Source of the DNA: Serpens gallinarum | GTDB lineage: Bacteria > Pseudomonadota > Gammaproteobacteria > Pseudomonadales > Pseudomonadaceae | Direction: 5' to 3' | NCBI RefSeq assembly: GCF_014836765.1 | Contig: NZ_JACSQG010000006.1 | Location: forward strand, 62,001-126,000 | Length of the DNA: 64,000 nt | Shown here: positions 1 to 64,000 of the stretch, one piece after another | Numbering within the stretch: the first letter of the stretch is position 1 | Layout: each line of letters opens with the position of its first letter | The notes under the pieces: model-generated | Database searches by the model: none | The model's input: only the letters and a program-made list of their open reading frames with translations | What the model was told of the DNA's origin: nothing | Made by a program: the position numbers and the translations under genes

Positions 1-2
1 CT

Positions 3-344
3 GCCTTCGAAGCGGTGGACGGTCAATTGGAGCAGGCTGCGCGGGTGCTAGGGCTGTCGGAGCCGGCGGTGTTTTTCCGGGTCACCCTGCCCTTGGCCTG
101 GCGCGGCATTCTGGCTGGCGTGCTCTTGGCCTTCGCCCGAGCGCTGGGCGAATTCGGCGCCACGCTGATGGTCGCCGGCAGTATTCCGGGCAAGACCCAA
201 ACTCTGTCCATTGCCGTCTACGAGGCGGTGCAGGCCGGCCAGGACGACGTCGCCAACCTGCTGGTGCTAATTACCTCGGTGGTCTGCGTGACCGTCCTGC
301 TGATCGCCGGGCGCCTGGCACCCGGGCGCATCGCCAACCGCTGA
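3..344 (+). CDS. modB: Molybdate ABC transporter permease ModB (C-terminal part)
   Basis: This is the C-terminal part of the inner-membrane permease that carries molybdate from its periplasmic binding protein to the cytoplasm. The gene is cut by the left edge and the reading frame is open from base 3. The EAA-type coupling loop is visible (EQAARVLGLSEPAVFFRVTLP, then GILAGVLLAFARALGEFG), which docks on the ATPase. A last hydrophobic helix follows (LLVLITSVVCVTVLLIAG). The stop codon lies just before modC. Identification rests on the EAA loop plus the modC and modE neighbours; on the fragment alone a sulfate permease (CysT/W type) could not be excluded. Confidence 0.88.
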   Translation, partial: AFEAVDGQLEQAARVLGLSEPAVFFRVTLPLAWRGILAGVLLAFARALGEFGATLMVAGSIPGKTQTLSIAVYEAVQAGQDDVANLLVLITSVVCVTVLLIAGRLAPGRIANR

Positions 345-356
345 TTGAGCCTGACC

Positions 357-1064
357 ATGCAGCTTGATATCGACCTACAGAAAACCCTGAAATCCGCCAA
401 ACGCAGCTTCCGCTTGCAGGTGCGCTTTCAGACTGACAGCCAGCGGCTGGTGATCCTTGGCCCCTCTGGTTCCGGCAAAAGCCTGTTGCTCAAGGCCATC
501 GCCGGGCTGATGCGCCCTGACCGAGGGCATATTCGCCTGGACGGCACCCCTCTGTTCGACCGCGCGGCGAAGCTCGATCTGCCTACGCAAGCGCGGCAGA
601 TTGCCTATCTGTTTCAGGATTACGCGCTGTTTCCACACCTGAACGTGCGGCAGAACATCGGCTTCGGCCTGAGCCGCGGCCTGCTCAATCCTCGCGCCTC
701 ACTTCAGCACGAGGCGGTCGACTATTGGCTGGACGCCTTCGAGCTGCGCCCGGTGGCCGACCAGTTGCCCGACGAGCTTTCCGGCGGTCAGCGCCAGCGC
801 ACCGCCCTGGCCCGGGCACTGATCGCCAAGCCTAAAGCGTTGCTGCTCGACGAACCGTTCTCAGCCCTCGATCCGCAGTTGCGCACCCATATGCGCCGCG
901 AGCTGGACGACCTGCAACGGCGCCTGCAAGTGCCCATGCTGCTGATCACCCACGATCCCGAGGACGCCGAGGTGTTCGGCGATCAGGTATTGCATTTGCG
1001 CGACGGAATGATCGAAGACGCCGCGATGCATCAGGGCCAGGAAGCTGAGCGAGGGAGTCTGTGA
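357..1064 (+). CDS. modC: Molybdate ABC transporter ATP-binding protein ModC, short form
   Basis: This is the cytoplasmic ATPase that powers molybdate import. It shows Walker A (GPSGSGKS, about residue 35), the ABC signature LSGGQRQR, Walker B (ALLLDEPFSALD) and the switch histidine (LLITHDPEDAE). It has about 235 residues, whereas the family commonly has about 350 with a C-terminal TOBE/Mop molybdate-binding domain. That domain is missing and the protein ends after the nucleotide-binding domain. ATG at 357 is preferred; an in-frame TTG at 345 directly after the modB stop is possible. The end overlaps the start of modE, so translation is probably coupled. Confidence 0.92.
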   Translation: MQLDIDLQKTLKSAKRSFRLQVRFQTDSQRLVILGPSGSGKSLLLKAIAGLMRPDRGHIRLDGTPLFDRAAKLDLPTQARQIAYLFQDYALFPHLNVRQNIGFGLSRGLLNPRASLQHEAVDYWLDAFELRPVADQLPDELSGGQRQRTALARALIAKPKALLLDEPFSALDPQLRTHMRRELDDLQRRLQVPMLLITHDPEDAEVFGDQVLHLRDGMIEDAAMHQGQEAERGSL

Positions 1065-1876
1065 TGAAAGGGAAAGACACGCCTATCGAACTGCACGGCT
1101 CGCTCTGGATGACGGTCGCTGGCGAAAAATTCGGCGGCGAAAACCGGGTCGCACTGTTGGCCGCCATCGCTGAATGCGGCTCGATTACCCAGGCCGCCAA
1201 GGCCGTCAGGATGAGCTACAAGGCCGCCTGGGACGCCATCGACACCATGAACAACCTGGCCGGCGAGCCGCTGGTGGAGCGTGCTGCGGGCGGCAAGGGC
1301 GGCGGCGGCACACGCCTGACCCAACGGGGCGAACAGCTGGTAGCGAACTTTCGCACCCTGGACCGCGAGCACCGGCGCTTCATCGAGCAACTGGGCCAGC
1401 AAGCCGAAGGGCTGGCCGACGACTACCTCCTGATCAGGCGCATGAGCATGAAAACCAGTGCACGCAATCAGTTTCTCGGCACCGTGAGCCAGGTGAAGGC
1501 CGGCGCGGTGAACGACGAAATCGAACTGGAAATCGCTGGAGGCGAGAAGCTGGTGGCCATCGTCACCCACGAAAGCACCGAAAGCCTGGGGCTGAAACTA
1601 GGCACCGAAGCCTTTGCGCTGGTCAAATCCTCGTCGGTGATTCTGATGACTGACGAGGACAATGCGCGCTTCTCGGCCCGCAACCGCCTGACCGGCACCA
1701 TCTCACGCATCCAACCCGGCGCGGTAAACACCGAAGTAGTCCTCGACCTGGCCGGCGGCGCCACTCTGGCCGCCATCGTCACCCGCGACAGCTGCGATCA
1801 GTTGGCGCTGGCCGTGGGCAAGCGCGCCACGGCGATCTTCAAGGCCTCCAGCGTGATCATCGGCGTGCCGGCGTGA
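1061..1876 (+). CDS. modE: Molybdenum-dependent transcriptional regulator ModE
   Basis: ModE senses cytoplasmic molybdate and represses molybdate uptake genes. Residues 1 to about 120 hold the LysR-like winged helix (CGSITQAAKAVRMSYKAAWDAID). Two consecutive Mop domains follow, each opening with a typical SARN motif (TSARNQFLGTVSQVKAGAVN at about 130 and FSARNRLTGTISRIQPGAVN at about 205) and binding molybdate in the dimer. The length (271) is normal. GTG at 1061 or ATG at 1064 can start it; both overlap the modC stop. Being the third gene of modBC-modE is consistent with autoregulated molybdate homeostasis, although no ModE operator lies in the window. Confidence 0.95.
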   Translation: MMKGKDTPIELHGSLWMTVAGEKFGGENRVALLAAIAECGSITQAAKAVRMSYKAAWDAIDTMNNLAGEPLVERAAGGKGGGGTRLTQRGEQLVANFRTLDREHRRFIEQLGQQAEGLADDYLLIRRMSMKTSARNQFLGTVSQVKAGAVNDEIELEIAGGEKLVAIVTHESTESLGLKLGTEAFALVKSSSVILMTDEDNARFSARNRLTGTISRIQPGAVNTEVVLDLAGGATLAAIVTRDSCDQLALAVGKRATAIFKASSVIIGVPA

Positions 1877-1895
1877 TCCGTTCCCGATCAGAACG

Positions 1896-2012
1896 GTAGG
1901 GTGGATGTCGCCTTTTACATCCACCACAACCCCGCTTGGTGGAGCGCCACCCGGTGGAGCGCCACCCGGTGGATCGCCACCCGGTGGATCGATAAAGCGC
2001 GATCCACCCTAC
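1896..2012 (+). repeat. Intergenic palindromic repeat, copy 1
   Basis: This 117-bp element is bounded by perfect 11-bp inverted repeats (GTAGGGTGGAT at 1896-1906, ATCCACCCTAC at 2002-2012). Inside, a 15-bp unit GGTGGAGCGCCACCC is repeated three times in tandem (1938-1982; the third has T for G), followed by a partial unit. The same architecture recurs at 10989-11089. It carries no gene, sits between modE and the DAHP synthase, and looks like a dispersed REP-like intergenic element. Confidence 0.8.
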
Positions 2013-2031
2013 TTACTAAGGCTTTTACGCC

Positions 2032-3126
2032 CTAGCCGTGCCGCAGGCGTTGCGCCGTTTCCAGCAACAGCTGTTCGGTGCCGCTCCAGCCCAGGCAGCC
2101 GTCGGTAATCGATACACCGTATTGCAGCTCGCCGGATAGCGGCTGGCAGCCGTCGAACAGGTGGCTTTCCAGCATAACGGCGCGCAGGCTGGCATCGCCG
2201 GCCAGGCGCTGGTCGATCACCTCGTGCAGCACCGCCGGCTGGCGTAGCGGGTTCTTGCCGCTGTTGGCGTGGCTGCAATCGACCATGATCCGTGGAGTGA
2301 TACCTGCTTTCTCCAACGCAGCGTGTGCCGCCTGGACGCTGGCGGCATCGTAGTTCGGCCCCTGATGGCCGCCGCGCAGTACCAGATGGGTGTCGGGGTT
2401 GCCGAGGGTTTCCACCAAGGCCGCGCGGCCTTGCAGGTCGATGCCGAAGTGCTGGTGAGGATGGGCGGCCGAGCGCATGGCGTCACTGGCAATGCCCAGG
2501 CTGCCGTCGGTGCCGTTCTTGAACCCCACCGCCATGTCCAGGCCGCTGACCAGCTCGCGATGCACCTGGGATTCGCTGGTGCGCGCACCAATTGCCGCCC
2601 AGCCCAGCAGGTCATCGACGTAGCCTGCTACCAAAGGCTGCAGCAACTCGCTGGCCAGCGGCAGGCCCAAGTCGAGCATCTCCAGCATCAATCGGCGCGA
2701 CAGTGCCAATCCCTCTGCCATATCGCCGCTGCCGTTCAGATGCGGATCATAGACCAGCCCTTTCCAACCGACGGTGGTGCGCGGTTTTTCAATGTAGGCG
2801 CGCATGACCAGCAACAGCTGATCATCTACTTGGGGAGCCAGTTCGGCCAGGCGCCGCGCGTAGTCGAGGGCGGCATCGGCATCGTGAATGGAGCAAGGGC
2901 CGATCACCACCAGCAAGCGTGGGTCGTCGCCGTTCAATACGTTGCGGATGGTCTGGCGCTGATGCTGTACCTGGGCCGCCACGGCGCGGCTCAAAGGCAG
3001 GCGCTGGCGAAGTTCGGCGGGGCTGGGTAGAGGCTGGGTGCTGCGTCGACCCTGGTGGGGTTCGTCAACGGGCAGCTCAACAGCGTGCAGGTGCGGGATG
3101 TTCAGGGCGGATACGGAAGAGTTCAT
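2032..3126 (-). CDS. aroF: Class I 3-deoxy-7-phosphoheptulonate (DAHP) synthase
   Basis: It condenses phosphoenolpyruvate with erythrose 4-phosphate to DAHP, the first step of the shikimate pathway. Visible family motifs are GPCSIHD, the EKPRTTVGWKGL loop, GARTSESQVHR, KNGTDG, LRGGHQGPNYD and DCSHANSGK. The ATG at 3126 follows a GAGGA ribosome site and gives 364 residues, close to the usual 350-360. An upstream in-frame extension is leader, not protein. The leader carries two aromatic-rich small peptides and a terminator, suggesting control by aromatic amino acid supply. Which amino acid inhibits the enzyme cannot be read here, so the symbol is approximate. Confidence 0.93.
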   Translation of the reverse strand: MNSSVSALNIPHLHAVELPVDEPHQGRRSTQPLPSPAELRQRLPLSRAVAAQVQHQRQTIRNVLNGDDPRLLVVIGPCSIHDADAALDYARRLAELAPQVDDQLLLVMRAYIEKPRTTVGWKGLVYDPHLNGSGDMAEGLALSRRLMLEMLDLGLPLASELLQPLVAGYVDDLLGWAAIGARTSESQVHRELVSGLDMAVGFKNGTDGSLGIASDAMRSAAHPHQHFGIDLQGRAALVETLGNPDTHLVLRGGHQGPNYDAASVQAAHAALEKAGITPRIMVDCSHANSGKNPLRQPAVLHEVIDQRLAGDASLRAVMLESHLFDGCQPLSGELQYGVSITDGCLGWSGTEQLLLETAQRLRHG

Positions 3127-3169
3127 TCGGGCGTCCTCGGCCGGCGCGGGATGGTCCGCGCGCGGCGTT

Positions 3170-3271
3170 CTATCTGGTTGTTCGTTGCAGTGGTGTGAGT
3201 GCGTGGGTCGCGTGGCTAAATCGCCAGCCGAGGTAACGGGAAGAGCTTTGGTAGGTGCGGTAGCTGTACAT
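3170..3271 (-). CDS. Tyr-rich short leader ORF (33 aa) before aroF
   Basis: A 33-codon frame begins MYSYRTYQSSSRYLGWRFSH, with four Tyr, one Trp and one Phe in the first 18 residues. An AGAGGA ribosome site lies 6 nt before its ATG. It ends 43 nt before the aroF start, and a GC hairpin (GCGCGG-ACCATC-CCGCGC) follows it just ahead of the aroF ribosome site. It lies downstream of the terminator at 3324-3355. The composition fits a sensory leader peptide whose translation is coupled to aroF, but this is inference. Confidence 0.5.
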   Translation of the reverse strand: MYSYRTYQSSSRYLGWRFSHATHALTPLQRTTR

Positions 3272-3323
3272 GGTTGAATCCTCTGTGAAATCGAATGGCC
3301 GTTTTTGGTGGCCGGAAAAAACA

Positions 3324-3355
3324 AAACCCCCGGTCGGGTTGCCGACCGGGGGTTT
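3324..3355 (-). terminator. Rho-independent terminator / attenuator upstream of aroF
   Basis: A perfect 14-bp stem (AAACCCCCGGTCGG with CCGACCGGGGGTTT) closes a 4-nt loop. On the minus strand it is followed by TTTTGTTTTTT, a strong intrinsic terminator. It stands between the leader peptide ending at 3405 and aroF, the position of a transcription attenuator. Upstream, 3388-3395 and 3371-3378 could pair over 8 bp with one G-U to form a competing structure. Confidence 0.85.
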
Positions 3356-3404
3356 CGTGGAACTGTGGTAGGCGACCCTGCTGAGGCGGGCCGCCTGATG
3401 AGTA

Positions 3405-3539
3405 TCAGGCCAGCCCGTGGCTAAACCAATACCCATAGAAATAACCCAACGCCGAAAGCGCCAACACGCCGACACCCGCTATCCGGGCACGGGTGGCCTC
3501 GATAGACGTGTGAGCATGGATGGAAGCAAGGTGCGGCAT
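3405..3539 (-). CDS. Aromatic-rich leader peptide (44 aa), putative attenuator
   Basis: A 44-codon frame with a good GGAG site 8-11 nt before the ATG ends in GYFYGYWFSHGLA, so three Tyr, two Phe and one Trp codons are clustered just before the stop. The terminator at 3324-3355 begins 50 nt downstream. This is the layout of a ribosome-stalling attenuator for aromatic amino acids ahead of a DAHP synthase. The middle (IAGVGVLALSALGYFYGYWF) is hydrophobic, so a small membrane protein is the alternative. Confidence 0.55.
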   Translation of the reverse strand: MPHLASIHAHTSIEATRARIAGVGVLALSALGYFYGYWFSHGLA

Positions 3540-3672
3540 TGAGAAACTCCGTTGAATGAGAGTGAACTTACCCCAACTCGTATGACGATTCAACTCGGCA
3601 ATAGAGGGTTCGAGGCGTCTATTCAGGCGAAGGCGCATGGTTTTCCCTGTCCATGCGCCTCCGTACGGCCTG

Positions 3673-4020
3673 CTAGCAATCTGGCTCTGGAGCAACCAGC
3701 TCTTGGGTCACGCCCCAGCCATCGAGCACGCCTCCCAAGGGTTCAACCAGGTTTTCCAGGTCATGCTCGAAGTCGCCGATCCCCGAATGAGTCGCGTACA
3801 TCACCTTGCTGACTTGCAGATTCCAGGCGCCATCGGTGCGTGGGCACACCTGCGCATTGAGCGATTCACCACGAAAATTTCTGGCTGCCACACGTGCCCG
3901 ATCCTCATCCGGGAAGATGGCGTAGAACTCGATGGGATGAACCCGGGCGAAGTCGAAACCGCCCTCTTTCATACGGCGCAGAACGGTATTGCTGACATCT
4001 TCGTGAAAGGCTGTGCTCAT
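3673..4020 (-). CDS. rraB: RraB family regulator of ribonuclease E
   Basis: This 115-residue acidic protein belongs to the RraB family (regulator of ribonuclease activity B), whose members bind and modulate RNase E in the cytoplasm. The family look is seen in the N-terminal helical part (HEDVSNTVLRRMKEGGFDFA), the central FYAIFPDEDRARVAA and the C-terminal GIGDFEHDLENLVEPLGGVLDGWG. ATG at 4020 follows a GAGGAG ribosome site; a longer in-frame extension has no comparable site. It is transcribed leftward as a single gene. The assignment is by overall resemblance, without a catalytic motif. Confidence 0.75.
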   Translation of the reverse strand: MSTAFHEDVSNTVLRRMKEGGFDFARVHPIEFYAIFPDEDRARVAARNFRGESLNAQVCPRTDGAWNLQVSKVMYATHSGIGDFEHDLENLVEPLGGVLDGWGVTQELVAPEPDC

Positions 4021-4200
4021 AGCTGAACTCCTCTCGATTAGATGAACTTCCGCGTTGCCGATTGCCAGGCAAAACTGCCTGAAAGATGGAAAAACCTTGT
4101 GAAGTGACGAACGACTGGCTTGCATGAAACAGACACTGCCCCACCAGATTAGCGTGATTCAACAGGGTGACCAAGCGAGGTCACCGGTTAAAGCTGCACA

Positions 4201-4962
4201 TCAGGGGCGGTTCAACCAGCCCATCACCCGCCTGTTCAGCCAGCTCGGCGAGAGTTGCCCGGCCCAGTACATTAATTTGAACTGCAAACTGATAGGACGG
4301 TGCACGGCCGGACCATGAGCCTGTTGCCAGGCTCCCTCGGCGATGTCCTCGGCATTTAGCCGCACGCCCAGGCGGCGCATTACCGGCGGCACGTATTGTT
4401 GATTGGCAACCATCGGTGTGGCCACGAAGGGCGGCATCAGGTCACCGACGCGAATCCCGTGCTCGCGCCACTCCAGCTCCAGCGCTTCGGTCAGGCCACG
4501 CACCGCGAACTTGCTGGCCGAATAGCTGGCCATGGTCGGCACGCCATATTGCGCCGACGCCGAGCCCATATTGATCACCTGGGCATTGGCGGTGTTTTGC
4601 AGGTACGGAAATGCCGCATGGCAGAACTGCAGCAGGCCGAGCACGTTGATCTGGATGGCGCGGGTGTGTTCGCTCAGCGGAATCTCGGCGAAGCGCCCGC
4701 AATGCAAAATGCCGGCGCCATTGAACAGCAGCCGTAGCTGTCCGTCGTGCTGCCCACAAAAGTCCACCAGCGCTGCCTGGATGGCCTCCACGTCGGTGAC
4801 ATCCAGCGCGCGGTGCCAGGCACCACCCAGCTCGTCCGCCAGCGCCGCGAGAGCGTCGCCGCTTAGATCGACCAGGCCCACCGCCCAACCCCGTCGATGA
4901 AACAGTTGCGCCGTTGCCGCGCCAATGCCTGAGGCTGCGCCGGTAACCAGAATGTTGTGCAT
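4201..4962 (-). CDS. Short-chain dehydrogenase/reductase (SDR)
   Basis: This is a classical 253-residue SDR that oxidises an alcohol or reduces a ketone with NAD(P). It shows the nucleotide motif TGAASGIG at residue 7, the structural NGAG motif and the catalytic Ser / YSASK set (GSASAQYGVPTMASYSASK). ATG at 4962 follows an AAGGA site. It is the last gene of the leftward operon monooxygenase - esterase - SDR. There it would plausibly make the ketone substrate from an alcohol or use the alcohol released by the esterase. A CA motif overlaps its translation start region. Confidence 0.88.
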   Translation of the reverse strand: MHNILVTGAASGIGAATAQLFHRRGWAVGLVDLSGDALAALADELGGAWHRALDVTDVEAIQAALVDFCGQHDGQLRLLFNGAGILHCGRFAEIPLSEHTRAIQINVLGLLQFCHAAFPYLQNTANAQVINMGSASAQYGVPTMASYSASKFAVRGLTEALELEWREHGIRVGDLMPPFVATPMVANQQYVPPVMRRLGVRLNAEDIAEGAWQQAHGPAVHRPISLQFKLMYWAGQLSPSWLNRRVMGWLNRP

Positions 4963-4972
4963 GTTGGCTTCC

Positions 4973-4985
4973 TTATTGTTGTTGT
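4973..4985 (-). promoter_or_regulatory. Candidate Hfq/Crc CA motif at the SDR start
   Basis: On the minus strand ACAACAACAATAA lies just before the AAGGA ribosome site of the SDR. It contains two overlapping AANAANAA matches, the pattern bound by Hfq with Crc on Pseudomonas catabolic mRNAs. Binding is inferred from position and sequence only. Confidence 0.5.
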
Positions 4986-5044
4986 CTTGCCTAGGCTGCA
5001 GTGGCCAACCGGTCAAGAACCAAGTTATCACTGTGCCCTTGCCA

Positions 5045-5992
5045 TTACCTTGCGTGCCGGCCCGCCGTCTCCAAAAAGTCTGCCACGCGCTGGATCGCCA
5101 GATCGGCCACGTCAAGCACCCCCACATGGGCCTGAAACACGTGCCAGCAGCCTGCATAGCGCTCCAGACGCACGGGCACGCCACAGGCCTGGGCACGCTC
5201 GGCCAGGCGCAGGCTGTCATTGCGCAGCACTTCATCCTCTCCTACCTGCACCAACAGCGGCGGCAGCCCGGTCAGATCGGCAAAGACCGGCGAGACGGAG
5301 GGATCCTTGCTGTCGACCCCAGGCTGGGATGCCAGGTCCAGTGCCTGGCGAATCCAGCCGAGATCGATCATCGGATCGCCTGCCGGCGGCTGATGCAGCT
5401 GCTCGATGCTGAGGTCAGTGACCGGCGAGAAACACACCAGCGCACCCGGCAGTGGCAGGCCTTGGGCCTTGAGTGCCAATGCACTGGTCAGGGTCAGATG
5501 ACCGCCTGCCGAGTCGCCGCCGATAACAATGTTTTGCGGGGCATACCCCTGTTCCAGCAAGGCCTGATAGGCCTCCAATACATCGATAAGCGGAGCGGGA
5601 TAACGGTGTTCGGGGGCCAGCCGATAGTCGATGGCGCAAACAGCCATCCGGCACCGTTTGGACAACGCTGAGCACAATGCCCGGTGAGTGGCCGGTGAGC
5701 CCAGTAAATAACCGCCGCCATGCAGGTACAGGCAGACCCGGCCGCTGTCCTGCTGGGGGCGGTGCCATTCGCAAGGAATGCCGCCCAGTTGGCCTGCGCT
5801 GCGCAATACCCCGCGCATCGGCAGCGTGGCAGCCGTCAGCAGGCGCAGCACCGTGCGCTGCCCTGCAATTGGCATCCACGGACGGATAAGACCACGGAAC
5901 AGCAGGCGCAAGGTGCCGCGCAGCGCGCCGGCAAGCAGACGCTGGCGGATACGCGGCGGATAAGGCAGATCAACGAATGCAGTCATAGTCAT
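5045..5992 (-). CDS. Alpha/beta hydrolase, hormone-sensitive-lipase-type esterase
   Basis: This esterase of the HSL family (315 residues from ATG 5992) has the oxyanion motif LHGGGYLLGSP, the nucleophile elbow GDSAGG, the acid in VGEDEVLRND and the histidine in GCWHVFQAH. It would hydrolyse short carboxylic esters in the cytoplasm; no signal peptide is seen. Its start overlaps the end of the Baeyer-Villiger monooxygenase gene by about 20 bp, so the two are co-translated. Ester hydrolysis is the logical step after Baeyer-Villiger oxidation. An alternative start at 5986 differs by two codons. Confidence 0.92.
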   Translation of the reverse strand: MTMTAFVDLPYPPRIRQRLLAGALRGTLRLLFRGLIRPWMPIAGQRTVLRLLTAATLPMRGVLRSAGQLGGIPCEWHRPQQDSGRVCLYLHGGGYLLGSPATHRALCSALSKRCRMAVCAIDYRLAPEHRYPAPLIDVLEAYQALLEQGYAPQNIVIGGDSAGGHLTLTSALALKAQGLPLPGALVCFSPVTDLSIEQLHQPPAGDPMIDLGWIRQALDLASQPGVDSKDPSVSPVFADLTGLPPLLVQVGEDEVLRNDSLRLAERAQACGVPVRLERYAGCWHVFQAHVGVLDVADLAIQRVADFLETAGRHAR

Positions 5993-7445
5993 GCAGCTCC
6001 GGCAGTCGGGTTCGATAACGGTAGGCGAAGGTATAGCCCGGCCAGTTATTGGTGTTGCGCCCCGCCGCATTCTGATACCAGCTGTGGCAGCCTTGCGCCC
6101 ACACCGTGCGGCTCAGGCCTTGCTCCACACTCAGATTGAAACGCTGCTGCGCGGCAGGCTTCACATCCAGATAGCGCAGCCCGTCCCGTTGCAGTGTTTG
6201 CAGGCAACCGAGCACGTAGCGGAACTGGCTTTCCAGCATGTAAAGGATCGAGTTGTGGCCCAGGTTGGTATTGGGTCCGTAGAGGATGAACAGGTTGGGA
6301 AAACCGCTGACGCTGACGCCTTTGTAAGCCTCGGCACCGTCGCGCCAGGCACTGTTGAGCTCCTGCCCTTCCAGCCCGGTGATGCGCATCGGGGCCAGAA
6401 AATCGGTGGCGGAGAACCCTGTGCCATAGATGATTGCGTCCAGCTCATGCTCGCGGCCATCCACAGTCACCAGGCCGCGCTCGGTAACTTCGCGAATTCC
6501 AGTGGTGACGATCTCGACATTGCCCTGGGCCAGGGCCGGGTAATAGTCGTTGGCCATCAGGATGCGCTTGCAGCCCATGGGGTAGTCGGGGGTCAGGTGC
6601 AGGCGCCGTATCGGGTCGCCGACACCTCGCATCAGGTTGCGCCGAAAACTTACATAGAAGAGCTTGAGCAAGGCCGGGAAACTGACAAAGGCCAGCGCCC
6701 GCGACTCGTGCTGCAGGTACTTGAGCGCACGATCGATGCGCTGCACCCACGGCACGCGCCGCATCAGCGCCAACTCCCAGGGCCGATAGGCGCGATCCGG
6801 CTTGGCCAGCACATAGGCCGCACTGCGCTGGAATAGAGAGAGCTTGGCCACCTGTGGCTGAATCTGCGGCACGAACTGGATGGCGCTGGCGCCCGTACCA
6901 ATCACCGCCACACGCTTGCCGCGCAAATCGACCTGATGATCCCAGCGCGCCGAATGAAAACGCGCCCCCGCAAATCGTTCCAGCCCGGGGATCTGCGGAT
7001 ACGCCGGGCGATTGAGTTGGCCACAGGCACTGACCAGCGCCTGCGTATGGAAGGTTTCGCCGTTGGTGCAGCGCACTTGCCAGTGGCCACTGGGCGAGTC
7101 GAAGGTAGCCTCGCTGACTTCGCAGCCGAAACGGATGCTGCCGCGCAGGCCATGGTCATCTGCGAGCTGGCGCTGGTAGGCAAAAATCTCCGCTTGAGGC
7201 GCAAACACCCGCGACCAGTCCAGCTTGGGCGCGAAGGAAAACGAGTACAGATGAGAAGGCACGTCGCAGGCGGCGCCTGGGTAGTGATTGTCGCGCCAGG
7301 TGCCGCCGACCTCGTCGGCCTTTTCCAGAATGAGGAAATCCTCGATACCGGCCTTTCTCAGCTGGATGGCCAGGCCCAGCCCGCCAAACCCGGCGCCAAT
7401 GATCAATACGCGCAGCGGCGCGGAAGATCGAGAATCGTCATGCAT
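5970..7445 (-). CDS. Flavin-dependent Baeyer-Villiger monooxygenase
   Basis: This 491-residue class B flavoprotein inserts oxygen next to a ketone carbonyl, giving an ester or lactone from NADPH and O2. The FAD motif GAGFGGLG (about residue 17), the GGTWRDNHYPGAACD segment, the type I fingerprint FAGARFHSARW (FxGxxxHxxxW) and the second dinucleotide motif GTGASAIQ are all present. It is the first gene of the operon with an esterase and an SDR, which together would turn a ketone into an acid plus an alcohol. ATG at 7445 is overlapped by a CA motif. The substrate cannot be told from sequence. Confidence 0.93.
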   Translation of the reverse strand: MHDDSRSSAPLRVLIIGAGFGGLGLAIQLRKAGIEDFLILEKADEVGGTWRDNHYPGAACDVPSHLYSFSFAPKLDWSRVFAPQAEIFAYQRQLADDHGLRGSIRFGCEVSEATFDSPSGHWQVRCTNGETFHTQALVSACGQLNRPAYPQIPGLERFAGARFHSARWDHQVDLRGKRVAVIGTGASAIQFVPQIQPQVAKLSLFQRSAAYVLAKPDRAYRPWELALMRRVPWVQRIDRALKYLQHESRALAFVSFPALLKLFYVSFRRNLMRGVGDPIRRLHLTPDYPMGCKRILMANDYYPALAQGNVEIVTTGIREVTERGLVTVDGREHELDAIIYGTGFSATDFLAPMRITGLEGQELNSAWRDGAEAYKGVSVSGFPNLFILYGPNTNLGHNSILYMLESQFRYVLGCLQTLQRDGLRYLDVKPAAQQRFNLSVEQGLSRTVWAQGCHSWYQNAAGRNTNNWPGYTFAYRYRTRLPELHDYDCIR

Positions 7446-9846
<2,401 letters not shown>

Positions 9847-9901
9847 TCTGCAGAGGCCGAAAGGCCTCCTGCATCACTTTTCATTGCTCGATGAGATGCC
9901 C

Positions 9902-10948
9902 ATGAACAAGACCCTGCTAGTGATGGTTCCCCTGGCGCTGGTCGCCACCTTCGTGGCATTGCCCTATTTGCTGCCGTCCCCCGTTCAGGACCTTACAGTG
10001 GCTCCTGTCCCGGCGACACAGGCGCCAAAGGTCGCGGCCCACTTGGCCATACCGTCCATTCAGGCCACGCCGGCTGAAATGGTCTCGGCGGGGCGCGTGC
10101 TGGCCACCCTGCCCCCCTCGTTCAGCGGCACGGACGTGGATGGTGAGTTCCGAGTCGATGCCAACGGACGCCTGATCCTCAGCGACGATATTCGACGCAT
10201 CTTCGATTACTTTCTAGCCGCCACAGGAGAAGAGCCGCTCAGTACCAGCATCGAGCGCCTGCAGGCCTATATCGCCAGCCAATTGGTGTCGCCTGCCCGG
10301 GAGCGGGCACTGGAATTGCTCGCTCAGTACCTCGATTACAAGACCCAGGTCGCCACTTTTGAGCAGAACCAGACAGCCCTGACCAGCCTCGACGCTTTGC
10401 GGCAACGTGAATTGAATGTCCAGGCTCTACGCACCGGAATTTTTGGACACGAAGCCCACCAGGCGTTCTTCGGCCGGGAAGAAGGCTACAACCTGTTCAC
10501 GCTGCAGCGGTTGGCCATTCAGAACGATCCCTCGCTGAGCAGCGAGGCCAAGGGCCAGGCCATTGACCAGCTGCGCGCCAGCCTGCCGGAGGAATTGCAG
10601 GATGCGGTTCTGCCGCAACTGCAAAACGAGCTGAGCCAGCGCACCGCCGAATTGCAACGCGCCGGCGCGAATCCTCAGCAGATTCGCCAACTGCGCCAGC
10701 AACTGGTTGGCGCAGAAGCCACAGCCCGCCTGGAAACGCTCGACCAGCAGCGCCAGGCATGGAGTCAGCGCCTGCAGGATTACCTGAGCGAAAAAGCCAA
10801 GATCGACAGCCACACGGGCCTGGCTGCCGGCGACAAGGCTGCCGCCATCGCCCGCCTGGCCGAAGAACGTTTCAATGCAAATGAACGGCTGCGCCTGGAA
10901 GGCGCGGAACAGGTGCTGCTCGCTCGCAAGGCGGCGGCCGAGGAATAA
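9902..10948 (+). CDS. lifO: Lipase-specific foldase (lipase chaperone)
   Basis: This steric chaperone is anchored in the inner membrane and folds the lipase in the periplasm before secretion. An N-terminal anchor (LLVMVPLALVATFVALPYLL) and a Pro/Ala-rich linker precede the foldase domain with the hallmark RRIFDYFLAATGE (family RxxFDYxLSAxGE) at about residue 99. The rest is helical and Gln/Ala-rich. The length (about 348) is normal. ATG at 9902 is preferred over 9896. One foldase apparently serves both upstream lipases. Other symbols in use are lipB, lipH and lif. Confidence 0.94.
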   Translation: MNKTLLVMVPLALVATFVALPYLLPSPVQDLTVAPVPATQAPKVAAHLAIPSIQATPAEMVSAGRVLATLPPSFSGTDVDGEFRVDANGRLILSDDIRRIFDYFLAATGEEPLSTSIERLQAYIASQLVSPARERALELLAQYLDYKTQVATFEQNQTALTSLDALRQRELNVQALRTGIFGHEAHQAFFGREEGYNLFTLQRLAIQNDPSLSSEAKGQAIDQLRASLPEELQDAVLPQLQNELSQRTAELQRAGANPQQIRQLRQQLVGAEATARLETLDQQRQAWSQRLQDYLSEKAKIDSHTGLAAGDKAAAIARLAEERFNANERLRLEGAEQVLLARKAAAEE

Positions 10949-10988
10949 CCCAACGACCGATCTGCCGCCTAGGGCGCGGGGCCAGTCC

Positions 10989-11089
10989 GTAAGGTGGATG
11001 GCGTTTTTACATCCTTCTTGGCTTTGCTCGGTGGGCCGCCACCCGGTGGATCGCCACCCGGTGGATCGATGAAGCGCGATCCGCCCTAT
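10989..11089 (+). repeat. Intergenic palindromic repeat, copy 2
   Basis: This 101-bp element has the plan of 1896-2012: GTAAGGTGGATGGCG-TTTTTACATCC at the left, GGTGGATCGCCACCC-type 15-bp units in the middle, and GATGAAGCGCGATCCGCCCTAT at the right. It is degenerate at both ends. It separates the foldase from the convergent CopD-like gene. Confidence 0.75.
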
Positions 11090-11106
11090 AAACCACGGTT
11101 CTCTCC

Positions 11107-11547
11107 CTACCAGTGGAAATAGAACATGCCCTTGGCCAGCACCACGATGGCGAGCATTTGGGCAAAGATGGCCCAGTGGATGGCGTGTCGGCGCGCGGCA
11201 GTCATCTTCCCGCTGCGCAGCAGGATAGCCACCAGGCCGAAGGACAGGAACACACCGATGGCGAGCAGGATCTTCACCATCAGCAGCGTGCCGAAACTGC
11301 TCTCCCCGGGCGCAGCCAAAGCTGTTCGATGCTGCCAGGCCAAGCCGATGCCCGCGCCGTAAACGAATAAGACTACCCAGTGCAGCACCACCCGCAGGCG
11401 CTCACCAATAGCCCGCTGCACCTCCGTCAGGCTCTCGGTGCTGATCTGCGGTGTAATCCTGGCCAGCACCAGCACCTCGAAGAACACCGCGCCGATAAAC
11501 ATGATCGCCGCGAGCAGGTGAACGATGTGCAACAGGGCATACGTCAT
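11107..11547 (-). CDS. CopD-like integral membrane protein
   Basis: This 146-residue protein has four hydrophobic helices (YALLHIVHLLAAIMFIGAVFF, VVLHWVVLFVYGAGIGLAW, LLMVKILLAIGVFLSFGLVAILL, AIFAQMLAIVVLAKGMFYF) and histidines within the first and second. This resembles the CopD/PcoD-type copper-related membrane domain. ATG at 11547 follows a GGAG site. It sits alone between the lipase operon and hemN. A role in copper or heme handling is only suggested by the family and by hemN next door. Confidence 0.65.
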   Translation of the reverse strand: MTYALLHIVHLLAAIMFIGAVFFEVLVLARITPQISTESLTEVQRAIGERLRVVLHWVVLFVYGAGIGLAWQHRTALAAPGESSFGTLLMVKILLAIGVFLSFGLVAILLRSGKMTAARRHAIHWAIFAQMLAIVVLAKGMFYFHW

Positions 11548-11600
11548 GGACACTCCAAAGGCCACCACTCAGGTGAGCGACCTTGCGGTCTGGACAGGAC

Positions 11601-12980
11601 TCAGACGGTGCGCGAGAAGCGCACGGTTTGCTCGGTGCCCAGGTAGGCGTCGAACGCCATGGCGACGTTACGCATCATCAGGTGCCCTTGGGGCAGCAGA
11701 ACCAACGCGTCGTCGTGAAGCTCCAGCAGGCCATCGGCGACGAACTCATCCAGCTGGGCCAGGGCATCGGCGAAGTATTCGCAAAAAACGATGCCGTGGC
11801 CGGCCTCGAACTTTGCGAATTCGATACGACCGTGACACATCAGCTCCATGATCAACTCGCGACGCAGGCGGTCATCATCACTCAGGCGATAGCCGCGTTG
11901 CACTGGCAGTATGCCTTCGTCCAGGCGCGCGTAGTACTGGGACAGCAGCTTCACGCTCTGACTGTAGCTGTCGCCGACCTTGCCGATGGACGACACACCC
12001 AGACCGATCAGATCGCAATCGGCATGGGTGGAGTAACCCTGAAAGTTGCGCTGCAGCGTACCGTTGGACTGGGCCAGGGAGAGCTCGTCCTCCGGCAGGG
12101 CGAAGTGGTCCATGCCGATATACACGTAGCCGGCCGCGGTCAGGCGCTGAATGGTCAGTTCCAGCAGTTCCAGCTTGCGCTCGGGTGGCGGCATGTCCTC
12201 GGGACGAATCAAGCGCTGGGCACGCACGCGCTCGGGCAAGTGCGCGTAGCTGTAAGCCGCAATGCGGTCCGGGCGCAGGGCGATGATCTTGCTCAGGGTG
12301 GCATCGAAGCTGGCCACGGTCTGCAAAGGTAGGCCGTAGATCAGATCGACGCTGATGGATTTGAAGCGTGCCTCGCGTGCCGCTTCGACCAACTCACGGA
12401 CCTGCTCTTCGCTCTGGATGCGGTTGACCGCGGCCTGCACGTCGGCGTCGAAATCCTGCACGCCGAAACTCAGGCGATTGAACCCTTGCTTGCGCAAGGT
12501 ATGGATGCGCTCAGGACTTATGGTGCGCGGATCAACCTCGATGGAAAACTCGTGATTGTCGCTGTCGTCCATATTGAAGGCGTCGTGCAGTGCGTCCATC
12601 ACTTCGCCTAACTGATCGCTGGTCAGGTAGGTGGGAGTGCCACCCCCGAAGTGCAACTGGGTCAGCAGGCGGCGACTGTCGAACAGCTCGGCCTGCAGGG
12701 CGATCTCGCGCTTGAGATAATCCAGGTATTCGACAGCCCGATGGGTCTTCTGCGTGATGATCTTGTTGCAGGCGCAGTAGTAGCACAGGCTCTGGCAGAA
12801 CGGGATATGGATGTACACCGACAAGGGCTTGGGCGCCGGCACATTGTTGCTGGCCTGTGCGGCCTGGCGGTAGTCGTCCACGGCAAAGGCTTCGTGGAAT
12901 TGCGGCGCGGTGGGATAAGAGGTATAGCGCGGGCCGGGACGGTCATATTTTTCGACCAGAGCGCGATTGAAACTCAGCAT
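11601..12980 (-). CDS. hemN: Oxygen-independent coproporphyrinogen III dehydrogenase
   Basis: This radical-SAM enzyme decarboxylates coproporphyrinogen III to protoporphyrinogen IX without oxygen, in heme synthesis. The N-terminal GPRYTSYPTA motif and the cluster cysteines IPFCQSLCYYCAC (CxxxCxxC) are intact, followed by HFGGGTPT and the HemN C-terminal domain with a conserved GLGVSSIG. It has 459 residues from ATG 12980; GTG at 12989 is possible. An FNR/Anr-like box lies about 205 bp upstream, fitting anaerobic induction. Confidence 0.95.
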   Translation of the reverse strand: MLSFNRALVEKYDRPGPRYTSYPTAPQFHEAFAVDDYRQAAQASNNVPAPKPLSVYIHIPFCQSLCYYCACNKIITQKTHRAVEYLDYLKREIALQAELFDSRRLLTQLHFGGGTPTYLTSDQLGEVMDALHDAFNMDDSDNHEFSIEVDPRTISPERIHTLRKQGFNRLSFGVQDFDADVQAAVNRIQSEEQVRELVEAAREARFKSISVDLIYGLPLQTVASFDATLSKIIALRPDRIAAYSYAHLPERVRAQRLIRPEDMPPPERKLELLELTIQRLTAAGYVYIGMDHFALPEDELSLAQSNGTLQRNFQGYSTHADCDLIGLGVSSIGKVGDSYSQSVKLLSQYYARLDEGILPVQRGYRLSDDDRLRRELIMELMCHGRIEFAKFEAGHGIVFCEYFADALAQLDEFVADGLLELHDDALVLLPQGHLMMRNVAMAFDAYLGTEQTVRFSRTV

Positions 12981-13184
12981 AGGGTCCACGTTCGAGCCAC
13001 CTCATCAAATCGTTTTGAACCTCGACGCTGCCTATTTGCCGGTCGGCCAGCGTTGGCATCGTCGATCATCAAGGCCCGTCACCAGGCGCCAGCATGGGCG
13101 TCGTCTGCTGACGCACGCCCGCCTTACGCCCGGCCTAGAGCCTCAGGATAGGCTGCACAGTACAGACTGGGGACGCTGCTGGAA

Positions 13185-13198
13185 TTGACTACGATCAA
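13185..13198 (-). promoter_or_regulatory. Anr/FNR-type box upstream of hemN
   Basis: Read on the minus strand, TTGATCGTAGTCAA matches the FNR/Anr consensus TTGAT-N4-ATCAA with one mismatch. It lies about 205 bp before hemN, an oxygen-independent heme gene that is an Anr target in other Pseudomonas. The distance implies a leader of 100 nt or more. Confidence 0.55.
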
Positions 13199-13269
13199 GG
13201 GTGTGGCTTGCCCAGCGCGACAGGCGCCTGACAAATCAGGCGCCCGCCGGGCGTTGAACCGTTTGCGGA

Positions 13270-14328
13270 TCAGGCATTGCCGGCCAGCGTGAGGCGCGCC
13301 GCCTGGGTGAAATCGAGCATGCGCTTGAGCGGCTTCACCGCCTTGGGAATCAGGGCAGCATCGACGAGGATTTCATTGCTGCCGGTACGCAACGACTGCA
13401 GCATGCGTTCCAGGGTATTCATCGCCATCCACGGGCAGTGCGCGCAGCTGCGGCAGGTAGCACCGCTACCGGCAGTGGGCGCCTCGATGAACTGCTTGCC
13501 AGGACACAGCTGCTGCATCTTGTAGAAGATGCCCCGATCAGTGGCGACGATGAACATCTCATTGGGCAGGGTCTGCGCCGCCTTGATCAACTGGCTGGTG
13601 GAGCCCACCGCATCGGCCAGTTCGATCACCGCTTCAGGCGACTCGGGATGCACCAACACAGCCGCCTGCGGGTACAACGCCTTCATATCCGCCAGCTGCT
13701 TGGACTTGAACTCTTCGTGAACGATGCAAGCCCCTTCCCACAGCAGCATGTCGGCGCCGGTTTCACGCTGGATATAGCGACCCAGGTGTTGATCCGGTGC
13801 CCAGAGGATGGTCTCGCCGTTGTCCATCAGGCTTTCGACAATTTCCAGTGCACAGCTGGATGTCACCACCCAGTCGGCACGCGCCTTCACGGCCGCCGAG
13901 GTATTGGCGTACACCACCACGGTGCGCTCAGGGTGCTGATCGCAAAATGCCGAAAACTCATCCACCGGACAGCCCAGGTCCAGCGAACAAGTCGCTTCCA
14001 GAGTCGGCATCAAGATGCGTTTTTCGGGGTTGAGAATTTTGGCGGTTTCGCCCATGAACTTGACACCGGCTACCACCAGCGTCTGCGCCGGATGCTGGCT
14101 GCCGAAACGGGCCATTTCCAGCGAGTCGGCCACACAGCCGCCGGTTTCTTCAGCCAGCGCCTGCAGCACCGGATCGCAGTAATAGTGAGCGACCAGTACC
14201 GCATTCTGCTTCTTCAGTTCGGCGGCGATATCCTGGCGATAAGCGTCCTCCTCGGCAGGCGTCAGCGGCTTGGGCTGCTTGGCGTCGAGATGGGCTTGAA
14301 CCAGAATGCGTTCGGAGACATGAGACAT
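13270..14328 (-). CDS. nadA: Quinolinate synthase A
   Basis: NadA condenses iminoaspartate with dihydroxyacetone phosphate to quinolinate in NAD synthesis, using a [4Fe-4S] cluster. Family motifs are [66 protein letters not shown] and [11 protein letters not shown]. The cluster-ligand cysteines are carried in these Cys motifs. The length of 352 is normal. ATG at 14328 gives the expected N-terminus. It stands alone downstream of two tRNA-Lys genes on the same strand, separated from them by a terminator. Confidence 0.96.
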
Positions 14329-14422
14329 AATCGCGGGACCTGCTGATACTGCGGTGCGGAAAGCGAGTATACACCGCCCCTCTACAACAGCCGAACCAGG
14401 GCAGTGAGATACTGCGCATACG

Positions 14423-14466
14423 AAAAAGCCGGAGAATTACCCTCTCAGGTCATTTTCCGGCTTCTT
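14423..14466 (-). terminator. Terminator after tRNA-Lys
   Basis: The stem AAGCCGGA / TCCGGCTT has a loop of about 22 nt and ends in a T run on the minus strand (CCGGCTTTTTCG). It lies just downstream of the tRNA-Lys pair and before nadA. Confidence 0.7.
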
Positions 14467-14489
14467 GCTTCCTCTGCAAGAGGAACAAT

Positions 14490-14565
<76 letters not shown>

Positions 14566-14643
14566 GATGATGCCTTTGCCACTGATCACTTTACTTCTTC
14601 AAGAATCCAACCGCTCTTGAAGGCACTTCCACACCGTTGGAAG

Positions 14644-14719
<76 letters not shown>

Positions 14720-14971
14720 CAACGGCGTTGCATGATAATGATTTCACTCAGCAATTCAAGAAAATTGTGAAAAAATCATAGGTATCCCAGGGCTCGGTCT
14801 TCCCTGCCACAGCAAAGCCCTCTGCTGCGCCCCACTTTGTCGCACTACGGCCTTCCATCATCAACCATAGTCGACTCCCAGCCACGGGCTGACACAGATG
14901 ATCGTTGTGTTGTTTGAAAGCCTTCGCAGAGCCATAAACACCCAGCGCTGCCTTGCCTTCAGACCCAACAT

Positions 14972-15002
14972 AAAAAACCCGCGTCTGGCGCGGGCTTTTT
15001 TT
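14972..15002 (-). terminator. Terminator of the tol-pal operon
   Basis: CCCGCG-TCTGG-CGCGGG is flanked by A6 and T7, so the hairpin can terminate in both directions. It lies about 17 bp after the cpoB stop. Between here and the tRNA genes (14720-14971) I see no gene. Confidence 0.85.
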
Positions 15003-15018
15003 GGGAGGGGTGCGTATG

Positions 15019-15813
15019 TCAGCGCAGGTTATCCAGATCCCGCTGCGCCAACTTCGCGGCTGAACTCCCCGGATACTGGGCGATCACCTGCTGCAAAGCC
15101 GTTCTAGCTTTATCGATATTGCCCAGGCGGCGCTCGACGTCAGCCAATTTGTATAACGAATCTGGCACCTTGTTATGTTTGGGATAAGCATGGCTCACCT
15201 TGGCAAAGGCCTGCCCGGCTTCTTCCAGCCTGCCTTGAACCAGGCTCACTTCACCCAGCCAATACTGTGCATTGCCGGCATAACGGCTGTTCGGATACTG
15301 TCGCAGGAAGGCGTTGAATGCCTGATCAGCCTTGGCGAAGTCCTTGGATTTGATCAAGTCGAAGGCAGCGTCGTAGTACAGCTTTTCCTTCTCTGGGTCC
15401 GCTGGCGCCGCGTCGGCCGGCTCCGAGGCCGGGGTGCCATTGGCGACTGTTTCACCTATGGCCGTTCGATTTGAGGCAGCTCCGGCACTTTCTGAAATGC
15501 GCCGATCGAGCTCCTGATAACGCTCCAGGCTTTCCTGTTTCAGGCGCTGGATTTCATACTGCTGCTCTTCGATCATGCCGCGCAGACTGGCAAGCTCTTC
15601 CTGCATCTGCTGCAGCTGAATGAACAGTCCGCCCTGTGCCGAGGGAGGGACGGTCATCCCTCCCCCGACATAGGCATCGCGGGCGCCGCTTGCGGTGGGC
15701 AAGGGAGGAAGCCTGCCGTAGCTGGCTCCCCCTTCCACCACGGGTACTTGAGCCATGACCGCCAGCGGAAAGCTGGCAACCAGGGCAATCAATACGTGAC
15801 GGCACTTACCCAT
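15019..15813 (-). CDS. cpoB: Cell division coordinator CpoB (YbgF), Tol-Pal associated
   Basis: This periplasmic protein links the Tol-Pal machine with peptidoglycan synthesis at the division site. A signal peptide ends at VMA-QVP (about residue 21). A coiled-coil trimerisation segment follows (LFIQLQQMQEELASLRGMIEEQQYEIQRLKQ, residues about 63-93). The C-terminal part is a TPR domain (from about 145: YYDAAFDLIKSKDFAKADQAF, SRYAGNAQYWLGE, VPDSLYKLADVERRLG). The length of 264 is normal. It is the last gene of ybgC-tolQRAB-pal-cpoB. Confidence 0.93.
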   Translation of the reverse strand: MGKCRHVLIALVASFPLAVMAQVPVVEGGASYGRLPPLPTASGARDAYVGGGMTVPPSAQGGLFIQLQQMQEELASLRGMIEEQQYEIQRLKQESLERYQELDRRISESAGAASNRTAIGETVANGTPASEPADAAPADPEKEKLYYDAAFDLIKSKDFAKADQAFNAFLRQYPNSRYAGNAQYWLGEVSLVQGRLEEAGQAFAKVSHAYPKHNKVPDSLYKLADVERRLGNIDKARTALQQVIAQYPGSSAAKLAQRDLDNLR

Positions 15814-15818
15814 GACTA

Positions 15819-16337
15819 TTACTTACGCAGTTCGACGCGACGGTTCTGGGTCCAGGACTGCTCGTCGCTGCCGGTAGCAACCGGACGCTCTTCGCCGTAG
15901 GACACCAGTTCCAGCTGAGCCGGGGAAACACCTTGCAGAACCAAGTAACGCTGAACGGCAGCGGAACGACGCTCGCCCAGGGCCATGTTGTATTCGCGGG
16001 TGCCGCGCTCGTCGGTGTGACCTTCCAGAACTACACGCACGCCGGAGTTCTGCAGAACCTTGGCATGGGCATCCAGAGCGCGCATGGCTTCCGGCTTCAG
16101 ATCCGAGCTGTCGTATTCGAAGTAGAAGGTGGTGATAGCACGCAGGGCGGCTTCTGCATCCTGAGCAGAGGTATCGAAACCGTTGGTTTCGACAGCATTG
16201 GCGTTCGCGTCGGTTGCATAACCAGCGTCTTGGTCAGTGGTTTCACCGGCGGTATCACCACCTTGCGAAGCACAACCAGCAGCAACAGCCATGGCCAGAG
16301 CCAGAGCAGCGAACTTACCAAACTTCAGCATTTCCAT
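15819..16337 (-). CDS. pal: Peptidoglycan-associated lipoprotein Pal (OprL)
   Basis: This outer-membrane lipoprotein binds peptidoglycan and TolB. The lipobox is AVAAGC (Cys about residue 22), and the C-terminal OmpA-like domain shows [44 protein letters not shown] and SYGEERPV. The length of 172 and the [16 protein letters not shown] start resemble Pseudomonas OprL. It is followed 5 bp later by cpoB. The linker after the lipobox is Asp/Thr/Ala-rich and variable. Confidence 0.97.
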
Positions 16338-16390
16338 TTTAAAAACCCCAGTTTTACGAGTGATTGAAAGGAGAACAAATTGACGCCATG

Positions 16391-17689
16391 TCAGTTCAGG
16401 TAAGGAGACCAGGAAGGTTCTCTAACTTCCCCCTGCGCGGTGGGAAGCGGCAGCCTGACTCGTCCATTGACGGAAACGAGCATTAAAACCTCGCGTCCTT
16501 GCCGACGAGTGGCGTAGGTTAGCATGGTGCCATTAGGCGCAACAGTAGGCGACTCATCCAGCGTCGTATCTGAGAGAATGCGCAAGTTTCCGCGCTGCAA
16601 ATCCTGTGCAGCCACCTTGAAATTGGTATAGCCATCCTGGCGATGGATCATCACCAGAGTCTTTTCATCGGCCGACAGTTTCGGGTTGGCGTTGTAATTG
16701 CCTACGAACGTGACCCGCTCCGCCGCATTGCTGCCGAGGCGCTGTTTGTAAATTTGCGGACGACCCGCCCGGTCGGATGTGAAATATAGCGTTTGCCCAT
16801 CGCGCCCCCAGAACGGCTCGGTATCGATGGCGTAATGATTGGTGACCCGCTGCAACTGGCGAGATGCCAGGTCCATGACATAGATTTCCGGATTGCCGTC
16901 CTTGGAGAGCACGAAGGCCAGGCGATTGCCATCAGGCGAAAACGCTGGCGCGCCGTTCAAGCCTTCAAAGTTGGTGATCTGCTCGCGCCGGCCGGTGTCG
17001 ACATGCTGAATGAAAATCCGTGGACGCTTCTGCTCGAAAGAGACATAGGCGATTCGCTTGCCATCCGGTGCATAACGCGGCGATAGGATCGGCTCGCGGG
17101 ACTGCAACAGGGTCACAGCACGAGCACCATCGTAATCGGAGCGTTGCAAGGTGTAGCGCGTATTGGTCGTGCCCAGCCGCTCCGCGGTCACGTATAGCAG
17201 GCGGGTCGAAAACGCTCCCTTGGTGCCGGTGAGCTTTTCAAAGGCCTGATCAGCAACATGGTGAGCCATGTCGCGCAACTGTGCGTTGGTTCCCGTCACG
17301 CTGCCCGCCAGCAATTGCTGTTGGGTCGTCACGTTGAACAGCGCGAACTGCACCTGCAAGCGTCCGCTCACCGGTACCAGGCTGCCCAGCAACACATACT
17401 GCGCACCCAGTGCCTGCCAGTCGCGATAAATGATCTCTTCTGCACGGTTCGGCAGACTGATCATGTTCTGCCGTGGAATGGGCTCGAAGATGCCGGAATT
17501 GCGCAGGTCATTGCCAATGATACTGGCCATGTCCTCGGGAAGCACGGTGCTGCCTTCCCAGCCAAAGGGCACGACTGCAATCGGAGTGGCGCGGTCGGTG
17601 CCGCTGGTGATCAGCAACGGGTCAGCTGCGTGCACAGTGCCAGCCAGCAGAGCCAGGCCCAGCAAGGCGACACGAATCAGGCTATTCAC
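16391..17689 (-). CDS. tolB: Tol-Pal periplasmic protein TolB
   Basis: TolB is the periplasmic beta-propeller that connects TolA with Pal. A signal peptide ends at VHA-ADP (about residue 21). The N-terminal domain ([12 protein letters not shown]) is followed by propeller blades with repeats such as [33 protein letters not shown] and [17 protein letters not shown]. The length of 432 is normal. The start codon overlaps the end of tolA (ATGA). Confidence 0.97.
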
Positions 17690-18648
17690 GGACTCAAATC
17701 CTCCGGCTTGAAGATAATGCGGCGCTTGCGGTACAGCGACTCGAAAAGCCCGCTGCCCAGTGTCTGAATTTCTGGAATACGTCCAACGCTGCGTACGGCG
17801 GCGACGGCCGAATTATCAAAGGCGGGATCGCCACTGGTACGCGTGACGCCGGCGTTGCTGATGGTGCCGTCGGGCAACATCTCGATCAGCAGCTCGACGC
17901 TCATCCCCTGGCGCGCCGTTGGCGGACGTCGCCATTGCTGGCTGATCAGGTTGATGATCAAGTCATCGATGCTGCCCGCCACCTGCTGCGCATGAAGATC
18001 GGCCTTGGCGTGGGCGCGGCGAGTATCCTCAGCAAGAAGCTCGGCCAGCGCCTGGGCTTTCTTGTCTTCTTCGGCCTTGCGCCTTGCATCTTCCGCGGCT
18101 TCTTTTTTGGCAGCTTCTGCAGCCGCCTTCTTCTCGGCTGCCTCGGCGACCTTTTTCTTTTCAGCCTCGGCGGCAGCTTTTTTCTTCGCTTCTTCGGCGG
18201 CTTTCTGCTTGGCCTGATCCTCGGCCTTTTTCATCGCAATCTCAGCAGCCCGCTTCTGCTCAGCAGCCTTGGCTTCGGCCGCTTTGCGGGCTGCGGCCTT
18301 CTTGGCCTCATCTGCCTTTCGAGCATCTTCAGCGCGTTTTTGTTCCGCCTGCTTAGCAGCGGCCACACGCTGTTCTTCAGCCTTGCGCTGCTCCAGCTGT
18401 TCCATTTCGAATTCCCGAGCCGCAGTCTTTTGCGCTTCCCCAGCGGTCTTTTGCTGAGTTTGGGTTTCGGCCTGGCTCTGGGATTTCAGCTGATACAAAG
18501 TGGCCTGCACAACAGGCCGTGAAGGCGGCAGGTCCGGGGTTCGCGAAAAGCTGACAAACAGCAAGGCGAACATCAGGGCGTGCAGAGACACCGCCCAGAT
18601 CACTGGCCAGAAATAGCTTTGCGAAGCCGAAGGCAAGGGCTGGTGCAT
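17686..18648 (-). CDS. tolA: Tol-Pal inner-membrane bridging protein TolA
   Basis: TolA spans the periplasm and couples the TolQR motor to TolB and Pal. One membrane helix lies near residues 13-32 ([19 protein letters not shown]). A long Ala/Lys/Glu-rich coiled coil follows (about 80-215, runs like [20 protein letters not shown]), then a C-terminal globular domain ([38 protein letters not shown]). It overlaps tolR by one base and tolB by four. The Ala/Lys composition of the coil is a family trait, not a sequence artefact. Confidence 0.95.
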
Positions 18649-19106
18649 CAGGGCGCCTCAGTGATCAGGCCGACATTGCCTACGCCGGCCTGCTGCAACC
18701 CACCCATCACGGCCATCACCGAACCGTAATCGACCGTCTTGTCGCCACGCACGTAGACCTGCACCTTCTTACCCTGACGACTGTTCTCGGCCATGATGCC
18801 TTTTACCGCACCGACCAGACTGTCCAGCGAAACCGCCGACTCGCTGCTCTTGTCCTGATCGGGCTGAACCTCTTCGCCCATGTTCCAGTAATAGCTCTTG
18901 TCGGCCTTGATCGAAATGGTCAGCACGCGAGCATTGTTGTCCTGGGGCAGGACCTCGCTGGAAACCTGGGGCAGGTCAACCTTGACCCCCTGATTGAGCA
19001 TCGGCGCGGTCACCATGAAAATCACCAGCAGCACCAGCATCACGTCGATGTAAGGCACCACGTTCATTTCCGAAACCGGCTTGCGTCTGTTGCGAATTCT
19101 GGCCAT
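18648..19106 (-). CDS. tolR: Tol-Pal proton-channel subunit TolR
   Basis: TolR is the ExbD-like partner of TolQ in the proton-driven motor. Its single N-terminal membrane helix carries the key Asp (PYIDVMLVLLVIFMVTAP) after the conserved NVVPYIDV segment; a periplasmic domain follows. ATG at 19106 gives 152 residues; a longer in-frame extension runs into tolQ and is rejected. Spacing to tolQ is 10 bp. Confidence 0.96.
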   Translation of the reverse strand: MARIRNRRKPVSEMNVVPYIDVMLVLLVIFMVTAPMLNQGVKVDLPQVSSEVLPQDNNARVLTISIKADKSYYWNMGEEVQPDQDKSSESAVSLDSLVGAVKGIMAENSRQGKKVQVYVRGDKTVDYGSVMAVMGGLQQAGVGNVGLITEAP

Positions 19107-19116
19107 CAGGCAGGCC

Positions 19117-19812
19117 TCACTCGTCCGAGGTGTGCACCTTGCGGTGCAGAATCGCCTGGAACTCATCGGCGAAGGTGTAGTAGCGGGCAATCAGCGCCTC
19201 GCCACGAGCCGCGAAGCGGTTGTAGGCGATAACGGCCGGAATGGCCGCGAACAAGCCAATCGCGGTGGCAATCAGCGCTTCGGCGATACCCGGCGCCACG
19301 GTGGCCAGGGTGGCCTGTTGCACTTGAGCAAGACCCCGGAACGAATTCATGATGCCCCACACGGTACCGAACAAGCCGATATACGGGCTGGTGGAACCGA
19401 CCGTGGCCAGGAACGGCAGTGACTGTTCGAGCTTCTCTTCCTCACGGGAAATGGCCACGCGCATGGCCCGCGCCACGCCATCCATCACTGCATCCGCACT
19501 TACACCTGTTTGCTGGCGCAGGCGCGAGAATTCCTTGAAACCGGCACGGAAGATCTGCTCCACACCGCAATCCGGGTCAGGACTACTGCCGGCCTGACGA
19601 TACAGCTTGGACAGGTCGATACCCGACCAGAAGCGCTCTTCGAACGCTTCCAGCGAGCTGCGCGCAGCACGCAGCAGACTGCCGCGCTGGAAAATCATGA
19701 CCCATGAGGTGATCGAAGCAGCCACCAGAATGAGCATGACCAGTTGCACCACCACGCTGGCGTTACTGATCAGGCTCCACATGGACATATGGTCAACGGC
19801 GTTGGCTTCCAC
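19117..19812 (-). CDS. tolQ: Tol-Pal motor subunit TolQ
   Basis: TolQ is the three-helix inner-membrane subunit (MotA/TolQ/ExbB family) that forms the proton path with TolR. Visible helices are SVVVQLVMLILVAASITSWVMIF, the segment LPFLATVGSTSPYIGLFGTVWGIM and VAPGIAEALIATAIGLFAAIPAVIAYN, the last two containing the conserved motor signature. The length of 231 is normal. It lies 2 bp after ybgC and 10 bp before tolR. Confidence 0.97.
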   Translation of the reverse strand: MEANAVDHMSMWSLISNASVVVQLVMLILVAASITSWVMIFQRGSLLRAARSSLEAFEERFWSGIDLSKLYRQAGSSPDPDCGVEQIFRAGFKEFSRLRQQTGVSADAVMDGVARAMRVAISREEEKLEQSLPFLATVGSTSPYIGLFGTVWGIMNSFRGLAQVQQATLATVAPGIAEALIATAIGLFAAIPAVIAYNRFAARGEALIARYYTFADEFQAILHRKVHTSDE

Positions 19813-19814
19813 GC

Positions 19815-20255
19815 TTACTCTCCTGCTGAAAGGGGGCCCAGGTCGGCGGCGAAGGCTGCGCGCAGCACATCGGGAATCGCCCGGGGTTTGAAATTATCGG
19901 CGCGCACGCAAGCGATCATAAATCGACCTTCGCAGAGCAGCGCAGCATCACGGGTCCGGCGTACCTGTTGACGGAAACACAGGCTGGCACGGTTCAACTC
20001 GACCACCTCGGCACTGACCTGCAATTCATCATCCAGACGTGCCGGCGCGTGGTAACGCACCTCATTGGAATGCACCACGAACAGCAGGTTGTCACCGGCC
20101 AGTTGCGACTGGGCAAACCCCAGCTCACGCAGCCGCTCGGTGCGCGCCCGCTCCATGAACTTCAGGTAGTTGACGTAGTACACGACGCCGCCGGCATCGG
20201 TGTCTTCGTAATACACCCGGCAACCATGGGAAAAAGGTTCTTTGACTGCAGACAT
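19815..20255 (-). CDS. ybgC: Tol-Pal associated acyl-CoA thioesterase YbgC
   Basis: This hot-dog-fold thioesterase heads the Tol-Pal operon. The family motif [26 protein letters not shown], with the catalytic Asp, lies at residues 16-41. It has 146 residues from ATG 20255; a start five codons upstream is possible. YbgC proteins act on short- or long-chain acyl-CoA and interact with phospholipid synthesis. The start follows ruvB by 22 bp, so read-through from ruvCAB is possible. Confidence 0.94.
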
Positions 20256-20277
20256 GCTTGTAATACGCACTCCAGGG

Positions 20278-21330
20278 TTACAGCTCGGCGTCGTCGGCCA
20301 ATGAATCGACCGCGATCTCGTTCAAACGCTTGGGCAGGTTCAGCCCGAAATGCAGGTAAGCATGCCGCGTCACAACCCGCCCGCGCGGCGTGCGCATCAT
20401 ATAGCCCTGCTGGATCAGGTAGGGCTCCAGGACATCCTCGATGGTGTGGCGCTCCTCGCTGATGGCAGCCGCCAGGCTGTCCACACCGACCGGCCCACCG
20501 TCGAACTTTTCAATCAGTGTCAGCAGAAGGCGGCGATCCTGATGATCGAAGCCCCGCTCGTCCACATCCAGCATGTTCAACGCCAGGTCGGCAATTGACC
20601 GGGTAATTTCACCCTTGCCACGCACCTCGGCAAAGTCGCGCACTCGACGCAACAGGCGGTTGGCGATGCGTGGCGTGCCACGCGCGCGACGGGCGATCTC
20701 GAACGCGCCTTCAATCTCAATGGGCAGGCCGAGAATGCCGGCCGAGCGCATGACGATGGTGGTCAAATCCTCGGTGGAATAAAACTCGAGACGCTGCACA
20801 ATGCCGAAGCGGTCACGCAGCGGGTTGGTCAGCATGCCGGCACGCGTGGTGGCACCCACCAGGGTGAACGGTGGCAGATCCAGCTTGATCGAACGCGCAG
20901 CCGGGCCTTCGCCGATCATGATGTCCAGCTGGAAGTCTTCCATGGCCGGGTACAGCACTTCTTCGACGATGGGTGACAGACGATGGATCTCATCCACAAA
21001 CAACACATCGCCGGCTTCCAGGTTGGTCAGCAAGGCGGCCAGATCGCCGGGGCGCTCGAGTACCGGCCCCGAGGTGCTCTTGATCGACACGCCCATCTCC
21101 TGGGCAATGATGTTCGCCAGCGTCGTCTTGCCCAGACCAGGCGGGCCGAAGATCAAGGTATGGTCCAGCGCTTCGCTGCGGGCACGGGCTGCCTGAATGA
21201 ACAACTGCATCTGCTCGCGCACCACCGGCTGGCCAATATAGTCGGCCAGATTCAGCGGGCGAATGGCACGATCCTGCTGCTCGTCGCGGTCGCGGCCGGT
21301 GGCGGTAATCAAACGATCGGCTTCGATCAC
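20278..21330 (-). CDS. ruvB: Holliday junction branch-migration ATPase RuvB
   Basis: RuvB is the AAA+ motor that drives branch migration with RuvA. Walker A is [16 protein letters not shown], Walker B is LFVDEIHRL, sensor 1 is LVGATTRAG, the arginine-finger region is [11 protein letters not shown], and the C-terminal winged helix contains [14 protein letters not shown]. The length of 350 is normal. It directly abuts ruvA. Confidence 0.98.
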
Positions 21331-21936
21331 TTAGATCATTCCCTTCAATGCGCGACGGATCAATTCTTCACTGCTCAAACCATCCTCCTGCACGGCGGTT
21401 ACTGCACGACTGGCTTCCTGCGGTTTGAACCCCAGACTGATCAGCGCACTGACGGCATCATTTTGCGCGCTTGAGACTGCCGTTACGTTAAGGGGTTCCG
21501 TAACCAGCGTGGAAATACCTGAAATGTTTTCCCATGCCTTGAAACGGTCTTTCAATTCCACCAGCAGACGCTCGGCTGTTTTCTTGCCGATGCCGGGAAT
21601 CTTCATCAGCGTGGACGTGTCCTGAGCCTGCACGCAGCGTACCAGCTCGTCGATTTCCAGCCCGGACATGAGCGCCAGTGCCAGCTTGGGCCCTACACCA
21701 TTGAGGCGGATCAGTTCACGGAACAGCTCGCGCTCGCGCTTTTCAAAAAAGCCATACAGCAGCTGGGCATCTTCGCGCACCACCATGTGAGTATGCAGGG
21801 TGACGGGTTGCTCCAGGGCCGGCAGACGATAAAGCGTGTTCATCGGCACTTCCAGCTCATAGCCCACACCATTTACATCCAGAAGCACATGGGGCGGCTG
21901 TTTGTCCGCCAGGGTTCCACGCAATCGTCCTATCAC
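21331..21936 (-). CDS. ruvA: Holliday junction DNA-binding protein RuvA
   Basis: RuvA tetramers hold the four-way junction and load RuvB. The OB-fold start [22 protein letters not shown], the helix-hairpin-helix region [16 protein letters not shown] with [19 protein letters not shown], and the C-terminal RuvB-binding domain ([16 protein letters not shown]) are present. GTG at 21936 is chosen because it gives the family N-terminus and 201 residues and follows a GGAGG site; the 13-residue extension upstream looks like leader. Confidence 0.96.
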
Positions 21937-22017
21937 TGCCCTGCATCCTCCACGGGGCGGGACTGCCTCCCGCACCGAGCAAATTTATTTTTTACCGTGC
22001 GCCTTGAAGCCAGTGCG

Positions 22018-22542
22018 TTACAACCGCAAACGTCCGCCGCGGCGCTTGGCCGTGGTCAGTCCGTGGGGTATCAGGCTCTGGCGATGATGGGCATGGCACA
22101 AAGCAATGGCCAGCGCATCGGAGGCATCAATCTGTGGTTTTTGTATCAGCTTGAGCAGATGCATGACCATCATCTGCACCTGCTGCTTGTCCGCACCACC
22201 CGTGCCGGCGATGGCCTGCTTGACCTGGGTGGCGGTGTACTCGGCGATTTGCAGCCCCGCTTCGGCGCCAGCGACGATGGCCGCCCCGCGCGCCTGGCCC
22301 AGTTTCAATGCCGAATCGGCGTTACGCGCCATGAACACCTGCTCGATACCCATGGTCACGGGCCCGTAGGTCTGGATTACTTCGCTAACGCCACGAAACA
22401 CCATTTTCAAACGATCCGAGAGCTCGCCGCTGCCGGTGCGAATGCACCCGGAGGCGATGTACTCGCAACCCCGCCCGGTGTCGCGCACCACGCCATAGCC
22501 GGTGATACGCGAGCCGGGATCAATCCCCAAAATCAGCGTCAT
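22018..22542 (-). CDS. ruvC: Holliday junction resolvase RuvC
   Basis: This dimeric endonuclease cuts Holliday junctions. The acidic active site is visible as [13 protein letters not shown] (Asp7), [23 protein letters not shown] (Glu) and the C-terminal [16 protein letters not shown] (two Asp). The length of 174 is normal. It is the first gene of ruvC-ruvA-ruvB; a terminator separates it from yebC upstream. Confidence 0.98.
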
Positions 22543-22656
22543 GCCTGTCGCCGTACTGTTTATTTATCCAGCGAGCGAGTATACGGACCGGGCCTGGCTG
22601 GCGCTAGCGGCAGTCGGCCTACGCACCAGGCCGCAAAATGCAGATGACGCCACCAT

Positions 22657-22693
22657 AAAAAAAGCCGGAAGCGCGCCATAGCGATCTTCCGGC
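22657..22693 (-). terminator. Terminator between yebC and ruvC
   Basis: GCCGGAAG and CTTCCGGC form an 8-bp stem with a 14-nt loop, followed on the minus strand by seven T. It lies 19 bp after the yebC stop. Confidence 0.85.
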
Positions 22694-22711
22694 CGTGTCA
22701 TGCAATCAGGA

Positions 22712-23461
22712 TCAGCCGAGCTGTTCCATAAGCTCGTCGGGGATTTCCGCATTGTGGTAGACGTTCTGCACGTCGTCCAGATCTTCGAGGGCATCGATCA
22801 GGCGCATCACCTTCTGAGCAGTTTCCAGATCGGCGACCGGCGCGGCTATCGAGGGAATCATCGCCACTTCCGCCTCGTCACCTTTGAAGCCGGCGGTGGT
22901 CAACGCCTCGTTGACGCCCAGGAAATCGGCAAAGCTGGTGTAAACCTGCACGGAACCGTCTTCCTCGCCGACCACATCGTCCGCTCCGGCTTCCAGCGCA
23001 GCTTCCATCAGTGCGTCTTCGTCGACACCCGGCGCATAGCTGATCTGCCCCTTGCGATCGAACATGTAGGCCACCGAGCCATCAGTGCCCAGGTTGCCGC
23101 CGTGCTTGTTGAAGGCATGGCGCACTTCGGCCGCGGTACGGTTGCGGTTGTCGGTCATGGCCTCGACGATGATCGCCACGCCGCTTGGGGCATACCCCTC
23201 GTAGCTCAGCTCGACCATGTTGTCGGCGTCGTTGGTACCGGCACCACGGGCAATGGCGCGATCGATCACATCGCGGGTCATGTTGGCGGTCAGCGCCTTT
23301 TCCACAGCCAGGCGTAGGCGCGGGTTGTCAGCCGGTACGCCGCCACCGTGCTTGGCAGCTACGGTGAGCTCGCGGATCAGCTTGGTGAAGATCTTCCCGC
23401 GCTTGGCATCCTGGCGCTCTTTGCGGTGCTTGATATTGGCCCATTTGGAATGACCAGCCAT
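22712..23461 (-). CDS. yebC: YebC/PmpR family transcriptional regulator
   Basis: This YebC/TACO1 family protein of 249 residues has the family start [27 protein letters not shown] (written here only to locate the N-terminus), the central [12 protein letters not shown] and the end [16 protein letters not shown]. Members bind DNA (PmpR represses quinolone signalling in P. aeruginosa), and recent work links the family to translation of difficult proline stretches. The aspS-yebC-ruvC neighbourhood is conserved in Pseudomonas. Which activity dominates here cannot be read from sequence. Confidence 0.94.
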
Positions 23462-23600
23462 GACTCGCTCCTGTCTAATCGTGTAACCAGAACCTAGGGT
23501 GAACGTTCACCACCCTATGAAATGCATCGATTGTCGAGCCTAGGCGTGTAATAGCCTGTCAGCCGACAACGATTATTCGTCCGAGCATGCCCGAGACGAA

Positions 23601-23623
23601 GGAGCCTGGCAAAACCAGGCTCC
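23601..23623 (-). terminator. Stem-loop after aspS
   Basis: GGAGCCTGG and CCAGGCTCC form a 9-bp stem with a 5-nt loop 11 bp after the aspS stop. No clear T run follows on the minus strand, so termination is only possible, not certain. Confidence 0.4.
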
Positions 23624-23633
23624 AGGGGTAGGC

Positions 23634-25409
23634 TTATTCGGCCTTGGGTTGCTCGCGCAAGCGAATGTGCAATTCGCGTAGCGCCTTGTTGTCCACCTCG
23701 CCCGGCGCCTGGGTCATGACACAGGCCGCGCTCTGGGTTTTCGGGAAGGCAATGACTTCGCGAATCGAATCCGCGCCGGTCATCAGCATCACCAGACGGT
23801 CCAGACCAAAGGCCAGACCACCGTGCGGCGGCGCGCCAAACTTAAGGGCATCGAGCAGGAAGCCGAACTTCTCCTGCTGCTCTTCGGCACTGATGCCCAG
23901 AACGCGGAAGACGGTTTCCTGCATCTTCTTGTCGTGGATACGGATCGAACCGCCGCCCAGCTCGGTACCGTTCAGCACCATGTCGTAGGCGCGCGACAGC
24001 GCGGTGGCCGGGTTGGCCTCCAGTTCGGCCGGACTGCACTTGGGCGCGGTGAACGGGTGATGCATGGCAGTCAGGCTGCCGTCGTCGTTTTCTTCGAACA
24101 TCGGGAAGTCGACGACCCACAGCGGCGCCCATTCGCACGTCAGCAGGTTCAGGTCATGGCCCAGCTTGATGCGCAGCGCACCCAGTGCTTCGGACACGAT
24201 CTTCGACTTGTCGGCACCGAAGAATACGATGTCGCCGTCCACCGCACCGACGCGATCGAGGATCACATTAATGTTGTCCAGCGGGATGTTCTTGACGATC
24301 GGCGACTGCAATCCTTCCACACCGGCAGCGCGCTCGTTGACCTTGATGTAGGCCAGGCCCTTGGCACCGTAGATGCCGACGAACTTGGTGTAGTCGTCGA
24401 TCTGCTTGCGCGGCATGCTCGCACCGCCCGGCACGCGCAGCGCGGTAACGCGGCATTTGGGGTCGTTGGCCGGGCCAGCGAACACCTTGAACTCAACGTC
24501 CTTGAGTTGATCCTCGACATCCACCAGTTCCAGCGGAATGCGCAGGTCCGGCTTGTCGGAACCGAAGCGGCGCATGGCTTCGGCCAAGGACATGTGCGGC
24601 AGCTCGCCAAACTCGACGTCGAGCACTTCCTTGAACAACTGGCGGATCATCTTCTCGGTAATACCCATGATGTCCGCTTCATCGAGGAAGCTGGTCTCGA
24701 TGTCGATCTGGGTGAACTCGGGCTGACGGTCGGCGCGCAGGTCTTCGTCGCGGAAGCATTTGGCGATCTGGTAGTAGCGGTCGAAGCCGGCAACCATCAG
24801 CAACTGCTTGAACAGCTGGGGCGATTGCGGCAGGGCGAAGAAGCTGCCGGCATGGGTGCGGCTCGGCACCAGGTAATCGCGAGCACCTTCCGGAGTGGCG
24901 CGGGTGAGAATCGGCGTTTCGACATCCAGGAAGCCGTTTTCATCCAGGTAGCGGCGAATGCTGCTGGTGATGCGCGAGCGCAGCTTGAGCTTCTCCGCCA
25001 TTTCCGGGCGACGCAGATCGATGAAGCGATAACGCAGACGGGTTTCCTCGCCGACGTCGCTGTATTCGTTCAGCGGGAACGGCGGGGTCTCGGCTTCGTT
25101 GAGCACGTCCAGCTCATAACCCAGCACTTCGATAGCGCCGGAGGCCATGTTCGGGTTGCGCGCGCCTTCCGGACGCAGACGCACCTTGCCGGTAATCTTC
25201 ACCACATATTCGCTGCGCACCCGGTCGGCCTTGGCGAAGGTTTCCGCGCGATCCGGATCGAATACCACCTGGGCCAGACCTTCACGGTCGCGGATATCGA
25301 GAAAAATCACCCCGCCGTGGTCGCGGCGACGATGAACCCAACCGCAAAGAGTGATTTCCTGGCCGTCGAGGCCCTCGTTCAACTGGCCGCAATAGTGGCT
25401 GCGCATCAT
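23634..25409 (-). CDS. aspS: Aspartate-tRNA ligase
   Basis: This class II aminoacyl-tRNA synthetase charges tRNA-Asp, and in Pseudomonas probably also tRNA-Asn (non-discriminating type). An anticodon-binding OB fold lies at the N-terminus ([22 protein letters not shown]). Motif 2 region [18 protein letters not shown], the bacterial GAD insertion, and motif 3 [15 protein letters not shown] follow. The length of 591 is normal. ATG at 25409 or 25406 starts it. It opens the leftward aspS-yebC-ruv block. Confidence 0.98.
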
Positions 25410-25648
25410 GGTGTTTTTCGCTTCTCTTGAGTCTGGATTCGTCTTGGCCGACCACGCGTACCCGGACGACTCACGTACGCTCGGGCAAAGGTGGCAAAGC
25501 GCGAGATTATATAGGGTTAATCGCCATCGCGCAGCCGACGGCGACGCACACCCCGGGCTTCATCCACATCGGTTCTCCCCCACCGGGCACCACGGGGCGC
25601 ACCAGCACTCTATGTTAGGCAGCATTCCCATTCACAGGAGGAGCCATC

Positions 25649-26119
25649 ATGGACATCAACATCGGAATTTCCGAACAAGACCGCTCGGCAATCGCCGAAG
25701 GCCTGTCTCGCTTGCTCGCCGACACGTATACGCTTTACCTGAAAACCCACAATTTTCACTGGAATGTCACCGGGCCGATGTTCAACACCCTGCACCTGAT
25801 GTTCGAGACGCAATACACCGAGCTCGCCCTAGCGGTAGACGCCATAGCCGAACGCATCCGCGCCCTCGGCTTTCCGGCGCCGGGCACCTATGCAGCCTAT
25901 GCGCGCCTGTCTTCGATCAAGGAAGACGAGGGCATTCCAGCCGCCGAAGACATGATCAAACTCCTGGTCCAGGGCCAGGAAGCCGTGGTGCGGACCGCCC
26001 GAGGCATTTTCCCCTTGCTGGAAAAAGTCAGCGACGAACCCACCGCCGACCTGCTGACCCAGCGCATGCAGGTGCATGAAAAAACCGCCTGGATGTTGCG
26101 CAGCCTTCTGGCCGCCTGA
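25649..26119 (+). CDS. dps: Dps-family DNA-protecting ferritin
   Basis: This mini-ferritin of 156 residues forms a 12-mer that oxidises and stores iron and shields DNA. The intersubunit ferroxidase motif is clear: [21 protein letters not shown] (His, His) with [22 protein letters not shown] (Asp, Glu). A good AGGAGG ribosome site precedes ATG 25649. A 12-bp perfect hairpin follows it. It diverges from aspS, as in other Pseudomonas. Confidence 0.95.
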
Positions 26120-26124
26120 CCGAG

Positions 26125-26152
26125 AGTCGGGAGGCCAGAAGGCCTCCCGACT
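26125..26152 (+). terminator. Hairpin after dps
   Basis: AGTCGGGAGGCC and GGCCTCCCGACT form a perfect 12-bp stem with an AGAA loop 5 bp after the dps stop. No T run follows. It may stabilise or end the dps message. Confidence 0.6.
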
Positions 26153-26403
26153 ACCGTGCCCCTGGCAGACTCAGCGCCTGGCGAACCCGTTCCAGACCAC
26201 TCATCCGCCACAACTCGAACCATTTCCCTTTCGTCTTCGCATCGATTTGAGAGAGTCCGCGCTTTACGGTTAAATAGGCCTGTGCACCGCGCAACAGGAT
26301 TTGCGATGCATAGGCTAGTCAGACACGACCTCTCCACATCCTTATTAGAGTGCCGCTGCTGGCTGGCTCCTTCTCTTGCCTTTACCAAAATGAGTTCATC
26401 CCC

Positions 26404-27015
26404 ATGCTGAGAATCCTTCATTTGCTAACGGGCCTAGCCGCCCTGCTGCTGTCCTTTACCCCAAGCCTGCGCAGTGAGGCCTTGCCCTATCTCCTTCAAA
26501 CCGATGCATTACTTCTGCTCCTGTTCGGCCTGCTTAACCTGCTGCTTGGCTCGTTCGTGATCTACAGAGAGAGTGAAAAACACCCCGCCCTGCAAGCCGT
26601 GGTCTCGGTGCTGCTGATCTTGAGCGTCGTTTGCCAGGCCGTGGTTGTGCTTGCCCCGCTTGACTTCCTTGCCGGCCAACCTGCCGTTGCCGCAGGGCTG
26701 CTGCTTGCCACCCTCGGCGTGCTGCTGAACGTGGTGATTCATTGGCCGCAATCGCACACTCGCCCTGCACAAGGCTTCGCCAGTTCGGAACTGGGCAACC
26801 GCGAAACCGGCACGGTCAAATGGTTCAATACGTCCAAGGGTTTCGGGTTCATTTCCCGCGACTCGGGCGACGATATCTTCGTGCACTTCCGAGCCATCCG
26901 CGGCGAAGGCCATCGGGTCCTGATCGAAGGCCAGCGCGTGGAGTTCTCCGTAATGCAACGCGACAAAGGCCTGCAGGCCGAAGACGTGATTGCCGCCTCG
27001 CCCAGCCGGCGCTGA
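26404..27015 (+). CDS. Membrane-anchored cold-shock-domain protein
   Basis: This 203-residue protein combines an N-terminal membrane part with a C-terminal cold-shock domain. Residues 1 to about 115 hold about four hydrophobic helices ([73 protein letters not shown]). Residues about 135-200 are a CSD with both RNP motifs ([29 protein letters not shown]). The CSD would bind single-stranded RNA or DNA at the inner face of the membrane. ATG at 26404 begins the first helix. It lies downstream of dps and is followed by a strong terminator. Confidence 0.88.
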
Positions 27016-27038
27016 TCGTCACACCTGCTCCTTAAACG

Positions 27039-27079
27039 AAAAAAACGCCACGTCTGCCTAAGCAACGTGGCGTTTTTTT
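27039..27079 (+). terminator. Terminator after the cold-shock-domain gene
   Basis: AAAAACGCCACGT and ACGTGGCGTTTTT pair over 13 bp with an 11-nt loop, followed by more T. It lies about 25 bp after the stop codon. Confidence 0.9.
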
Positions 27080-27850
27080 GGCTGCGTCTGCGTTAGTTGT
27101 TGCAACGGCTACTACCCCGCATTCGTCGCGAGGGCGTGACTCCCGCACTGAAAACCGTGCCTGGCACAGGCTCTGGTAGGGGCGAATTCATTCGCCTAGC
27201 ACCGAGTCTTCCGACACCTGCGGGGAGGCGACGGACTACGCGGCTGATGCCTTTGCGTTGGTCGTGGCGGCTATATGGCCTGGGAGTCATGCGCCAGGCG
27301 AATGAATTCGCCCCTACAAAATCATGTCCTGCAGCGCCGAGGGGAAGGCGCGGCGCAGTCGTTGCGCCCGCCCTTCGGCTAGCAACACTTAACGCAGACA
27401 CAGCCTTGTTTTTTGGCCGTGCCGCACGTATTCCGCCTACCGCTCTTCCAACACTATCTCCAGGCTCCCCGGCGTTCATGACTAGCGGTTGGGGAAAAAG
27501 CCGCAAAATTCTGGCAAAACCATTAAAATCGCCCGCGCTCCAGCTCCGTCGCCGCGCCACCCCTGCCTCGACTGCTGCTTGAACGCCCGAGCCAGGGCCT
27601 TCGGAGCCGGTAATCGCCGCCTATTCAGACGATGCCATCCGCTCTGCGGAATTACTCTATTCAGAAGCCCGTTCTGGTTCTGTATGACAAATGCCGTTCG
27701 CGGCCTTTTTCCTACCGCCCCCGAACTCAGTTAAAAGCCAGCCCAGATGCTAATCACCGGCGGCAGGTTTTTTTGAACCGAATCCCGGCTTCACGTGCAT
27801 CTGCCTCGCTTGGCCTTCAAGCCATTCGCAAAACCAGGAATTCATCCATC
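27080..27850 (+). other. Intergenic region with a 142-bp inverted repeat element
   Basis: About 770 bp without a supportable gene. The main content is the element at 27176-27317. Open frames across it have no ribosome site and no resemblance to known proteins. The last 100 bp before sstT presumably hold its promoter; I see no distinctive operator. Confidence 0.6.
27176..27317. repeat. Inverted repeat element with 21-bp perfect ends
   Basis: GTAGGGGCGAATTCATTCGCC at 27176-27196 and its exact reverse complement at 27297-27317 bracket about 100 bp of other sequence. Each end is itself partly palindromic (GGCGAATTCATTCGCC). No transposase is present. It looks like a dispersed non-autonomous or REP-type element. 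Confidence 0.75.
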
Positions 27851-29080
27851 ATGTTTCAACGTCCGCTCTTGCATCTGATTACACGGACCAGTCTGGTTGC
27901 CCAGATCACCGCCGGCCTGGTTGCAGGCATCCTGCTTGCCCTGCTGCTGCCCCAGGCCGCTGACAACGTCAGCATCCTCGGCGACCTGTTCGTCACCGCG
28001 CTGAAAGCCGTCGCCCCGGTTTTGGTGTTTTTCTTGGTTACCTCGGCCATCGCCAACCACAAACAAGGACAACCGACCCATATCCGCCCGATTCTGGTGC
28101 TTTACGTGATCGGCACCCTGGCCGCCGCTGTTGTCGCTGTGGTTGCCAGCAGCCTGTGGCCGACCACCCTGCCGCTGACCGACACCGCCACCGGCGTTAC
28201 CCCGCCCGGAGGCATTGGTGAAGTACTCAACACCTTACTATTCAGTGCGGTGAGCAATCCGGTCAAGGCTCTGCTGGAAGCCAACTACATCGGCATCCTG
28301 GCCTGGGCCATCGGCATGGGCCTGGCCATCCGCAACGGCAGCGAAACCACGCGCACCGTAATCAGTGATCTGTCCAAGGGCGTCATGCTGATCGTCAAGA
28401 TCGTCATCCACTTCGCCCCGCTGGGCGTGTTCGGCCTGGTCGCCACGACGCTGGCCGATTCGGGTATTCAGGCGCTGTACAGCTATGGCCACTTGCTGGT
28501 GGTTCTGATTGGTAGCCTGCTGTTCGTTGCACTGGTGATCAATCCGGCCATCGTATTCTGGAAGACTCGCCAAAATCCGTACCCACTGGTGTTCATGATC
28601 TTGCGCGAGAGTGGCGTGACCGCGTTTTTCACCCGTAGCTCGTCGGCCAACGTGCCGGTCAACCTGCAGATCTGCGAACGCCTGGGCCTGCATGAAGACA
28701 CCTACTCGGTGGCCATTCCGCTGGGCTCCACCATCAACATGGCCGGCGCCGCCGTTACCATCAGTGTTCTGAGCCTGGCCGCGGCTCACACCCTGGGTAT
28801 CCAGGTAGACTTCTTAACCGCCCTTCTGCTGTGCGTCGTGGCCTCGGTCAGCGCCTGTGGCGCGTCTGGCGTGGCGGGTGGTTCACTGCTACTGATCCCG
28901 CTGGCGTGCAGCCTGTTCGGTATTCCCAACGAAATCGCCATGCAGGTGGTTGCCATCGGCTTCGTGATTGGCATTTTGCAGGACTCCACGGAAACCGCAT
29001 TGAACTCCTCTACCGACGTGCTGTTCACCGCAGCGGCTTGCATCGCCGCAGAACGCAAACTCTCCGAACAAGAAGCCTGA
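27851..29080 (+). CDS. sstT: Serine/threonine:sodium symporter SstT
   Basis: This inner-membrane carrier of the dicarboxylate/amino acid:cation symporter family takes up serine and threonine with sodium. It has 409 residues from ATG 27851 and about eight hydrophobic segments. The re-entrant loop signature is visible as [14 protein letters not shown] and the substrate and ion region as [15 protein letters not shown]. The long in-frame upstream extension is non-coding leader. It is probably a single gene. Confidence 0.94.
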
Positions 29081-29128
29081 GCCACTCGCGGCCTGCATGG
29101 TTAACCCGGCAGGCCGCGACTGCCCATT

Positions 29129-29980
29129 ATGAAACCCAGCACCCTGCATCTGCCCGCCGGTCCCTGGATAACGGTACTCGACTGCCTGTGCGCCCATTTT
29201 CCCGCCATTTCCCGCGAAACCTGGCTCGAGCGGTTTGCCCGTGGCCGTGTGCTGGATGAGCAACATCGGGCTATCGGCGCCGAGCATCCCCATCGCGAAG
29301 GGTTGCGCATTCGATACTTTCGCGAAGTGATCGATGAAGTACCGATTCCTTTCGAGGAAAACATGCTGTTCCAAGACGAGCATCTGCTGGTGGTCGACAA
29401 GCCGCACTTCTTGCCGGTCATCCCGGCCGGTGCCTATGTGCGCGAGACGCTGCTCAACCGACTGATCGAGCGCTTCGACAATCCTGATCTGGTGCCGTTG
29501 CACCGACTCGACCGGCTGACCGCCGGCCTGGTGCTATTCTCTTGCAACCCGCACAGCCGCACCCGTTATCAGGAGCTGTTTCGCCAGCAGCGTATCGCCA
29601 AGCGGTACCTGGCCCTGGCACCCGCCCTGCCGCACCTGGAATTTCCCTTGCGGCATCAGTCTCGCCTGGAATCCGGCACACCCTTCTTCCGCATGCAGGA
29701 AGCAGCCGGCACGCCCAATAGCGAGACGCGCATCGAGATTGATGCCGAACTCGACAATTGCTGGCGCTATGCCCTGTATCCGGTCAGCGGCCGCAAGCAT
29801 CAGCTGCGCCTGCATATGGCGGGCCTGGGCGCCGCCATTTGCAATGACCCACTGTATCCCGACTTGGGCGACACCACTGATGATTACCAGCGGCCGCTCA
29901 AGCTTCTGGCCCAGGGTCTGAGCTTTCAGGACCCACTGGATGGGCGGCAGCGCGCGTTCCACAGCGACTTGAACCTGTAG
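29129..29980 (+). CDS. RluA-family RNA pseudouridine synthase
   Basis: This 283-residue enzyme isomerises uridine to pseudouridine in rRNA or tRNA. The catalytic segment is HRLDRLTAGLVLFSCNP (Asp in HRLDR), preceded by EHLLVVDKPHFLPVIPAG and followed by YPVSGRKHQLRLHMAGLG near the C-terminus. There is no N-terminal S4 domain of the usual kind. The target position in RNA cannot be told. It follows sstT by 48 bp and may be co-transcribed. Confidence 0.9.
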   Translation: MKPSTLHLPAGPWITVLDCLCAHFPAISRETWLERFARGRVLDEQHRAIGAEHPHREGLRIRYFREVIDEVPIPFEENMLFQDEHLLVVDKPHFLPVIPAGAYVRETLLNRLIERFDNPDLVPLHRLDRLTAGLVLFSCNPHSRTRYQELFRQQRIAKRYLALAPALPHLEFPLRHQSRLESGTPFFRMQEAAGTPNSETRIEIDAELDNCWRYALYPVSGRKHQLRLHMAGLGAAICNDPLYPDLGDTTDDYQRPLKLLAQGLSFQDPLDGRQRAFHSDLNL

Positions 29981-30013
29981 CTGCTTGCTGCACGCGGTGC
30001 AGCCCGGTCAGTG

Positions 30014-30220
30014 TTAATAATGCGGCGGCGGCACGTCATCCTGATCAATGCCGAATTGGCCCTGCAGCTCTTCCTGGCGCCGCGACAGCGCCATTACCTG
30101 AATCTGCAGTCGCTCGAGGACCCGCTGCTGCTGCACCAATTCGTCGTTCAGGCTCTGGATAGTGTCGTCCTGAAAAGCCAGGCGGGTTTCCAGATCGGCG
30201 ATACGCGCTTCCAGGCTCAT
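30014..30220 (-). CDS. slyX: SlyX family protein
   Basis: This 68-residue protein is almost wholly a coiled coil ([37 protein letters not shown]) with the SlyX-type tail DVPPPHY. The family function is not established. The start overlaps the stop of the HIT gene by 4 bp (ATGA), so the two are translationally coupled. Confidence 0.92.
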
Positions 30221-30648
30221 GCGCTCTCCCCGGCAAAACGGAAGTCATCGGGCAAGACCAGCTTCAACTTCTCGCGAATGGTCTGAATATCCTCAGCTGT
30301 GTAAGGGCGAGCCGGATGCTGCCCCCACACCGGTGCTGGCCAGGCCGGATCCCCCTTGCGACGCACGATCACGTGCATATGCAGCTGGCTGACCATGTTG
30401 CCCAGGGTGGCCACGTTCATCTTGTCGGCGGCAAAGGTGTCTTTGAGTATCTCTGCCAGCGAGGTGGCTTCCGTCCATAACTGCAGTTGATCGTCTGCGT
30501 CCAGCTGGAACAGCTCACTGACATCCTCGCGACGCGGCACCAGGATGAACCAGGGGTACTGCGCGTCATTCATCAACAACAGGCTGCAGAGCGAGAAATC
30601 TCCTAGTAGCACCGTGTCCCGTTGCAGTTGCTCGGCCAAGGCAAACAT
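30217..30648 (-). CDS. HIT-domain protein
   Basis: This 143-residue histidine-triad family protein is a putative nucleotidyl hydrolase or transferase. The motif reads [10 protein letters not shown], so the first histidine of HxHxH is Gln while the two others remain; the core fold segments [18 protein letters not shown] and [16 protein letters not shown] are typical. It is co-transcribed with slyX. The substrate is unknown. Confidence 0.88.
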
Positions 30649-31142
30649 CGCTTATCTCCTGTAGTGATGCCTTTCCCTTGGGGTCAGGCGATGCCACGCA
30701 GAATACCCGCTCCCCTCCGGATTTTCATTGGTTCGAAACGCGTAGCCACGCGGCCGGCACCGGACCAATGTTGGGTGAGTATTTTGCGAAGCCGGTTTAA
30801 GTTTGCAAGATAAAGCACTAGCACCTTTGACTTGTTCGTATTTATTGCTATGAGTGAATGCAATGGATATCTATCTAAATTGATATCAAAAAGCCACTTG
30901 TCAGTAGCTCGTGATATCAAAAAGCAATCATTGTGTAATGGCCAAACAATGGCAGCTCTTCAACTTACCAATAGGCAGATTGGAAACATTTGCTTTCGAC
31001 ATCACAGTCACAACGGATAAATGTGGCTACTGTTTTTATTCGCTATAAATAAATAACCAATACCGAAGCGGCAAACAAAAAACAGCTAAAAAAAGCCACC
31101 CGTTTCTCAGGCGGCGTTGAATACAACCAAAGGAGCAGTCAC
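30649..31142 (+). other. AT-rich intergenic region upstream of the porin gene
   Basis: About 490 bp without a supportable gene. The part from about 30780 to 31090 is much richer in A and T than the rest of the window. It probably contains the porin promoter, but I can point to no specific operator. Confidence 0.6.
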
Positions 31143-32408
31143 ATGCACGTGATGAAGTGGAGTGTAATCGCCTTGGCCGTGGCCGCAGGCACCTCGCAGT
31201 TGGCCCTGGCCAGCGCCCAGTCCGACTCCCAGGGCTTTGTCGAAGACAGCAGCCTGAACATTCTCAACCGTAACCTGTACTTCTTTCGCGATTTCCGCAA
31301 CGACCCAGCTCGTGATGATGACCCGCAGGAATGGGGCCATGGCGTCATCGCGACTTTCGAATCGGGTTTCACCCAGGGGCCGGTCGGTTTTGGCGTGGAC
31401 GCCTTTGGCCTGCTGGGCCTGAAACTAGACAGCGGCCGTGGCCGCACAGGCAGCGGCCTGTTTCCTACCGGCAGCGATGGTCGCTCTCAGGATGATTATT
31501 CCGAGGCGGGCGGCGCCATCAAGGCGCGCGTCTCTAGCACTACCTTGAAATACGGTGAGCAATTCGTGGGTTTGCCGGTATTTGCCACTGATGACAGCCG
31601 CCTGCTGCCGGAAACCGCCACGGGCTTCATGCTGACCAGCAGCGAACTTGCCGGGCTGGAGTTAAATGCCGGTCACTTCACAGCATTGAATGCACAAGCC
31701 CAGACCGGTGAAGACAGCCTGGGACTTAGACGCGCCGACTTCATTGGTGGTACTTACACCTTTAGCGACGTGATGAGCGCCACGCTGTATTACTCGGATC
31801 TGAAAGATGCCTTCCAAAAATGGTATGGCAATCTGAATTACACCATGGGCCTCGCCGATGAACAGTCCCTGGCCTTCGACTTCAACATCTACCAGACCGA
31901 CTACGACGCTGAGTACACGGAGACTGGTAGCGATGAAGACAACACCATCTGGAGCCTGTCTGCCGCCTATACGCTGAATGCGCATACGTTCATGCTGGCT
32001 TATCAGAAATCCATCGGTGGTTTTGATGGTATTGGCTACGACTATGGCTTGGATGGCGGCGGCGCCGTCTTTGTCGCCAACTCTGTGCAGCGCTCCGACT
32101 TCAACTCTGAAGACGAGAAATCCTGGCAAGCTCGCTACGACTTGGACATGGCCGCCTTTGGTGTTCCAGGCCTGAGCTTCATGGCCCGCTACGTCCATGG
32201 TAGCGATGCCAAAACGGCCACCACCGACAACGGCAAGGAATGGGAACGTGATATCCAGGTGAGGTATGTGTTCCAGGACGGCCCGGCCAAGGACCTGAAC
32301 CTGCGTATCCGGCAAGCCACCTACCGCAGCAGCGATGGTGTCTACTACGGCTCACCGAGCATCGACGAGATCCGCCTGATCGCCGAGTACCCGCTGAGCA
32401 TTCTGTAA
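31143..32408 (+). CDS. OprD-family outer-membrane porin
   Basis: This substrate-specific 18-strand porin of the OprD family has 421 residues. A signal peptide ends near ALA-SAQ (about residue 21-23). The mature part begins with the family segment FVEDSSLNILNRNLYFFRDF and includes QEWGHGVIATFESGFTQGPVGFGVDAFGLLGLKLD, a hallmark region. The C-terminus (IRLIAEYPLSIL) is typical. ATG at 31152 is an alternative start. OprD proteins take up basic amino acids, small acids or aromatic acids; the substrate here is unknown. A terminator follows. Confidence 0.95.
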   Translation: MHVMKWSVIALAVAAGTSQLALASAQSDSQGFVEDSSLNILNRNLYFFRDFRNDPARDDDPQEWGHGVIATFESGFTQGPVGFGVDAFGLLGLKLDSGRGRTGSGLFPTGSDGRSQDDYSEAGGAIKARVSSTTLKYGEQFVGLPVFATDDSRLLPETATGFMLTSSELAGLELNAGHFTALNAQAQTGEDSLGLRRADFIGGTYTFSDVMSATLYYSDLKDAFQKWYGNLNYTMGLADEQSLAFDFNIYQTDYDAEYTETGSDEDNTIWSLSAAYTLNAHTFMLAYQKSIGGFDGIGYDYGLDGGGAVFVANSVQRSDFNSEDEKSWQARYDLDMAAFGVPGLSFMARYVHGSDAKTATTDNGKEWERDIQVRYVFQDGPAKDLNLRIRQATYRSSDGVYYGSPSIDEIRLIAEYPLSIL

Positions 32409-32434
32409 GCGGGATGCTCTCGCTTCTGTAACAC

Positions 32435-32464
32435 CGAAGCCCGGCTGATGCCGGGCTTCTTTTA
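32435..32464 (+). terminator. Terminator after the OprD porin
   Basis: GAAGCCCGGC and GCCGGGCTTC pair over 10 bp with a TGAT loop and are followed by TTTT. It lies about 30 bp after the stop and may also serve the convergent thioesterase gene. Confidence 0.9.
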
Positions 32465-32478
32465 TTCATAACGTGGTT

Positions 32479-32895
32479 TCATAAGGGCAAGGCGTAGGTT
32501 CCAGTGACATGGGCCACTAACACGTCTTCATCGACGGCTGAATGCAACGCCACCTCGCATACGGCCTGGCGCTTACTCAAGCGCAAGATGCGCGCCTCAG
32601 CCAGCAGGTCCACCGGCGCTGGACGAGCCAGAAAGTTGATGTTCAAGTTGCTGGTCACCGCCATCTCCACCCGTCCCAAGGCACCGAGCACCACTGCGTA
32701 CATGGCCGCGTCGGCCAGGGCCATGAGCGTCGGCCCGGACAGCGTACCGCCAGGACGCACCAGGCGCGGCTGAAACGGCACCCGCGCCACTGCACACTCC
32801 GCAGTCAGGCGCTCGATACGCAAATCGATATCCTCGGCCATCGGCACCCCCCCACGAATCAAGTCCTGCACCTGCTCGGCAGTTAACACCGTCAT
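32479..32895 (-). CDS. PaaI-type hot-dog thioesterase
   Basis: This 138-residue single hot-dog-domain protein resembles PaaI/YigI-type acyl-CoA thioesterases: [26 protein letters not shown] carries the helix and active-site region, and [20 protein letters not shown] the core strand. The likely reaction is hydrolysis of a medium or aromatic acyl-CoA. It stands alone, divergent from proS. Confidence 0.85.
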
Positions 32896-32991
32896 CTTCG
32901 CCCCTCCGGCTCTGTCGCCTGTACGGCACTATACTGGCGCCGTACAATGCCCAGCTCACTCTCGCACTCGCAACGGACAAAACGGCCAAAC

Positions 32992-34707
32992 ATGCGTACC
33001 AGTCAGTATCTGCTCTCGACCCTGAAAGAAACCCCGTCCGATGCAGTGGTCATCAGCCACCAACTGCTGCTGCGCGCCGGAATGATCCGCAAACTCGCCT
33101 CCGGTCTGTACACCTGGCTGCCACTGGGCCTGCGCGCCCTGCGCAAGGCGGAAGCCATCGTACGTGATGAAATGACCAAGGCAGGTGCCCTGGAAGTGCT
33201 GATGCCAGCTATCCAGCCCGCCGAACTGTGGCAAGAATCCGGCCGTTGGGAACAATACGGCCCCGAGCTGCTGCGCTTGAAAGACCGCCATCAGCGGGAT
33301 TTTTGCGTCGGCCCGACCCATGAAGAAGTCATCACCGATCTGGCGCGCAACGAGCTGAACAGCTACAAGCAACTGCCGATCAACTTCTTCCAGATCCAGA
33401 CCAAGTTCCGCGACGAGATTCGCCCGCGCTTCGGCCTGATGCGCGGCCGCGAATTCATCATGAAGGATGCCTACTCCTTCCACCTGTCCCAGGATTCCCT
33501 GCAGGAAACCTACGACCGCATGCACCAGGCCTACTGCAATGTGTTCACCCGCCTGGGCCTGAACTTCCGTCCGGTACAAGCCGACACCGGCTCCATCGGC
33601 GGCACCGGCTCCCACGAATTTCACGTACTGGCCGAGTCCGGTGAAGACGACATCGCCTTCAGCGACAGCTCCGACTACGCCGCCAACATCGAGAAGGCCG
33701 AAGCCATCCCGCGTGAGAAAGAGCGCGGCGCCGCCACCGAAGCCATGCGCCTGGTCGACACCCCGGATGCCAAGACCATTGCCGAACTGGTAGAGCGCTA
33801 CAACCTGCCGATCGAGAAGACCATCAAGACCCTGGTGGTGCATGGCGCCGAAGAAGGCCAACTGGTCGCTCTGATAGTCCGTGGCGATCACGAGTTGAAC
33901 GAGATCAAGGCCGCCCACCTGGAGCAGGTCGCCGATCCGCTGGTGTTCGCCTCCGAAGCCGAAATCCGCACCGCCATTGGCGCTGGCCCAGGCTCCCTTG
34001 GCCCGGTCAACCTGCCGATCCCGTGCATCATCGACCGCTCCGTGGCGCTGATGAGCGATTTCGGCGCGGGCGCCAACGAGGACGACAAGCACTTCTTCGG
34101 CATCAACTGGGAACGCGACCTGCCCCTGCCGCTGGTGGCGGATTTGCGCAACGTGGTGGCCGGTGATCCGAGCCCCGATGGCCAAGGCACTCTGGAGATC
34201 AAGCGCGGCATCGAAGTCGGGCACATCTTCCAGCTGGGCACCAAGTACAGCGAGGCCATGAACCTCAAGGTTTTGGGCGAGCAAGGCAAGCCGATCACGC
34301 TGATCATGGGCTGCTACGGCATTGGTGTTTCTCGCGTGGTAGCCGCTGCCATCGAGCAGAACTACGATGATCGCGGCATTCTCTGGCCGGACGCCCTGGC
34401 GCCCTTCCAGATCGCCATCGTGCCGATGAAGTACGAGAACGAAGCGGTCAAACTGGCCACTGATCAGTTGTACGCACAGCTGTCCGCAGCCGGTTACGAA
34501 GTCCTACTCGATGACCGCGACAAGAAGACCAGCCCCGGCGTGAAGTTTGCCGACATGGAGCTGATTGGTATTCCCCACCGCATCGTGGTCAGCGATCGCG
34601 GCCTGGGCGAAGGCACCCTGGAATACAAGGGTCGCCGCGACAGCGAAACCCAGGCCGTGGCGGTTGACGATATCCTCAGCTTCCTCAAGCAGCGCACCGC
34701 AGGCTGA
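32992..34707 (+). CDS. proS: Proline-tRNA ligase
   Basis: This class II synthetase charges tRNA-Pro and has the bacterial architecture with the editing insertion domain. It includes [16 protein letters not shown] at the N-terminus, motif 2 [19 protein letters not shown], the INS editing domain in the middle (about 225-400, with [15 protein letters not shown]) and motif 3 [18 protein letters not shown], followed by the anticodon-binding domain. It has 571 residues from ATG 32992. A strong stem-loop follows. Confidence 0.98.
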
Positions 34708-34725
34708 TCAAGCCTGAACCTGTAG

Positions 34726-34760
34726 AGCAGCCTGCAAGCCGCTAGGACATGCAGGCTGCT
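34726..34760 (+). terminator. Stem-loop after proS
   Basis: AGCAGCCTGCA and TGCAGGCTGCT form an 11-bp perfect stem with a 13-nt loop about 20 bp after proS. The T run is short (TTC), so it is a moderate terminator candidate. Confidence 0.6.
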
Positions 34761-34788
34761 TCATCCATCACCAACGACGCGCATTTCG

Positions 34789-35649
34789 ATGCTCCTGCAT
34801 ACCCTGATCCGCACCTTGTTGCTTGGCCTGATAATGGGCCTGCTTTCTGGCTGCGGCCATTTCTTCTACCTGCCCGAACCCGGCCTGCGCGGCACCCCCG
34901 ATCAGCTCGGCATGCCGTATGCGGACGTGCATCTGCGCGCAGCGGATGGCACGCGCCTGCATGGCTGGTGGTTGCCCGCGCGATTGGGTGATAACGAGCG
35001 CACCAAAGGGGTGATCTATTTTTTGCATGGCAATGCGGAAAATATCAGCACGCACCTGGGCGCCATGAGCTGGATAACGTTTTCCGGCTGGGACCTGTTC
35101 ATTCTCGACTATCGCGGCTTTGGCTTGTCGCAAGGCTCGCCGGACATCCCCAGCGTGTACCAGGATGCCGAAGCCGGGCTTGAGTGGGCCGCTCAGCAGG
35201 CCCAAGCCCGGCAACTGCCCCTGGTGGTGCTGGGGCAAAGCCTCGGCGGTGCGGTTGCCGCCACCCTGGTTGCGCAAAGCCCGCCCGACCAGGTCAGTGC
35301 GCTGATTCTGGACAGCGCGTTCTCCAGCTACCGACGCATCGCCCGCGAAAAACTGGCGGAGCCCTGGCTCACCACACTGTTTCGCTACCCGCTGGCCTGG
35401 ACCATCCGCGACGATTACAGTCCCGAGCATTACCTGGCCCAACGTCCGTCCATACCCGTGCTGATCATGCACGGCTGCGCAGACCTCGTCGTGCCCTGTT
35501 CCCATGGCAAACGCATTCATCAATTGGCTGGCGAGCCCGCCTGGCTGTGGCTTTCCCCCGAAGCCCGGCATCAGGAAATGCTCTCCCGCCAGCACTGGCG
35601 CGCACAACTTCTGGAGTGGCTGGAAGGACAGGTTCTCGCCGTACCCTGA
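34789..35649 (+). CDS. Alpha/beta hydrolase lipoprotein
   Basis: This 286-residue membrane-anchored hydrolase has a lipobox LLSGC (Cys about residue 22). The fold carries the oxyanion strand IYFLHGNAENIS, the nucleophile elbow GQSLGG, an Asp in MHGCADLVVPCSHG and a His in ARHQEM. It resembles the Bem46/ABHD-type hydrolases; the substrate is unknown. It follows proS by 80 bp on the same strand, separated by a stem-loop. Confidence 0.88.
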   Translation: MLLHTLIRTLLLGLIMGLLSGCGHFFYLPEPGLRGTPDQLGMPYADVHLRAADGTRLHGWWLPARLGDNERTKGVIYFLHGNAENISTHLGAMSWITFSGWDLFILDYRGFGLSQGSPDIPSVYQDAEAGLEWAAQQAQARQLPLVVLGQSLGGAVAATLVAQSPPDQVSALILDSAFSSYRRIAREKLAEPWLTTLFRYPLAWTIRDDYSPEHYLAQRPSIPVLIMHGCADLVVPCSHGKRIHQLAGEPAWLWLSPEARHQEMLSRQHWRAQLLEWLEGQVLAVP

Positions 35650-35748
35650 GCGGAAGGCAGTGACACTGAATACAACCTGACAGGCAGCCCCGCTCAAGCC
35701 TGTCACCCGGGACCGTAGTAAAATCGCGCACCCATTCAAGGAGTTCCC

Positions 35749-36363
35749 ATGCTCGGCGTGACCGACTACGGTGCATTTGTCATCGCTTTCATTGTTCTGC
35801 TGGCCATCCCCGGTCCAGGTAACTTTGCTCTGATCACGTCCACCGGCAAAGGCGGTATCAAGGGTGGCCTGGCCTCCACCTTCGGGATCATATTTGGTGA
35901 CCAGGCCCTGATGTGGCTGGCGGTCGCCGGCGTGGCAGCGCTGCTGGCCGCCTACCCTGCTGCGTTTAATGCAATGCAGTGGCTTGGCGCAGCCTATCTG
36001 GCCTGGCTGGGCGGCAAGATGCTGCTGAGCAAACCGGGCGATGCGCCGGCGCTGGAAATCAAGCCGAAACACTTTATGCGCCAGACCCTGCTGATCACCT
36101 TGCTCAATCCCAAGGCGATCATCTTTTACATGGCATTCCTGCCGCTGTTCGTCGACCCGGCCCGTCACCAGGGGCTGGTTACCTTCGGCTTCCTGGCCGT
36201 GACCGTCGCGGTGCTGACCTTTGCCTATGGCCTGATCGTGACCCTGTTCACCCACACCCTGGCCGAGCGCCTGCGCAGTATTCCCGCCGTCACCCGCTCA
36301 TTGGAAAAGCTTGCGGGTTTCTGCCTGATCGGCTTTGGCATCAAGCTGGTCATCAGTCGGTAA
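35749..36363 (+). CDS. LysE/RhtB-family exporter
   Basis: This 204-residue inner-membrane exporter of the LysE/RhtB family secretes amino acids or derivatives such as homoserine lactone. The family signature IPGPGNFALITSTGKGG near the N-terminus, about six hydrophobic segments, and LLNPKAIIFYMAFLPLFV in the middle are typical. The substrate is not predictable. ATG at 35749 follows an AAGGAG site. Confidence 0.92.
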   Translation: MLGVTDYGAFVIAFIVLLAIPGPGNFALITSTGKGGIKGGLASTFGIIFGDQALMWLAVAGVAALLAAYPAAFNAMQWLGAAYLAWLGGKMLLSKPGDAPALEIKPKHFMRQTLLITLLNPKAIIFYMAFLPLFVDPARHQGLVTFGFLAVTVAVLTFAYGLIVTLFTHTLAERLRSIPAVTRSLEKLAGFCLIGFGIKLVISR

Positions 36364-36509
36364 GCACGCCAAGACCTTGACCCCCGGCTTGCGCGCTGTG
36401 GGACATCGCCCTCTTTTCGATTACTGACGTCGCTCTATAATGCGCGGCGCCGTTTCCATGGCAGCGGCTGCTGCCGAATAACCTGGAAGTCCCCACCCTG
36501 GAGTTCACC

Positions 36510-37286
36510 ATGTTCCGTCCGCTTACTGCCCTGCTGCTGGCCGGCAGCACCCTGGCTTGTGCCCAGGCAAATGCAACCGACTTGCTGCAATGGCACAACA
36601 ACAGCCTGACCTACTTGTATGGCCAGGATTTCAAGGTGGATGCGCCCATCCAGCAAACACTGACCTTTGAACACGCCAGCGGCTGGAGCATGGGCGATCT
36701 GTTTGTGTTCGTTGACTCAATCCATTTCAATGGCAAGGGCAACGACAATGGCCGCGACGACAGCACGCTGTACGGTGAGTTTTCCCCGCGCCTGTCGCTG
36801 GGCAAATTGAGCGGCAGCGACGTCTCCGTCGGCCCGGTCAAGGATGTGCTGTTGGCCACCACCTATGAGTTTGGCGAAGGCGACGTGGAGACCTACCTGA
36901 TCGGTCCAGGCTTCGACCTGGCCATGCCCGGCTTCGATTATTTCCAAATTAACTTCTACCGCCGCCATACCGAAAGTGGGCGCGATGGCGATGGCGTGTG
37001 GCAGATCACCCCGGCGTGGAGCTACACCATTCCGGTCGGCTCCTCGGACTTGGTGATTGATGGCTTCATGGACTGGGTCGTGGACAACGACAAGGGCTAC
37101 CACGCCAACCTGCACTTCAACCCGCAGATCAAATATGACCTGGGCAAGGCGCTGAGCCTGGGCGAAAAACAGCTGTACGTGGGTATCGAATACGATTACT
37201 GGAAAGACAAGTACGGTATCGAAGACAGCAACGCTTTCCGCACCGACCAGAACACCGCCAGCCTGCTGGTGAAGGTGCACTTCTAA
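36510..37286 (+). CDS. ompK: OmpK/Tsx-type outer-membrane channel
   Basis: This 258-residue outer-membrane beta-barrel belongs to the Tsx/OmpK family of nucleoside-type channels. A signal peptide ends at ANA (about residue 22). The mature protein begins TDLLQWHNNSLTYLYG, contains LTFEHASGWSMGDLFVFVD and ends NTASLLVKVHF, with a terminal aromatic for barrel assembly. It probably passes nucleosides or similar small solutes. A GCGCCGC/GCGGCGC hairpin at 37302-37322 follows. Confidence 0.9.
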   Translation: MFRPLTALLLAGSTLACAQANATDLLQWHNNSLTYLYGQDFKVDAPIQQTLTFEHASGWSMGDLFVFVDSIHFNGKGNDNGRDDSTLYGEFSPRLSLGKLSGSDVSVGPVKDVLLATTYEFGEGDVETYLIGPGFDLAMPGFDYFQINFYRRHTESGRDGDGVWQITPAWSYTIPVGSSDLVIDGFMDWVVDNDKGYHANLHFNPQIKYDLGKALSLGEKQLYVGIEYDYWKDKYGIEDSNAFRTDQNTASLLVKVHF

Positions 37287-37412
37287 CCGCTGCACATCCC
37301 GCGCCGCCTACCAAGCGGCGCGCTCCGTTACATGACCTCGACCGTTACTGGGTTAGTGCAGAGACACGGACTCAGCCGGGTAGCCCACCGTGAATCGCTA
37401 TCGCCGCTCAGC

Positions 37413-38018
37413 TTAACGATCGAGCATGCCCACGTGCCGGGGGTGGCTGGCCACCCGCTGCAACCAGGCGCGAATGGCCGGATAGTCGCTGAGCTCAAAG
37501 CCACCTTCCTGCGCAACATGCGTGAAGGGGTACAGCGCCACATCCGCGATGGAATAGTGATCACCCACCAGATACGGCGTGTTTTTGAGCTGTTGCTCCA
37601 TCACGTTCAACGCGTGATAGCCATCCAGCTGCCTGGCCTTGTATTCGGCCAGGCGATCCTCGGGCAAGCCGAGGAACAGCTTGATGTAGCGCGCCAGGCC
37701 AACATACGGCTCATGGCTGTACTGCTCGAAGAATTGCCACTGCAACACCTGGGTACGCAGACGCGGCTCGCTGGGCAAAAACTCGCTGCCATCGGCCAGG
37801 AAGTTGAGAATCGCGTTGGACTCCCACAAGCAGGTGCCGTCTTCCAGCTCCAGCACCGGAATCTTGCCGTTGGGGTTCTTCTTGAGAAACTCCTCCGAGC
37901 GGGTCGCGCCATGCAAGAGATTCACTGGAATCCATTCGTAGGGCCGATCCAGCAGATGCAGCATCAGCTTGACCTTGTAACAGTTGCCCGAACGGTAGTC
38001 GCCGTAGACCTTGTACAT
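37413..38018 (-). CDS. Glutathione S-transferase family protein
   Basis: This 201-residue GST has the N-terminal thioredoxin-like domain (MYKVYGDYRSGNCYKVKLML, then GKIPVLELEDGTCLWESNAIL with the glutathione-contacting Glu-Ser) and the helical C-terminal domain. ATG at 38018 follows an AGGAG site. It may conjugate electrophiles or act as an isomerase. It ends 32 bp from the aminotransferase start region on the same strand and is probably co-transcribed downstream of it. Confidence 0.88.
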   Translation of the reverse strand: MYKVYGDYRSGNCYKVKLMLHLLDRPYEWIPVNLLHGATRSEEFLKKNPNGKIPVLELEDGTCLWESNAILNFLADGSEFLPSEPRLRTQVLQWQFFEQYSHEPYVGLARYIKLFLGLPEDRLAEYKARQLDGYHALNVMEQQLKNTPYLVGDHYSIADVALYPFTHVAQEGGFELSDYPAIRAWLQRVASHPRHVGMLDR

Positions 38019-38049
38019 AACGCGCTCCTGATCTCCGAGTAGTAGCGCC

Positions 38050-39216
38050 CTAAGCCAGGGCGCAGGATTGTCCATCCCGAATCACCTGGGCCAGGCGGCG
38101 CACACCCTCGTCCAGGCGCTCCGGCGGCACATGACTGAAGTTAAGCCGCATATAGCCGGGATTCTTCTCCGGATCGATAAAGAATGCCTCGCCTGGCATG
38201 AACGCCACGTCCACATCCAGGGCTTTTTGCATCACCGTACGGGTATCGAACGGTTGTTTCAGTTTCAGCCAGAAGAACAGCCCGCCCTGGGGAATCTCCC
38301 AGTCGGCCAGATCACCAAAGTGTTCTTCCAGGACGCTCTGCATGGTATCGCGGCGCTCCCGGTAGAAGCTGCGCAGCTCGACCAGATGCTGCTGGAACTT
38401 CTCGGTGCCCAGCCACTGCGCCGCCTGCCACTGACCGACGCGGTTGGTATGCAGGTCGGCAGCCTGCTTTAGGCGCAGCAGGTAGGGGTACAGCTCCTTG
38501 CTGCAAATCAGGTAGCCCACGCGCAGGCCTGGCAAGAGCGTCTTGGAAACAGTGCCGGTATAGATCCAGGAGGTTTTGCGCAGACGGCTGGTGATCGATG
38601 TCGGCTGCTGGTCGTCGTACACCAGTTCGCGGTATGGCTCGTCTTCGATCAGGGTCACGCCGAATTCGTCCAGCAGCGCGGCCACGGCATCGCGCTTGGC
38701 ATCGCTGTAACGCACCGCCGACGGATTTTGGAAGGTCGGAATCAGGTACGCGAAGGCCGGCGTGCTGCGCTCCAGCAGCGCGCGCAGGGAGTCGATATTC
38801 GGGCCGTCGGCCTCCTGGGGGATTTCCAGGCAATCGGCACCGAACAGCTGGAAGGATTGCAGAGCGGCCAGGTAGGTCGGCGACTCCACCAGCACTTGCG
38901 TGCCCGGATCGACGAACAACTTGGTGGCCAGGTCCAGTGCCTGCTGCGAACCACAGGTGACCAGCACCTGGGAGGCATCGCAGTCGATGCCCAGCTTGCG
39001 CGCATCGGCGGCGATCAGCTCGCGCAACTCCGGCTCGCCCTCGCTCATGCCGTACTGAGAGACGGATGTGGGCATTGCACTCCAGTCGACCTTGGGCAAC
39101 ATGGGCTCGGCCGGCAAACCGCCGGCGAAGGACATGACTTCCGGACGCTGTGCAGCGGCAAGAATTTCACGAATCAGAGAACCTTTTAAACGTGCGATAC
39201 GTTCAGAGAAAGCCAT
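38050..39216 (-). CDS. Class I/II PLP aminotransferase (2-aminoadipate/MocR type)
   Basis: This 388-residue fold-type I aminotransferase resembles the LysN/2-aminoadipate and GntR-fused subgroup but has no DNA-binding domain. Visible are SFAGGLPAEPMLP, the PLP loop TCGSQQALDLATKLF, TFQNPSAV, IEDEPYRELVY and the PLP lysine in YTGTVSKTLLPGLRVGY. ATG at 39216 is preferred over 39255 because the longer form would read into the operator. It diverges from a MarR gene around a perfect palindrome, suggesting control by that regulator. The substrate is unknown. Confidence 0.88.
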   Translation of the reverse strand: MAFSERIARLKGSLIREILAAAQRPEVMSFAGGLPAEPMLPKVDWSAMPTSVSQYGMSEGEPELRELIAADARKLGIDCDASQVLVTCGSQQALDLATKLFVDPGTQVLVESPTYLAALQSFQLFGADCLEIPQEADGPNIDSLRALLERSTPAFAYLIPTFQNPSAVRYSDAKRDAVAALLDEFGVTLIEDEPYRELVYDDQQPTSITSRLRKTSWIYTGTVSKTLLPGLRVGYLICSKELYPYLLRLKQAADLHTNRVGQWQAAQWLGTEKFQQHLVELRSFYRERRDTMQSVLEEHFGDLADWEIPQGGLFFWLKLKQPFDTRTVMQKALDVDVAFMPGEAFFIDPEKNPGYMRLNFSHVPPERLDEGVRRLAQVIRDGQSCALA

Positions 39217-39244
39217 GGATGCCACCGCTGCCGAAAAAGAGTAG

Positions 39245-39271
39245 ATTTGGGTCAAATTGATTGACCCAAAT
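39245..39271. promoter_or_regulatory. Palindromic operator between aminotransferase and MarR genes
   Basis: ATTTGGGTCAA and TTGACCCAAAT form a perfect 11+5+11 inverted repeat centred between the divergent starts (39216 and 39299). Size and place fit the binding site of the adjacent MarR dimer, which would then control both directions and, through read-through, the BenE transporter. Confidence 0.75.
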
Positions 39272-39298
39272 TACGCCTTTGATAACAGGAACGTCAAT

Positions 39299-39736
39299 AT
39301 GACTGACCTAAAAACAAGCACGGACCAGCGCCAGGTCATGGAAGACTTTTTCGGCAGCTACCGGGCCTTTACGGCCAAGCCCGATGAAATGCTTGCCCGC
39401 CGCGGATTATCCCGGGTGCACCATCGCATTCTGTTCTTCATTGCCCATAAGCCTGGGATGAGCATCAGCGAATTACTGACCCTGCTCGGCGTCAGCAAAC
39501 AGGCCCTGAACATTCCACTGCGTCAACTGGTGGAAATGCAACTAGTTGAAAGCGTCACCTCGGCTGACGACAAACGTAAACGTCTGCTCGGACTGACTGC
39601 CGCCGGCACTAAGCTCGAACAGACGTTGCGCCGTGAACAGATTCGCGTGTTGCAACGGGTGTTTGCCGAAGTCGGCGAAGACGCGGTCGCCGGCTGGCTG
39701 GCGGTGAATCGGGTGATGTGCAAGAGTCTCGGCTGA
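39299..39736 (+). CDS. MarR-family transcriptional regulator
   Basis: This 145-residue winged-helix repressor has the recognition region MSISELLTLLGVSKQALNIPLRQLVEMQLVE and the wing TSADDKRKRLLGLTAAG, which are typical of MarR. Such proteins release DNA on binding small, often aromatic, ligands. A perfect palindrome lies 28 bp upstream. It precedes a BenE-type transporter by 40 bp, so an aromatic acid is a plausible ligand. Confidence 0.92.
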   Translation: MTDLKTSTDQRQVMEDFFGSYRAFTAKPDEMLARRGLSRVHHRILFFIAHKPGMSISELLTLLGVSKQALNIPLRQLVEMQLVESVTSADDKRKRLLGLTAAGTKLEQTLRREQIRVLQRVFAEVGEDAVAGWLAVNRVMCKSLG

Positions 39737-39769
39737 TTCTTCACTAGATCAGGCATAAATCTTGTCGGG

Positions 39770-39777
39770 AATAAAAA
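39770..39777 (+). promoter_or_regulatory. Candidate Hfq/Crc CA motif at the BenE start
   Basis: AATAAAAA runs into the ATG of the BenE gene (GGGAATAAAAATG) and matches AANAANAA. The position at the ribosome-binding region suggests Hfq/Crc control of uptake. Inference only. Confidence 0.4.
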
Positions 39778-40991
39778 TGAACAACCCGCACCAGCCTACC
39801 GCTCATTTTCTGCGCGACACCTCGCTCTCTGCCATCGTCGCTGGCTTTATCGCCATGCTCACTGGCTACACCAGTTCGCTGGTGCTGATGTTTCAGGCCG
39901 GCCAGGCCGCCGGGCTCAGCAGCGGACAGATTTCATCCTGGATCTGGGCGCTGTCAATCGGCATGGCCATCACCTGCATCGGCTTGTCGCTGCGCTACCG
40001 CGCGCCGGTGATGATCGCCTGGTCTACCCCCGGCGCTGCCCTGTTGATCAGCAGCCTGCCAGGCGTGCCCTACGGCGAGGCCATCGGCGCCTATATCCTC
40101 GCCTCGGGGTTGATTGTGCTGTGCGGCCTGACCGGCAGCTTCGACCGCATCATGCGGCACATTCCCGCCTCGCTCGCCGCCGCGCTGCTGGCGGGCGTAC
40201 TGTTCAAGATCGGCCTGGAAATCGGCGTCGCCGCCGAACAGCAGCCGCTGCTGGTAATCGCCATGCTCGCAGCCTATCTGCTGGGCAAACGCCTGCTGCC
40301 CCGCTATGCAGTGCTCGCCGCCCTGCTGGTGGGTTGTTCACTGGCAGGCGTATTCGGCCTGCTGGACTTCCGCGGTTTCGAATTGCAGCTGGCGATCCCG
40401 GAATGGACCACGCCCGCATTCTCCGTCTCGGCCGCTATCAGCATCGGGATTCCATTGTTCATCGTCGCCATGACCGCGCAAAATCTGCCGGGCATGGTCG
40501 TGTTGCGCGCCAACGGCTATGACGTACCGGCCTCACCACTGCTCACGGTCAGTGGCCTAATGTCCGTGCTGCTCGCGCCGTTCGGTTCCCACGGCATCCA
40601 CATGGCTGCCATCAGTGCGGCGATCTGCGCCGGACCCGAAGCCCACGAAGACCCGAACAAGCGTTACACCGCAGCGGTGTGGTGCGGAGTGTTCTATGGC
40701 ATCGCCGGCATCTTCGGCGCCACCCTCGCTGCCCTGTTCGCCGCCCTGCCCAAAGCGCTAATCCTGTCCATTGCCGCCCTGGCGCTGTTCGCCTCGATCA
40801 TTGGCGGCCTCACCCAGGCCATGAGCGAACCTCGGGAACGTGAGGCCGCGCTGGTCACCTTCCTGGTTACCGCTTCAGGCATGTCCCTGTTTTCCGTCGG
40901 CTCGGCATTCTGGGGCATCGTCGCCGGCCTGCTGACGCTGGTAATTCTCACCGCAGGCAGCCGACGCACATCAAAACCCAAAGGTCATTAA
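39777..40991 (+). CDS. benE: BenE-family benzoate/H+ symporter
   Basis: This 404-residue inner-membrane carrier of the BenE family has about 12 hydrophobic segments. Family features include AIVAGFIAMLTGYTSSLVLMFQAG, VMIAWSTPGAALL and FIVAMTAQNLPGMVVLRANGYDVP followed by APFGSHGIHMAAISAAICAG. It would import benzoate or a related aromatic acid. ATG at 39777 lies behind GGGA; a TTG five codons upstream is less likely. It is probably co-transcribed with the MarR gene. No ben oxygenase genes are nearby. Confidence 0.9.
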   Translation: MNNPHQPTAHFLRDTSLSAIVAGFIAMLTGYTSSLVLMFQAGQAAGLSSGQISSWIWALSIGMAITCIGLSLRYRAPVMIAWSTPGAALLISSLPGVPYGEAIGAYILASGLIVLCGLTGSFDRIMRHIPASLAAALLAGVLFKIGLEIGVAAEQQPLLVIAMLAAYLLGKRLLPRYAVLAALLVGCSLAGVFGLLDFRGFELQLAIPEWTTPAFSVSAAISIGIPLFIVAMTAQNLPGMVVLRANGYDVPASPLLTVSGLMSVLLAPFGSHGIHMAAISAAICAGPEAHEDPNKRYTAAVWCGVFYGIAGIFGATLAALFAALPKALILSIAALALFASIIGGLTQAMSEPREREAALVTFLVTASGMSLFSVGSAFWGIVAGLLTLVILTAGSRRTSKPKGH

Positions 40992-41020
40992 CTGATCGAG
41001 AAGACGGTTTGAGCGGGAGA

Positions 41021-41251
41021 TCAGCCCAACCTGCTCACACGTTCCACGTCATCCCTGACCAGCCGCAAGATGTCGGCATCATGGTTGAGATGATGGATAA
41101 CGCTCAGCAAACGCTGGCGCATGAGGTCGTCGGAAATCTTCTCGGCAGCCCGCATAATTTCAAGCGCGGCCGATTCATTGTGACAGGCCACCGAATCGAG
41201 CGTCCGGTGCAGTTTTTTCAAGGCGCGGTCCATGTGCGTACCATCGTCCAA
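41021..41251 (-). CDS. Small hypothetical protein
   Basis: This frame encodes up to 76 residues from TTG 41251, or 70 from ATG 41233. The predicted protein is mostly helical and charged (MDRALKKLHRTLDSVACHNESA, RQRLLSVIHHLNHDADILRL). I do not recognise it. No strong ribosome site precedes either start. It fills the gap between the convergent BenE gene and the sirtuin gene. Confidence 0.4.
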   Translation of the reverse strand: MDDGTHMDRALKKLHRTLDSVACHNESAALEIMRAAEKISDDLMRQRLLSVIHHLNHDADILRLVRDDVERVSRLG

Positions 41252-41379
41252 TGAATGACGATCGAAGGATAACAGCCATTTGCGCTTAGTTTTTCGGCCC
41301 CACTGATTTCAGATCGGCGGCATTAAAAGCAAGGTAGCCAGTCGTACCCTGCCCCGCCTTCTCAACCTGGAGCGCAGGG

Positions 41380-42174
41380 TTACTCGGCTCCCACTGGGTC
41401 GGTAAAAGCCTGCCGCAACAACACTGGCAGCAGCTCGCCTGCCGGCCCGACCAGGCTGATTTCACGCGCATGCTGGCTGGCAACAGGTTGCCGGTTGATA
41501 TGCACCACCGTCGCACCATGCTCCAGAGCCAGGTGCGGAATTTGAGCCGCCGGCTGCACCACACCGGAAGTGCCGATCGAGAGCAGGCAATCGCAATCGC
41601 GTGCTGCAGCGAAAGCCTGACGCAGGGTAGTTTCGGGCAGCATCTCGCTAAACCAGACCACGCCGGGCCGCACCTTGCCATGGCAATGCAGGCAACGGGG
41701 CGGCTCGATGCGGCGCCCCTCCTCGGGCTCGACTGGCATGTCCACCAGCCCGACATAAGGCCGGGCGCACGCGAAACAACGTGGCGCATGCAAGCTGCCG
41801 TGCACATGAATTACCTGCGTGCTGCCAGCCCGCTCATGCAGGTCATCGACGTTCTGGGTGATCAGCGAGAGCTTCGGCACCCGCCGCGCCAGCTCAACAA
41901 TGGCCCGATGCGCTGCATTCGGTTGCGCCTGCAAAACCTTCATGCGCCGCCACTCGTACCAGCCCCAGACCAACGCCGGATCATGGCGAAACGCCTGGGG
42001 CGTGGCCAGCTCGGCTGGATCGAAGCGCTCCCACAACCCGCTCAATGCATCGCGAAACGTGGGAATGTCGCTTTCCGCCGAAACGCCGGCACCGGTGAAG
42101 ACCACTACGTGGCTTGCAGACTGAAGCGATGCCAAGGCTTCGACTGGAAAGGTGAAAGCATCGTTTGTGTTCAC
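41380..42174 (-). CDS. cobB: NAD-dependent protein deacylase (sirtuin)
   Basis: This 264-residue sirtuin removes acyl groups from lysines with NAD. Motifs are VVFTGAGVSAESDIPTFR, TQNVDDLHERAG, the catalytic His in VIHVHGSL, zinc cysteines CFAC and CLHC, and GVVWFSEMLPE. The Tyr and Arg in WGWYEWRR match the class III pair used for succinyl or malonyl lysine. The reading frame ends at 41380; a shorter overlapping frame is not used. The neighbours give no hint of a special target. Confidence 0.93.
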   Translation of the reverse strand: MNTNDAFTFPVEALASLQSASHVVVFTGAGVSAESDIPTFRDALSGLWERFDPAELATPQAFRHDPALVWGWYEWRRMKVLQAQPNAAHRAIVELARRVPKLSLITQNVDDLHERAGSTQVIHVHGSLHAPRCFACARPYVGLVDMPVEPEEGRRIEPPRCLHCHGKVRPGVVWFSEMLPETTLRQAFAAARDCDCLLSIGTSGVVQPAAQIPHLALEHGATVVHINRQPVASQHAREISLVGPAGELLPVLLRQAFTDPVGAE

Positions 42175-42400
42175 AGAGTGTCACCTGCATGTTGGGACGG
42201 GCTGTCTTTCCAAAAACCGAACCCTATCCCATCAACGCCCGTGCTGCTGCCCGAATCTTTCCAAACGGAACGCTGGGGAGACTCGAGCATGCTCAACACC
42301 TCTACCGCAACGTGGCGCTGGACGACGTCTGCTGCTGTCGATACCGCCGATGGGATTATCGACCAGGCGTTAATGCAGGGATTTGTTGGTCATCCCTTGC

Positions 42401-43579
42401 TTAAATGCGCGCCAGTGCTTGGGCCAGGTCGTCGCGCAGGTCTTCGACAGCTTCAACACCCACTGACAACCGCACCAACGCATCGCCGATGCCGAGCTGC
42501 GCGCGGGTTTCTGCGGGGATGCTGGCGTGGGTCATGATCGCTGGATGTTCGATCAGGCTTTCCACCCCGCCCAGGCTCTCGGCCAAGGCGAAGACCTGCA
42601 CACTTTCGAGGAAGCGCTTGGCGCCAGCCAGATCGCTGTTCAGGTCAAGGGAAATCATCCCGCCGAATCCGCGCATCTGCCGCCGCGCCAGTTCGTGCTG
42701 CGGGTGCGACGGCAAGCCCGGATAATAGACGCGCGCAACCTGCGGCTGAGCCGCGAGCCATTGCGCCAACTCCAGCGCATTGCTGCAATGGCGTTCCATG
42801 CGCAGTGCCAGGGTCTTAACGCCGCGCAAAGTGAGGAAAGCGTCGAACGGTCCGGCGATAGCGCCCACCGAGTTCTGCAGAAAGCCCAGGCGCTCGGCCA
42901 GTTCTGCATTCTGCCCGACCACCGCGATACCACCGATCACGTCAGAGTGGCCATTCAGATACTTGGTTGTCGAGTGCAGCACGATGTCGAAGCCCAACTC
43001 CAGCGGGCGCTGTATCCAAGGACTGGCAAAGGTGTTGTCGGCCACACTGATGATTCCTCGCTCGCGACAGGAGCGCGCGACGGCGGCGAGGTCAGTGAGG
43101 CGCAGCAAAGGATTGCTCGGCGTCTCTACCCAGACCATCCGCGTGTCTTCCTGCAGCGCCGCTTCGAACGCCGCCAGGTCAGCCAGGTCGACGAAGCTGA
43201 AACGATGCCCGGCGCTGCGCCGGCGCACGCGCTCGAACAGTCGGAAAGTACCGCCGTATAGGTCATTGCCGGAGACAATGTGCGCGCCAGCGTCGAGTAG
43301 TTCGAGCACGGTGGAGACCGCCGCCAGCCCGGAGGCGAAGGCGAAAGCCTGGGTACCGCCCTCCAGGTTCGCCACGCAACGCTCCAGTGCCCAGCGCGTG
43401 GGGTTGTGCGAACGCCCGTAGTCGAGGCCCTTGTGCACACCGGGGCTCTGCTGCGCATAGGTGGAGTTGGCGTAAATCGGCGGCATCAATGCCCCGGTGG
43501 AAGGGTCCGGCGCCTGTCCAGCATGGATTACTCGGGTGGCGAAGGCGCGTGGCGCGGCGATTTCATCGTGCTGGCTCAT
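42401..43579 (-). CDS. Cystathionine gamma-lyase / Cys-Met metabolism PLP enzyme
   Basis: This 392-residue enzyme belongs to the Cys/Met-metabolism PLP family. Visible are FATRVIHAGQAPDPSTGALMPPIY, the tetramer segment DYGRSHNPTRWALE, FASGLAAVSTVLELL and the PLP lysine in VLHSTTKYLNGHSDVIGG. Placed directly after a cystathionine beta-synthase (4-bp overlap), it most likely cleaves cystathionine to cysteine (reverse transsulfuration); gamma-synthase or beta-lyase activity cannot be excluded by sequence alone. Confidence 0.9.
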   Translation of the reverse strand: MSQHDEIAAPRAFATRVIHAGQAPDPSTGALMPPIYANSTYAQQSPGVHKGLDYGRSHNPTRWALERCVANLEGGTQAFAFASGLAAVSTVLELLDAGAHIVSGNDLYGGTFRLFERVRRRSAGHRFSFVDLADLAAFEAALQEDTRMVWVETPSNPLLRLTDLAAVARSCRERGIISVADNTFASPWIQRPLELGFDIVLHSTTKYLNGHSDVIGGIAVVGQNAELAERLGFLQNSVGAIAGPFDAFLTLRGVKTLALRMERHCSNALELAQWLAAQPQVARVYYPGLPSHPQHELARRQMRGFGGMISLDLNSDLAGAKRFLESVQVFALAESLGGVESLIEHPAIMTHASIPAETRAQLGIGDALVRLSVGVEAVEDLRDDLAQALARI

Positions 43580-44952
43580 GGTAGTGACCTGCGTAAGTGA
43601 TTGAGCATGTCGACGCGGGTAATGATGCCGTGGAAGCCCGAAGCGTCTTTGATGATCGCCACCAGCCCACGGTCCAGCTCGGCCTGCAGTTCCGCCAGAC
43701 TGGCGCTGGGAGGCAGGGTCTCCAGCTTGACGGTCATCGCGCTGGCTACGTTCATATGGAAGTGCGAAGCGTCTTCGTGCACGCCAAGCAGGATATCGGA
43801 CTCGTCGATCACCCCGACCAGCCGCTGTCCGCCCACCAGCACCGGCAGTTGCGACACATCAGCCAGGCGCATGCGCTGGAAGGCGGTGAGCAGGGTGTCG
43901 TCCGGGCCTACGCTGATCACCCGGCCATCCTCGAAGCGCCGCGCAATCAAGTCGCGCAGATCGCCGTAGCGCTTGCGCGCAAGCAAGCCCTGATCGGTCA
44001 TCCACTGGTCGTTGTAGACCTTCGACAGGTAGCGGGTGCCGGTGTCGCAGACGAAGCTGACTACCCGCTTCGGTTCGGTTTGCTCGCGGCAGTAGCGCAG
44101 TGCCGCCGCCAGCAAAGTGCCGGTTGAAGAGCCGCCGAGAATGCCTTCGGCGCGCAGCAGTTGGCGGGCATGATCGAAGCTTTCCTCATCGCTAATGGAA
44201 TACGCCTGGCGCACGCTGGAAAAGTCGGCAATAGACGGAATGAAGTCCTCACCGATGCCCTCCACCGCCCAGGAGCCGGGCGTACCCAGGTTGCCGCTAC
44301 GGCTGTATTCGGCGACCACCGATCCGAGCGGGTCGGCCAGCACCATGGTCAGGTTTGGCTGCACGCGGCGAAAGAAGCGGGTCAACCCCGTCAGCGTGCC
44401 GGCCGAGCCGACGCCGACGACGATGGCATCCAGGTCATGCTGGGTCTGCGACCAGATCTCCGGAGCGGTGCTGCATTCGTGGGCCAAAGGGTTGGCCGGG
44501 TTATTGAACTGATCGGCGAAGAAGGCGTCGGGAATTTCCTGCGCCAGCCGCGCTGCAACATCCTGGTAGTAGTGGGGGTGGCCCTTGCCGACGTCGGAGC
44601 GGGTGATATGCACCTCGGCACCCATCGCCTTCAGGTGCAGGATTTTCTCGGTGGACATCTTGTCCGGCACCACCAACACCACCCGATAACCCTTGGCGCG
44701 GCCGACCAGGGCCAGGCCGAGGCCGGTGTTGCCGGCGGTGGCCTCGACGATGGTGCCGCCGGGTCGCAGGCGGCCGTCGCGCTCGGCCGCGTCAATCATC
44801 GCCAGACCGATGCGATCCTTGATTGAACCGCCGGGGTTTTGCGATTCGAGCTTGAGAAACAGCGTGCATGGGCCGGTATCCAAGCGGCTGACGCGCACCA
44901 GCGGCGTATTGCCGATTAGTTCGAGCACGGCGGGACGGGAGTCGTTCGGCAT
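43576..44952 (-). CDS. Cystathionine beta-synthase
   Basis: This 458-residue PLP enzyme joins serine and homocysteine into cystathionine. The catalytic domain shows LIGNTPLVRVSRL, the PLP lysine in NPGGSIKDRIG and EATAGNTGLGLALV with the phosphate-contact loop GVGSAGTLTGL. Residues from about 335 form two CBS domains (VGPDDTLLTAFQRM and LVGVIDESDILLGV, then MTVKLETLPPSASL). ATG at 44952 gives the canonical start. It overlaps the gamma-lyase gene, making a two-gene reverse transsulfuration operon. Confidence 0.94.
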   Translation of the reverse strand: MPNDSRPAVLELIGNTPLVRVSRLDTGPCTLFLKLESQNPGGSIKDRIGLAMIDAAERDGRLRPGGTIVEATAGNTGLGLALVGRAKGYRVVLVVPDKMSTEKILHLKAMGAEVHITRSDVGKGHPHYYQDVAARLAQEIPDAFFADQFNNPANPLAHECSTAPEIWSQTQHDLDAIVVGVGSAGTLTGLTRFFRRVQPNLTMVLADPLGSVVAEYSRSGNLGTPGSWAVEGIGEDFIPSIADFSSVRQAYSISDEESFDHARQLLRAEGILGGSSTGTLLAAALRYCREQTEPKRVVSFVCDTGTRYLSKVYNDQWMTDQGLLARKRYGDLRDLIARRFEDGRVISVGPDDTLLTAFQRMRLADVSQLPVLVGGQRLVGVIDESDILLGVHEDASHFHMNVASAMTVKLETLPPSASLAELQAELDRGLVAIIKDASGFHGIITRVDMLNHLRRSLP

Positions 44953-45447
44953 GTCGTCACCTCGCTGCGGTAAATCGCACTGGATGAACGGCAACCTGCA
45001 GCGAATCGTGGCGTGCCCGTCGCAGGAAATGCCTCACTTGGAACATAAGCAGTGAATACACAACCCGCAACCTGGGGGACCAGCCCTGCACACTCTGGCC
45101 CGCGTCGCGCTAGCGTCGACCCTACCGGCTGGCTCGATGTTTTTCGAAAAAGCCCCCACGGCTCCGGAGGCTGCGCGTCTCGAGCCCTTGACCCACCGGT
45201 TCAATACCCATTCGGCGTGGGACGCGCTGTCAGCCCACCGGCGATCAATTCTCCCGCTGGCTGGCCTACGTTGACTGTGAGCCCCACATAACTGCGAGGT
45301 GCACACACAATTACCGGGTGTCGAGCGAGCGTTCGGCAACGTGCGATAAGTAGGACTTCTCGCAGCCAGACAGCAGAGCGCCCTGCTGAGCAGGGCGCCG
45401 TTTCACTTCAAGTCGACCATCGTGGTGCGCCGTGGGGCGCACTTGCA
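44953..45447. other. Intergenic region without a supportable gene
   Basis: About 495 bp between the cystathionine beta-synthase start and the nitroreductase stop. Open frames here lack ribosome sites and look like GC-rich noise. A GCGCCCTGCT-G-AGCAGGGCGC stem at 45380-45400 could end the nitroreductase message. Confidence 0.6.
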
Positions 45448-46047
45448 TCAGGCGAAGGTCAGGAAGCGCTGCTCGTCGTCCATGAAGGTTTTCTCGCCAA
45501 AAGGCGCTTCATTGGAGCCGAACGGCATCTGCGCGCGCAGCTTCCAGGACGCAGGCACATTCCAGGCCTTGGCCGCGGCGTCATCCACCACCGGGTTGTA
45601 GTGCTGCAGGCTGGCGCCGATGCCGGCTTCGGCCAGGGCCGTCCACACGGCGAACTGTGCAATGCCGGACGCCTGTTCGGACCAGACCGGGAAGTTGTCG
45701 GCATACAGGGCAAATTGTTCCTGCAGCCCCTTCACCACGTTCTGATCTTCGAAAAACAGCACCGTGCCAACCCCGGCCGCAAAGCTGTCCAGCTTGGCTT
45801 CCGTGGCGGCAAACGTGTCTGCTGGAACCAGCGGGCGCAAGGCGTCCTTGGCCAGTTGCCAGAACTTCTCGCTTTGTTCGCCGAACAGGATGACCGCCCG
45901 CGAGCTTTGCGAGTTAAAGGAGGAAGGAGCCTGGCGCACGCCCTCCTTGATGAGCTCGGTGAGTTGTTCGATGCCCATATCCACGTTCTTGCCCAGGGCG
46001 TATTGGCTACGGCGCTTCTTGAAAATTTCGATGGCTTGATTCGACAT
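45448..46047 (-). CDS. Nitroreductase-family flavoprotein
   Basis: This 199-residue FMN enzyme of the nitroreductase family begins IEIFKKRRSQYALGKN and contains QAPSSFNSQSSRAVILFG (the FMN-binding segment) and GIGASLQHYNPVVDD. Such proteins reduce nitro groups, quinones or related compounds with NAD(P)H. It diverges from a LysR regulator at 46314 across 266 bp, which probably controls it. Confidence 0.9.
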   Translation of the reverse strand: MSNQAIEIFKKRRSQYALGKNVDMGIEQLTELIKEGVRQAPSSFNSQSSRAVILFGEQSEKFWQLAKDALRPLVPADTFAATEAKLDSFAAGVGTVLFFEDQNVVKGLQEQFALYADNFPVWSEQASGIAQFAVWTALAEAGIGASLQHYNPVVDDAAAKAWNVPASWKLRAQMPFGSNEAPFGEKTFMDDEQRFLTFA

Positions 46048-46265
46048 CTATTACTTCCTCATAGGTATATGAATTCATTCGGGCGCGTTGACTCGCCGAA
46101 TCATTCTGGGAATGGGACCGCCAGGTTGGCTTGCCAGAGACGCGGATGGGCGGAAACGTCCTGATTCCTCTGGGCCATTTCGATGGTGCCGGCACGCACT
46201 GGGTGAGGCGGAGGCATGAGACCGCACTGCTGAAGCGATGAACTGATGTTAATACGGCGGGTAAA

Positions 46266-46301
46266 AGGACGCTAGAGGGTGATAATCTGACGCAGCGTCC
46301 T
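46266..46301. promoter_or_regulatory. Inverted repeat just before the LysR gene
   Basis: AGGACGCT and AGCGTCCT (8 bp, 20 nt apart) end 12 bp before the LysR start. It may be an autoregulatory site or an mRNA hairpin. The nitroreductase promoter lies on the other side. Confidence 0.35.
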
Positions 46302-46313
46302 ATTAGGTGAACG

Positions 46314-47228
46314 ATGCCCATGCGAGACCTCAACGATCTCTACTATTTCGTGCAGGTGGTGGACCACGCCGGCTTCGCCCCGGCGGGCCGCGCCCTGGGG
46401 ATCCCCAAGTCCAAACTGAGCCGACGCATCGCATTACTGGAGGAGCGACTGGGTACGCGTCTTATCCAGCGCTCGACACGGCGCTTCATCGTCACCGAGG
46501 CGGGTCGAACCTACTACAACCACTGCAAGGCGATGCTGCTTGAAGCCGATGCCGCCGACGAAGCGATCGCCATGAACCAGGCCGAACCGCGAGGTATCGT
46601 CCGCGTGACCTGCCCAATCGCCCTGCTCGAATCCCGCGTGGGCGACATGCTGGCCGTCTACATGCTTCGATACCCCCGTGTAGAACTGCATGTGGAGGCC
46701 ACCGATCGACGTGTAGACGTGATCGGCGAAGGCGTCGACATCGCCATTCGCGTGCGTACGCCGCCGCTGGAGGACAGTGACCTGGTGCTGCGCGTGCTCG
46801 CTGAGCGTGGTCAATGCCTAGTGGCCAGCCCTGCTCTGCTCGAACGCCGCAGCCGCCTGCCGGCATCGCCAGCCGATCTGGCCGAGCTGCCCAGTATGGT
46901 GCTGCGCTCTCCGCAGAGTGAATACAGCTGGCACCTGCTAGGCCCCGAGGGGGCTCAGGCCACTATCCGCCACTCTCCGCGACTGGTCACGCGCAGCATG
47001 CCCGCCTTGCGCAAGGCAGCCATTCTGGGCGTTGGCGTCGTGCAACTGCCTCGGATGATGGTGCGCGACTGGCTGGCCAACGGCGAGCTGACCCATGTAC
47101 TGCCAGGCTGGGAGCCACAACGCGAGATCCTTCATGCTGTATACCCCTCGCGCCGAGGCCAACTGCCGTCGGTGCGCGCCCTGCTCGACTTCCTGGTCGC
47201 GGAGTTCCAGACGCTGGATGAGGATTGA
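46314..47228 (+). CDS. LysR-family transcriptional regulator
   Basis: This 304-residue LysR protein has the N-terminal helix-turn-helix (FVQVVDHAGFAPAGRALGIPKSKLSRRI) and a periplasmic-binding-protein-like effector domain from about residue 90 (GIVRVTCPIALLESRVG). It resembles the AaeR/DmlR-like subgroup with PKSKLSRRIALLE. It is divergent from a nitroreductase, its probable target; the inducer is unknown. ATG 46314 or 46320 starts it. Confidence 0.93.
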   Translation: MPMRDLNDLYYFVQVVDHAGFAPAGRALGIPKSKLSRRIALLEERLGTRLIQRSTRRFIVTEAGRTYYNHCKAMLLEADAADEAIAMNQAEPRGIVRVTCPIALLESRVGDMLAVYMLRYPRVELHVEATDRRVDVIGEGVDIAIRVRTPPLEDSDLVLRVLAERGQCLVASPALLERRSRLPASPADLAELPSMVLRSPQSEYSWHLLGPEGAQATIRHSPRLVTRSMPALRKAAILGVGVVQLPRMMVRDWLANGELTHVLPGWEPQREILHAVYPSRRGQLPSVRALLDFLVAEFQTLDED

Positions 47229-47290
47229 GTAACCGGCGGCGCGGCGCGGCCCGCCCGCACTTACTTCGACACTTGGTCGACCTGAAAACG

Positions 47291-47327
47291 AAAAAGCCCC
47301 TGAAACTTCAAAAGCTTCAGGGGGCTT
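47291..47327 (+). terminator. Terminator after the LysR gene
   Basis: AAAGCCCCTGAA and TTCAGGGGGCTTT form a long stem with a short loop about 65 bp after the stop. It marks the left side of the integrase region. Confidence 0.8.
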
Positions 47328-47484
47328 TAACGTGCAATATGGCGGGAAGATAGTCCGCCTTTTTCGCTTCCAGCCATCACTACCAAAATCTACAAAAACC
47401 GCCTTGAAGCCTAGAGATAACGGGGGTCGTGACCTAACCTCATCCACAAAGCGCCAGCGAGGCACAACGAAAGCCAGCTGCAAA

Positions 47485-47533
47485 GGTGTGGGTCAGGGTG
47501 TGGGTCAGAACGATGTCCAAGGGTGTGGGTTAG
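47485..47533 (+). repeat. Three 12-bp direct repeats before the integrase
   Basis: GGTGTGGGTCAG occurs at 47485-47496 and again immediately at 47497-47508; GGTGTGGGTTAG follows at 47522-47533, one base different. They lie 10-58 bp before the integrase start and fit arm-type binding sites of a tyrosine recombinase. The flank 47229-47484 holds only the terminator and no gene or tRNA. Confidence 0.7.
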
Positions 47534-47542
47534 GGGGAGTGA

Positions 47543-48826
47543 ATGCGCAAATTGACCGTTCGCACAATCGAGAGTCTGGTGAAGGCACGCATCCCCGGAT
47601 TGACCGGCGACGGAGAAGGCTTGTACTTCCAGATCAGCAAGACAGGCGGCACAAGTTGGGTTTATCGCTACAAGATCGCCGGCAAGGCTCGCACGATGGG
47701 CCTGGGTCGCTACCCAGAAACCGGCCTGGCGCAAGCACGCGAGAAAGCAGCCGAAGCACGCAAGGCATCCAAGGTCGGCGTAGACCCGCTGGCGGCCCGT
47801 GATGCCGAACGCGAGCGCCAGCAGGTCGAGGCTGAACGTGAACAGCTACGAATCGTGGAGGAGCGCGCAGCGATGGAGCGCGCCAAGCTGCGAGACATCA
47901 ACTTCAAGACCGTGGCCGCCGACTATATAGCAGTACACCGTGCCGGCTGGAAGAACGCCAAACATGTGCAGCAGTGGGAAAATACCCTTGCCACTTATGC
48001 CGAGCCGATTATTGGCCACCTGCCCACATATGAAGTTACCACTGAACATCTTCTGGAAATCCTGCAACCAATCTGGGCAGAGAAAACCGAAACCGCCAAT
48101 CGTGTGAGAAACCGGATCGAACTGATCCTGGACGCAGCCAAGGCACGCCGCCTGCGCGACGGAGAGAACCCGGCACGCTGGCGCGGGCACTTGGACAAGC
48201 TGCTGCCCAAACGGTCGAAGATTCAGCCCGTCGTGCACCACACCGCCCTACCCTGGCCTGAACTACCCGCATTTATGGCCGAGCTGACCAAGTATGACGC
48301 GCCGTCTTATAAAGCCATACGCCTGACCATTCTTACCGCCTGCCGTACATCTGAGGTTCTGAATGCGACCTGGGAAGAAGTCGATCTTCAGGCTCGAGCC
48401 TGGACAATTGCCACCAGTCGGATGAAAGCTGGCAAGGAACACCGCGTACCGCTGTCTGATGCAGCCCTTGATGTGCTGGCAAGTCTGCAGCGTATCGAGG
48501 GCAGCCCGTACTTGTTCCCCGGGCAGCGCCCTGGCCGCCCCCTATCGAATCTGGCCATGCTGATGACGTTGCGCCGCATGGGGCGCGGCGATCTGACCAT
48601 GCACGGCTTCCGCTCAACCTTTCGCGACTGGGCGGCCGAGAACACCCACTACCCGCGCGAAGTATGCGAGCTTGCGCTTGCGCATACGGTCGCCACGGGT
48701 ACTGAAGCCGCTTACTGGCGCGGCGATGTCTTTGAAAAACGCCGCGCCCTTATGGCCGACTGGGCTGCCTACGCTACCACCGCGCCAACAACAAAGATCA
48801 TTCAAGGCGATTTCAAGCGCGCATGA
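47543..48826 (+). CDS. Tyrosine-recombinase integrase (P4-like, DUF4102 N-terminus)
   Basis: This 427-residue site-specific recombinase of integrative elements has an arm-binding DUF4102 domain (GEGLYFQISKTGGTSWVYRYKIAGKARTMGLGRYPE), a core-binding domain, and a catalytic domain with all active residues visible: Arg in LTACRTSEVLN, His-x-x-Arg in MHGFRSTFRDWA, His in LAHTVATGTEAAYWRGD and the Tyr nucleophile in that last segment. The gene appears intact. Short direct repeats precede it. No tRNA target is visible next to it. Confidence 0.95.
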   Translation: MRKLTVRTIESLVKARIPGLTGDGEGLYFQISKTGGTSWVYRYKIAGKARTMGLGRYPETGLAQAREKAAEARKASKVGVDPLAARDAERERQQVEAEREQLRIVEERAAMERAKLRDINFKTVAADYIAVHRAGWKNAKHVQQWENTLATYAEPIIGHLPTYEVTTEHLLEILQPIWAEKTETANRVRNRIELILDAAKARRLRDGENPARWRGHLDKLLPKRSKIQPVVHHTALPWPELPAFMAELTKYDAPSYKAIRLTILTACRTSEVLNATWEEVDLQARAWTIATSRMKAGKEHRVPLSDAALDVLASLQRIEGSPYLFPGQRPGRPLSNLAMLMTLRRMGRGDLTMHGFRSTFRDWAAENTHYPREVCELALAHTVATGTEAAYWRGDVFEKRRALMADWAAYATTAPTTKIIQGDFKRA

Positions 48827-49112
48827 ACCGACTGTTATGACGTGCATTGCTTGCCCCTTCGGCCATCCACTGCTTTAGTCCCTCAGGCAAGCCGCTGTCG
48901 TCGACAGCACCCAGGTAGCCCGAACCTTCAAGGCTACGCCGCGTTGCGGTGGTTCAACCCAAGTGCGCACAGCGTCCGGCAGCGCGCACGATTGCCGTCC
49001 CCGGCAATGGATGCCCGCCTCCTCATTCATGCTCAGGCAGTTCGAGCGAGTCATTACACCTGCAGCAGTCTTCCTCCCTGCCCGTGTACGTTTTGGGGGT
49101 TGCGACAGCTAA

Positions 49113-49147
49113 CGCCCGTCTCTGTAGCCCTAACACAGAGACGGGCG
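49113..49147. repeat. 13-bp perfect hairpin in the island
   Basis: CGCCCGTCTCTGT and ACAGAGACGGGCG flank a 9-nt loop AGCCCTAAC. No T run follows on either side, so it is not a plain terminator. It could be a structured RNA, an origin-type structure or a recombination site. Confidence 0.6.
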
Positions 49148-49240
49148 CGAAAACAGCTCCACAGCCCAGGCCCTACACGCATTACGGGCATTCCCCCTGC
49201 GACAATCCACGTGACAAACGTGGCTCTGCCGCCCCACAAC

Positions 49241-49414
49241 ATGAGCTGTACGGCTGCTGACGTTCTCCTGCGGGAGAACACCTGGGTGACGCTCAGGCCA
49301 GACGCAACCAACCCGCTCATGTTCCTTGTCCCGCTCGACGTCCCATGGCAACGGCTCGTCCCCGCTGCATGCCTCCACCCGCCGTCTCCCCAGGAGATTC
49401 CGGAGGTTGGATGA
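49241..49414 (+). CDS. Putative small protein (57 aa)
   Basis: A 57-codon frame starts MSCTAADVLLRENTWVTLRP and ends in a Pro-rich tail. No good ribosome site precedes it. Its stop overlaps the next small frame by 4 bp (ATGA), which is the main reason to list it. I do not recognise it. Confidence 0.3.
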   Translation: MSCTAADVLLRENTWVTLRPDATNPLMFLVPLDVPWQRLVPAACLHPPSPQEIPEVG

Positions 49415-49506
49415 ACAGCTCGCCCATCCAGCGCATGGATACCTCACAGGCCGCTGGGGCCTCAAACCCAGAAAACACTAAACGTCCCGAGGCGGGAAAT
49501 ACGTGA
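49411..49506 (+). CDS. Putative small protein (31 aa)
   Basis: A 31-codon polar frame (MNSSPIQRMDTSQAAGASNP at its start) has a GGAGG ribosome site 6-8 nt upstream and overlaps the previous frame. It may be a real micro-protein of the island or chance. No function is suggested. Confidence 0.3.
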   Translation: MNSSPIQRMDTSQAAGASNPENTKRPEAGNT

Positions 49507-49707
49507 GGAATGCGCCTAGAGAGCCCAGGGATATGTCGCAGATCATCGAAAAGGGGTGAGGGAATGTCGCATTTCACAAATAGTCCTTTGCTCTCCGCTA
49601 TTCATCGAAAAGCAGGCCTCTATTCAGTTTCAAGATAACTGCTATGACCCGATAGGCGTGGCTGCACCCCAGCTTGCTTCGTAAGCTGACACGGCAAGGA
49701 GTCGTCA

Positions 49708-49806
49708 ATGACCCCCATCCCAGAAAACTCTTCCATTAACTTTAAAAAGACCGCTGCGCTAGCCCGACGAATACCAAAACCGAACAATAAAAAGGTACGC
49801 TCATGA
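49708..49806 (+). CDS. Small basic protein (32 aa) coupled to a membrane protein
   Basis: A 32-codon frame with an AAGGAG site 7-12 nt upstream encodes a basic peptide (INFKKTAALARRIPKPNNKK). Its stop overlaps the start of the next gene (TCATGA), so the two would be translationally coupled. An AACAATAA motif at 49783-49790 lies just before that start. I do not recognise the peptide. Confidence 0.45.
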   Translation: MTPIPENSSINFKKTAALARRIPKPNNKKVRS

Positions 49807-50033
49807 CTACCGAACTTAAAGAAGCCATTACCGCCGGTCTGATAGGCGGCGTAATCGCTGCCGCACTATCTTTCCTCGTTAATCATTTCATCGTTCCGTT
49901 CCCGGACTCACTTCTTGACAACGCAATCGGCAATGGCATAAGTGGCTTTCTCAGTGGCCTGTTAAGCGGATTTATCGGTGTTTATCTGGCGCTAAAAAAA
50001 CTAGGCCCTGATAAAAAGCAAACGCTGAGGTAA
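49803..50033 (+). CDS. Small membrane protein with glycine-zipper helices
   Basis: This 76-residue protein has two hydrophobic segments: ITAGLIGGVIAAALSFLVNHF and GNGISGFLSGLLSGFIGVYLAL. The second is a glycine-zipper-like helix with Gly or Ser every four residues. The C-terminus is basic (KKLGPDKKQ). A holin-like, toxin-like or accessory membrane role is possible but not shown. The AAAAAGG site lies at the end of the preceding small gene. GC content is lower than in the neighbouring catabolic genes. Confidence 0.65.
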   Translation: MTTELKEAITAGLIGGVIAAALSFLVNHFIVPFPDSLLDNAIGNGISGFLSGLLSGFIGVYLALKKLGPDKKQTLR

Positions 50034-50096
50034 CTTTTATAATGGCTCTTATGTAGTCCGGCAGTTTCTTAATACCTCTAGACAGCGAATCCTTAT

Positions 50097-51050
50097 ATGA
50101 ATGCCAAACTTAAAGTTGCCATTATCGGACCGGGCAATATCGGCACCGACCTGATGATCAAGGTCATGCGCAACGCCAAACACCTGGAAATGGGTGCCAT
50201 GGTTGGCATCGACCCGACCTCCGACGGCCTAGCCCGCGCCCAGCGTCTGGGCGTCGCCATCACCGCCGAGGGCGTTGACGGCCTGATCAATTTGCCGGAA
50301 TTCGCTGACATCAACTTCGTCTTCGACGCCACCTCGGCCGGCGCACACGTGCAGAACGACGCCAAGCTACGCGCCGCTAAGCCGGGTATTCGCCTGATCG
50401 ACCTGACCCCGGCGGCCGTCGGCCCTTACTGTATACCGGTGGTCAATCTGGAACAGCACCTCGACCAGCTCAACGTCAACATGGTCACCTGCGGCGGCCA
50501 GGCCACCATTCCCATGGTCGCAGCTGTGTCACGCGTGACCAATGTGCACTACGCCGAGATCGTCGCCTCGATTGCTTCCAAGTCAGCCGGCCCTGGCACG
50601 CGAGCCAATATCGACGAGTTTACCGAGACCACGTCCAAGGCCATCGAGGTGATCGGCGGTGCTGCCAAGGGCAAGGCCATCATCGTGATGAACCCGGCCG
50701 AACCGCCGCTGATCATGCGTGACACCGTGCTCGTACTCTCCGAAGCCGCTGACCAGGCGCAGGTGGCCGCCAGCATTGAAGAGATGGCGGCCGCGGTGCA
50801 GGCATATGTGCCGGGCTACCGCCTCAAGCAGAAGGTGCAATTCGACGTGATCCCTGAACACGCGCCGCTGCACATTCCCGGCCATGGCACCTTCTCGGGT
50901 CTGAAAACCTCGATCTTTCTCGAAGTCGAAGGCGCCGCTCACTACCTGCCGGCCTATGCCGGCAACCTCGACATAATGACATCCGCCGCGCTGGCCACCG
51001 CCGAGCGCATGGCGCAGTCGATCTTGAACAACGCCATGAACAACGGCTGA
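50097..51050 (+). CDS. mhpF: Acetaldehyde dehydrogenase (acylating), meta-pathway type
   Basis: This 317-residue enzyme converts acetaldehyde and CoA to acetyl-CoA with NAD. It shows the NAD motif [20 protein letters not shown], the catalytic Cys in [16 protein letters not shown], and [22 protein letters not shown]. Enzymes of this DmpF/BphJ/MhpF type form a channelling complex with the aldolase encoded 11 bp downstream. It ends the meta-cleavage pathway of aromatic compounds. The ribosome site is weak. Confidence 0.96.
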
Positions 51051-51061
51051 GGAGACGCGCC

Positions 51062-52099
51062 ATGAGCTTCGATCCAAACAAGAAAATCTACATCTCCGAC
51101 GTGACCCTGCGCGATGGCAGCCACGCCATCCGCCATCAGTACACCCTGGAAAACGTGCGGGACATCGCCCGTGCGCTGGACCAAGCCAACGTCGACTCCA
51201 TCGAAGTCGCCCACGGTGACGGACTGCAGGGTTCCAGCTTCAATTACGGCTTCGGCAAGCATACGGACCTGGAATACATCGAGGCGGTGGCGGAGGTGAT
51301 CAGCCATGCCAAGATTGCCACCTTGCTGTTGCCTGGCATCGGCACCGTGCATGACCTCAAGGCGGCCTATGATGCCGGCGCTCGCGTGGTTCGCGTGGCC
51401 ACCCACTGCACGGAAGCTGATGTGTCGAAGCAACACATCGAATACGCCCGCAACCTCGGCATGGATACCGTGGGCTTCCTGATGATGAGCCACATGATCC
51501 CGGCCGAGCAGTTGGCGGCCCAAGGCAAGCTGATGGAAAGCTACGGCGCCCAGTGCATCTACATGGCCGACTCTGGCGGCGCCATGAACATGAACGACAT
51601 TCGCGACCGCATGCGCGCCTTCAAGGCCGTACTGAATCCCGAAACCCAGACCGGCATGCACGCCCACCACAACCTGAGCCTGGGCGTGGCCAACTCCATA
51701 GTCGCGGTCGAAGAAGGCTGCGACCGCGTCGACGCTTCATTGGCCGGCATGGGCGCCGGAGCCGGTAACGCGCCGCTGGAAGTATTCATCGCCGCCGCTG
51801 AACGCTTGGGCTGGAATCACGGCACCGACCTGTATCGCCTGATGGACGCCGCCGACGATCTGGTGCGCCCGCTGCAAGACCGTCCGGTACGCGTCGATCG
51901 CGAAACCCTGGGCCTGGGTTATGCGGGCGTGTATTCCAGCTTCCTGCGCCATGCCGAAATCGCCGCGCAGAAATACGGCCTCAAGACCCTGGATATCCTC
52001 GTCGAGCTAGGCAAGCGGCGCATGGTGGGTGGCCAGGAAGACATGATCGTCGACGTGGCATTGGACCTGTTGGCGGCGCGGAAAACCCAGGGTATCTAA
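51062..52099 (+). CDS. mhpE: 4-hydroxy-2-oxovalerate aldolase
   Basis: This 345-residue DmpG/MhpE aldolase splits 4-hydroxy-2-oxovalerate into pyruvate and acetaldehyde. The DRE-TIM signature [15 protein letters not shown] is followed by [20 protein letters not shown], and the metal-site histidines sit in [15 protein letters not shown]. The C-terminal helical domain contacts the dehydrogenase. Acetaldehyde would be passed directly to the mhpF product. A hairpin separates it from the convergent LysR gene. Confidence 0.97.
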
Positions 52100-52115
52100 G
52101 TCCCTTTTGCACCAG

Positions 52116-52142
52116 AAGATGTGCCTGGCGCCGGCACATCTT
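52116..52142. terminator. Bidirectional hairpin between mhpE and LysR gene
   Basis: AAGATGTGCC and GGCACATCTT form a 10-bp stem with a 7-nt loop, 17 bp after mhpE and 25 bp after the convergent LysR gene. The T runs are short. Confidence 0.65.
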
Positions 52143-52166
52143 AACGGCATGGGTTACAGGCGCGCC

Positions 52167-53075
52167 TCAGGCAATGTTCCTCAATAGCCGTGGCGCTTCC
52201 TGCTCGATGAGCTTTTGCACCGTTCGGGTAGCCAGGGAGTTGGGACGGCGCAACGAGCTGCTTAGTACCACGCTGCGGATCAATTCGGGGTTGGTAATTC
52301 GGGACATGGCAAATCGGGAGTCGTGGACACGTTCGAATAGGCCCGACGTAATCGCATAGCCCGCCCCCGCCGCCACAAGCTCCCATTGCAGGCGTATCGA
52401 ATCGGCTTCCACCACACAATTGAAATCGATCTTGTGGGACTTGGAGAGTTTTTCCAGACGCAGGCGCAATGTGTGGGGCCGGCAGGGCAAAACCAGCGGC
52501 AAACCTTCCAGCGCCTCCAAGTCGATGGTCGGTTGTGCCACCGCCGCCTCGCCGGTACGCCCGACCAGCATCAACTTCGGCTGTGTGAGCACGAACTCCT
52601 CGTTGGTGGACACATCCCATTCGCGCAGCAGAATAGCCATGTCGATGCGACCATCCGCTATCAACTCTTCGAGCTGGGAACTGCTGCCTTCGCACAGGTG
52701 CAGCTTGACGCGGGGATAACGCTCGCGCACCAGTTCGAACAAAGGCCCCGCCATCGGACCAACCGCAGAATGGAGCAGACCAACCCGTACTTCCCCGATA
52801 GGTAACCCACCCGAGGTTTGGATGACATCGGCAAGTTCTTCCGCCTCACCGGCAATGATTTCAATGCGCGGCAACAGCTCACGGCCAAAGTCGGTAAGCG
52901 TTACACCGCGTCCCGTACGATTGAACAGCCGTACGCCGCAGGCTCTTTCCAATTGAGAAATATGCCGACTGATCATTGACTGCGGAACATCCAGCGTTAT
53001 TGCAGCCTGGGTAAGGCTTCCCAACTTGGCCACGGTAATAAAGAGATGCCACTTGGGATCAAGAATCGTCTGCAA
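52167..53075 (-). CDS. LysR-family regulator of the catabolic region
   Basis: This 302-residue LysR protein has its helix-turn-helix at residues 12-42 (LFITVAKLGSLTQAAITL, DVPQSMISRHISQLERACG) and its effector domain from about 90 (EVRVGLLHSAVGPMAGPLFELVRE). It sits at the downstream end of the leftward catabolic block and convergent to mhpFE, so it is the best candidate regulator of both. The inducer is unknown. Related proteins include regulators of aromatic and nitrogenous compound catabolism. Confidence 0.92.
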   Translation of the reverse strand: MQTILDPKWHLFITVAKLGSLTQAAITLDVPQSMISRHISQLERACGVRLFNRTGRGVTLTDFGRELLPRIEIIAGEAEELADVIQTSGGLPIGEVRVGLLHSAVGPMAGPLFELVRERYPRVKLHLCEGSSSQLEELIADGRIDMAILLREWDVSTNEEFVLTQPKLMLVGRTGEAAVAQPTIDLEALEGLPLVLPCRPHTLRLRLEKLSKSHKIDFNCVVEADSIRLQWELVAAGAGYAITSGLFERVHDSRFAMSRITNPELIRSVVLSSSLRRPNSLATRTVQKLIEQEAPRLLRNIA

Positions 53076-53474
53076 AACAACCTCCCATTTATTATTATAT
53101 ATTCAGGCTTATTCAATCAGGAGATAACGTACCAACGCAACACTACCACCCTCACAGACACTTATTAATAACTTGATAGCCGCGCAGCTTTTATATATCT
53201 CTGATTTCCATCGCCCAAGAGCATAACGAGAAGAGCGGCATGGCGCACTTTCAAAGTTGAAACACTCGTTTGAACCCGACGCCATGTTTTTTTGGCATGC
53301 GGTACTTGCAAGTGCGCAGCTGCTTTTATTCCAGAAATATTTGCAAATAGATACTGACCCAGAGTCGCCATAGTTAGATGGAACGTTGCTGCCGGGCCAA
53401 TAGCTTTTTGTGCGGCCTGCGAAAACGGCCTTTTGATTACGATCGTTCGCATCCCGGCGATACGCCTCTATCGC
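53076..53474 (-). other. Intergenic region upstream of the LysR gene
   Basis: About 400 bp between the chemoreceptor stop and the LysR start, with an AT-rich stretch next to LysR (53080-53210). A 95-codon frame on the minus strand (53165-53452) lacks a ribosome site and known resemblance and is not called. The LysR promoter probably lies here. Confidence 0.55.
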
Positions 53475-55397
53475 TCAGGTTCGCACGCCACCGATAGCGG
53501 CATTGAGGGAATCGCCTACCTGTTCCAACTCGCGCACCGACTCTTCCAGCAAGCCGCTTGCGTGCGTGCTCTGTTCGGACACCGCCCGTACCCGCTGCAT
53601 GCTGCCACCTACTTCACCGACCATCATGCTCTGCATCTGTGCGGCGGCGGCGATTTGCTGGCTCATCTGCTCCACGGCGGTAACCGCCACGGCAATTTCC
53701 CGCAGGGTGTCGGAGGCCTGCGCCACCAGCAGCACGCTTTCCCGGGTCAACGCCTGGCTGCCCTGCAAACGGCCGGCGGCCTGCTCGGCGACCTGGCGCA
53801 ACTGCTGGATGATCGCCACGATATCGTCGGTTGACGCCTGCGTGCGCAGCGCAAGGTGGCGCACCTCGTCGGCCACCACCGCAAAGCCGCGACCCTGTTC
53901 GCCAGCCCGCGCCGCCTCGATGGCGGCGTTGAGCGCCAACAGGTTGGTCTGCCCGGCCAGGGCATTGATGAGATCCAGCACCTTGCCAATGGCGTTGCTT
54001 TCCAGGAGCAACAAGCCCATCGCCTCGGAGCAACCGCCCATCTCCTGCGCCAGCCGATCAATATTGTCGGTCACCCGCTGCACCAGCTCATCGCCCTTGC
54101 GCGCTTGGCTTCCCGCGCGGCCGACCGCATCGCGGGTATCGCCGGCATCGCGCGCCACCTCCTGGGCACTGACCGCCATCTGCTGCATCGCGGTCGCTGC
54201 CCGTTCGGTTTCTTCGCGCTGCTGTTCAACCCCCTGACGCGTGCGCTCGGTGACTTGTACCAGACCGCCGGCCGCCATATTCAGCTGGCCAACGCCTTGA
54301 CCGATGCGGCCGACCAGGTCGCGCAAACTGTCAAGCATGCTGCCGACGCTGCCAAGCAATTGGCCGAGCTCATCGCGCCGGCCCTGGGTCGTGATGGTCG
54401 CGGTGAGATCTCCTGACGCCACTCGCTGCGTCAACGCGACGACCAGACGCAGCGGCTGAAGTATCTGGTGGCGAATCAGCAGCCCGGCGCCCGTGCAGAA
54501 CACCAGCGCCATCGCCACCATGACCAGCAGCAGCCGCGAGACCTGCTTATTCAACTCCTGCCACGCGTGAACCTGCGTCCCGTTGATTACCTTGAGCACT
54601 TCGCTGACCTGCTCGGCGGAACGGCTCATTTCTGCCTGGCTGTCTCCAGCTTGCGCACGACTGGCGGCGAAGCGCTCGAAGGCCGCACGGTATTCATCCA
54701 GTGCCAGATTGGCCTGCATCAAAGATTGTTGTTCACTGCCTTCGAGCTGGCGGGCAAGCCCATCCACGTAGGAGCGCATTTCCGTCATCCGCGTCTCCCA
54801 GTCATTGCGGATCTCGGCCGTGTCTTCGAGGGTGAAGTACAACTCGCTGTTGCGCAGCGCCGCCAGTGTGTCTCGCAGCATGGAGGCTTGCTCAAGCAAG
54901 GACATGCGCAGGCTGTCTGCCGGCAACGACTGGTCAGCCAGATGGTTTACGGCATCCAGTTGATCCAGCAGCACTGCCGTAAAGCGCTCGCCCACCGCCT
55001 GCGCCCGCTCCTGCATGTGAACACGAGCTTGGCGTGCAGTGCGCTGGGCCTGGGCGTAGCGTTCAAACTGCTCCAGATACACATCGACGGCCCGAGCTGA
55101 ACGGATATCGCCAGGATCTTGCGCACGCAGGAGCGTAACCAGTTCGTTCACCACCAGAGCAACCCTTATGGCCGACTCGGACGTCAACGCCAAACCGAAC
55201 TCCTTCTCGGCCACCCTAGCCTGCAACAGCAGCGTTTGAATGCTTCCCGACTGGCGGATTTTTTCACCGCGCACCTCCAGCACATTCAGGGCATAGAGCG
55301 CGGTGGCGGCTACCCCCAAGGTCGATGCCATCACCAGCGCGAAGCCCAGCGATAACTTCATCCCCAGCGACAGATTGCCCAACAAGCGAGTGAACAT
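53475..55397 (-). CDS. Methyl-accepting chemotaxis protein with large helical sensor domain
   Basis: This 640-residue chemoreceptor has a first membrane helix at about residues 13-33 and a second near 288-310 ([20 protein letters not shown]). They bracket a periplasmic ligand domain of about 250 residues, all helical, like the helical bimodular (HBM) sensors of McpS/TcpS. HAMP follows ([18 protein letters not shown]), then the signalling tip [37 protein letters not shown]. Being inside the catabolic block, it may sense the substrate or an acid intermediate. No C-terminal CheR pentapeptide is visible. Confidence 0.93.
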
Positions 55398-55466
55398 AGC
55401 ATGCCCTTTTCTGTGGGTGATGCAGCCGTGAGCCAGCGCGCTGCGTTGGAAAAAAGCCGGGGCGTC

Positions 55467-56702
55467 TCAGCCGAGTAATTGCTTGAGGTCGGCAGCGGTG
55501 TCGGCGATAACCGTCTTGGCCGGTGAAATACCTTGGGCCAACAGCTTGCGGGACAGGATGTGCTCCAGCGGCTGATTGATGGAGTCGACCGCAATCAGCG
55601 TGTCATCCCGGTAATGAAATACCGAGAAGCGGCCCTGCTGCGGATCGCCGCGAGTGACACACTCGGTGCGGCCGATGGACAGACCGGCCATCTGCAACTT
55701 GATATCGCCCTGATCGGACCAGAACCAGGGCACGCTGTGATAGCGGGACTCGTTGCCGGTCAGCACCTGGGACACCACGCGAGCCTGGTCATTGGCGTTC
55801 TGGATCGACTCCAGGCGGATACGCTCTTTGCCTGCGTAGGCGTTTTCATGGGCAGCGCAGTCGCCCAGGGCGAAGACATTCGGCACCGACGTTCGCATCT
55901 GTGCATCCACCAGAATGCCGTTGGCACAGGCAATGCCCGCCGCTTCTGCCAACTCGCTATTGGGCATAGCGCCCGCGCCCACAATCACCAAGTCGGCCGG
56001 CCAGTGCTGTCCTGCGCAGGTTACCGCCGTTACCCGGCCGTTGCTGCCGGCAAAGGCTTCAACGCAGGTATTGAGTTCGATGGCGATGCCCTTTGCCCGG
56101 TGCTGACCGGTGATGTATTCCGACGTGACCGGCGCCACCGAGCGCTGCAGTATCCGCTCGGCGGTTTCCAGCACCCTGACCTCCTTGCCCAGCTTGCGGG
56201 CTGTGGCAGCTACCTCCAGGCCAATAAAGCCCCCGCCCACCACGACCACGTTCTGACAGTTCTCCAGGCGTTCGCGCAAGCGCCGTGCATGCACCAGTGT
56301 GCGCAGCACTTCGACACCCTGCAGATCGCTGCCGGGGATCGACAGACTACGTGCGCGCGAGCCGGTGGCCAGCGCCAAGTGGCCGTATGCGAGTCGCTCC
56401 CCGCTAGCCAGCGTGAGGCAACTGCTGGCGACATCGATGGCCGCGACTCGGGCATCGAGTTTCAGATCGATGCGGTTGTCGCGGTAAAAACTTTCGTGTT
56501 GCAGAAGCAGTCTGTCGCCGTCATTCGCCTCACCGCTGCACATGAATGCTTTGGACAGCGGCGGACGGTGGTAGGGGTAATCCGCTTCCTCGCTGAGCAA
56601 GGTGATATCGCCGGCATAATTCGAGGCCCGCAAAGCGGCAGCCAGGCTGCAACCGCCATGACCCGCACCCACGATGACGATGCCCGTTTTTATTGTTGTC
56701 AT
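55467..56702 (-). CDS. FAD-dependent ferredoxin/rubredoxin reductase
   Basis: This 411-residue reductase passes electrons from NADH through FAD to a small ferredoxin or rubredoxin that serves an oxygenase. It has the FAD motif VGAGHGGCSLAAALR, YPYHRPPLSKAF, the NADH motif VVVGGGFIGLEVAATARKLG and the FAD-closing NVFALGDCAAHEN. It resembles reductases of ring-hydroxylating dioxygenases and of P450s (putidaredoxin reductase type). No ferredoxin or oxygenase is in the window. An AACAATAA motif lies in its first codons. Confidence 0.92.
   Translation of the reverse strand: MTTIKTGIVIVGAGHGGCSLAAALRASNYAGDITLLSEEADYPYHRPPLSKAFMCSGEANDGDRLLLQHESFYRDNRIDLKLDARVAAIDVASSCLTLASGERLAYGHLALATGSRARSLSIPGSDLQGVEVLRTLVHARRLRERLENCQNVVVVGGGFIGLEVAATARKLGKEVRVLETAERILQRSVAPVTSEYITGQHRAKGIAIELNTCVEAFAGSNGRVTAVTCAGQHWPADLVIVGAGAMPNSELAEAAGIACANGILVDAQMRTSVPNVFALGDCAAHENAYAGKERIRLESIQNANDQARVVSQVLTGNESRYHSVPWFWSDQGDIKLQMAGLSIGRTECVTRGDPQQGRFSVFHYRDDTLIAVDSINQPLEHILSRKLLAQGISPAKTVIADTAADLKQLLG
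56690..56697 (-). promoter_or_regulatory. Candidate Hfq/Crc CA motif in the reductase start
   Basis: AACAATAA (AANAANAA) spans codons 2-4 of the ferredoxin reductase on the minus strand. Several genes of this block carry such a motif at the start. Inference only. Confidence 0.35.
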
Positions 56703-56762
56703 GTTTAGTCCTCTGGCGATTGCCGATAGCTCAGGGCCGCTTCGCTGCCCAAACGCCGTGAT

Positions 56763-57545
56763 TCAGGTGCCGACAAGAAATTTTTGTAGGATCTGCTCGA
56801 CCTGTGCAGGCGCCTCGTGATTGCAGATATGCCCGACGCCGCTGATCACCGTCAGCGACGTATGGGGGTTCTGCTCAGCCATGGCGCGCATCGCTTCAAC
56901 CGGGCCACCGCCATGGTCGTGCTCGGCAGCCACCAACAGGGTCGGCACGCGCAGCGAGGAGAAAGCGTCGGTCAGGTCCATGTCGATAAAGGCCTTCACG
57001 TAGGCCCGGTAGCCTTCCAGGCGGGTGCCTTTCATCATCTGCCGCAAACAGTCATCTACCTCTGGATGGCTGGCGCGAAACTCCGCGCTCAGCCAACGGT
57101 CCACGGTGATGTCGGCCAGGGTGTGGATACCCTGGGCTGCGGCGAACTCCAGGCGCGCGCGCCAGAAATCGCGGCGCTCATCCGGTTGCCGTGGCCGGCA
57201 ACAGAACGCAGCCAGGCGTTCCACGCGCTGCGGATAGTCGATGCCCAACGCCAGGCCGAGGGAGCCGCCAAAGCCAAGCCCGACCACGCTGGAACTCTCG
57301 ATGTCGAGCTCATCCCACAGGTTCACCACCCCGCGCACGATGTCATCGAAGCGGCAGTCCGTAGGTGGCACAGGGCTTTGGCCATGCCCCCAAGGGTCAA
57401 AACACAGCACGCGAAACGAACTGGACAAGGCGGCGGCCTGGCGCGCCCAGAATGACGCATCGTTGCCGATACCGGGGATGAAAGTCAGCCAGGGCGCCTG
57501 GTCGGAGCCCTGAATGACGTAATGGAAGCTGGGCAAGGTTTTCAT
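56763..57545 (-). CDS. Alpha/beta hydrolase homologue with Gly at the nucleophile position
   Basis: This 260-residue protein resembles 3-oxoadipate enol-lactonase/MhpC-type hydrolases: WLTFIPGIGNDASFWARQ (oxyanion region), RVLCFDPWGHGQS, Asp in AAEHDHGGG and His in ISGVGHICNHEAP. The nucleophile elbow, however, reads VVGLGFGGSLG, with GGC (Gly) where GxSxGG has Ser. The fold seems intact, so it may be inactive, non-hydrolytic, or use another residue. ATG 57545 follows a weak site; an extension of eight codons is possible. Confidence 0.85.
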   Translation of the reverse strand: MKTLPSFHYVIQGSDQAPWLTFIPGIGNDASFWARQAAALSSSFRVLCFDPWGHGQSPVPPTDCRFDDIVRGVVNLWDELDIESSSVVGLGFGGSLGLALGIDYPQRVERLAAFCCRPRQPDERRDFWRARLEFAAAQGIHTLADITVDRWLSAEFRASHPEVDDCLRQMMKGTRLEGYRAYVKAFIDMDLTDAFSSLRVPTLLVAAEHDHGGGPVEAMRAMAEQNPHTSLTVISGVGHICNHEAPAQVEQILQKFLVGT

Positions 57546-57667
57546 CGATCGCTCACTCCTTTTTGCCACGAGGATAGAGACCGCGGCCCGCCCGGAGCCA
57601 GACGCAGAGGCCGAATACAGCTATGCGGCGATTGCATGGCTGGCACCCGGCGCCAAGCCCACCGGCA

Positions 57668-58381
57668 TCACAAGGCACCGGCGAGCGCGTCCAGCCGCAC
57701 AATGTTTTGCCCTAGGTAATAGTTCACGCCGTAAGCCGTGAAATCCTTGTCGACATCGAACAGCCTGGGCCGGACAAACAGGTAGTGGCGCCTGATCGAG
57801 TCGATGCCCGCAAGCGCTTCAGCGTCGAGTCCGGCCATGATGTGCGCATCCAGCGCCAAGATCTGCTGCTCGTCCAGCAGGATGCCCGGATACATCACCA
57901 GCCCTCCGTAAGGCCGCATCTGATAAAGAATTAGCATCCTGGCACTGGCCAGGCTCAACGCATGCAGCCGGCTCTTGGTCCGCTCGCTCGGCTGGGTGGA
58001 ATAAAGGGTGCTAGCGCGCGCCACCAGGTTTGCCTGGCTATCCAGAATGACGTTGATGACGCCTAACGGCACTTCGGCCGAGCGGGTATCTAGATCGCGG
58101 ATCGCCGTGGAGAAGTGGTCGAAGTCCACTTTGAGAAGCACCAGGTCAGGGTCATCCATGATCACGGCCATGGTTGCCAACCGAGTCAGGTAGTCATCAC
58201 GTTTGCCATGATCGAAGGTTCTGGCAAAAGGGTCGTAGCTCAGCAGGATGCTGGAAACAATGAGGAAACTGTTGCTGCGGACGCCTTGAACCCTGTCCTG
58301 CAGCTCGTATCCGGCGCTCACCTTAAGGCAGACCAGCAACAGCAAGGGTGCGGCCATCTGCCTGATCAGGCGTGTGTTCAT
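57668..58381 (-). CDS. Unknown exported protein of the catabolic block
   Basis: This 237-residue protein is not recognised. A signal peptide-like start (LIRQMAAPLLLLVCLKVSAG) suggests export to the periplasm. The remainder is mixed and largely helical (KSRLHALSLASARMLILYQM) and ends NYYLGQNIVRLDALAGAL. There is no lipobox, metal motif or catalytic signature. It lies between the SDR and the Ser-less hydrolase, near the chemoreceptor, so a binding or sensing role is conceivable but unproven. AACAATAATAA lies upstream of its start. Confidence 0.7.
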   Translation of the reverse strand: MNTRLIRQMAAPLLLLVCLKVSAGYELQDRVQGVRSNSFLIVSSILLSYDPFARTFDHGKRDDYLTRLATMAVIMDDPDLVLLKVDFDHFSTAIRDLDTRSAEVPLGVINVILDSQANLVARASTLYSTQPSERTKSRLHALSLASARMLILYQMRPYGGLVMYPGILLDEQQILALDAHIMAGLDAEALAGIDSIRRHYLFVRPRLFDVDKDFTAYGVNYYLGQNIVRLDALAGAL

Positions 58382-58400
58382 GTCGCGATACCTTCCCGAA

Positions 58401-58411
58401 TTATTATTGTT
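58401..58411 (-). promoter_or_regulatory. Candidate CA motif upstream of the exported protein gene
   Basis: AACAATAATAA on the minus strand holds two overlapping AANAANAA matches, about 20-30 nt before the ATG at 58381. Confidence 0.35.
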
Positions 58412-58480
58412 GTGGAGGTAACACGGGGCTCAACACAGCCCCGTCCAAGGGCGCTTGCATGCTCCTGAATCGATCCTGAT

Positions 58481-59290
58481 TTAAGCGCCGCGGGTGAGCA
58501 GTGTGCGATTGAGCAGGCCCTGATCGGCTACCACCGTCTGCCCCGTCATGATCTTGTTGTGCCTGGATGCCAGAAACCCATAGAGCGGGCCGTGATCCTC
58601 GGCGCTGGGCAGTTCCTGCAGCAAGCTGATCGAGCGGAACATCGACAGGAAGGCGTCTTTGGGAATGTCCGACTGCTTCTGCTCAGCCATGCCCAAGGTG
58701 CTGGGGCCGGCGAGCTGACTGTTGGCAATGCCGGCCGGCGCCACGCCGTTGACCCGGATATGCGGCGCGAACTCAAAAGCCAGTTGGCTTACCAGGCTGC
58801 GAATCGCTCCCTTGCTGGCGGTGTAGAAGGCACCGCCCCCATCGGCCGCATACGCAGCGGTGGAGGTGGTCAGCACGATGGCGCCGGCGCTTGCCTGCAG
58901 CAGGTCGGCAAAGACTCGCGCCGACAGCAGATAGCCTTTGACGTTGACGTGCATGATCTCGTCGAACAGCGAATCCAGCCGCTCTTCCGCCACCTCGCGC
59001 AGCGGCAGATTGCCATCAAAGATGCCTTGCACGCCAATCAACGCATCCAGCCGGCCGTAGCGTTCGATGATGGCGTCGCGGCAGGCACGCAAGTCTGCCA
59101 GCCGCGTTACATCGCCCTGCAGAACCAGCGCCTCGGACCCCCACTCGTGCTGCAGCTGAGCTACCTTGGCCGCGGAAACGTCGAGGATCACTACCTCGGC
59201 GCCTTGTTCTCTGCAATAGCGGGCCACGCCCAGTCCCAGGCCCGAACCACCGCCGGTAACCAGTACCACATGATCGTCAAGCATTGGCAT
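58481..59290 (-). CDS. SDR resembling cis-dihydrodiol dehydrogenases
   Basis: This 269-residue short-chain dehydrogenase has NAD motif TGGGSGLGLG (about residue 13), Ser/Tyr/Lys in LTTSTAAYAADGGGAFYTASKGA, and a length and layout like BphB/HcaB-type dihydrodiol dehydrogenases, which rearomatise cis-diols to catechols. ATG 59290 has a GGAGG site 5 nt upstream. Other SDR substrates are possible. It sits between the first FAD monooxygenase gene and the exported protein gene. Confidence 0.85.
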   Translation of the reverse strand: MPMLDDHVVLVTGGGSGLGLGVARYCREQGAEVVILDVSAAKVAQLQHEWGSEALVLQGDVTRLADLRACRDAIIERYGRLDALIGVQGIFDGNLPLREVAEERLDSLFDEIMHVNVKGYLLSARVFADLLQASAGAIVLTTSTAAYAADGGGAFYTASKGAIRSLVSQLAFEFAPHIRVNGVAPAGIANSQLAGPSTLGMAEQKQSDIPKDAFLSMFRSISLLQELPSAEDHGPLYGFLASRHNKIMTGQTVVADQGLLNRTLLTRGA

Positions 59291-59310
59291 GCTACCTCCA
59301 GATTGCGTGT

Positions 59311-60441
59311 TCAAATCGGTTCTGCCAGGGCTCTGAACGACTCGTCCATGATGCGCCTGTGCTCGGTCTTGTCCCCACCGCTGATTTCGATCTCCCCCAG
59401 ACGCGCCGAATTTTCGACCACCATCCGGCAGCGCTCCCAACGGCGGTGCTGCCAGCGATGCAGTGCCCCGGCAAGATCGGTGGCCCCCGTCAGTTCTTCA
59501 GCCAGCACGATGGCATCCTCGATGCCGATGCACGCCCCCGACGCCAGATGAGGCGTGGTCGCGTGCACCGCATCGCCGATCAACACCACGCGTCCCCTGT
59601 GCCAGGGCTCGGGCACCAGCAAGCCTTCCAGCGGCCGGAACACCACCAGCGAGTGTTCATTCAGTTGGTCGCTGGCTTGCCGAACCTCCGGCGCCGAGAA
59701 CGATTCGAGCAGGCGTTTCAGCCGAAGCAGGAATTGTTCCGGAGGAATGAAATCGTTGACTGGACGGTCTTCGTTGACGAACAGGTACATCTCGTCCTGC
59801 GAGACCGGATTGAGCCCCACCTTGAGGTGCTCGCCCACCCACAGCATGGTGCGCACGATATGCGCCGGACGGGGCAGTACCGCACGCCATACCCCCTGAC
59901 CGGTGTAGCGCGGCGCTGGCGCGTTTGGCAGCAAGTGCTGGCGCATCTTGGAATAGAGGCCATCGGCGCCGATCACCAGGTCGTAGCGCTGGCGGCTGCC
60001 ATCGGTGAAGCCCACCTCGACGCCCTCGGCGTCCTGCTGAAAACCGCTGAAGCTGCAGCCCAGGCGCACCTGGGTACCGCAGGCGCGCGTCGCATCGGCC
60101 AGAATCCTGGCCAGTACCGGACGCATTACCGCGCCGCTGCCCGGCACCTGATCACCCGCGATGCGTGGTGTTGGTATCTGCGCCAGCAAGTGACCGCCCG
60201 AAGACAGGATATCCAGCCCGTCACAGGCATAGCCCTCTTCCAAAAAACGCTCAAGCACGCCCAAGGTGCGGAAGGCCCGCAGCGTCGGCCCGCCGATGCT
60301 GATGCCGGCGCCGTAGCTGCGCCATTGCGGATCGATTTCCAGCAGATCGACCGCAACCCCCAGCTTGCGCAGTTGAATAGCCGCCGCCATGCCGGAAAAA
60401 CCACCGCCCACGATCAGGGCATTTGCAATTGGAGTTGTCAT
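59311..60441 (-). CDS. FAD-dependent aromatic monooxygenase 1
   Basis: This 376-residue group A flavoprotein hydroxylase has FAD motif VGGGFSGMAAAIQLRKLG, DG motif DLVIGADGLYSKMR and the second FAD/NADPH motif GRVVLIGDAVHATTPHLASGA. It resembles salicylate and 6-hydroxynicotinate-type monooxygenases but is short, lacking the extra C-terminal domain of MhpA/phenol hydroxylases. It shares its plan with the gene at 61300-62427. ATG 60441 is overlapped by AATAAAAA. The substrate is unknown. Confidence 0.9.
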   Translation of the reverse strand: MTTPIANALIVGGGFSGMAAAIQLRKLGVAVDLLEIDPQWRSYGAGISIGGPTLRAFRTLGVLERFLEEGYACDGLDILSSGGHLLAQIPTPRIAGDQVPGSGAVMRPVLARILADATRACGTQVRLGCSFSGFQQDAEGVEVGFTDGSRQRYDLVIGADGLYSKMRQHLLPNAPAPRYTGQGVWRAVLPRPAHIVRTMLWVGEHLKVGLNPVSQDEMYLFVNEDRPVNDFIPPEQFLLRLKRLLESFSAPEVRQASDQLNEHSLVVFRPLEGLLVPEPWHRGRVVLIGDAVHATTPHLASGACIGIEDAIVLAEELTGATDLAGALHRWQHRRWERCRMVVENSARLGEIEISGGDKTEHRRIMDESFRALAEPI

Positions 60442-60448
60442 TTTTATT
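60441..60448 (-). promoter_or_regulatory. Candidate CA motif at FAD monooxygenase 1
   Basis: AATAAAAA runs into the ATG on the minus strand (GAGAATAAAAATG), matching AANAANAA next to the ribosome site. Possible Hfq/Crc target. Confidence 0.4.
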
Positions 60449-60473
60449 CTCCCAAGCGGTATTTCAGGTGACA

Positions 60474-61262
60474 TCAAACGAAACGCACCGAACAGGAACC
60501 GATGCCGCCGATGGACACCCGCAGGTTGTCGCCAGCGGTGACCGGGATCATCGGCCCGAGCGAGCCTGACAGAATCACTTCGCCCGCTTTCAGCGACATA
60601 CCCAGGCGCCCCAGGGTATTGGCCAGCCAGGCCACGGCCACCGCCGGCGAGCCCATGGACGCCGCGCCCGCACCGGTGGCGACGATCTCGCCGTTCTTCT
60701 CCAGCACCATGCCGCACAGGCTCAGGTCCACCTCGGCCACCGGCACCAGCCGGTCGCTGAGCACGAACACCCCGCAGGAGGCGTTGTCGGCGACGGTATC
60801 CTGGATCTTGATTTTCCAGTCGCGGATACGCGAATCGACAATCTCGAAGCAGGCCATCACCCCTTCGGTGGCGCGCAGCACCTCGGCCACGGTGACGCCC
60901 GGGCCGCTCAGGTCATGCTTGAGAACGAAGGCAATCTCGCCTTCGGCCTTGGGCTGGATCAGCGCAGACGCAGCAATCGCCTCGCTGGAGTTGTACACCA
61001 TGGCATCGGTAAGGATGCCAAAGTCGGGATGGTCCACCCCCAGCAGGTTCATCACCGCGACGCTGGTCACGCCGATCTTCTTGCCGACGATGCGCTCGCC
61101 GTCGTCCAGACGCCGGGCAATCAGTTGCTGCTGAATCCCGTAGGCGTCCTCAATAGTCAGTTGCGGATGGCGTGTGGTCAGCGGCTCGATGGCCTCGGCC
61201 TGGCGCAGCGCTTGGTACAGCCCAGCACTGAGACTGTGCAACACGGATGGGTCGATGCTCAT
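60474..61262 (-). CDS. mhpD: 2-hydroxypenta-2,4-dienoate hydratase
   Basis: This 262-residue hydratase of the DmpE/MhpD family adds water to 2-hydroxypenta-2,4-dienoate, giving 4-hydroxy-2-oxovalerate, the substrate of the mhpE aldolase 9 kb away. Motifs are IVGKKIGVTSVAVMNLLGVDHPDFGIL, PKAEGEIAFVLKHDL with the metal-ligand acids, and VILSGSLGPMIPVTAGD. ATG 61262 follows a GAGGGA site. It lies between the two FAD monooxygenases. Confidence 0.94.
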   Translation of the reverse strand: MSIDPSVLHSLSAGLYQALRQAEAIEPLTTRHPQLTIEDAYGIQQQLIARRLDDGERIVGKKIGVTSVAVMNLLGVDHPDFGILTDAMVYNSSEAIAASALIQPKAEGEIAFVLKHDLSGPGVTVAEVLRATEGVMACFEIVDSRIRDWKIKIQDTVADNASCGVFVLSDRLVPVAEVDLSLCGMVLEKNGEIVATGAGAASMGSPAVAVAWLANTLGRLGMSLKAGEVILSGSLGPMIPVTAGDNLRVSIGGIGSCSVRFV

Positions 61263-61299
61263 GTCAATTTCCCTCACTGTTCGGTAACCGCCGCTGCCG

Positions 61300-62427
61300 T
61301 CAGACCGGCTCGCTCAACTTGAGCAACGCTCGCTCGACCACCGCCGTCTGCGCCTCGACCGGTGCTCGTGCCTGTTCCAGACGCCCCAGTTCCATCGAGC
61401 TTTCGGTGACCAGCCGGCACCGTCCTTCACGACGCTCCATGAAATGGGTAAAGGCCTGGGACACGGTTTGCGCCTGTTCCAGTTCCTCAGCCAGAACCAG
61501 CGCGTCCTCGATGGCCATACCGGCACCTGAGGCCAGTTGCGGTGTGGTCGGGTGCGCAGCATCGCCGATCAGCAGCACCCGATTGCGGTACCAGGGCGAC
61601 GGCAGGATGAAGGCTTCCAGCGGGCGGAAGTTGATATCGGACTGCGGGTTCAACGACTCGCGAATCTGTTGGAGAATGCCGCCGTAGCCTTCCAGGCGCT
61701 TGGCCAGTTCGCTGTGGAAGTGTTCCGGTTTGATGAACACCTGGGGCGTGCGCTCCAGCAGGAACAGGTACATGTCGGTTTCCGACACCGGTGTGAAGCC
61801 CACCTTGACCGGCCCACCGAGGAAGTAGGTGCGCCGTTCGACCTGCGGCGGACGCGGCAGGAACAGGCGCCAGGCGCTCTGGCCCGTGTACTCGGGCTTG
61901 GGCGCATCCGGGAAGATCAGGCCGCGCACGCGGGAAAAAACCCCATCGGCGCCCAACACCAGGTCGTAACGGCCCTGGCTGCCATCACTGAAGGTGACAT
62001 CCACCCCGGTGCCGTCCTGCTGCAGCGCCTCGATGCTCAGGCCGATGCGGATGCTGGCTCCGGCGGCGCGGGTGTGCTTCTCCAGAATGCCATGCAGCAC
62101 CGGGCGCATGATGCCGCCACTGCTCTGTACTTCGCTGCCTTCGGGCATGGGTGTCGCCAGCGTGCGCAGCGGATCGCCTGCGGTATCGCAGACCTGAATG
62201 CCCTCGCCCACATACGCCTTGCGAGCCACATCCTCATACACGCCCAACTGGTGCAGGGCGCGCAAGGTCGGGCCAGTAATGGTCAAACCGGCGCCCAGCG
62301 CGCCCCATTGCGGGTTGATGTCGACCAGATCCACCGCCACGCCGATCCGGCGCAAGGTAATGGCGGCGGACATGCCGGCGGTTCCGGCGCCGACAATCAG
62401 TGCTCTTCGTGCTGCTTTGCTGGCCAT
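61300..62427 (-). CDS. FAD-dependent aromatic monooxygenase 2
   Basis: This 375-residue paralogue of the product of 59311-60441 has FAD motif VGAGTAGMSAAITLRRIG, DG motif DLVLGADGVFSRVR and NRVLLIGDAAHPTTPQLASGAG. The shared order of motifs, the length and phrases such as the IEDALVLAEEL type point to an old duplication, with clear divergence. It would hydroxylate an aromatic ring using NAD(P)H and oxygen. AACAAGAA lies upstream of its start. Two such enzymes may act on successive intermediates. Confidence 0.9.
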   Translation of the reverse strand: MASKAARRALIVGAGTAGMSAAITLRRIGVAVDLVDINPQWGALGAGLTITGPTLRALHQLGVYEDVARKAYVGEGIQVCDTAGDPLRTLATPMPEGSEVQSSGGIMRPVLHGILEKHTRAAGASIRIGLSIEALQQDGTGVDVTFSDGSQGRYDLVLGADGVFSRVRGLIFPDAPKPEYTGQSAWRLFLPRPPQVERRTYFLGGPVKVGFTPVSETDMYLFLLERTPQVFIKPEHFHSELAKRLEGYGGILQQIRESLNPQSDINFRPLEAFILPSPWYRNRVLLIGDAAHPTTPQLASGAGMAIEDALVLAEELEQAQTVSQAFTHFMERREGRCRLVTESSMELGRLEQARAPVEAQTAVVERALLKLSEPV

Positions 62428-62442
62428 ATCGAGTGATCCTTG

Positions 62443-62450
62443 TTCTTGTT
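62443..62450 (-). promoter_or_regulatory. Candidate CA motif before FAD monooxygenase 2
   Basis: AACAAGAA (AANAANAA) occurs in AAAAACAAGAACAAGGATC, overlapping the ribosome-binding region about 16-23 nt before the ATG at 62427. Confidence 0.45.
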
Positions 62451-62468
62451 TTTAGGTAAGGGCCGGTT

Positions 62469-63302
62469 TCAGTCTGCCTTGAGGAAGCTGGAGGCCAGCT
62501 GGCAGAACGCGGCGGCATGTTCGATCTGGGTCCAGTGGCCACAGCGACCGAAGGCGTGCAGTTGGCTGTTGTCGATCCATTGCAGCAGGGTGAGCGAGGT
62601 TTCCAGCGGGATCACCCGATCGTCGCGACCGTGCACCAGCAGAGTCGGATGCTTGATGCCGCGCACCTGCGCTTCCTCGTGGGCCATGGCTTCGACCCAG
62701 CGCTGGCGCGGAGCCGGGAACATGCTGGCGTAAGCCTCCTGCACGCCGGGGCGTTTGCTTGCCTCGTAGCGCATGCGCACCAGGTCATCGCCGACCAGTT
62801 TCTGGTCGTAAGCGAAAATACGCATGATGGCGCGCATGTTGTCTTCCGAGGGCTCATAGCCCCAGACCGCATCCAGTCCCGCCGTCAGCTCGAAGGGCAC
62901 GCCGACGCTGCCCATCAGGATCAGTTTGTTGACCCGTTCCGGGTGATGGATAGCCAGGGCCAAGGCCATGGAACCGCCAAAGGAGTTGCCGATCACGCTG
63001 GCGCGGTCGATGCCCTTGGCATCCATGAAGGCGACAATCTGCTCCAGCCACAGCTGGCGCGAATACTCGATACCTTCCGGCACCTGTGTGTAGCCGAAAC
63101 CGGCCAGATCCGGCGCCAGCAGGCGGAACTGATCTTTCAGGCCCTGGATCGGTAGGCGCCAGTTGGCCCAGGCACTCACGCCCGGCCCCGAACCGTGCAG
63201 CAACAGCACCGGCTCGCCGCTGCCGATATCGTGGTAATTGGTGAGAATGGCGCCCGTCTGGATGCTCTGGCCGATTTCTGGATTGCTGGCTTGCTCGCTC
63301 AT
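62469..63302 (-). CDS. Meta-cleavage product (C-C) hydrolase, MhpC/BphD/XylF type
   Basis: This 277-residue alpha/beta hydrolase cleaves the C-C bond of ring-fission products. The family oxyanion segment VLLLHGSGPGVSAWANW, the nucleophile in VIGNSFGGSMAL, Asp in VHGRDDRVIP and His in FGRCGHWTQIEHA are all present. It yields 2-hydroxypenta-2,4-dienoate (or an alkyl homologue) for the mhpD product plus an acid from the side chain. An extradiol dioxygenase must make its substrate but is not in the window. Confidence 0.93.
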   Translation of the reverse strand: MSEQASNPEIGQSIQTGAILTNYHDIGSGEPVLLLHGSGPGVSAWANWRLPIQGLKDQFRLLAPDLAGFGYTQVPEGIEYSRQLWLEQIVAFMDAKGIDRASVIGNSFGGSMALALAIHHPERVNKLILMGSVGVPFELTAGLDAVWGYEPSEDNMRAIMRIFAYDQKLVGDDLVRMRYEASKRPGVQEAYASMFPAPRQRWVEAMAHEEAQVRGIKHPTLLVHGRDDRVIPLETSLTLLQWIDNSQLHAFGRCGHWTQIEHAAAFCQLASSFLKAD

Positions 63303-63314
63303 GGTCGTTCTTCC

Positions 63315-63758
63315 TCAATGTGCTGCGGCGCGCCGCCACACCAGGCGGGCGGTACGTGCTTGGGGAGTGCCCTCTTCCAGGCGGGCACTCAAGGTCAGGG
63401 TGCCGTCGGCATTGACCTCGAAATGGCGTTTCTGCACACCGCCTTTCCAGTTGGGGAACATGCTGATCTCGACACGGTGAGAAATGACGTCGCCGTTCAC
63501 TTCGTAGCGACCGCCATAGGCCAGCATGCTGTTGTAGGCACGAGCCTTCTCATCGTTGCTGGCATTCCATTGGCCGCCGGTCTCGAAATTCGGGCGATCC
63601 TGGGCGGCGATCATGCAAGCCATGTCGCCCGCCTCGGTGTACTGAATAAAACCCTGTAGCCGCTCGCCCATGGGCAGTTCGCGGCGACCGTCGTCGTAGG
63701 CCTGTTCCCAGGAAAGAATTTCCCAGCGGCCGGCAAGCGTGAGGGGGGGTATCGACAT
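63315..63758 (-). CDS. Lipocalin-like domain protein
   Basis: This 147-residue protein has a lipocalin-like beta-barrel look: LAGRWEILSWEQAYDDGR at the start, strands such as GFIQYTEAGDMACMIAA, and a C-terminal strand ARLVWRRA. There is no signal peptide, so it is cytoplasmic. Such proteins accompany some catabolic and secondary-metabolite clusters with unclear roles. It lies 12 bp before the C-C hydrolase. AACAACAA overlaps its ATG. Confidence 0.75.
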   Translation of the reverse strand: MSIPPLTLAGRWEILSWEQAYDDGRRELPMGERLQGFIQYTEAGDMACMIAAQDRPNFETGGQWNASNDEKARAYNSMLAYGGRYEVNGDVISHRVEISMFPNWKGGVQKRHFEVNADGTLTLSARLEEGTPQARTARLVWRRAAAH

Positions 63759-63765
63759 TGTTGTT
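63758..63765 (-). promoter_or_regulatory. Candidate CA motif at the lipocalin-like gene
   Basis: AACAACAA runs into the ATG on the minus strand (GAAAACAACAATG), an AANAANAA match right at the translation start. Confidence 0.45.
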
Positions 63766-63779
63766 TTCCTTCTGCTGAT

Positions 63780-63998
63780 TCAGACCGGGGGCAGGTGCGC
63801 CTTGAGGAAGGCCGCCACCACTTCGTTGTGTTCCGGAGCGCTCTCGAACTGCGCCCAATGCCCGGTGTCGCTGGCGCAATGGAAGCGGCCGTTTTGTACC
63901 TGGCGAGCAATGTGCTGGCCCAGTGACGGCGGCGTACGGTTGCGTTCGCCCCAGTACACCAGCGTGGGCGCGGCGATCTGCCGGGCCAGCGCATCGGT
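63780..63998 (-). CDS. Alpha/beta hydrolase, C-terminal fragment (cut by window edge)
   Basis: The last 72 codons of a gene continuing beyond the right edge are readable. It has the strand IAAPTLVYWGERNRTPP before the acid loop and the histidine segment CASDTGHWAQFESAPEHNEVVAAFL typical of MhpC-like C-C hydrolases. It would be a further alpha/beta hydrolase of the block, 21 bp upstream of the lipocalin-like gene. The nucleophile lies outside the window. Confidence 0.85.
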   Translation of the reverse strand, partial: TDALARQIAAPTLVYWGERNRTPPSLGQHIARQVQNGRFHCASDTGHWAQFESAPEHNEVVAAFLKAHLPPV

Positions 63999-64000
63999 GA

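Follow-up and report, generated by a model that had tools for sequence, protein, structure and literature searches.

The stretch upstream of aroF at 3539-3316 on the minus strand is very probably a ribosome-mediated transcription attenuator in which one leader peptide would read the charging of tRNA-Phe, tRNA-Tyr and tRNA-Trp, as judged from its sequence and from modelled RNA folding. The RNA annotated as P15 is very likely the terminated product of this leader. Between the terminator and the gene lies a previously unnoticed, apparently translated second frame (leader 2), which probably adds a further aromatic checkpoint, and this tandem arrangement is the most surprising part of the system. 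With such an attenuator, a single leader peptide could take the place of separate isoenzymes and repressors in adjusting the first committed shikimate step to all three end products. Besides aroF the genome has one more class I DAHP synthase gene and a gene of class II; no such aromatic leader was seen in the 300 nt examined ahead of the class I paralogue's start. The parts of the first leader and the regulated gene are as follows.

3547..3550, minus strand: Shine-Dalgarno site of leader 1, GGAG, 7 nt before the ATG (read from the sequence)
3405..3539, minus strand: leader 1 frame of 44 codons, MPHLASIHAHTSIEATRARIAGVGVLALSALGYFYGYWFSHGLA, ATG at 3539, with its C-terminal aromatic cluster kept in 79/79 named aroF loci
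3423..3443, minus strand: putative regulatory codons TAT TTC TAT GGG TAT TGG TTT (Y F Y G Y W F), unique in the window and placed by the ribosome-position scan
3408..3416, minus strand: segment 0 (GGGCTGGCC), formed by the final codons of leader 1, partner of segment 1 (duplex permutation z = -8.0)
3388..3396, minus strand: segment 1 (AGGCGGCCC), partner of segment 0 or segment 2 (folding and permutation tests)
3371..3378, minus strand: segment 2 (GGGTCGCC), partner of segment 1 (anti-antiterminator) or of segment 3 (antiterminator) (folding and permutation tests)
3336..3343, minus strand: segment 3 (GGCAACCC), top and loop of the terminator stem, antiterminator partner of segment 2 (covariation z = -7.4)
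3316..3355, minus strand: intrinsic terminator with a 14-bp stem, a 4-nt loop and an TGTTTTTT tail (stem covariation at 6 pairs, 0/500 shuffles)
2032..3126, minus strand: aroF, the putative target of the attenuator, a class I DAHP synthase (3-deoxy-7-phosphoheptulonate synthase) (PF00793, E 2e-72; TIGR00034 and NF009395 above cut-off)

The first-pass annotation had described a 44-codon frame with a good ribosome site and an aromatic YFYGYWF cluster ahead of a DAHP synthase gene, and both descriptions hold. The frame ends in YFYGYWFSHGLA, also written GYFYGYWFSHGLA. Among the 108,889 stop-free seven-codon stretches in the six frames of the window (the whole 64-kb stretch of DNA analysed), YFYGYWF is the sole one with at least six aromatic residues that include F, Y and W. 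Two hallmarks of an attenuator are thereby present: a short translatable leader with a Shine-Dalgarno site upstream of aroF, and a cluster of end-product codons near its end that is conserved as well as unique in the window. Leader 1 and the terminator occur in all 79 named aroF loci that were counted (80 were fetched, L054 without its upstream part), from Pseudomonas to the Halomonadaceae, with a spacing of 41-66 nt past the stop codon. A conserved small membrane protein, the reading that the first-pass annotation had set against its own, was rejected; conservation is limited to the aromatic C-terminus and the frame stays with aroF, a DAHP synthase gene adjoining P15 directly downstream in 32/32 loci fetched. 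A simple scan upstream of leader 1 found no consensus promoter. An RraB-family gene (regulator of ribonuclease activity B; 3673-4020, minus strand; PF06877, E 3.4e-22) lies upstream of the leader on the same strand.

An intrinsic terminator stands between leader and gene, 49 nt past the leader 1 stop. Its arms, 3355-3342 and 3337-3324, enclose a loop at 3341-3338, the T-rich tail reaches 3316 and aroF starts at ATG 3126; the earlier outline of a 14-bp stem with a U-rich tail about 50 nt past the frame, followed by aroF, was thus accurate. Six pairs of the stem are changed on both sides, a count equalled in none of 500 shuffles. Five segments build a chain of mutually exclusive helices, namely 0:1, 1:2, 2:3 (the antiterminator) and 3:4 (the terminator). 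The 8-bp pairing of 3371-3378 with 3388-3395 (GGGTCGCC with GGCGGCCC), offered in the first-pass annotation as a possible competing pairing, does exist, but it is the anti-antiterminator (1:2), the competitor of the antiterminator. Folding and permutation tests rejected it as the antiterminator itself and assign that part to 2:3, the pairing of 3378-3371 with 3343-3336.

The duplex permutation test compares native partners with partners drawn from other sequences. Over 27 sequences it gave z -8.0 for 0:1, z -4.7 for 1:2 and z -4.9 for 2:3, with 0/5,000 permutations as good in each case. Over 57 sequences the antiterminator 2:3 covaries (z -7.4, 0/10,000 permutations as good), and its compensated versions include GGGTTGCC/GGCAACCC, GGGCTGCC/GGCAGCCC, GTGCTGCC/GGCAGCAC and GACTGCC/GGCAGTC. 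Column by column, covariation of this helix is modest by itself in an alignment of 35 sequences, because two mid-helix mismatches persist in many Pseudomonas sequences. The leader therefore holds an antiterminator that excludes the terminator and is kept by compensatory change, as expected of an attenuator. Aligned across relatives, as the first-pass annotation had advised, the leader shows both the conserved aromatic codons and the covarying stems.

The choice of helix follows the position of the ribosome in silico, by equilibrium folding, and does so non-uniformly among relatives. At this locus the predicted antiterminator pairs number 8.2-8.6 while the A site lies on the codons of YFYGYWFS, 4.6-4.7 on the codons immediately upstream of the cluster and 3.4-4.7 from H through the stop; values farther upstream are variable. 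Over 80 sequences, mean pairing of 1:2 and 2:3 is 0.17 and 0.63 with the ribosome (A site) at the Trp codon, and 0.76 and 0.12 at the stop. Under this simple folding model L154, L156, L179 and L181 show a weak switch or none, and in the window the antiterminator peaks at a predicted value of only about 0.4 per base. Ribosome footprints of 12 or 13 nt were assumed, and the outcome at the Trp codon of the window depends on the choice: with a footprint one base larger and a shorter upstream stretch, 1:2 is predicted there instead. The finished terminator is the most stable structure at every ribosome position (predicted about 0.94 at equilibrium), so that control must be kinetic. Taken together, the leader frame with its aromatic codons, the terminator and the alternative pairing have been kept as a set, the pairings covary, and the predicted folding tracks the ribosome, which supports the ribosome-mediated attenuation first suggested for this stretch.

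The proposed mechanism would run as follows. With all three aromatic amino acids plentiful, the ribosome would reach the leader 1 stop and cover segment 0; segments 1 and 2 would then pair, the terminator would form, and transcription would end about 190 nt upstream of aroF with release of the P15 RNA. With any one of the three in short supply, the ribosome would stall within YFYGYWF and 0:1 would pair, which would leave segment 2 free for segment 3 at the top of the terminator, and RNA polymerase would continue into aroF. The analysis shows the parts, how they are conserved and covary, their place next to aroF and a predicted effect of where the ribosome stands; from there we infer the starvation response and its co-transcriptional kinetics.

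Past the terminator, the transcript that enters aroF would carry a second set of elements.

3279..3283, minus strand: Shine-Dalgarno site of leader 2, GAGGA (read from the sequence)
3170..3271, minus strand: leader 2 frame of 33 codons, MYSYRTYQSSSRYLGWRFSHATHALTPLQRTTR, with Shine-Dalgarno site and start codon in 75/79 named loci
3217..3226, minus strand: leader 2 core TGG CGA TTT A, nearly invariant in the alignment and single-copy in the genome
3140..3166, minus strand: GC-rich hairpin from the leader 2 stop to the aroF Shine-Dalgarno site, with compensatory changes in Pseudomonas judged by eye
3134..3138, minus strand: Shine-Dalgarno site of aroF, GAGGA (read from the sequence)

Leader 2 is absent from four Salinicola loci (L092, L099-L101) and present in the other 75 of the 79. 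Of 76 sequences, the window counted, all keep its frame open, against 7 and 11 for the two alternative frames. The TGGCGATTTA core, which has no Rfam entry, is nearly invariant from Pseudomonas to Halomonas and also precedes aroF in four further families (f20, f37, f39 and f44). A pattern search found no other copies of the leader 1 core or of the leader 2 core in the genome; a 26-nt pattern search across the order, with two mismatches allowed, returned mostly chance matches. The arms of the 3140-3166 hairpin look compensated (GCCGCGCGG/CCGCGCGGC, ACCGCGCGG/CCGCGCGGT and GCTGCGCGG/CCGCGCAGC in L033, L038 and L040).

It is plausible that leader 2 is a second aromatic checkpoint that acts on translation. 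With rather less than even confidence, a tandem control of aroF is proposed for Pseudomonas, Halomonas and their relatives, in which the P15 transcription attenuator would be followed by a translation-level leader 2 with a TGG-CGA-TTT decoding core, both sensing Phe, Tyr and Trp; for the P. fluorescens group and the Halomonadaceae an H-type pseudoknot immediately in front of the ribosome is part of the proposal. This possible pseudoknot, CGGTCGG..GCCACC.CCGACCG..GGTGGC, lies directly 3′ of the leader 2 core in those two groups, in a 67-nt stretch that is free of indels in 37 of their 38 distinct sequences (for example L107:2323-2389 and L058:2343-2409). Its complementarity is kept in 94% of cells, against 21-53% when the pairing is slid, but its covariation does not exceed that of shuffles, and the pseudoknot is therefore a proposal.

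There is also a substantial probability, a little under one half, that leader 2 has no regulatory role and is translated just as a spacer, shielding the RNA or providing translational coupling to aroF, a reading with no bearing on the explanation of leader 1. It is favored by a simple folding scan, blind to pseudoknots, in which accessibility of the aroF Shine-Dalgarno site did not depend on the position of the ribosome on leader 2. On that result the leader 2 stage was rejected as a switch of Shine-Dalgarno accessibility. No intrinsic terminator was found after leader 2, and in many Halomonadaceae, Halomonas included, the leader 2 stop overlaps or almost touches the aroF start, as a coupling spacer would have it. 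A spacer does not account so readily for the composition of the frame, in which aromatic residues make up 36% as far as WRF and 0.5% of the remainder, compared with 3.6% in AroF, nor for the codons of the core, where TTT is kept in 76/76 and CGA in 75/76 although CGA makes up only about 4-6% of Arg codons. Three other roles for the leader 2 stage were tried and rejected: a T-box reading of GGTGGC (no Rfam match), a pairing of TGGCGA with TCGCC(A) of leader 1 (no covariation; Halomonas has TTGCCT), and programmed frameshifting at CGA TTT A (the canonical slippery site is absent). With the identity of a rare codon kept over several families, the role of leader 2 as a post-attenuator decoding site becomes a testable question.

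Returning to leader 1 and its proposed attenuator, a covariance model search of the order found the leader in six families (f7, f20, f36, f37, f39 and f44) besides the home family f1, the support in f7, f36 and f39 being one or two loci each. Inspection of loci from these further families confirmed a DAHP synthase gene together with a leader that holds all three aromatic residues. In L177, a diverged locus of family f36, the DAHP synthase gene is preceded by two aromatic leaders in a row, ...NAYFYFWQFR and then MNRVFYSYFGNFYGFYWFTKTKANRPITLR, separated by a terminator. From Pseudomonas through the Halomonadaceae to these further families, the diverged clusters include FYFGYWF, VFFWWFGYGFYF, GWWFGYGYYF, YWQFGFGYFYF and AYFYFWQF, and Phe, Tyr and Trp are kept in every one. 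This bears on whether one amino acid, for example Tyr or Trp, is truly sensed while the remaining aromatic codons are passengers. Attenuators commonly sense a single amino acid, and the ribosome-position scan puts the Trp codon near the switch. Nevertheless, a single-residue sensor is unlikely, since all three residues persist while the leaders diverge and are reordered (YFYGYWF, VFFWWFGYGFYF, YWQFGFGYFYF, AYFYFWQF) and the whole cluster, codon by codon, falls inside the predicted sensing interval.

The same RNA has a name in the Rfam database.

3327..3447, minus strand: match to Rfam RF00627 (Pseudomonas sRNA P15), the 3′ part of the putative terminated leader transcript (98.3 bits, E 3.4e-20)

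The match, which answers the earlier suggestion of a covariance-model check, covers the aromatic codons through the terminator and exceeds the 70-bit cut-off. P15 scores above cut-off in 196/248 genomes of the home family, and five genomes (G028, G130, G167, G182 and G246) have two matches apiece. For this region of the window and for 16 related loci, no Rfam model other than P15 passed its cut-off, neither a T-box nor another riboswitch; nor did the region match any Rfam leader family that unites Phe, Tyr and Trp codons. It has been described as an RNA of unknown function that is raised in an hfq deletion mutant of P. fluorescens (2017, PMC5627042); on the attenuator reading, such a rise could mean more termination or a stabler terminated leader. 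That P15 is a trans-acting small RNA, its gene standing before aroF by happenstance and the short frame being incidental, would fit this rise and the Rfam entry, which catalogues it as an sRNA. Such a role is very improbable against a conserved frame with a Shine-Dalgarno site, its aromatic codons, the alternative pairings and the 32/32 adjacency to a DAHP synthase gene. A metabolite-binding riboswitch, suggested from shared synteny (2008, PMC2527527), would explain the position upstream of a biosynthetic gene and a terminator with an alternative pairing, but is extremely improbable for a leader 1 with no conserved aptamer-like core beyond its coding part and switching helices, a linker that varies in length and sequence, and aromatic codons that rank among its most conserved parts. 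No description of P15 as a leader-peptide attenuator was found in the searchable literature; the original P15 paper lies outside it and may contain one. The attenuator reading gives this widely annotated Pseudomonas "sRNA" a testable function.

The enteric trp, pheA and his attenuators combine a leader frame rich in codons for the end product with alternative RNA helices and an intrinsic terminator that precedes the first biosynthetic gene. The aroF leader follows the same plan, its mutually exclusive helices forming a chain like that of his. It differs from them in joining Phe, Tyr and Trp codons in one peptide, in probably governing the common first step (DAHP synthase) and in being followed by a second leader frame. 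Among published cases upstream of aroF, the uORFC-13-1 motif of Acholeplasma comes nearest; for it, an upstream frame with at least one Phe codon was proposed before an aroF terminator (PMC8632094). The likeness consists of the upstream frame and the terminator; in contrast to the present leader, the motif is confined to Acholeplasma, involves Phe only, has another structure and is described without a second leader. P15 of Rfam is the same sequence as the aroF leader, but has been presented as an sRNA (PMC5627042) or a possible riboswitch (PMC2527527). The peTrpL/rnTrpL system of Sinorhizobium is a leader-peptide attenuator like the present one but for Trp only, and its products are reported to act in trans (PMC7298713). 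By analogy with peTrpL, the terminated aroF leader RNA may have a secondary role in trans.
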